This document shows, piece after piece, positions 1 to 23,276 of a DNA stretch of 23,276 nucleotides. Both the position numbers and the translations under genes were made by a program. The notes under the pieces are model-generated. The model was given only the letters and a program-made list of their open reading frames with translations, ran no database searches and was not told the DNA's origin. Location of the stretch: positions 1 through 23,276 of the IMG/VR virus record IMGVR_UViG_3300027836_000467; one strand, written 5' to 3'. This stretch comes from a virus. The first letter of the stretch is position 1. Each line of letters starts with the position of its first letter.

Positions 1-2725
1 CTTCAGCTATGTTACGGATAACGTATGCTGGGCGAACCAACTGTAGGTTCTTCCAGTAATTATTGATAGCAGTATCTGCGAACTCTGTTGACTTTCCAAG
101 AATCTTTGACTTCGATAGCGTTGAAGTCAGTCTTAGAATCTCACCAGTAGGTGGCAAGTAGATGGTTGAGTTCAGCAATTCAGAACCAAGGTGTGGTCCC
201 TGCATTACAATCTGCTCACCATTAAGAGTGATGTACTTTAACTCAGCACCAGCAGCGTGACGTGATGCCCAGTATGAAGACATCTGCTCATTGCTTTCCT
301 TGAAGGCTGTTGTAGCCCTACGGAACTGTGGCTGTAAGTACTCAGGTACCTTTGCAGCGCTCTTTGTAAAGACTGCTTCTAGCAACTTGACAGATGCAGC
401 GTAGCCAGCAACTGATGCTGACTTAGCATTTGCAATCTCGTCGATGATGTCATCTAGTACAGCCTTGTCGAGTTTGGCTGCTACACCAAAATCTTCTGCA
501 GCACGGAGTAGTTCTTCTCTATCGTGGATGTTGATGATAGAGCCAGACTTAATCTTAGTCTTGTACTCACGTGATAGGAAATCTTTAGCCTTAGTTGCAC
601 CAGTCATTGCTCCGTGGAATAGTGAAGCAGTCTTCTTGTGCTCGTTAATACGTGACTCAACACGTGCGCCTACGCCAGTTAGGTACTTACCTAGTGGAGC
701 AGCAAACTGTGTACGGTCAGAGATACGTGCGCCTGTGCGCTCAAGGATTCCTGGACGTAATGCACCCTCTTGTACTCCACCCTTTTTAATGTAAGGAGCA
801 AGAATGTCAACAACTTCTTCTTTGTTTGTTGCATTTGCAAGAGCACGTGCTGTATCTGAATCGATACGTCCACCTGACTTACGCCAGATTGCCTTCCAGT
901 CAGTCATATCGACTAGACGGTCAACGGCAATAGTTCCGTATCCACCTGTAAGGAATTCAGCAACCTGCTTGTAGTCAAGTCCACTGCGCTCAAATGAGTT
1001 AGCAACTCCTGTGCGCTCGCGTACTGCAGCCTCCCAAGCGTTTAACTTCTCGTCAAGAGTAGATGAAGCATCATCGAGTACCTTAGAAAGGTTCTTCTCT
1101 GCAGCAGTCTTCTTAGCAGCATCGCGAGATGCAACCTCACGAGCACGAGCAGTAATCTTTGCATTACGAGTACGCTCTGCTACCTGCTTTGCTGAGAAAC
1201 CCTTAGCCTCTTTAGCCTCTGCAAGACGACGCTTAGCAGCCTCAACTGATTCCTTAGCAGCGATGAGTACATCCTCTGCAGGGATATCATTCTTTGAAAG
1301 GTTCTTTGCCTCTTCAAGTCGTGTCTTAAGTGTATCAATTGTGTTAGCCAACTGAGCAAGTTCTTCATCAGTTGTCATAGAGATACGACCAGCGGCTAAT
1401 GCTTCAGCCTTATCAGCCTTAAGTTGGTCAAGAATCTTTGTCTGCTTAGCAATAGCGTTCTCTGTACGTGCGATAGTTACAGGAGCCTTAGCAGTTGCAG
1501 TTAATTCCTTAAGTGCAGCGGTAGCGTCTTTGATTTCCTGTTGTGCTTTTGTCTCAGCAGCAACAATTTCATCTAGTCGATTCTGTGCAACACGGACTGA
1601 AGTATTTGCCTTGATAGCCTCTTCAGCCTTACCACTCCAAGCATTACGAGCATCAACTGCCTTTTGCTTGTAGTCATCTAGTTTAGAATTCTTTATTGCA
1701 TCTGCTTGCTTGATTGCAGCCTTACGAGCAATATCTTCTTTTGTTAAAGCCTCTTCGAGAACATTTGCTTCTTGCTCGTACTTAGCAGCAACACCCATTG
1801 CACCTGCAACGCGCTCTTGCTGTGCAAGTTTACGTAGTTCTTTAACCTTCTGAGCCTTAGCAATACCTGGGTCAGTTAAGAATGAACCTGCGATATCTGC
1901 AGCAAGGTAGATTACTGAACCCCATTTAGTCTCAGGGCTTCCTAGTGGAGATACAGCGTAGACTGAATCACCAAAAAATGAACGTGGCTGGTAGCCAATA
2001 ACTTTACCGCGTGAATCACGAATAGCAATCTTTGCAGTATCAAGTGATGCCTGACGAGCAGCGTGTCCTACGCCTGTCTCTTCAGATACGAAGAATCCCT
2101 TACCAGTGTCAATGTCAATAAATGGATTCTTCTTGTTCTTAATCTTTTCAACGCTCTGGTTAAATATCTGACCAACAACAGTTTGATTAGTAATGTTTGT
2201 AGCAACGCGAGCCTTCTCGTCAGTACTAAGGAATGGGTTCATATTTAGACCCGTTGCAACACCTGAGATAATTCCACGGTCCTGTACCTCATCAACAACA
2301 TTTCGGTATGTTGCATTGATGGTCTGGAATGGAACTGCAAGGACTGTGGTAGCACCCTTGACGGCGCTCTTAACTCCACGCCAGAATGTTCCTCTAAGAC
2401 CTGCATCAAACTCTTCTTGCTTGCGCTTCTGCGCTAGGTCCTTTTGGTTAGCCATACGTGCTTCGCGAGTCTGTGCATCAATCTCAGCGATGCTCTTTGC
2501 TACGCCACTCTGTGCATTGACCTGAAGGTTAGACAATGATGCAAGAACGCCAGGAGACATAAGGTTTCCTTGTGCGTTGTTCAAGATTGTTGCAGCCTGA
2601 TTTGGATTAACAGCAGATGCCTGAGCAAAAGCAGCCTGTGCTTTGTAGTCCTCAGCGGTTAATACTTTACCTACAGGGTCATTGACCTCAAGTTTACCAT
2701 TGTTAAGCGTGTACTTTAACGGCAC
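1..2725 (-). CDS. Large virion structural protein, partial (C-terminus off window)
   Basis: One uninterrupted reading frame of at least 908 codons that leaves the left edge. It starts at a GTG whose first base is the last base of the upstream stop (TAGTG), with AGG about 7 bases before it; the next in-frame ATG is more than 50 codons in. The N-terminus is Gln/Ala/Asn-rich. Roughly residues 300-570 are Ala/Lys/Glu-rich with heptad-like spacing and look like long coiled coil. The later part is more globular and ends at the edge in an aromatic segment, RPAYVIRNIAE. Size, position after the portal and coiled-coil content suggest an internal or ejected virion protein or a giant structural protein. 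I see no catalytic motif. The family is not recognised with certainty; a tape-measure protein is the main alternative, but its place directly after the portal/protease block argues against that. Confidence 0.8.
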   Translation of the reverse strand, partial: MPLKYTLNNGKLEVNDPVGKVLTAEDYKAQAAFAQASAVNPNQAATILNNAQGNLMSPGVLASLSNLQVNAQSGVAKSIAEIDAQTREARMANQKDLAQKRKQEEFDAGLRGTFWRGVKSAVKGATTVLAVPFQTINATYRNVVDEVQDRGIISGVATGLNMNPFLSTDEKARVATNITNQTVVGQIFNQSVEKIKNKKNPFIDIDTGKGFFVSEETGVGHAARQASLDTAKIAIRDSRGKVIGYQPRSFFGDSVYAVSPLGSPETKWGSVIYLAADIAGSFLTDPGIAKAQKVKELRKLAQQERVAGAMGVAAKYEQEANVLEEALTKEDIARKAAIKQADAIKNSKLDDYKQKAVDARNAWSGKAEEAIKANTSVRVAQNRLDEIVAAETKAQQEIKDATAALKELTATAKAPVTIARTENAIAKQTKILDQLKADKAEALAAGRISMTTDEELAQLANTIDTLKTRLEEAKNLSKNDIPAEDVLIAAKESVEAAKRRLAEAKEAKGFSAKQVAERTRNAKITARAREVASRDAAKKTAAEKNLSKVLDDASSTLDEKLNAWEAAVRERTGVANSFERSGLDYKQVAEFLTGGYGTIAVDRLVDMTDWKAIWRKSGGRIDSDTARALANATNKEEVVDILAPYIKKGGVQEGALRPGILERTGARISDRTQFAAPLGKYLTGVGARVESRINEHKKTASLFHGAMTGATKAKDFLSREYKTKIKSGSIINIHDREELLRAAEDFGVAAKLDKAVLDDIIDEIANAKSASVAGYAASVKLLEAVFTKSAAKVPEYLQPQFRRATTAFKESNEQMSSYWASRHAAGAELKYITLNGEQIVMQGPHLGSELLNSTIYLPPTGEILRLTSTLSKSKILGKSTEFADTAINNYWKNLQLVRPAYVIRNIAE

Positions 2726-3180
2726 TATGCACCTGCTTGTTGACGCGCATCAATAGTTTCTACTATGAATCGCAAGTCTTCGTTGCGAGGATTCTGTGCA
2801 TACAATGCGCGGATGACATCAACTGATGGGTCACCCTCGTAAGGAATCTTTACTGGAAGAGGATTAACCTCGCGACCTGCTCCTTCGCCAAATGGCATAC
2901 CGTATGTAATTGGACGGTCAGGATTCTCAGATGGTGCATCAATTGGAGTAATCTCTGGAAGTTTAGGAAAGGTTGCTACTGGCTCAGGTTGAGTTGATGC
3001 AACTGCAGCATTGCCTGTTACACGACTTTGGTTAAGTTCTTGGTTCTGTCCGTATGGCATACCTGTGTAGTTGAGGTCAGCGATACCGCTTTGACCTGCG
3101 CCACCTGTTGCTGAAACGTTTGCAGGGTTGTACTGAGGACCGCCATTGGGACCACCACGATTTTCTGGTGCTGTTGTCAT
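2725..3180 (-). CDS. Disordered hypothetical protein in head module
   Basis: 151 aa, with GGAGG about 6 bases before the ATG. Residues 1-110 are rich in Gly, Asn, Pro and Gln and look disordered; the last 35-40 residues (VDVIRALYAQNPRNEDLRF and onward) look like a short helical domain. It lies between the proteasome-like enzyme and the giant virion protein and overlaps the latter by one base, so the two are translationally coupled. A disordered protein next to a candidate protease could be a scaffold or protease substrate, but this is inference from position only. I recognise no family. Confidence 0.8.
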   Translation of the reverse strand: MTTAPENRGGPNGGPQYNPANVSATGGAGQSGIADLNYTGMPYGQNQELNQSRVTGNAAVASTQPEPVATFPKLPEITPIDAPSENPDRPITYGMPFGEGAGREVNPLPVKIPYEGDPSVDVIRALYAQNPRNEDLRFIVETIDARQQAGA

Positions 3181-3188
3181 TGCGCCTC

Positions 3189-3731
3189 CTACTTAGTTTC
3201 TTGTTCAAGAATGTGAAATGGAGCCGAAGTTCCATTGTTATTAACTGCTGCAATTCTCATTGCATCTAATACTGTTGCTCCTGCGTGAAGCGCACCTAGT
3301 GCGTAATCTCCACCAGAACCAATTGCGTAAAGTCCTGTGTCATTCATAGCAACTGCGAAGTCGCTGTCTAGTTCAAAGATAGTTCCATTGACACCGATGA
3401 TGAGTTGTAGTTCAAACTTGTCATCGTTATCTGTTGACTTACCAAAGTCAATACCTGCATCAGTTAATGTTGTCTTAAGTGATGGTGCTACTTTGTTAAT
3501 CACAAACTCATAAAGGTTTGTCTTAGCCTTTGCTGTTACTAGTGGAGGCGACCACCCGTGGAGTACCACTTGCAGAGCACGATAGTCACCAGCACCACCA
3601 ATAATGTAACTTCCACGTTCAACCGCCTTTACCATTTCAGGATGTGTGTAAACTTTTCCACCCTCAGCAACTCGTGAATCAGATGCTATGACGCAACCAT
3701 CTGCGTTTTGTACGCCAATAATTGTTGTCAT
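3189..3731 (-). CDS. Proteasome beta/HslV-like Ntn hydrolase
   Basis: 180 aa starting MTTIIG, with a GGGGA ribosome site. Removal of Met1 would expose Thr2 as the N-terminal nucleophile, as in HslV; there is no long propeptide like that of actinobacterial PrcB. Numbering from Thr2 as 1, Asp17 (in ASDSR) matches the canonical Asp17, and Lys34 is one place from canonical Lys33, a one-residue loop insertion. GGAGD at 45-49 matches the Gly-rich substrate-loop region. AIGSGGDYALG (about residues 136-146 of the full protein) is the typical Ser129-type motif. Near the C-terminus, NNNGTSAP sits where the family has D-x-x-S-G, so the Asp166 equivalent may be Asn. The gene lies directly after the portal, where many phages carry the prohead protease, so capsid maturation is the likely role (inference). 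A stand-alone peptidase acting on host proteins is possible. Confidence 0.88.
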   Translation of the reverse strand: MTTIIGVQNADGCVIASDSRVAEGGKVYTHPEMVKAVERGSYIIGGAGDYRALQVVLHGWSPPLVTAKAKTNLYEFVINKVAPSLKTTLTDAGIDFGKSTDNDDKFELQLIIGVNGTIFELDSDFAVAMNDTGLYAIGSGGDYALGALHAGATVLDAMRIAAVNNNGTSAPFHILEQETK

Positions 3732-3745
3732 TGTCCCCGCCTCTG

Positions 3746-5545
3746 TTATCTACGTGTAGTTGTTGCTACTCTTGCTGAACCTTTACCACTTGATGTCAAT
3801 GCTGACACTAAAGTTTGAATATCTGGTCGTGCTTGTGGTGCTAACTCAGGTGGTACTCCGCCTTCTGCTGCCATCTCTGGAGGAAGAGCGCCTCCTGCTG
3901 GAGAAGCGGCGGGAGCAGGGGACGGTTGCTCAACCATAGGTGCTTGCCCAGCAGGAGGAACTGGTTGCTGCGGAGTAAATGTGGCTTCAATTGCGTCTTC
4001 TAGGGCAGTACCCTTTTGACGTGCCTTGATAACCGCAGCAATTTTATTTACCATCTCTGATGGGTCTTGTCCCTGAGTTGCCATTGCTGGAATAGCCTGA
4101 GCCATTGCAGTAATACCACCGAGAAGTGCTTGACGCATATTTTCAATTTCAATTTTCTCAAGTTCTTGAGTGACGTTTACTGTGAATGGTAGTTCACGCA
4201 TCGCCATATCCTTGGAGATTAATCCGCCTCCCAATGCTTGTAGCATAAAGATAAGACCTTGCGCGGGATTAAGACCAGCAAGCATACCGTAACGAACATC
4301 GGCAGAATAATCACTCTTGATATCTTTAGAAGGCTTGTAAGTAATTTCATAAGGTGAACCCGAATCTACTCCGCGAATTGTTTTTTCTTCAGGGAAAATA
4401 AGTTCATCTACTTCAAAACAGATGCTGATTACATCACGTAGTGCTGCGGCAAAGATTGCTTGTGCAGATTTAACCTGAGTATCAAAGGCTCCCATAAGAG
4501 CCTGTACACCTTGACCTGTAACGATTGATGCGTCAATGTTTCCTGTACGTCCCTCAGGATAACGAGCACCAACACGTAGTTCAGAGTTGAGTAGTTGTGA
4601 TTGCTGGAATGCGCCCTGCGGAACGTTGAGTTCTACGCGGCGTACACCTGCTGGGTTAGATGTGTAGATAACAGCATCTCCACCAAGTTGCAGTTCGTTA
4701 ACATCTGTAGGCAATACGATTGGTGCCTGTACAGACTTCTCTGCTGCTTCCATAGCAAGTAAAGCAAAACGATTACGAAGTAATTGAATACCGAGGATGT
4801 CGTCAAACTGTCCACGGAGTTCGCTGTCAATAGATGGTTTACGAGCAACGACAATGTGCATCTTGCCAATTGGATTGGCTGCCTGTGACAAGATAAGGTT
4901 CTGCTTGTTTGGCACGTAGATGATTGATTGGTCTTTGTCGTAGTAACGAATCATCTCAACCTGGGCTGTCAAATCCTGGTCGTAGCCTCGGCGTCCGAGC
5001 AACTGGAATTCAAAATCAGGGAACTGAGATACGAGTTCGCCTAGCGTCATTGAGTATCGCTTTGCAAATGCCACACAACGTCCATAGCGGTCAAACTCTG
5101 GGTAAGCACCCACTGGGTTTTCTATGCGGATACGTGGCAGTTTTGCTTCTTCATCCAGTTCAATTACGAACGGGAGGAAACCATAGGTTAGGTACCAGTC
5201 GGCACCTTGGTACATCTGCACAGCCAAGTCAGCGTGTGCGAAATAATTTGAAGCGATACGAGTACGCTTATCTGCGAAGTTACGTGCACGGTCATTTACT
5301 GCATTGGCTGCAGAGCAGTTAACTGCAGGTAGTGGTGCCATAACTTCTGACAAGTCACGTGCAACAATGTCAATGAAGTTAGCAACGACGTTTGAATCAA
5401 CGCCCTCTGGGAAGAAGTCAGGATAAACTTCAGCAATCTTTCCTCTACGAACTGCAAGTACGTCAAGGTTACGCTGGTCGCGTTCTACGTTGAGGTAGCG
5501 AAGAGACTCAACTCTCGCAAACACCTGCTTGTCTGATAATGCCAT
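3746..5545 (-). CDS. Portal protein
   Basis: 599 aa. The ATG follows AGGA at about 6 bases. The body, about residues 1-500, has the alternating helical and beta make-up of phage portals (dodecameric ring at the capsid vertex through which DNA is packaged), including YLTYGFLPFVIELDEEAKLP and an ENPVGAYPEFDRYGR segment typical of actinophage portals. Residues about 520-585 are a Pro/Ala-rich low-complexity tail, probably disordered, and the C-terminus is basic (RVATTTRR). It follows the large terminase with only the 81-aa gene between, the usual packaging-gene order. The assignment rests on pattern, size and context, since portals carry no catalytic motif. Confidence 0.9.
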   Translation of the reverse strand: MALSDKQVFARVESLRYLNVERDQRNLDVLAVRRGKIAEVYPDFFPEGVDSNVVANFIDIVARDLSEVMAPLPAVNCSAANAVNDRARNFADKRTRIASNYFAHADLAVQMYQGADWYLTYGFLPFVIELDEEAKLPRIRIENPVGAYPEFDRYGRCVAFAKRYSMTLGELVSQFPDFEFQLLGRRGYDQDLTAQVEMIRYYDKDQSIIYVPNKQNLILSQAANPIGKMHIVVARKPSIDSELRGQFDDILGIQLLRNRFALLAMEAAEKSVQAPIVLPTDVNELQLGGDAVIYTSNPAGVRRVELNVPQGAFQQSQLLNSELRVGARYPEGRTGNIDASIVTGQGVQALMGAFDTQVKSAQAIFAAALRDVISICFEVDELIFPEEKTIRGVDSGSPYEITYKPSKDIKSDYSADVRYGMLAGLNPAQGLIFMLQALGGGLISKDMAMRELPFTVNVTQELEKIEIENMRQALLGGITAMAQAIPAMATQGQDPSEMVNKIAAVIKARQKGTALEDAIEATFTPQQPVPPAGQAPMVEQPSPAPAASPAGGALPPEMAAEGGVPPELAPQARPDIQTLVSALTSSGKGSARVATTTRR

Positions 5546-5570
5546 CGTTATCCTAACGTTTGATTAAAAA

Positions 5571-5816
5571 TTATTTGTTCTTCTTGCGGAGTTTTCCATT
5601 TGAAATATCAGATGGTGATGGTGACTTTGGGTTATTTGCTCCGCCACTCCCGCTCATAATTCTGTCGAGTTGTCTTGCTTGTGACTTTTTTTGTGCAGCC
5701 ATAAGACGTGCATACGCTGCTTCTAATTTTTTCTTGGCAGCATCTTCATCACGGCGTTGTTCAGCAATGCCACGTTGGTCAACTCCATTTATATAATTGT
5801 CTGGGTTATATGCCAT
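5571..5816 (-). CDS. Small basic coiled-coil protein between terminase and portal
   Basis: 81 aa, AAGGAA ribosome site. Residues 18-52 are Ala/Lys/Arg/Glu-rich and predicted helical or coiled coil; the C-terminus is Ser/Pro then strongly basic (GKLRKKNK). It is followed by the portal after a 25-base gap and preceded by the terminase stop 9 bases away, so it belongs to the packaging operon. The charge suggests a nucleic-acid or virion assembly role, but no family is recognised. Confidence 0.75.
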   Translation of the reverse strand: MAYNPDNYINGVDQRGIAEQRRDEDAAKKKLEAAYARLMAAQKKSQARQLDRIMSGSGGANNPKSPSPSDISNGKLRKKNK

Positions 5817-5825
5817 TGCTATTCC

Positions 5826-7703
5826 TTATCCGTATTGTTCTGACCACTGGTCAGCGACTACCTCATTGAGATTTACTGTGACTCTGTTTGACATCTGACC
5901 GCGTGTAGCCCATCGATTCTGTCGATAGGATTGAGCGCGGTGCCCTGCTTGCATCAGTTCGCGGATGCGAATGACTGCAAACCACAGTGCCATTACGCAG
6001 TCTGTAGGGTTTCTAGTATCAGGCTTCCAAGTAATCAACTCTTGTACCAAAGTCTTCAAGCCTTCAGAGCCTTCGTTACTTGGTAGTTCAATCAAGTTGT
6101 TATCTTGGAATCGTCCATCTCGTGTATTGCCAAAGAGTGATGCCATTGACGCTACACCAAATGATGTGTCCCATTTATTCTTGCCAGTGAAGTGTGAGTT
6201 CAGTTGACATCCGTACTGTGCTAAGTACTGTCTTAAGTTGTCATCTAGTGCGTACGCCTTCTGGTGTGCGTTAATTTCAATACGCAGTTCTTGAGGGCGA
6301 TACTTCTGAACCCATTCTTCAATGAGGTCTTGAATCTTTTGTGGAGTTGGCTCGGTCATATTGACGCAATCCAATATATAAATTTTACCGTCAGAGCGGT
6401 TGTAGGTTGCAACTACGGCACCTGTAGCACCTGCCATAGCAGGGTCAAGTCCGATGATGGTGTGTGCACCTTCGACGATACGTGGGTGACCTGGCACGCC
6501 AGGCTTTAATGGTCCACGCTTTCGCATACCGTTAACGGAACCTGCAACGCAGGTGGGAGAAAAAATTGCATCTTCTGTAACATCTTCTTGCTGGTAGACC
6601 ATAGCCCACACTGAAGGTGATACTTGGGAGCGACGCTTAAATAAAGATTGTCCGTCCCACTTTGGATAATTTCCATTGGGCAGTTGTTCGTCTTTGTCGT
6701 TTTCCTGCTGGTCAGTTTCTGCCCACAATGTTTTCCATTGCTTAGGGTCTTCATCAAATTCTAAAACCGCTGGCATAGCACAGTAGGTAAAGGGTGATAC
6801 TCCACCGCTCCACTGCCCTGGGTCACGCAGCATCTTGTAGAGGTCAACTGGTGCCACTCTGGTACCAACAATAATTAACTTACCGTGTCGACCAAGACGG
6901 GTGATAACTTCCTTCTGAAGCCATTCCATCTGCTTTTCCCACTCGTGGGCGTTAGTACCCATCACAGCGTCGTCGACAATAATTAAGTCAGCACGAGCAC
7001 CGTAAATCTGAGAACCAAGTCCTAGAGCCTGGACCGTAGGGTCCTTCTCGCCAGAGTCGCGTCCTGTTCCCAGGTAAATCATATCTGCCGCCCACTGGGT
7101 AGCATCCTTCTGGTATCCACCGTTGGGACCAAAGGCTGTCTGCATCTTCATATAGGCTGGGTGGCTAAGTCTGGTCTTGATTGCACCAAGGAACTTACGA
7201 GCCATACCCTGAGTCTTAGAAACAATGATGACTCGAATATTAGGGTTTGTGACGATTCGATAGGTCACATAGTTTGTGGTGATGGTTGTGGACTTAGCGT
7301 GCTCTGGGGGTACGTTGATAAGTACACGGTCAGGGTCGTTAGGTTCGTAGGTCATACCTGCTGGCATCCAGCGGGGTTCTACACCATCAATCAGGTCCAG
7401 CCAGTTTAACTGGTGAGGGAACATCTTGGTATCCAAGAACTGTTCGCAGAAGTCTGGGAAGGTTATGTCCTTGAGTTCTTTCAGGTCAGCCTTGACCCCT
7501 TTGCCAGCAAGTCTGGCTTTATCAGCCCTATCTTTGAACTCAGGGTCCTGCATCGACCATTGGCGGAAGGTGACATCATTACGTCCCACGGCTGCCATAG
7601 CAGCGGTGATGGTCGCCCCTTGCTCTAGGAGCAGGAGCATCTTCTCTTGTGCCTCAGCCTTAGAGATGTTTTGAATCCCAGGCTTGCGCCCTCTGTTTGC
7701 CAT
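5826..7703 (-). CDS. terL: Terminase large subunit with N-terminal helix-turn-helix
   Basis: 625 aa from MANRGRKPG. This ATG has GGGA about 6 bases upstream; the ATG four codons earlier (7715) has no ribosome site. Packaging motor: ATP-driven translocase plus nuclease that cuts concatemers. Residues 18-52 form a helix-turn-helix-like block (LLEQGATITAAMAAVGRND) resembling the DNA-binding domain of small terminases. The ATPase has an atypical Walker A at 131-140 (VPPEHAKSTT), Walker B at 240-245 (LIIVDD) and a coupling motif IIVGTR at 277-282. The RNase H-like nuclease has Asp420 (GLDPA), Glu476 (RIEIN) and Asp568 (TDCVMALW) as its acidic residues. No separate small terminase gene is seen nearby, so the N-terminal block may stand in for it (inference). 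Confidence 0.96.
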   Translation of the reverse strand: MANRGRKPGIQNISKAEAQEKMLLLLEQGATITAAMAAVGRNDVTFRQWSMQDPEFKDRADKARLAGKGVKADLKELKDITFPDFCEQFLDTKMFPHQLNWLDLIDGVEPRWMPAGMTYEPNDPDRVLINVPPEHAKSTTITTNYVTYRIVTNPNIRVIIVSKTQGMARKFLGAIKTRLSHPAYMKMQTAFGPNGGYQKDATQWAADMIYLGTGRDSGEKDPTVQALGLGSQIYGARADLIIVDDAVMGTNAHEWEKQMEWLQKEVITRLGRHGKLIIVGTRVAPVDLYKMLRDPGQWSGGVSPFTYCAMPAVLEFDEDPKQWKTLWAETDQQENDKDEQLPNGNYPKWDGQSLFKRRSQVSPSVWAMVYQQEDVTEDAIFSPTCVAGSVNGMRKRGPLKPGVPGHPRIVEGAHTIIGLDPAMAGATGAVVATYNRSDGKIYILDCVNMTEPTPQKIQDLIEEWVQKYRPQELRIEINAHQKAYALDDNLRQYLAQYGCQLNSHFTGKNKWDTSFGVASMASLFGNTRDGRFQDNNLIELPSNEGSEGLKTLVQELITWKPDTRNPTDCVMALWFAVIRIRELMQAGHRAQSYRQNRWATRGQMSNRVTVNLNEVVADQWSEQYG

Positions 7704-7727
7704 TCGGTGTCCCATCCAAAAGTAAGG

Positions 7728-7931
7728 CTATCTGTGACCAGTTGCACAAGGCAACGGATGCCACGGGGAGCCACCCCTCAAAAGCCCCAATCGTACCCGA
7801 AGGTAGAGGATGGGGTACCCAGGCTTTTCTGCAGCAGTCTCTGGGTCTGTTCTAGTCGCCCTCTGTAGGGCTATAAAGCGGTCTAATAACGCTATCTGCC
7901 GAACGGCATAACTCTGGCGTTTACTCAACAT
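7728..7931 (-). CDS. Possible small protein upstream of terminase
   Basis: 67-aa ORF beginning MLSKRQSYAVRQIALLDRF. In favour: it ends only about 24 bases before the terminase start, runs the same way, its N-terminal half looks helical and protein-like, and a TTGGGA/TATAAT pair lies just upstream with a predicted transcript start about 15 bases before the ATG. Against: no Shine-Dalgarno sequence, and the C-terminal half (rich in Arg, Gly, Pro, Leu) overlaps GC-rich dyads and looks like translated leader. I recognise no family. If not coding, the stretch is the terminase 5' leader. Confidence 0.3.
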   Translation of the reverse strand: MLSKRQSYAVRQIALLDRFIALQRATRTDPETAAEKPGYPILYLRVRLGLLRGGSPWHPLPCATGHR

Positions 7932-7952
7932 TAGTCAGTTATATATTTATAT

Positions 7953-7982
7953 ATTATATATAACGAACGAGCGTAGTCCCAA
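7953..7982 (-). promoter_or_regulatory. Candidate leftward promoter for the packaging operon
   Basis: On the minus strand TTGGGA (7982-7977) and TATAAT (7958-7953) are 18 bases apart: 4/6 and 6/6 matches to the sigma-70 consensus. The surrounding tract is almost pure A/T, which produces TATAAT by chance more often, so confidence is limited. The left arm of a 7-bp dyad (7962-7968) falls inside the spacer, which would allow repression. Nothing here shows which sigma factor would read it. Confidence 0.4.
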
Positions 7983-7999
7983 ACGAAGCGAGTTCGTTT
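7962..7999. repeat. Nested CGAA/TTCG inverted repeats
   Basis: AACGAAC at 7962-7968 is mirrored by GTTCGTT at 7992-7998. Inside, AAACGAA (7981-7987), loop GCGAG and TTCGTTT (7993-7999) make a compact 7-bp stem. The two structures share the right arm and are mutually exclusive. No U-run follows on either strand, so a terminator is unlikely; an operator or origin element fits better. Confidence 0.5.
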
Positions 8000-8007
8000 A
8001 GAACTAT

Positions 8008-8024
8008 TAATGATTAAATCATTA
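8008..8024. repeat. 17-bp perfect palindrome
   Basis: TAATGATTAAATCATTA: two perfect 8-bp arms around a single central A. Perfect symmetry with an odd centre is typical of sites bound by dimeric helix-turn-helix proteins. It sits between the AT tract and the CGAA dyads. The regulator is unknown. Confidence 0.55.
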
Positions 8025-8051
8025 CATATAAGATAACCCGTTGGAAGTACC

Positions 8052-8071
8052 GAAACCGAACACACGGTTTC
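8052..8071. repeat. Inverted repeat GAAACCG/CGGTTTC
   Basis: 7-bp perfect arms at 8052-8058 and 8065-8071 with a 6-base loop. On the plus strand it is followed by CATATATTTT, a weak U-rich tail, so it could be a poor rightward terminator; an operator is equally possible. Confidence 0.4.
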
Positions 8072-8089
8072 CATATATTTTAGAAAAGT

Positions 8090-8102
8090 GCCCCTCTGGG
8101 GC
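8090..8102. repeat. GC-rich hairpin GCCCC-TCT-GGGGC
   Basis: 5-bp perfect stem with a 3-base loop inside AT-rich DNA. On the minus strand it is followed by ACTTTTC, a weak leftward terminator tail. Its small loop and stability suggest RNA structure, but the role is unknown. Confidence 0.4.
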
Positions 8103-8188
8103 TAAAAGTCCTGCTCAGAGGCTATATATAGGGGGGCTGAATATAACAGAAAATTATTGGGTGAGACATATAATCACACGCATACGAC

Positions 8189-8207
8189 ATTATAAAGACC
8201 CTGGGTC
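8189..8207 (-). promoter_or_regulatory. TATAAT box with adjacent GACCC/GGGTC dyad
   Basis: On the minus strand a perfect TATAAT (8194-8189) lies directly after the dyad GACCC-N-GGGTC (8197-8207), which would occupy the -10/-35 spacer. No good -35 hexamer is seen 16-18 bases upstream, so this would need an activator or a non-host sigma factor. Transcription would run leftward toward the terminase. Confidence 0.3.
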
Positions 8208-8237
8208 ATAACTATACACTGACATCTCTTTATTTCT

Positions 8238-8434
8238 TTGTCGACATTTACTTATTCTTTCTGACTTGTCCACATTATGAGACCCGATGGGGGTCTCTTC
8301 TTTTATAACTTTTATTAATAAATGAAATTATGTTACTCGTTTATGTTACTCAGTAACTTATAAAGTAATTTACGAGATGACACTATCCCCCTTTCAAATC
8401 CGACGGGGGGCATTCATTCTTCAATTGTCGACAA
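8238..8434 (+). other. Three DnaA-box-like nonamers
   Basis: TTGTCCACA at 8266-8274 is exactly the nonamer known as the actinobacterial DnaA box. Two one-base variants, TTGTCGACA, lie at 8238-8246 and 8425-8433; the last extends to the perfect 10-bp palindrome TTGTCGACAA (8425-8434). All face the same way. They lie about 250 bases from the AT-rich tract. This is a plausible initiator-binding cluster for an origin; three boxes are few compared with bacterial oriC. Confidence 0.5.
8279..8306 (+). terminator. Rho-independent terminator, rightward
   Basis: GAGACCC (8279-8285), loop GATGG, GGGTCTC (8291-8297), then TTCTTTTAT. A perfect 7-bp stem and U-rich tail on the plus strand; the minus strand lacks a T-run. 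It lies upstream of the rightward genes, so it must end some transcript that starts inside the control region, or protect the early operon from read-through. Confidence 0.7.
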
Positions 8435-8453
8435 ATCTATAAATGAAATTATG
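8318..8453 (+). repeat. 15-bp direct repeat and tandem 11-mers in control region
   Basis: ATAAATGAAATTATG occurs exactly at 8318-8332 and 8439-8453, 121 bases apart. Between them TTATGTTACTC is repeated at 8328-8338 and 8341-8351 (13-bp period), and GTTACTCAGTAAC (8345-8357) is a perfect dyad. The cluster could be iteron-like initiator sites or operators. Confidence 0.55.
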
Positions 8454-8478
8454 GGGGAAGTTATACAGATTCCGTCGG

Positions 8479-8511
8479 TGTGATGTAACTCACAGGGTTT
8501 CACCCTTGACA
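8479..8511 (+). promoter_or_regulatory. CRP/GlxR-like operator and -35 box, copy 1
   Basis: TGTGATGTAACTCACA (8479-8494) is an exact TGTGA-N6-TCACA site of the CRP/GlxR family. Eleven bases later comes TTGACA (8506-8511), a perfect -35 hexamer. No TATAAT-like -10 is seen 16-18 bases further on (TTTGGG there), so the transcript start cannot be placed. The geometry resembles class I/II activation, but repression is possible. Confidence 0.5.
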
Positions 8512-8555
8512 TTTCCCGCCTTGTGTGTTTTGGGGGTTTCTCCCTTGTCGGTTAA

Positions 8556-8587
8556 TGTGATGGACATCACACGTTTTGGGGTTGACA
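8556..8587 (+). promoter_or_regulatory. CRP/GlxR-like operator and -35 box, copy 2
   Basis: TGTGATGGACATCACA (8556-8571) is again an exact TGTGA-N6-TCACA site, here with symmetric 7-bp arms, and TTGACA follows at 8582-8587 after 10 bases. It precedes the first early gene. No clear -10 at the normal distance (AGAGAG). Confidence 0.5.
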
Positions 8588-8625
8588 ATGACCCCGTAAG
8601 CGTGAGAGAGTTAAGTCATAAGCAA

Positions 8626-8639
8626 GGGGCAACCGCCCC
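8626..8639 (+). promoter_or_regulatory. Leader hairpin GGGGC-AACC-GCCCC
   Basis: Perfect 5-bp stem with AACC loop ending 7 bases before the AGGAG ribosome site of the first early gene. A similar stem precedes the DUF8033-like gene. No U-run follows, so it is more likely an mRNA-stability or translation-control element than a terminator. Confidence 0.4.
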
Positions 8640-8660
8640 GATAGATAGGAGAATGAAAGA

Positions 8661-8903
8661 ATGGGACGCAATACTTTCGATGTTGAGCAAGTGTTCAAGG
8701 CTATGGATAAGGATTTCACCCGCAAGGCGCAAGCCCCTAAGATAGAGGGAGATTACGAGATAGAAAGTACAGGGTTAAGTGACTGGTTAGCCTATCGCTA
8801 TGAGTTCAAGGTAAATGGACGCCCTACTTTTGGATACGCTGAGACTATCGATGAAGCGCGGGCGAACATCATCAAGGCGCAAGCGATAGGGGGCAAGCGG
8901 TAG
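8661..8903 (+). CDS. Hypothetical early protein, first gene of rightward operon
   Basis: 80 aa from MGRNTFDVEQ. The ATG has AGGAG 9 bases upstream; the ATG at 8653 is in another frame and too close to the site. The N-terminal third is charged and helical; the rest reads as a short beta-sheet (LAYRYEFKVNGRPTFGYAE) followed by a helix (TIDEARANIIKAQA), a strand-strand-helix pattern common in tiny phage proteins. It follows two CRP-like promoter modules and a leader hairpin, so it is probably expressed early. No family recognised. Confidence 0.75.
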   Translation: MGRNTFDVEQVFKAMDKDFTRKAQAPKIEGDYEIESTGLSDWLAYRYEFKVNGRPTFGYAETIDEARANIIKAQAIGGKR

Positions 8904-8905
8904 CA

Positions 8906-8938
8906 AGTGACGCAAGTCATAGCCTGAAACCCTTGACA
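8906..8938 (+). promoter_or_regulatory. Degenerate CRP-like operator and -35 box, copy 3
   Basis: AGTGA-CGCAAG-TCATA (8906-8921) matches TGTGA-N6-TCACA at 4/5 bases per half, and TTGACA follows at 8933-8938 after exactly 11 bases, as in copy 1. It lies in the 115-base gap before the DUF8033-like gene. ACACGA at the -10 distance is poor. Confidence 0.4.
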
Positions 8939-8976
8939 GAGGGCGCGTGTTCGTGACACGATTTGGGCACTAGGTA

Positions 8977-8990
8977 GGGCAACACCGCCC
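8977..8990 (+). promoter_or_regulatory. Leader hairpin GGGC-AACACC-GCCC
   Basis: 4-bp perfect stem, 6-base loop, 28 bases before the next ATG. Sequence and place match the hairpin before the first early gene (GGGC-AAC...-GCCC), so the pair looks like a repeated leader element. Confidence 0.35.
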
Positions 8991-9018
8991 GCCTTAATCA
9001 CAGTTAGGAAATACCGAA

Positions 9019-9333
9019 ATGAAACAACTAAACCAACGGGACGCAATCCATTACATAGCAACAGGGCAAGAGTTCAAGGCGTCCGCCCTAAGCGGTAAGC
9101 GAGAGACCTACACCCCTGATAGTGGGCGACTAAATAGCGGAGAATTTTCCCGCCTTGTCGTAGATTTCAACAATAGCGGTCGGTCTATGTATGTCGTTTA
9201 CTCATACGGTACACCTATCGCGTGGCACACCGCCGAGGGTTGGTATGTAGTAGAACAAAAGTTTAGTGTGACTACTAGCAAGCACTCTAACTATGTCCGC
9301 CGAGCACTAGCTGAATTGGTAGGGGCTAACTAA
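9019..9333 (+). CDS. DUF8033-like protein
   Basis: 104 aa, TTAGGAAA ribosome site. The C-terminal half, with YSYGTPIAWHTAEGWYV followed by SVTTSKHSNYVRRAL, is the pattern I associate with the DUF8033 domain, a small domain of unknown function common in phage and plasmid proteins. The N-terminal helix (LNQRDAIHYIATGQEF) also fits such proteins. It has its own upstream promoter-like module and hairpin and is the first gene of a chain of overlapping small genes. The family name is from memory, so only the domain pattern is firm. Confidence 0.75.
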   Translation: MKQLNQRDAIHYIATGQEFKASALSGKRETYTPDSGRLNSGEFSRLVVDFNNSGRSMYVVYSYGTPIAWHTAEGWYVVEQKFSVTTSKHSNYVRRALAELVGAN

Positions 9334-9488
9334 TGAATGACTTCACACTTCAAGAGTTGCGCGACCTATTGAGCGCGGTTTGGTACGACACGCAAGGCAC
9401 TCACGGGGACGAGCGTAGCGAAAGGCTAGCAAAACTCACAAACAAATTAGAGCGCGAAATTAGCAAGGCAAAAAAGGCGGTAGCATAA
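9333..9488 (+). CDS. Small charged helical protein
   Basis: 51 aa, too short for many gene finders: MNDFTLQELRDLLSAVW... ending in KAKKAVA. Start overlaps the upstream stop (TAATG) with AGGGG 8 bases before it. Almost entirely helical and rich in Lys, Glu and Arg at the C-terminus, probably one or two helices forming a coiled coil. The stop is directly followed by the next ATG. Function unknown. Confidence 0.65.
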   Translation: MNDFTLQELRDLLSAVWYDTQGTHGDERSERLAKLTNKLEREISKAKKAVA

Positions 9489-9635
9489 ATGGAGATTACA
9501 GTCACCCGCCACGCGGTAGACGGATTTACCCTCTCAACTATGAAGGGCGGATACCTAGTATCCCGCCGATACATAGGGCACACACTAAAGGACGCTAAAA
9601 AACTATTCAAGCAAGAGATTAAAGGGGGCAAATAA
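9489..9635 (+). CDS. Small strand-strand-helix protein
   Basis: 48 aa. The ATG directly follows the previous stop and the stop directly precedes the next ATG (TAAATG at both ends), so it is embedded in the operon. GFTLSTMKGGYLVSRRYIG looks like a beta-hairpin and TLKDAKKLFKQEI like a helix, much as in the 80-aa first early gene; the two may be distantly related in fold. Basic. Function unknown. Confidence 0.65.
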   Translation: MEITVTRHAVDGFTLSTMKGGYLVSRRYIGHTLKDAKKLFKQEIKGGK

Positions 9636-9827
9636 ATGGACGCACTAACTAAAATTGCGCTAGCCGTAGGCGCGGGATTCCTCGCCCTAATTGTCGCGCT
9701 ATTGGTAGCACTAGGGCAAGGGGTAACGTGTCCAACAGGGGAGACAACTACACGAATCACATACCAAAACGCGCCAAGTGGTGAATGGGTAACCGAGCCC
9801 CTCTATGAAGATTGCGGGGCGTTGTAA
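9636..9827 (+). CDS. Small single-pass membrane protein
   Basis: 63 aa, AAGGGGG ribosome site at about 9 bases. Residues 6-28 are a hydrophobic segment (ALAVGAGFLALIVALLVAL), followed by a polar C-terminal part with two cysteines (C32 and C60) that could form a disulfide outside the cell. This could also be an uncleaved signal anchor. Holin, superinfection-exclusion or envelope-modifying roles are possible, but nothing in the sequence decides. Confidence 0.65.
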   Translation: MDALTKIALAVGAGFLALIVALLVALGQGVTCPTGETTTRITYQNAPSGEWVTEPLYEDCGAL

Positions 9828-9911
9828 ATGATGGCTTTACTTTTAGCAATCTTGCCGATAGCCTTGCTATCACTAGCGGGTCTACTAATCAACGACGAAA
9901 TAGAAGGGTAA
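9828..9911 (+). CDS. 27-aa hydrophobic mini-protein
   Basis: MMALLLAILPIALLSLAGLL then INDEIEG: one transmembrane helix and an acidic tail. It starts directly after the preceding stop, with GGGG about 10 bases before; the second ATG is an equally possible start. Four bases separate it from the next gene. Its place right after another small membrane protein suggests the pair may act together at the membrane. Short, so coding status is not certain. Confidence 0.5.
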   Translation: MMALLLAILPIALLSLAGLLINDEIEG

Positions 9912-9915
9912 CAAA

Positions 9916-10218
9916 ATGGAACAACTAACAGCAAGCGAACAATTCGCACAAGATTACTTATTAGTAATCAACAACGACCAAGAGGGCTATCTAGCAGCGC
10001 GTGACCTAGCCCAAGAATACAACAAGGATAAATGGCTACTAGGTGAGAGGTTACGAGATGATTTTGAAACCTTTATCTGTGATGTTGCGGACACAATAGA
10101 AGAGAAATCTAGCGAGCAATTAGGCGCAAATCTAATCCGCCAAATGTTGCTAGGTTTTGGGGCGGATACTTTCACCGCCATAGCGGGCGAGATTATCGCA
10201 GATTTGGAGGAGGAGTAA
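9916..10218 (+). CDS. Acidic hypothetical protein
   Basis: 100 aa, GAAGGG ribosome site. Strongly acidic (about 23 Asp/Glu against 7 Lys/Arg, ending DLEEE) and helical throughout, with one Trp and one Cys. The segment YLAARDLAQEYNKDKWLLGE is well ordered in appearance. Strong negative charge in an early phage protein is compatible with DNA mimicry or inhibition of a host DNA-binding protein, but I see no specific family motif. Overlaps the next start by one base (TAATG). Confidence 0.75.
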   Translation: MEQLTASEQFAQDYLLVINNDQEGYLAARDLAQEYNKDKWLLGERLRDDFETFICDVADTIEEKSSEQLGANLIRQMLLGFGADTFTAIAGEIIADLEEE

Positions 10219-10283
10219 TGCCACTATGCGGAGATTGCTTACGACCTATCAATGAATGTCATCACAGAGGGGCAAGGAAATGA
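10218..10283 (+). CDS. 21-aa zinc-knuckle mini-protein
   Basis: MPLCGDCLRPINECHHRGAR K-type peptide of 21 aa with C4-x2-C7 and C14-H15-H16, enough ligands for one zinc ion. A very strong GGAGGAG ribosome site lies just upstream, and both ends overlap neighbours (TAATG and ATGA). These features argue that it is translated despite its size. Function unknown; it may regulate by binding nucleic acid or simply couple translation. Confidence 0.5.
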   Translation: MPLCGDCLRPINECHHRGARK

Positions 10284-10456
10284 GCGCATTATCTACCTGT
10301 AAAGTTTGCTTAGATGATTTTGATAATGAAGATATGATTGAAGATATAGAGGGAACTAAGTACTGTTTACTAGATAGCGGGGATATCTGCCCTGTATGTG
10401 GTATCTATGAACTATGCGGAAACGATGAACACCGATGCGAGACAGGGGAAAACTAA
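10280..10456 (+). CDS. Zinc-ribbon-like acidic protein
   Basis: 58 aa from MSALSTCKVC; this ATG overlaps the previous stop (ATGA) and follows AAGGA. A longer form from 10256 would run through the mini-gene. Cysteines form C7-x2-C10, C27, C37-x2-C40, C46 and C53, so one or two zinc sites are likely. The intervening region is rich in Asp and Glu. Typical of small phage zinc proteins that bind nucleic acid or another protein; function unknown. One-base overlap with the next gene. Confidence 0.65.
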   Translation: MSALSTCKVCLDDFDNEDMIEDIEGTKYCLLDSGDICPVCGIYELCGNDEHRCETGEN

Positions 10457-10566
10457 TGACAACGGAGCAACAGATTAAAAGCGCAATTGATACGCTCAAT
10501 GAAGCGTTAGAGTTAATGAAACAATTGGGATTTGTCACAGAGGGGGACGAAGATGAAACGCTATGA
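10456..10566 (+). CDS. 36-aa coiled-coil mini-protein
   Basis: Begins MTTEQQIKSAIDTLNEALEL: heptad-like hydrophobic spacing over about 25 residues, then an acidic tail. Start overlaps the previous stop (TAATG); its 3' end overlaps the next gene by 14 bases in another frame. No family recognised. Confidence 0.5.
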   Translation: MTTEQQIKSAIDTLNEALELMKQLGFVTEGDEDETL

Positions 10567-10732
10567 GATTACAGTGTCGAAGGTTATCTATCACATCATA
10601 GATGAGTTTGCAAGCGAAGAAGATGCGCGTGAACACGCACTAATGATGCGCCAAATGTTAGGCAAGGTTCACGGGTCGATTGTAAAGCCAGTCTTCTACG
10701 AACTCGAAGAAGCGGGAGAGGTGACAGAATGA
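10553..10732 (+). CDS. Small hypothetical protein
   Basis: 59 aa from MKRYEITVSK, chosen because AGAGGGGGA lies upstream of this ATG; the earlier in-frame start at 10532 would overlap the previous gene further. An N-terminal beta-strand pair (YEITVSKVIYHIIDEF) and a helix (SEEDAREHALMMRQML) suggest a small mixed fold. Overlaps the next gene by 4 bases (ATGA), so translation is coupled. Function unknown. Confidence 0.65.
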   Translation: MKRYEITVSKVIYHIIDEFASEEDAREHALMMRQMLGKVHGSIVKPVFYELEEAGEVTE

Positions 10733-10956
10733 AGCAACAATTCCAAGTAGTGTATGAAACTAAAGGCGTGAAGGTGGTCAATGTCTGGCTACCAGAGGGC
10801 ACAACCACACCCCAGCAATGGGCAACTATGACCTACGCAGAACAAGACGCGTGGCTTTATGACAACCAAGATGAAGCGCACTTGCAATGGACAGATGAAC
10901 ACGAGGGTGTAGCAGTCAACGTGTTACCAGTCAGTAACTTAAAGGCAGTTGTGTAA
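10729..10956 (+). CDS. Hypothetical acidic protein
   Basis: 75 aa, ATGA overlap with the previous gene. N-terminal strand-rich part (FQVVYETKGVKVVNVWLPEG) followed by a Trp- and Asp-rich helix around residues 30-55. No metal motif and no membrane segment. The next gene starts on its stop (TAATG). No family recognised. Confidence 0.65.
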   Translation: MKQQFQVVYETKGVKVVNVWLPEGTTTPQQWATMTYAEQDAWLYDNQDEAHLQWTDEHEGVAVNVLPVSNLKAVV

Positions 10957-11078
10957 TGAAGTTACTCAGGCATAGCCTTGCAATCTACACAGTATTTTTT
11001 ATCGGCGGTGCTGGCGCACTATGGATTCCCATACTTGGGTTGATAACAATTCTTTATTTTACAGGAGTAATCGGATGA
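10956..11078 (+). CDS. 40-aa membrane mini-protein
   Basis: MKLLRHSLAIYTVFFIGGAG then ALWIPILGLITILYFTGVIG: a positive N-terminus and two hydrophobic halves split by a Gly-rich turn, so either one long or two short membrane helices. Starts on the preceding stop (TAATG) and overlaps WhiB by 4 bases (ATGA). Third tiny membrane protein in this operon. Function unknown. Confidence 0.55.
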   Translation: MKLLRHSLAIYTVFFIGGAGALWIPILGLITILYFTGVIG

Positions 11079-11428
11079 CAATGAGAGACATTAGTTGGCA
11101 CGCAGAAGGTAATTGTTCAGGTCACCCAGACCCAGACCTATGGCACTATCAGAACAGTATGCACTCAGATGAACAGCAGTTGCAGGTACTACGTAGCGTT
11201 GAAGCAATCAGCCTATGTCGTATGTGTCCAGTCAAAGATAAGTGCTTAGAGGAAGGACTCAGAGATGAGAACATTCAATTCTGGGGTGGCAGTGGCACAA
11301 TCTGGGGTGGATTACTTACCTCAGAGCGGTATAAGTTGCGAGGCAACAGGGATAATGAGCAGATTGTGGAGGGTGAGCAACGCCATAGACGCAATGTTAC
11401 GGCGAAACTTGCTAAACTATACAGATGA
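11075..11428 (+). CDS. whiB: WhiB-family iron-sulfur transcription factor
   Basis: 117 aa from MTMRDISW; this ATG has AGGAG about 8 bases upstream, and the longer form from 11021 lies inside the previous gene. The Wbl signature is complete: C14, C48-x2-C51-x5-C57 to hold a [4Fe-4S] cluster, then GTIWGG (residues 74-79), the Wbl turn. The C-terminal part is basic (KLRGNR, RHRRNV) for DNA contact. In actinobacteria these proteins bind region 4 of the primary sigma factor and change promoter choice; phage copies are known to interfere with host WhiB proteins. It is the first gene here with a firm regulatory role and ties the phage to an actinobacterial host. Overlaps the muramidase gene by 4 bases. 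Confidence 0.93.
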   Translation: MTMRDISWHAEGNCSGHPDPDLWHYQNSMHSDEQQLQVLRSVEAISLCRMCPVKDKCLEEGLRDENIQFWGGSGTIWGGLLTSERYKLRGNRDNEQIVEGEQRHRRNVTAKLAKLYR

Positions 11429-11844
11429 AAAGAAAACTAATAGCAGTAGGAGTCATCACCGCAGTCATTCTATTTGCACCATTCGGCAATGATGTAAACG
11501 TCAACGTGGGGGTAGAGGTTAAGCACCCAGTCAAGGCGCAGACCAAGGCAACGATGGAGCAGAAGCACGACAACAAAGTAATGGCTATGAAGTTTGCTAA
11601 GGCAGGTTATGGTTGGGACTTAAGACAGAGACAATGTATCTATAAGTTGTTCACTAAAGAAAGTCGCTTCGATAACTTCGCCAAGAATCAGCAGGGCAGT
11701 AGTGCCTATGGTATCGCACAGATGTTGAAGGAGAAGTCCTCAGACCCAGCGATACAGATACTCAACGCCTACCGCTACATCCAGCACCGCTATGACACAC
11801 CGTGCAAAGCGTGGCACCACCACCTACGAAAGAACTGGTACTGA
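11425..11844 (+). CDS. Exported SLT-type lytic transglycosylase
   Basis: 139 aa. Residues 1-20 (KRK, then IAVGVITAVILFAPF) form a signal peptide or signal anchor. Residues about 58-136 match the goose-lysozyme/SLT fold: catalytic Glu79 in FTKESRFD, then SSAYGIAQML (residues 92-101), the classic SLT second motif, and a late AYRYIQHRY helix. It would cleave the glycan strand of peptidoglycan outside the membrane. The main endolysin is encoded elsewhere in the window, with the holins, so this copy in the early operon is not the obvious lysis enzyme; local wall opening, entry-related modification or superinfection exclusion are options. Translation is coupled to WhiB (ATGA). Confidence 0.85.
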   Translation: MKRKLIAVGVITAVILFAPFGNDVNVNVGVEVKHPVKAQTKATMEQKHDNKVMAMKFAKAGYGWDLRQRQCIYKLFTKESRFDNFAKNQQGSSAYGIAQMLKEKSSDPAIQILNAYRYIQHRYDTPCKAWHHHLRKNWY

Positions 11845-12026
11845 TGTTCGACTTATACAACAAGGACAACCCAACTATGGCGTGTATCTGTGGTTGTAAG
11901 ATGTTCGAGATTACAGTTATGTGGGATGAAGAGACCAGAGAAGTGGGCTGGTATGACTTAAGACAGAGATGCAAGGAGTGTGGCACAGAGAGTACCGCAC
12001 CAACACCAATAGATGGAGAAGAGTAA
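11844..12026 (+). CDS. Small zinc-ribbon protein
   Basis: 60 aa from MFDLYNKDN, starting on the stop of the muramidase gene (TGATG). Ligands: C14, C16 (ACICGC, with C18) and C47-x2-C50, so one zinc ribbon with knuckles joined by a two-stranded segment (FEITVMWDEETREVGWYDL). No good ribosome site, so it probably depends on coupling. Ribbon proteins of this size often bind RNA or RNA polymerase; the true partner is unknown. Confidence 0.65.
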   Translation: MFDLYNKDNPTMACICGCKMFEITVMWDEETREVGWYDLRQRCKECGTESTAPTPIDGEE

Positions 12027-12199
12027 TGCCAACGTATGAGTATCGATGCAATGAATGTAAGGCACACCAAGAACTACAGCGCAAGGTTGACGAACGAGAT
12101 GATGAGTTGACTTGTATTTGTGGTAAGAGTATGGTTAGAATTATCAACGCAGTACCTGTCCGCTTCAATGGCGGTGGGTTCTATTCAACAGGAGGATAA
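12026..12199 (+). CDS. FmdB-like zinc-ribbon protein
   Basis: 57 aa from MPTYEYRCNECK, one-base overlap with the previous gene. MPTYEYRC-x2-C at the N-terminus, a second knuckle CICGK and a terminal GGGFYSTGG are the marks of the FmdB/CxxC-CxxC-SSSS regulator family of small zinc ribbons. The function of that family is poorly known (proposed regulatory role). The final GGA GGA TAA codons double as the ribosome site of the next gene. Confidence 0.85.
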   Translation: MPTYEYRCNECKAHQELQRKVDERDDELTCICGKSMVRIINAVPVRFNGGGFYSTGG

Positions 12200-12200
12200 G

Positions 12201-12395
12201 ATGAAAGAGTTTATTACTATGGCACACTACCCACAATCAGGATGTCAATGTGATGGTGGTGGATGCTCCGCTTGCGAACCAAAGAATGACACCTTGCAGT
12301 TTGCTAGTGGCAAGGAGATTGAAGAGTTTTACGATACCTATTCAGAGTCTATGTATGTAGACCCAGCAGAAAGTACACCAGATGAACTGTCTTAA
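12201..12395 (+). CDS. Cys-rich small protein
   Basis: 64 aa from MKEFITMAHYPQ, with a perfect AGGAGG 5-6 bases upstream. Contains C15, C17, C22 and C25 in a Gly-rich loop (GCQCDGGGCSACEP), a compact metal-binding knot, followed by an acidic helical tail. Overlaps the next gene by 14 bases. Function unknown. Confidence 0.65.
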   Translation: MKEFITMAHYPQSGCQCDGGGCSACEPKNDTLQFASGKEIEEFYDTYSESMYVDPAESTPDELS

Positions 12396-12594
12396 GACGA
12401 AATACCCTAACGAACACGCTGCTAATAATGTAATCAGTAAGGCGTGGTCAGGTCACGCAACGTGGAGAGGTAAGACTTTACCTATCCGTGCATACAAGTG
12501 TCACTGCAAGTCTTGGCACTTAACCTCTAAGCCTCTGATGACTCGTGCTGAACTGATTCAGCGGAGTCAAAGTCGTTATCAGAGTATGGCTTGA
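12382..12594 (+). CDS. Small zinc-binding protein, last rightward gene
   Basis: 70 aa. Pattern C3 near the N-terminus and YKCHCKSWHLTS in the middle, a C-x-C-x3-H arrangement common in short actinophage proteins of the CP-KTRY...YxCxxCxxWHLT type. Basic, so nucleic-acid binding is plausible. Weak ribosome site; overlaps the previous gene. Its last 68 bases are antisense to the end of the leftward sigma-like gene, with no terminator visible between the two operons. Confidence 0.65.
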   Translation: MNCLKTKYPNEHAANNVISKAWSGHATWRGKTLPIRAYKCHCKSWHLTSKPLMTRAELIQRSQSRYQSMA

Positions 12595-13189
12595 AGCCAC
12601 CAATCTTATTGATTAACTTACGGATGCCACGCTTGTGACGCATACGAGCAGCATCCTCTGAACCAAGTTCGAGTTCCTTCGCTATGTCAGGGAAATCCAT
12701 AGCCTCTGCGTGGCGGAGGAACAATACTTTTCTATCTTCCTTAGTTAGTTTCCAGTATGCGTAATCAATCTCAATCATCATCGCCATCATATTGCCACCC
12801 TCATTCGGTGCAGATGGACGACCAGGACGACCTAAGTCTACCTTGTTAATCTGACCCCACTCACTTCTTAAGACAGGAGTTAGCAAGGCTTCAACCATAT
12901 CTGCTTCGTAGTAGAACAGGTCGCTAGTCTCATAACCACCAGACTTAGCCTTCCAATGCTGACAGTAATCTAATGCTTGGTTACGTAGGCTACGATAGAT
13001 AAGATTCTTAGCATCCTTAACACCAATGGCTTCCCAAGTATCCAACTTGTTTGGATGTTCGAGGAACCACTGATACAGGGATTGTCGGATATCTTCTAAC
13101 TCTATGTCAGTAAACTTACGGTGATACTCAGATGCAACAGAGTCCACCACATACTGCCAAGGTTCTATACGCGCCCACTCAAGCGTCAC
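12527..13189 (-). CDS. Sigma-70/ECF-like factor
   Basis: 220 aa from a GTG that overlaps the previous stop (GTGA). Residues about 145-195 (LTKEDRKVLFLRHAEAMDFP, then IAKELELGSEDAARMRHKRG) are a sigma region-4-type helix-turn-helix. Residues about 20-78 (FTDIELEDIRQSLYQWFLEH ... YRSLRNQALDYCQ) resemble sigma region 2. Between them is a GRPGRPS stretch like an AT-hook core. It is the last gene of the replication operon, where a phage often places a regulator of the next phase; late promoters for packaging, tail and lysis genes are natural targets (inference). A plain helix-turn-helix regulator is the alternative. The 3' end overlaps the opposite-strand gene by 68 bases. Confidence 0.75.
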   Translation of the reverse strand: MTLEWARIEPWQYVVDSVASEYHRKFTDIELEDIRQSLYQWFLEHPNKLDTWEAIGVKDAKNLIYRSLRNQALDYCQHWKAKSGGYETSDLFYYEADMVEALLTPVLRSEWGQINKVDLGRPGRPSAPNEGGNMMAMMIEIDYAYWKLTKEDRKVLFLRHAEAMDFPDIAKELELGSEDAARMRHKRGIRKLINKIGGFKPYSDNDFDSAESVQHESSEA

Positions 13190-13572
13190 TTTATCTTTAC
13201 TCCGTTGTCTAGGTGGAGGAAGCCGACTAGTTTCATCTTGTTATTCTTATTAGCAAACTCTGTGGTGCTAGGCAACCACTTCTCATTCCACTCAATAGGC
13301 ATCATCATATGTAGAGGGAATGCCCATACACCTAGTGGTGTTGAGTTGATATACCAAGGTGTAAAGCCAAGCAAGTGTGCCTCTTCAATGAGGAAGTCAT
13401 ACTTCATCTTCTCAATGAGTAGGTCAGGGTAGTGAGTCTTTCGCGACTTAAGTTCGATAAACATTTTGTATCGGTCAGTCGTGCAATCAAAGCCATCATA
13501 CTCTTGAGGTGAATGGATGAGGTCGGGCAGATAAGCCTCACGCAACCACTCAAATAATTCTTTCTCTCTCAT
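13186..13572 (-). CDS. PD-(D/E)XK-like nuclease
   Basis: 128 aa. Pattern D26-G-F-D29 ... Y35-K-M-F-I-E40-L-K42 is a typical D-(x10-15)-E-x-K nuclease core, with an N-terminal helix containing a Glu (E8/E12) as expected. A beta-rich C-terminal part (TPWYINSTPLGVWAF) follows. Likely a small DNA endonuclease acting in recombination, repair or host DNA breakdown; no closer family is claimed. Both ends overlap neighbours by 4 bases. Confidence 0.7.
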   Translation of the reverse strand: MREKELFEWLREAYLPDLIHSPQEYDGFDCTTDRYKMFIELKSRKTHYPDLLIEKMKYDFLIEEAHLLGFTPWYINSTPLGVWAFPLHMMMPIEWNEKWLPSTTEFANKNNKMKLVGFLHLDNGVKIK

Positions 13573-13712
13573 TCTTTTACCTCAATAACATTCTCAAAGT
13601 CTTTGGCTATTATACGACCATCATCTACCGCAATGCTTCTACACTCACAATATATAAATCCTAAAGCAGAATCAACAGTAACTCCACAGTTCACACACTG
13701 TGCTTTGGTCAC
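13569..13712 (-). CDS. 47-aa zinc-knuckle protein
   Basis: Starts VTKAQCVNCG from a GTG overlapping the previous stop (GTGA) and ends on the next start (ATGA). Cysteines C6-x2-C9 and C22-x-C24 can hold one zinc. Perfect fit between two coupled genes, with no other reading of this 136-base gap, supports that it is real. Function unknown. Confidence 0.65.
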   Translation of the reverse strand: MTKAQCVNCGVTVDSALGFIYCECRSIAVDDGRIIAKDFENVIEVKE

Positions 13713-14095
13713 TCGTTATCCCACTTACCTCGTAGTACTAGCAACCCAATGATTGCGTAGTTAGCCATATCTTTGAACGAGTCTTCAAGTGATTCGTGCT
13801 CTGGTGTAGCACCGCTATCAACTAGGTTGTTGATGCGTGCTAACTTGTCGTGCATACGTACACGTAGCCCATTGATTGCACCGCCTGGTGCTTGAGAGAT
13901 ATTCTTCGGACCATAGTCTCTATGCTTGCTGAGTAGCAAGTCAGTGAGTTCCTTGGTCAGGTTGCTCAAGTCTACTTCGAGGTGGACTTCGCGTGCAACA
14001 ATGGAACTTTTAGAGTCACGGTTAGGAACGACCCTTGTGTCGAGTACGCTGATACCTTCAAACCTTGATTCGTCAGATGATTTATAATCTGCCAT
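13709..14095 (-). CDS. DUF1599-like nucleotide-metabolism protein
   Basis: 128 aa. Residues about 50-125 match the DUF1599 (nucleotide modification associated domain 1) pattern: KHRDYGPKNIS, GLRVRMHDKLARINNL, then ESLEDSFKDMANYAIIGLL and a final RGKW. The paired helices with conserved Asp/Glu/Lys recall all-alpha NTP pyrophosphatases such as MazG, so trimming or recycling of nucleotides is possible; the biochemical role is not established. The N-terminal 45 residues are polar and variable. It is coupled to the small zinc gene that follows. Confidence 0.8.
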   Translation of the reverse strand: MADYKSSDESRFEGISVLDTRVVPNRDSKSSIVAREVHLEVDLSNLTKELTDLLLSKHRDYGPKNISQAPGGAINGLRVRMHDKLARINNLVDSGATPEHESLEDSFKDMANYAIIGLLVLRGKWDNE

Positions 14096-14101
14096 ATTTC
14101 C

Positions 14102-14476
14102 TCACGCTCCGCTTCCGTCGTCATTGGTTTCCTCTTCTAATAGTTTGGCTAAGTTCTGGTCAAAGTCTTGCAACGCTGACTTGACTACCATATCCTCAAC
14201 CAGTTCATCTACTAGTTCGTAACCGTTCTCACTAGCAAATAGTGTAACATAAGTAGACTGCGTGATGAGTTTAATCTGGTCTGGTTCGTCAGCGTGGTTA
14301 AACATAAACCTCAGTAGTGAACCTAGTTTAAGTTTGAATCCATTGGGTAGTATGTAATACGGGTCGAACTCTTCGTCTTCCTCAAGGTAGTGGTCGACCA
14401 GTTCAAATGAATCCTCAAATGTAATGTGGCAATCGTGGCAATAGTTATGTGGTGGTGGTGTCTCTTCCTCTGCCAT
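14102..14476 (-). CDS. Acidic protein with N-terminal zinc knuckle
   Basis: 124 aa, strongly acidic. C13-x2-C16 followed by H28 about 12 residues later (CHDCHITFEDSFELVDHYLE) looks like the start of a C2H2-type finger, but the fourth ligand is not clear. The rest is helical (GSLLRFMFNHA, SALQDFDQNLAKLLEEE). Overlaps the primase stop by one base, so it is made together with primase and may be an accessory replication protein. No family name is certain. Confidence 0.75.
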   Translation of the reverse strand: MAEEETPPPHNYCHDCHITFEDSFELVDHYLEEDEEFDPYYILPNGFKLKLGSLLRFMFNHADEPDQIKLITQSTYVTLFASENGYELVDELVEDMVVKSALQDFDQNLAKLLEEETNDDGSGA

Positions 14477-15099
14477 CAGATGTCAATGCCAATCTTTTCG
14501 AGAATGAATTCTCTGCCCTGTGACACGAAGACAGAGTTGACATCTTCGCCCTCCCCAAAGGATACAACTGTGACTGGTAGTTCCCTTGCGAGTGAGTTAG
14601 CGAACTCTCTTCCTGGCGTATCACCATCAGCAAATACGAATACGCGTTCAAAGTCTGCGAGTAGTCTGGTGTAGTGCTTCTTCCACGAGTTTGCGCCAGG
14701 TACACCAACGCAAGGAAAGCCCACGCACTTAGACATAGTAAGGGTATCCAGTTCACCTTCACAAACTCCTATCCAATCACCAGCACGTGATACATCAAGC
14801 ACGTTATACATACGTGTCTCTGCCCCAGTCATACCCATATACTTAGGTTCAACTGCAGGGTTAAGACTTCTAAATCTTAAGTCAACAACACCAGTCTTGG
14901 TGATGTAAGGGATTGATAAGCGTCCAGCGTATTGCTCGTGACCTGTATCAGGCTCCGCGACTACGCCTAATCGAGCCGACCGTGCTACCTCCAGGGGTAT
15001 GCCTCTGCTTGCTAGGTAGTCTTCTGCCAGATGAATACTTTCCGCGTACTTGAGTACTGACTTCCCCAGTAATTCCTTCTGCAAAACGCTTTGCTTCAT
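14476..15099 (-). CDS. DNA primase, TOPRIM catalytic part
   Basis: 207 aa. The TOPRIM fold of DnaG-type primases is clear: Glu114 in VCEGELD and Asp158/Asp160 in FADGD, the metal-binding residues for primer synthesis. Before it lies the RNA-polymerase-like subdomain (YLASRGI, RLGVV, GRLSIPY, LRFRSLNP). The zinc-binding domain is not in this ORF but in the overlapping ORF at 14948-15328, whose frame differs by one base. The ATG at 15099 has GAGGG about 11 bases before it and an in-frame stop three codons earlier, so separate initiation is plausible. See the finding on the split primase. Confidence 0.9.
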   Translation of the reverse strand: MKQSVLQKELLGKSVLKYAESIHLAEDYLASRGIPLEVARSARLGVVAEPDTGHEQYAGRLSIPYITKTGVVDLRFRSLNPAVEPKYMGMTGAETRMYNVLDVSRAGDWIGVCEGELDTLTMSKCVGFPCVGVPGANSWKKHYTRLLADFERVFVFADGDTPGREFANSLARELPVTVVSFGEGEDVNSVFVSQGREFILEKIGIDI

Positions 15100-15328
15100 T
15101 AAAGTTTAATCCCTCTTGTTGTGCGACGATTTGAATACTGTTTCCTTGTACTCCACAAGCGAAGCAGATGAAGATGTTCTTGTCCAAGTTTGCTGTTCCG
15201 CTTTGGTGTGAGTCACCGTGAAAGGGACACCTAAGATTAACTTGTCCGTGAGTACTGCGTAAGGAAGCCCCGTAGTGTTCAAGGATTCCCTTGATAGATG
15301 GCAAGTCGTTGTCAATTTTTATCACCAT
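14948..15328 (-). CDS. DNA primase, CHC2 zinc-finger part
   Basis: 126 aa. Zinc ligands C34, H37, C55 and C58 (RCPFHGDS ... FICFACGVQGN) define the template-recognition domain of DnaG primases; EGLNFNEAKRFAE follows as in intact primases. From about residue 90 on the sequence is basic and low complexity (SSGRRLPSKQRHTPGGS), resembling an interdomain linker, and its last 152 bases overlap the TOPRIM ORF in another frame. The two ORFs together equal one normal primase. The start overlaps the end of the upstream nuclease gene by 17 bases. Confidence 0.85.
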   Translation of the reverse strand: MVIKIDNDLPSIKGILEHYGASLRSTHGQVNLRCPFHGDSHQSGTANLDKNIFICFACGVQGNSIQIVAQQEGLNFNEAKRFAEGITGEVSTQVRGKYSSGRRLPSKQRHTPGGSTVGSIRRSRGA

Positions 15329-15656
15329 ACCCAGCCTCTCGAAGTAACCATACTAAGTCTTCTGTCCTCATCAATGATACCCAATCTCCGACAGACTTCT
15401 CGCCCTGTCCGTTGAGTCTTAAGACTACAACTCCAAGGTCACCCTTGTCTCTGTCTTTTAACTGTGCAATTGCAGCAGCGGGGTTGAACCCTGTGCGTGC
15501 TTTTACTTCCCAGTCAATGCCGACAGTACCAGTAATATCGGAACCACTACGACCAGCACCTGTAGACTCGGCATAAGGAAATCCATTCTCTGCGAGGAAC
15601 ATAGCAAGTACCTTCTGACTTCTGTACCCTCTGTGCTTGCGCGATTGTGATGGCAC
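15312..15656 (-). CDS. Holliday-junction-resolvase-like PD-(D/E)XK nuclease
   Basis: 114 aa. R-x2-R-KHRGYRSQ N-terminus, then GSD40 and WE50-V-K52-A-R form the D...E-x-K catalytic core of archaeal-type resolvases and related endonucleases; helices AIAQLKDRDKG and a beta-strand LGVVVLRLNG follow in the expected order. It would resolve branched DNA before packaging or act in recombination. The gene starts directly after the stop of the 68-aa gene. Restriction-endonuclease-like host DNA degradation is an alternative. Confidence 0.78.
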   Translation of the reverse strand: MPSQSRKHRGYRSQKVLAMFLAENGFPYAESTGAGRSGSDITGTVGIDWEVKARTGFNPAAAIAQLKDRDKGDLGVVVLRLNGQGEKSVGDWVSLMRTEDLVWLLREAGYGDKN

Positions 15657-15863
15657 TTAGGATGCGCTCTTGTCCTTGTTGAGAATACGTACTGCCCACT
15701 CTAGTCCAGCGTTGAGTCCATCAGTCCACTCATCAGTGACTGGTACCTTGGCTGCTTGAATCTTTTCAACCAGTGCTGCTACTTCAGTCTTAAGACCTAG
15801 CAATACTAGCGCACGAACTTCTTGTGTTGTGTCGTCTTCTTCTTCTCTAATCACTTTATCCAC
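15657..15863 (-). CDS. Small helical protein in replication operon
   Basis: 68 aa, acidic N-terminus (IREEEDDT) and then two helices (VRALVLLGLKTEVAALVEKI and DGLNAGLEWAVRIL). Overlaps the helicase end by 8 bases and abuts the resolvase-like gene. Possibly a helicase or nuclease partner by position; no family recognised. Confidence 0.7.
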   Translation of the reverse strand: MDKVIREEEDDTTQEVRALVLLGLKTEVAALVEKIQAAKVPVTDEWTDGLNAGLEWAVRILNKDKSAS

Positions 15864-16641
15864 CGTTCTCTGGTATGTCGTCCATAAACATATACTCAGG
15901 ATTAAATGCTAACCACGCCATTAAGTTAGCGTTAGCATCAGCCCTTCCGTATCTGTTCTTAACTGGTGAGATAGCCATTGAGGTTCCCACTACACCTAGT
16001 GTACAGATAAGTGCAGGAATTTGCGCGACCTTACCTTGCAATGCAGAGCGTGGTTGCGTAGGGTTTCCTGGCACAGCCTCAGATGTATGGTGCAAGACAA
16101 TGATTGCTGCGTTAGTGATACGTGCTAGGAACTTTAACTCCTTCATCACCGCACGCATAGATGCGAACTCTTCACCACCATCTGTTGCAATGTCCATCAG
16201 GTTATCAATGAAGATAGCCTCAGGTGGACAACCCCATAGTTCCTCGAATGCTTCAACCTCTTCGTTGATATCCATAAGAGTAGGGCTAGATTCAAACGAC
16301 CACACAATGTGTGATGACTTCTGCAGTACAGCCTTAGTCCAGTCAGTATCTGTTTCCATTAGTCGCTCAACATCTGTCTGATTCTTACCGCTAATCATTG
16401 ATGCTAAGCGCATAGCCATAGTGTGTGAGTTGGTATCTGCTGAAATGTACAGAGTAGGAACTCTCATACGTAGGGCTAAAGCCAGTGCCAGAGTGGACTT
16501 TCCCACACCTGGAACACCAGCAAACATCGACACCTCAGAGCGTCGGCAAATAATCTTGTTGGTATTAAAGGTCTTGAATACTGGAGGTAAAGGTTCTCCG
16601 CCAATGTCCGAACGACCTACCGAACGGACAAGTGTTCTCAT
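15856..16641 (-). CDS. RecA-fold replicative helicase/ATPase (DnaB/RepA-like)
   Basis: 261 aa. Walker A GVPGVGKST (42-50), LYISADT after the second strand, Walker B AIFIDN (Asp146), sensor-like IIVLHH (181-185) and a KNRYG loop (228-232) are in the order of DnaB-type helicase motors. The protein equals only the C-terminal motor of DnaB; the N-terminal primase-binding domain is missing. With primase in the same operon it is the likely fork helicase, forming a ring on single-stranded DNA. A RecA-like recombinase or RepA-type loader is less likely. Its ATG overlaps the upstream mini-gene (ATGA), and a promoter and structured leader lie just before that gene. Confidence 0.85.
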   Translation of the reverse strand: MRTLVRSVGRSDIGGEPLPPVFKTFNTNKIICRRSEVSMFAGVPGVGKSTLALALALRMRVPTLYISADTNSHTMAMRLASMISGKNQTDVERLMETDTDWTKAVLQKSSHIVWSFESSPTLMDINEEVEAFEELWGCPPEAIFIDNLMDIATDGGEEFASMRAVMKELKFLARITNAAIIVLHHTSEAVPGNPTQPRSALQGKVAQIPALICTLGVVGTSMAISPVKNRYGRADANANLMAWLAFNPEYMFMDDIPENGG

Positions 16642-16787
16642 TCTTTTATTCTACCTGATGCAATATCTAATGCAACCTGCGATGGTACAAACCAGTTGTC
16701 TGGCATAATCTCAATAGAATATTTAGCAAGCAAACTTGCCATTATATTTTGTTGTTCTTGTAAATGTATTGCTAAAGTCTTTTCCAT
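16638..16787 (-). CDS. 49-aa protein coupled to the helicase
   Basis: Begins MEKTLAIHLQEQQNIMASLL and ends SGRIKE; AGGAG 7 bases before the ATG and a 4-base overlap with the helicase start (ATGA). One helix followed by a short globular part (MPDNWFVPSQVALDIASG). First gene after the extended -10 promoter. No family recognised. Confidence 0.65.
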   Translation of the reverse strand: MEKTLAIHLQEQQNIMASLLAKYSIEIMPDNWFVPSQVALDIASGRIKE

Positions 16788-16867
16788 TATATCTCCTGTC
16801 TTAAGTTGGAAGAGAGGTAGCCACCTTCCCCTGAATAACTACCCCTCTACCAATCCTTATTATAGCA
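16788..16867 (-). promoter_or_regulatory. Extended -10 promoter and structured leader
   Basis: On the minus strand TGCTATAAT (16867-16859) is a perfect extended -10 box directly after the stop of the 131-aa gene; no good -35 is present, which extended -10 promoters tolerate. The leader then contains an inverted repeat: AGAGGGGTAG-type left arm at about 16841-16850 against CTACCTCT at 16811-16818, with a one-base bulge and a GC-rich loop. No U-run follows, so this is a leader structure, not a terminator. Confidence 0.5.
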
Positions 16868-16879
16868 TAGGCTCTTGTA

Positions 16880-17275
16880 TTAGCCGTTCGTCGGAGCGCA
16901 CTGTTCCGCGCCCTGAGGTTGTGGACATACCCACATTGAGTAAGGCTTGCCGTTCTTCTTCGAGATTCCCGATAGGAACTTGCGGTTGCCGTGAACGCAG
17001 GTCGGTGACGATAGACCCGTAGCGGATGGAGCCGCTTGCGGGGCGGGTGCGGAGGTAGCCCAAGGCGGATTGTCTACTGTTGAAGTAGTGGTCGCCAAAG
17101 GGGATACGTTGTATGCACCCGCAATCATCTTCTGTGTTGCTGCAATTTGTGTTGAGTAATCAGAGATTCCCTCTAGCAATACGCTGAGTTCATCTGAAGT
17201 GTTAGCGCGGATATTGATTAGGTCACCGACAGGTGTCTTAATTGATACCTGTAACTTCCAGTTTTCTTCTGACAT
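16880..17275 (-). CDS. Zinc-binding protein beside the exonuclease
   Basis: 131 aa. Residues 1-55 form a small mixed domain (WKLQVSIKTPVGDLINIRA, then a helix to about residue 54). Residues 56-92 are a Pro/Ala/Thr/Ser linker. The end carries C93-x-H95 ... C117 ... C126 with KFLSGISKKNGKPYSMWVC between, a probable zinc ribbon. Its start touches the stop of the nuclease C-part. A neighbour of this kind often accompanies actinophage Cas4-type exonucleases and may bind single-stranded DNA or tether the nuclease; that is inference. Confidence 0.75.
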   Translation of the reverse strand: MSEENWKLQVSIKTPVGDLINIRANTSDELSVLLEGISDYSTQIAATQKMIAGAYNVSPLATTTSTVDNPPWATSAPAPQAAPSATGLSSPTCVHGNRKFLSGISKKNGKPYSMWVCPQPQGAEQCAPTNG

Positions 17276-17889
17276 TATTTATTTTCCTTCTTCGTAAATT
17301 GGCAGTGTTCTGTGAGTCCACAGAAACTACACGATTGTAGGTTCGGTAGAAATATACCAGCCTTTCGTGCTTTGTCAAAGCCATCAACAAAATACTCCAG
17401 CGTGTCTTTGGTATATCTACTTAGGTCAATCATCTCTCCTGTCCCCGACTCACGAGACATCCAGTAGTTTCCTAGATTGACTTCCACTCCTAACATCATC
17501 TCGACTCCTACTTTGTAGAAGCCTAGTTGAAGGTCAGACTGTGGACGTGCGCGAGAAGTCTTCAAGTCGACGATAACAAGTTTACCGTTGACCTCGAAGA
17601 TTCTGTCAATGAACATCTTCACTGGTACACCAGCAATGATGGGGTTGAGTTCCAACTCGATAGCCTTTGCACCCTGTGGGGTAGTCCAGATTTTCCAGTC
17701 AGGATTATTCTTGCGCCAAATGATGTAGTCATCTACCCACTTGGAACCTTGTTCGTACCACCAAGTACCATCTTCCTTATTAGGGTTAGCCTTGGTTGCT
17801 CTTCCTGCTACTCGTGCCTTAGAGAAGTCAAGTCCGTCAATCTCCTTGAGCCAAGCATCGTGCCAGTATGTATTAACAGTCGTTGACAT
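17275..17889 (-). CDS. Cas4/RecB-like Fe-S nuclease, C-terminal part
   Basis: 204 aa from MSTTVNTYW; the longer form starts at a TTG and is less likely. PD-(D/E)XK core: FID95R, then VIVD108-L-K110-TS and QLGFY (121-125), the RecB/Cas4 motifs II-IV. The end has C187-x2-C190-x5-C196, three of the four cysteines of the Fe-S cluster of AddB/Cas4-type nucleases. The N-terminal motif with the first cysteine and the His of motif I is missing here but present in the separate ORF at 18845-19036. Expected role: 5'-3' end resection for recombination and replication, or host DNA degradation. It overlaps the 218-aa gene by 17 bases. Confidence 0.88.
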   Translation of the reverse strand: MSTTVNTYWHDAWLKEIDGLDFSKARVAGRATKANPNKEDGTWWYEQGSKWVDDYIIWRKNNPDWKIWTTPQGAKAIELELNPIIAGVPVKMFIDRIFEVNGKLVIVDLKTSRARPQSDLQLGFYKVGVEMMLGVEVNLGNYWMSRESGTGEMIDLSRYTKDTLEYFVDGFDKARKAGIFLPNLQSCSFCGLTEHCQFTKKENK

Positions 17890-18529
17890 TGTATATTCCA
17901 CTTCTTCCTTCAAGAGTAAAAGTTACTCCAGTAGGTCCTGGCATTTCAGATGCAATCTTCTTGCGCCAAAATCCTGGTGCTTGTTGAAGGTATCCTTCTT
18001 TGGCTAGGAACTCTTGCTGCAATGCAAAGCGTCCACGATAGTCAATAACCTGTGCACGTAAACGTTCCAACTCAGCCATATGTTCTTTATTCTGAGCCTT
18101 AAGTGATTCAACTTCACGCTTGAGTATGGAGTTTGTATAAGTCAAAGATGATAATTCTTGAACCTTAGCCTGAGACTCTACCCAAGCGCCAAGTGTCTCA
18201 TCAAGTTGAGCCTTCAATGTTTCAGTTGTCTCTTCTTGTTTACCCGTCTTTGGATTAGTTCTAAAGAGTATACCTTGGGCGGTAGAAAGAAAACCAACTT
18301 TAGATGGTAAGTCTTTAGGCTCAAAATGTAATGTCTCAATAGCACTACGCAGTTGAGTCATATCTGTCAATGGTATCCAGTCTTCTTGCCAGATTCCATC
18401 GCAAGAACAACCGCTTCCATAGCGGAAGTAGTACTTATTTTCGTACTCACCTAGTTGAGCAGATGACCATTCGTAATATCCGCCAGACCAGTCGTACTCT
18501 TCGATTACTTTGATGTCGTCATCATCCAT
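17873..18529 (-). CDS. Coiled-coil protein between the two nuclease parts
   Basis: 218 aa, CAGGAG ribosome site. Residues 1-55 are acidic and aromatic with two close cysteines (GSGCSCDGIWQEDWIPL). Residues about 100-175 are a long coiled coil (LKAQLDETLGAWVESQAKVQ ... LEAQNK/HMAELERLRAQVI). The rest is a small C-terminal domain. No endonuclease, intein or recombinase motif, so it does not look like a self-mobile insert. Its W-rich N-terminus recalls small sugar- or protein-binding modules, but no family is claimed. It overlaps genes on both sides. Confidence 0.78.
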   Translation of the reverse strand: MDDDDIKVIEEYDWSGGYYEWSSAQLGEYENKYYFRYGSGCSCDGIWQEDWIPLTDMTQLRSAIETLHFEPKDLPSKVGFLSTAQGILFRTNPKTGKQEETTETLKAQLDETLGAWVESQAKVQELSSLTYTNSILKREVESLKAQNKEHMAELERLRAQVIDYRGRFALQQEFLAKEGYLQQAPGFWRKKIASEMPGPTGVTFTLEGRSGIYNVNDC

Positions 18530-18845
18530 TGCAACTCCTGTTCAATGCTCCGCTAATAATTCTTTCAAGAACGCCAACTTGTGCCTCAAGTTTACTGCAT
18601 TGCTTGTCAGAATTCTCGTACTTATCTTTCCAGAATTTAACTTGACCTTCCAAGTCCTCAGGTTCTGGTTGACCATACATAGTGCTCGCACGAAGTGCAT
18701 CGTTTACAATTGTGGTGTAGCCATACTTTATTGGATTGACAGTAATGAACTCTGCCTTTGGTGCTGATGACTTGGCGGTCGTTTTGCCTTTTCTGGTTAC
18801 TTTAGATTTCTTGTTTTTCAAAACAGAATTAACTTGCGCTGCCAT
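18522..18845 (-). CDS. Basic-to-coiled-coil hypothetical protein
   Basis: 107 aa. Residues 1-30 are very basic (LKNKKSKVTRKGKTTAKSS), suited to DNA or RNA binding; a short globular part follows (FITVNPIKYGYTTIVNDALR) and residues about 65-100 form a coiled coil (QVKFWKDKYENSDKQCSKLE). The ATG lies on the stop of the nuclease N-part (TAATG), so both are translated together. Its coiled coil may pair with that of the next gene (inference). Confidence 0.75.
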   Translation of the reverse strand: MAAQVNSVLKNKKSKVTRKGKTTAKSSAPKAEFITVNPIKYGYTTIVNDALRASTMYGQPEPEDLEGQVKFWKDKYENSDKQCSKLEAQVGVLERIISGALNRSCNG

Positions 18846-19036
18846 TAGTTCTCACACTCCAAGTCATAAGTCTCTGCTGCTAAGTGGAAAGCCCGTCCTC
18901 CTGCTGACCAGACTGATGGTTCTTCTGGGACCTTGAGTAATCTGCCAAGGTAATACTGATACCCACAAGTGAGAAAAGTAGTGAAAGCACTATAACTAAT
19001 GTGCTCTGGTAGTTCATATGAATCTAGTTTAATCAT
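18845..19036 (-). CDS. Cas4/RecB-like Fe-S nuclease, detached N-terminal part
   Basis: 63 aa from MIKLDSYELP; this ATG overlaps the previous gene's stop, whereas the longer reading from 19060 lies inside that gene. ISYSAFTTFLTC24GYQYYL is the N-terminal helix and first cluster cysteine of AddB/Cas4-type nucleases, and WSAGGRAFH51LAAETYD is nuclease motif I with its His. In intact relatives this runs straight into a segment like the start of the 204-aa ORF at 17275-17889. Here a stop codon ends it, and two other genes lie between. It could work as one subunit of a two-chain nuclease or be a decayed half. Confidence 0.8.
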   Translation of the reverse strand: MIKLDSYELPEHISYSAFTTFLTCGYQYYLGRLLKVPEEPSVWSAGGRAFHLAAETYDLECEN

Positions 19037-19205
19037 CCAAGTCTTCTGCTTCTTCAGCAAAGTGAATCAGATAGTTAACTTCTTCTTTTAGTTGTCTTAC
19101 TTCTGCTTCTAAGTTAGCAAACTGAACAAACAAATCAAAGAACAAGTCTGAGATGTCAGCGTGCTCTTCTTCGTGGTAATTGTTCTTCTTAAATGGATTA
19201 CGCAT
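19029..19205 (-). CDS. Small acidic coiled-coil protein
   Basis: 58 aa from MRNPFKKNNYHEEE, chosen because GGGAG lies 8 bases before this ATG; the longer frame from 19268 starts in the HNH gene's 3' region and reads poorly. Residues 20-55 form a heptad-patterned helix (FFDLFVQFANLEAEVRQLKE), ending in an acidic tail. Overlaps the nuclease N-part by 8 bases. Function unknown. Confidence 0.65.
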   Translation of the reverse strand: MRNPFKKNNYHEEEHADISDLFFDLFVQFANLEAEVRQLKEEVNYLIHFAEEAEDLDD

Positions 19206-19279
19206 TTGTAACTCCCGTCTAGTAGTTGAGCAGATAGTACTCCCAAACGGCGACAGGAGAGCAGCCAAGAATGGGAGAA

Positions 19280-19729
19280 CTATCTACTCCTATAGTATTT
19301 CATACTCTGGTCTTTTCTGCAACCTCGACACTCTCGGCTTATCCTACCGTCTTTCTTTTTCCTGTCGACGTATCCCCACGTGGCTAGGCTATGACCATTC
19401 TTGCAACTGCCGTTGCTCCAGTCACGTGCCTGTGTAATTGTATTGTCGCCAGTATGGTGACGCGTTGTATTAATGTTAGCAGGTACTGGGTCTAGGTGAT
19501 ATGGGTTGACGCACCACTTGTTGCGACATAGATGGTCAAGGGTTAGACCCTCTGGAATCTCAGCAATAAAGTATTCATATGCCCAGCGATGTGCTCTCCA
19601 TCTATAACCATCAGGTCGACGAAGATTAAACCTTGCATAACCTTTGACAGTTAATGTGCCAGTCCACTTCCAACAATCATCTTGTTGAATAATTCTTTCA
19701 AAGAAATAATTTATTTCTTTTGTATTCAT
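19280..19729 (-). CDS. HNH endonuclease with second zinc site
   Basis: 149 aa, GGAGG ribosome site 7 bases before the ATG. RAHRWAYEYF then GLTLDH66LC68RNKWC73VNPYHLDPV is a clear His-Me finger (HNH) core: general-base His66, Asn75, His78 plus structural cysteines. The C-terminal part adds C109-x3-H113 ... C134-x2-C137, a second zinc finger typical of phage HNH nickases. It is the first gene of the leftward replication operon. It may be a free-standing homing endonuclease or an enzyme in DNA processing; free-standing HNH genes next to a broken gene can be a sign of past invasion (see findings). Confidence 0.9.
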   Translation of the reverse strand: MNTKEINYFFERIIQQDDCWKWTGTLTVKGYARFNLRRPDGYRWRAHRWAYEYFIAEIPEGLTLDHLCRNKWCVNPYHLDPVPANINTTRHHTGDNTITQARDWSNGSCKNGHSLATWGYVDRKKKDGRISRECRGCRKDQSMKYYRSR

Positions 19730-19757
19730 TGGGTTCCTCCAATAACTCGGAACCCTG

Positions 19758-19785
19758 ATTTTAGGAATACGACCCCTTACCCCAA
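19758..19785 (-). promoter_or_regulatory. Weak candidate promoter for the replication operon
   Basis: On the minus strand TTGGGG (19785-19780), 16-base spacer and TAAAAT (19763-19758), about 30 bases before the HNH start codon. Matches are 3/6 and 5/6. The place is right for an operon promoter but the match is poor. Confidence 0.25.
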
Positions 19786-19992
19786 TTCAAGGGTTGTCCC
19801 CCTGAAATGTGGTTGAGGAATCAATTCCGAATCAACAACTCGTTGACCCGTCATTTGAGGTTTCCGACCCACTCTTTCGAGTACCCAAACTGTAGCATAT
19901 GGGGTGGCGTGTCTGCGCGACACACCGATGGGATGTATGTGCTATGCTTTACGTGCTTAGTAATTAGATATGGACTCGGTATACGTGCCATA

Positions 19993-20043
19993 GAAACACA
20001 AAAAGACCCCCCAACCTAGGGTGATTACCTTAGGAAGGGGGGT
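19993..20043 (-). terminator. Strong rho-independent terminator of the lysis operon
   Basis: Arms ACCCCCC (20006-20012) and GGGGGGT (20037-20043) enclose a second stem CCTA-G-GGT/ACC-T-TAGG (20015-20022 with 20027-20034) and a GATT loop. On the minus strand the stem is followed by CTTTTTGTGTTT, a good U-tail, so it ends leftward transcripts from tail and lysis genes. On the plus strand GGGGGGTTTCTT gives a weaker signal. Confidence 0.8.
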
Positions 20044-20080
20044 TTCTTGTCTCTACGGGGCTGCTAGACCCCTTAAAGGA

Positions 20081-20281
20081 CTACTTCTTGGTTAGTCCAA
20101 AGTCTCCGTCGTTCTTGTCAGCCCACTTAATTGCTGGTGCTGTCAAGGCTGCGATGATTGCTGCATACTGTGGTGCTAGGTCAGTGACCAGTTGTACTCC
20201 AGTAAAGACAGCCACCGCTGCTACTGCTGTAGCCCAGGACTTGATTGCCTTAACTCGCTTAGGGGTTAGGAACTCTTTCAT
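20081..20281 (-). CDS. Holin-like membrane protein
   Basis: 66 aa, AGGAG ribosome site and ATGA overlap with the endolysin gene. Basic N-terminus (TPKRVKAIKSW), then two short hydrophobic helices (about residues 17-33 and 38-50) and a charged C-terminus (KWADKNDGDFGLTKK). Size, two helices and coupling to the endolysin fit a holin that makes membrane holes for lysis. Last gene before the terminator. Confidence 0.7.
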   Translation of the reverse strand: MKEFLTPKRVKAIKSWATAVAAVAVFTGVQLVTDLAPQYAAIIAALTAPAIKWADKNDGDFGLTKK

Positions 20282-20727
20282 TTGTTCTCCTTCTTCTTAG
20301 GTAGAGGCTTAACCTTTGCCTTTACCTTGTCGATTGTTTTTGGCTTACCTAGCCAAGGGAACCAGTTGGATGTGTCGTATCCAGCAGTCTCCTTGATTGA
20401 TATATGGACGTGCTTCATATGCTTGTTGCTACCTGTGTACTCGCGGTTGCCCTTCTCAGGACTCCAGATACGACCCTTGAATATCAGGTACTTGACTCGC
20501 TTGTCCTTCTGTAGTTCAAAGAAGACATCATCCCCACTAATACCAAACACTGGGTCGTGGGTTAGGTCGACTGCAAAGCCTGTGTTGTGGTCAGAGTTAG
20601 GACTCTGCTTTAGGTGAGCAGCAGACGGCAGAAGCCCATCCGATGCTTTCCCGCGCTTGGGCTTCAAGGCTGTCGCTTGTCGCAATACCGCTTTGGCTGC
20701 AGGTGCAGCCGTCTTTGCAAGTTTCAT
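20278..20727 (-). CDS. Endolysin, M15-type peptidase
   Basis: 149 aa. Zinc-peptidase motifs of the M15/D-Ala-D-Ala type family: SDH47NTGFAVD54LTHD and KHVH108ISI supply His47, Asp54 and His108. It would cut peptide bonds in peptidoglycan (L-Ala-D-Glu or D-Ala-D-Ala type; the exact bond cannot be told). The N-terminal 25 residues are basic and Ala-rich, not a clear signal peptide; the end is Lys-rich (KAKVKPLPKKKENK) and might bind the wall. Flanked by two membrane proteins in a lysis cassette. Release presumably needs the holin. Confidence 0.88.
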   Translation of the reverse strand: MKLAKTAAPAAKAVLRQATALKPKRGKASDGLLPSAAHLKQSPNSDHNTGFAVDLTHDPVFGISGDDVFFELQKDKRVKYLIFKGRIWSPEKGNREYTGSNKHMKHVHISIKETAGYDTSNWFPWLGKPKTIDKVKAKVKPLPKKKENK

Positions 20728-20733
20728 CTATGC

Positions 20734-20937
20734 TCATTTCTTTACTAACTCGACAACTAAGTCTTTAATAATTGCTACTTCGTGCTTGAGTCCAGTAAGT
20801 TCGTCTCGCATACTCGACCCCGAATTGGGCTTTAGTTCTGCCAGATAGTGTTTAACTAGCCATCTAACCGATATCATAAACATTGAAACAATTGTCAGGA
20901 TAGATACGGTTAGTGCTGCCCAATCTTGTGGGGTCAT
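20734..20937 (-). CDS. Small membrane protein, possible holin or antiholin
   Basis: 67 aa, AGGAG about 10 bases before the ATG. One transmembrane helix (WAALTVSILTIVSMFMISVRW, residues about 6-25), then a polar part and a coiled coil (DELTGLKHEVAIIKDLVVEL). Placed between tail gene and endolysin, where actinophages often have a membrane protein of this shape. Lysis function is inferred from position. Confidence 0.65.
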   Translation of the reverse strand: MTPQDWAALTVSILTIVSMFMISVRWLVKHYLAELKPNSGSSMRDELTGLKHEVAIIKDLVVELVKK

Positions 20938-20972
20938 AACATTGCGCTCCTAAGAGTTATGTGGTCGGATGA

Positions 20973-23216
20973 TTATACGGTACGGATAGTTATTTCTAAA
21001 ACTCCACCAAAGCCATCGAACCGCTTATCTGGTGGTGTCATACGTGTGAACGTGACTTGCTCGATTATTGCTTGACGTGTTTCCTTTGTAGACAAATCTT
21101 GGAATGTCAGTACGTCACCTGACTCTTCGATATCTTCTAGTATTTGGATTCTGTCAAAGGCTCTGCCTTCGTAGCCAACTACTGTGTTATATCTATCTGT
21201 CTCTGTATCAAAGCAATAGACTGGGAATCGCATTACTCGCTGACGAGGGGTAGCAATAGTTGCCTTTGCTTGGTAGCCCTTGAATGTAGGACCCTTAGTG
21301 TTATCAGTTGCATCACGGTAGAGGATGAACTTATAAGCAACATACTCTTGAGCAGTTGCAGGATTAGATGTGTTGACCTCGATAGGTGAGATTGATGAAT
21401 CGTATGAGATGTGGTCATACTCAACACCATTCTTGTCGACAGTCTCAAGGGTCATTGAACCGTAGGTAAAGTCACCACGACCTAGTAGACGCTTGAAGTT
21501 CTTAGGTTCAAGGGTTCCGTATCGGATGTTACCTGTTGTGATGTAACCATTGATTGCCTTTGTGCTTGCTGCTTCTACTACTACAGTACCTGCGGAGAAT
21601 GATGAACCAGCAGGAGATACTGCAGTTAGTGCAATGTCTGCATTAGTTACTGCATATGAGAATGTAGTAGGGGTTACAGCGGTAATAATCTTGTGGCTAC
21701 CGATTGGGTAACCTGCAGCAGAATCAAATGGTGCTCCGACTCCATTAACGAATACACCCTGACCAACCATATAGCCGTGCTCGGCAGCAGTTGTCAGTGT
21801 TGCAACATTGTCTGTCAGTTGCTTGTAAGTAATGCTTGCTGTGACTCGACCTGCAGATGAGCAGTTACCGTAGATGATGCGGTCTGTCTCGCCAAGGAAT
21901 CCAACCGCCACTGTCTGCCCACCGTTGATAGGTGTTTCAATGTTTAAGTCGTTAGCGTATGCAAAGCGTAGTGTCTCAAGTTCATTACTTAAGTCGATAC
22001 GAATAAGTCCTTGCTTACCAGTGGTTGTACCAGAGGCGCACCAGATATAACTCTGACGAGCAGTGAAGTCATAGACTGGCTGCTCTGTCTCTACGTTCAG
22101 TGGTCCGTAATTGATAGAACCATCTTGGTCTGAGATGACTGCAATTCTTACACCCTTGTTTGTACCGATGGCTAAGAAGCCAAGGTAGTACATCATTGAG
22201 TAAACCAATTCACCGATAGGTAGTTCCGCTGCAGTTATAGCAGATGTAAGGGTTGGCATTACTCCAGAGGTATTGAGAGTAAACTTAACAATTGTTGAGA
22301 TTGCTCCGTTGATTCCAGATACATAGATTGCTGAACCAGATGCTGCCACTGATGTCCAGAGGTGAGATGTGGTTGGGTGTGTGTAAACTGGTGTAGGCAG
22401 TGCGCTTGCAACAGTTGACATTTCGTAAATCTTGTTATTGACACAGACAACTAAACGCTCTTTGATGAACTTCATAGTCGCACTTGTTACAACTGTTGCA
22501 TCAGTAAACATAGGTGTTGCTGGGTCAGCAAATGCTGCGCTCAAAGACTTCTTGTACATATGCATCTTGAGCGAACCAGATACTTCGTTGACGATGAAGT
22601 AGACAAACTCACCATCATTGGCAGTAGCATAGATTTTGTCCTGTGTTCCAGAGATAGCAAACAAAGGCTGGTTAACTGGACCAGGTGCTACACGGGTAAT
22701 GTTAAAGTCAGCAGCAAGTAGTGAGCCGTCATACTTTGTTCCACCAAGAGTCCACTTGATTGACTCGATGTGAGTAGGAGCACGACCATCAGATGCTAGT
22801 CCTGCTGCTGCATAACCTTGAACTACTGACTGACGGAGAAGGGTAACCTCACCCTTATTCCAAACATTCAAGCCTTCGCTTTCTGCAAAGCGGTACTTGC
22901 CATTCTCATCAGTTGTCGCTGGGTCATAGAAGTTAATACCTTCTCCAGAGTGGAATGACATCTGACTTCTAATCCACCAACCAGTCAGTGACTGCTCACC
23001 TGGTTCTGTTCCGTTGTCAAACTGGTCTTTACGAAATGGTGCAGTCTGACGGATATATGGACGTGAGTCATTGATTGCGTAGATGAATGGCATACCACCA
23101 ACTGCTACATCGTATGCAACATCAGTGTTCTGCCAGAGAGAAGTGGATGAAACTACACCAACATCTACTGCAATAGAACGGGTACTTCTACCATCCGTAA
23201 TATCTCTACCAGCCAC
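20973..23216 (-). CDS. Minor tail protein with beta-propeller-like body
   Basis: 747 aa from a GTG with AAGGAG about 6 bases before it. The N-terminus (QTAPFRKDQFDNGTEPGEQ, then SLTGWWIRSQMSFHSGEGIN) is a block I associate with actinophage minor tail proteins. Residues about 185-450 are repeats of short beta-strands (IYATANDGEFVYFIVN, IYVSGINGAIST, LGFLAIGTNKGVRIAV), which look like propeller blades. Residues about 458-549 are a separable beta domain (VATLTTAAEHGYMVGQGVFV and onward) inserted in the chain. The C-terminal part has further strands. Likely at the tail tip or along the tail, in receptor contact. It heads the tail/lysis operon. Confidence 0.82.
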   Translation of the reverse strand: MAGRDITDGRSTRSIAVDVGVVSSTSLWQNTDVAYDVAVGGMPFIYAINDSRPYIRQTAPFRKDQFDNGTEPGEQSLTGWWIRSQMSFHSGEGINFYDPATTDENGKYRFAESEGLNVWNKGEVTLLRQSVVQGYAAAGLASDGRAPTHIESIKWTLGGTKYDGSLLAADFNITRVAPGPVNQPLFAISGTQDKIYATANDGEFVYFIVNEVSGSLKMHMYKKSLSAAFADPATPMFTDATVVTSATMKFIKERLVVCVNNKIYEMSTVASALPTPVYTHPTTSHLWTSVAASGSAIYVSGINGAISTIVKFTLNTSGVMPTLTSAITAAELPIGELVYSMMYYLGFLAIGTNKGVRIAVISDQDGSINYGPLNVETEQPVYDFTARQSYIWCASGTTTGKQGLIRIDLSNELETLRFAYANDLNIETPINGGQTVAVGFLGETDRIIYGNCSSAGRVTASITYKQLTDNVATLTTAAEHGYMVGQGVFVNGVGAPFDSAAGYPIGSHKIITAVTPTTFSYAVTNADIALTAVSPAGSSFSAGTVVVEAASTKAINGYITTGNIRYGTLEPKNFKRLLGRGDFTYGSMTLETVDKNGVEYDHISYDSSISPIEVNTSNPATAQEYVAYKFILYRDATDNTKGPTFKGYQAKATIATPRQRVMRFPVYCFDTETDRYNTVVGYEGRAFDRIQILEDIEESGDVLTFQDLSTKETRQAIIEQVTFTRMTPPDKRFDGFGGVLEITIRTV

Positions 23217-23246
23217 CGTATCTCCTTAAGTCATAAAAAATTAGTT

Positions 23247-23270
23247 GAGCAGTTTGTGATACAATTGCTC
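23247..23270. repeat. Imperfect dyad upstream of tail gene
   Basis: GAGCA (23247-23251) and TGCTC (23266-23270), with further partial symmetry inside (TT/AA), 14 bases apart. On the minus strand a run of six T follows (23240-23235), so it may be a weak leftward terminator for a gene beyond the window, or an operator for the tail gene. Confidence 0.35.
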
Positions 23271-23276
23271 TATGAA

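Follow-up and report, generated by a model that had tools for sequence, protein, structure and literature searches.

A probable Cas4/AddB-type nuclease encoded in two chains, with its proposed cluster cysteines distributed over both, in a broad clade of phages

The viral DNA investigated in this study, to which we refer as the window, comprises 23,276 nucleotides (IMG/VR record IMGVR_UViG_3300027836_000467) and contains on its minus strand two ORFs of 63 and 204 residues, in which a sequence-only reading had recognized the separated parts of an Fe-S nuclease. Both ORFs are present as described (Table 1), the residue numbers assigned to C24, H51, C187, C190 and C196 are correct in translation, and the proposed coupling to adjacent genes is reflected in overlaps of a few bases between either ORF and its neighbours. 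The distance between them, which had been given as about 950 bases containing two unrelated genes, amounts to 955 bases from the stop codon of the small ORF to the ATG of the large one, with the latter extending to 212 residues if started at an in-frame upstream TTG.

Table 1. Positions of the two nuclease ORFs, of residues contained in them and of surrounding genes in the window
Feature	Position	Strand	Description
Small chain, 63 aa	18845..19036	-	N-terminal nuclease part with Cys24 and motif I His51
Cys24 codon	18965-18967	-	Small chain
His51 codon	18884-18886	-	Small chain
Inserted gene, 107 aa	18522..18845	-	Below cut-off for all families; L005-L008 have relatives at this position
Second inserted gene, 218 aa	17873..18529	-	Coiled-coil-like by prediction; N-terminus weakly matches DUF7574, below threshold
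Large chain, 204 aa	17275..17889	-	Core of D95, D108-x-K110, Q121 and Y125; Cys187, Cys190, Cys196
Codons of proposed cluster ligands	17302..17331	-	Cys196 17302-17304, Cys190 17320-17322, Cys187 17329-17331; from sequence and alignment to one-chain orthologues
L5/D29 gene 49-like protein	16880..17275	-	phrog_364; adjoins the nuclease in relatives inspected
DnaB-like replicative helicase	15856..16641	-	phrog_243, 2.2e-72; gene order as in cultured actinophages
DnaG-type primase, two ORFs	14476-15099 and 14948-15328	-	CHC2 zinc ribbon (PF01807, 3.5e-13) and Toprim (PF13155, phrog_849)
HNH endonuclease	19280-19729	-	phrog_826, 2.7e-38; just upstream of the small chain
WhiB-family protein	11021-11428	+	PF02467, 7.9e-9

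The relationship of both ORFs to nucleases is evident in a profile search, which the sequence-only reading had proposed as a check and where both exceed the gathering score of the Pfam family PDDEXK_1 while matching consecutive parts of the model (positions 1-49 of 247 in case of the small ORF, E 1.9e-7, and 76-247 of 247 in case of the large ORF, E 2.5e-7). Both carry the label of a phage exonuclease in PHROGs, and the large chain matches the profiles of Cas_Cas4 (7.5e-5) and of the exonuclease family phrog_1870 (E 6e-38). Since both ORFs are found above the PDDEXK_1 cut-off and phrog_1870 is matched in addition, a chance resemblance to a nuclease is excluded. The profile of this Cas4/AddB-type family is thus covered over its length, but by two chains. 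Within these chains, the core consisting of the motif I His, Asp, Asp-x-Lys and Gln is complete (H51, D95, D108, K110 and Q121), and the arrangement of one N-terminal and three C-terminal cysteines that characterizes Fe-S nucleases is found in C24 on one side and in C187, C190 and C196 on the other, which, based on their alignment, we propose to constitute three of the four cluster ligands. In AddB and Cas4, cysteines in this one-plus-three arrangement hold an iron-sulfur cluster that is needed for stability (PMC3466216). By profile, residues and fold, the encoded protein is thus a member of the PD-(D/E)XK family of the Cas4/AddB type, but, whereas in AddB, AdnA, Cas4 and Dna2 all four cysteines usually reside on the same chain, they are distributed over two chains in 307 loci identified in this work.

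An intact version of the gene, for which the sequence-only reading had pointed to related phages, is found at the same place in cultured actinophages, where it precedes the gene of a DnaB-like helicase by a few genes, as it does in the window. This one-chain protein, annotated as 'Cas4 family exonuclease' of actinobacteriophages (phrog_1870, phrog_69), is identified as an orthologue by its gene order, its alignment over the full length and its key residues, and it contains all four cysteines in a single polypeptide of about 260-315 residues (Rhodococcus phage Jester gp55, 269 aa; Mycobacterium phage Sheen gp72, 265 aa; GaugeLDP gp69, 270 aa; DrParker, 315 aa; Ponzi gp36, 259 aa), in contrast to the two chains described here. 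In an alignment to the one-chain proteins, the two ORFs jointly span the entire protein, with the four cysteines, the motif His, both Asp, the Lys and the Gln placed in register, and the break is located after the motif I helix, in a stretch that is longer and variable in the one-chain relatives. We thus envisage a cut in the loop following the motif I helix of an ancestral one-chain gene, which would still be present in phages of Mycobacterium, Rhodococcus, Cutibacterium and Streptomyces. Two very distant relatives likewise show a split, where the parts are separated by other sequence (L353:2483-3543 and L342:1871-3148), and these may constitute independent splits of the same nuclease.

The division into two chains is widespread. 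Whereas the first 154 close-relative loci containing both parts are split without exception (154/154), wider searches combined with profiles of both halves provided 378 related loci, of which 307 are split, 64 encode a single chain in one frame and seven end at the edge of the contig before the small half would be reached. The large half was in none of the 378 loci found alone inside a contig. As some loci share a contig, the 307 split loci correspond to 185 distinct large-chain sequences. Among these 185 distinct pairs, all key residues are kept wherever they are covered by the contig, except for a single case at Tyr125, which is less critical, and the Nei-Gojobori dN/dS is below 0.2 in both halves for every computable pair, including the lineages with inserted genes. 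Both halves are under purifying selection. Split reading frames are often pseudogenes and the records are mostly metagenomic, which would be compatible with a decaying gene or with an error in assembly or sequencing. However, the recurrence of this split among 185 distinct sequences, the low dN/dS, the retained key residues and the presence in two sequenced isolates have led us to reject this explanation, to which we attribute hardly any probability, and they bear out the earlier argument against simple decay. A complete second copy of the nuclease, which would have offered another account of the fragments, was found neither in the window nor in 15 relatives of about 38-45 kb, which are not certified complete, making an additional copy unlikely; in these relatives, PDDEXK_1 matches are confined to the two halves. 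In one of them the pair is present twice, which we read as redundancy of the contig ends. A scan of genome contigs did not reveal bacterial relatives of the large chain of the window.

The pair is also found in cultured phages. It is carried by two INPHARED records (OX376640 and OX376641), which correspond to LanE43-AprE7 and LanE43-AprF5, lytic phages isolated on the freshwater bacterium 'Ca. Planktophila' (PMC10202952), and in both a 61-residue ORF overlaps a 202-residue ORF by 17 nt in a different frame. Since these are isolates, the split form is present in working lytic phages. The records are listed as 'Caudovirales sp. ct2KA10' and are unannotated, and the word 'exonuclease' does not occur in the paper describing the phages (PMC10202952). 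The cultured members infect actinobacteria (PMC10202952). The window itself encodes a WhiB-family protein, a mark of actinophages that is found in all members of the E7/F5 family (PMC10202952).

The close apposition of the halves in most relatives, where they are directly adjacent and overlapping, with the start codon of the large chain mostly located within 20 nt of the stop codon of the small ORF, raises the question whether programmed ribosomal frameshifting would join both ORFs into one protein, in which case the split would be only apparent. Consistent with this possibility, the large ORF is in 131 of 177 adjacent distinct pairs found in the +1 frame relative to the small ORF with both overlapping. 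In the other 46 pairs, however, it is in the +2 frame, the relation switches inside supported clades (such as in L259 and L272), and a slippery sequence common to the junctions was not found. Moreover, in the window and in several other lineages, 200-950 bases containing other genes separate the halves, both of which are still conserved. Given a variable relation of the frames and the insertion of unrelated genes between both halves, a conserved frameshift cannot rejoin them, and we have thus rejected this explanation as very improbable. A different behaviour is displayed by the DnaG-type primase of the window, which is also contained in two ORFs. In this case, the Toprim frame is +1 relative to the zinc-ribbon frame and shares a long overlap with it throughout the loci compared (216/216), and the stretch GCAGAAGGAATTACTGGGG is strongly conserved near the junction. 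Since the relation between the frames is constant, unlike in the nuclease, we consider the split primase as a candidate for +1 programmed frameshifting.

The genes located between the halves of the window are restricted in their distribution. Of 158 close-relative loci, only L002, L003 and L165, which are copies of this lineage, encode the 218-residue protein. These three loci also contain the 107-residue family, which is otherwise limited to L005-L008. On the sequences compared, the gap of about 950 bases is thus particular to this lineage, whereas the split itself is clade-wide. The sequence-only reading had suggested that coiled-coil proteins encoded between the halves might hold the subunits together, a role that has found no support, since most relatives lack the inserted genes, which argues against a required clamp. 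Unrelated genes are found between the halves in several lineages, including members of the 107-residue family (in the window and L005-L008), ORFs of 71 residues (L114/L115) and 63 residues (L200) and, in the distant L353, an ORF of 87 residues. The junctions in L005-L008, L114/L115 and L200 point to a repeated uptake of small unrelated genes, each of which overlaps the adjacent stop and start codons. The arrangement is reminiscent of the 'genes in pieces' of T4-like phages, where the gene of an enzyme was cut in two with other genes in between upon insertion of a homing endonuclease. Here, a gene is likewise cut with other genes between its parts and an HNH endonuclease gene is located nearby, but, unlike in the T4-like phages, the split is found without insert in most relatives. 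No endonuclease family exceeded the cut-off among the inserted genes tested, and the assignment as a gene in pieces made by a homing endonuclease was thus rejected. The HNH gene upstream of the small chain is, among the 158 close-relative loci, listed only in copies of this lineage. Similarly, a known intron or another RNA in the insert was rejected, as the sole match of an Rfam scan is sub-threshold, chance-like and located outside the insert.

A natural fusion offers a view of the protein in one piece. In the relative L229, which is represented by a single contig, the nuclease consists of one protein of 253 residues, whose junction equals that of the split relative L068 minus 16 nt. L229 is nested within the split clade in a codon tree (support 98/99), and in an AU test on the protein tree a split group excluding L229 is not rejected. 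It lacks a Tyr-Asp that is kept by one-chain outgroups such as L322 and by the small chains. The fusion apparently is secondary and arose by a 16-nt deletion, an origin suggesting that both chains function as a single unit. L229 was modelled by AlphaFold2 with high confidence (pLDDT 91.6, pTM 0.87). In this model, the junction region lies between helices 42-56 and 60-68, and the fold is that of the PD-(D/E)XK family, with matches over 181-228 residues to AdnA (Z 16.4), ACE1 (15.2), AddB (14.0), Cas4 (12.4) and Dna2 (12.0). In a comparison to solved structures by sequence, the profile of the family identified AdnA (E 5e-13), whereas L229 alone provided no match. The large chain of the window modelled on its own shows a pLDDT of 70.5, which decreases to about 40 in the region of the cysteines, in a calculation based on a shallower alignment than for L229. 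The poorer model would fit a requirement for the small chain, and the shallower alignment could also explain it.

The resemblance to AdnA is relevant for another explanation, according to which the chains would no longer form one nuclease and either or both would function independently or target an enzyme of the host, for instance as mimics of one subunit in an AdnAB- or AddAB-like host complex. The best match by both fold and sequence among solved structures is the mycobacterial AdnA, and actinobacteria are the hosts of the cultured phages, in line with this proposal. In contrast, the retention of all catalytic and cluster residues, which are spread over both chains, the continued linkage of the two genes and their fusion in L229 make it unlikely. 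We instead consider it highly probable that both ORFs contribute a subunit to the same PD-(D/E)XK nuclease, which is of the Cas4/AddB/AdnA type and whose complex and activity are predicted from these features. This idea, already contained in the sequence-only reading, has withstood the observations by which it could have failed, namely a second complete copy, the loss of key residues in relatives and an assembly error, latter being countered by the same arrangement in hundreds of contigs and two sequenced isolates, and only the clamp by the proteins encoded in between had to be abandoned. With somewhat better than even confidence, we propose further that the pair is an obligate heterodimer, where a chain of about 62 residues provides one and a chain of about 204 residues three of the cysteines that hold a [4Fe-4S] cluster and where the active site is completed only by the His of the small chain, and that this holds in a broad phage clade including cultured members.

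In such a mechanism, the small chain would contribute one cluster cysteine and the motif I His, and the large chain the acidic/Lys core and three cysteines, with the consequence that metal staple and active site would each form across the chain interface. Since the genes overlap in most relatives, the chains probably associate co-translationally into the presumed physical complex. The cluster would then tie the chains together, while the His of the small chain would complete the active site of the large one, and the assembly of the cluster across the interface might be the step that activates the enzyme. A staple between chains is the simplest reading, because residues that bind the cluster in AddB and Cas4 here reside on two chains. 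As sequence cannot tell iron from zinc, and zinc is described for a related nuclease (PMC3466216), we infer the bound metal, presumably a [4Fe-4S] cluster as opposed to zinc, in the same way as the nuclease activity and its polarity. The biological role would most likely be on DNA ends in phage replication or recombination, which we infer because the neighbouring genes encode a DnaB-like helicase and a primase.

The proposed enzyme differs from each of its known counterparts. The best fold matches, AdnA of the mycobacterial AdnAB and AddB of the Bacillus AddAB, show the same one-plus-three pattern of cysteines, but in these the nuclease forms a domain within a large helicase-nuclease chain, whereas here it is free and consists of two chains. 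Cas4, including solo Cas4 of mobile genetic elements such as SSO0001, and the Argonaute-associated ACE1 share the fold (Z 11.2 to 15.2), the four cysteines and the RecB-type core; these are one-chain proteins, in contrast to the two chains described here, where no CRISPR or Argonaute genes were seen. The word 'split' is absent from a paper on the phylogenomics of Cas4 (PMC5704561), and no published split nuclease of the Cas4/AddB type was found in open-licence papers, although one may have been described elsewhere. We thus claim the placement of the four cysteines on two chains as a variation on known Fe-S nucleases.

If correct, our proposal would imply that a metal cluster regarded as a staple within one chain can be formed between two distinct proteins and that selection has kept this cross-chain cluster over a wide sequence divergence. 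It also carries the warning that gene callers and family searches will mistake such halves for fragments. Two cultured lytic phages of 'Ca. Planktophila', together with the natural fusion as control, make the two-chain reading testable now, and the naturally split nuclease would offer a system for asking why staple and active site were divided between two proteins and whether the cluster drives the assembly of the subunits.
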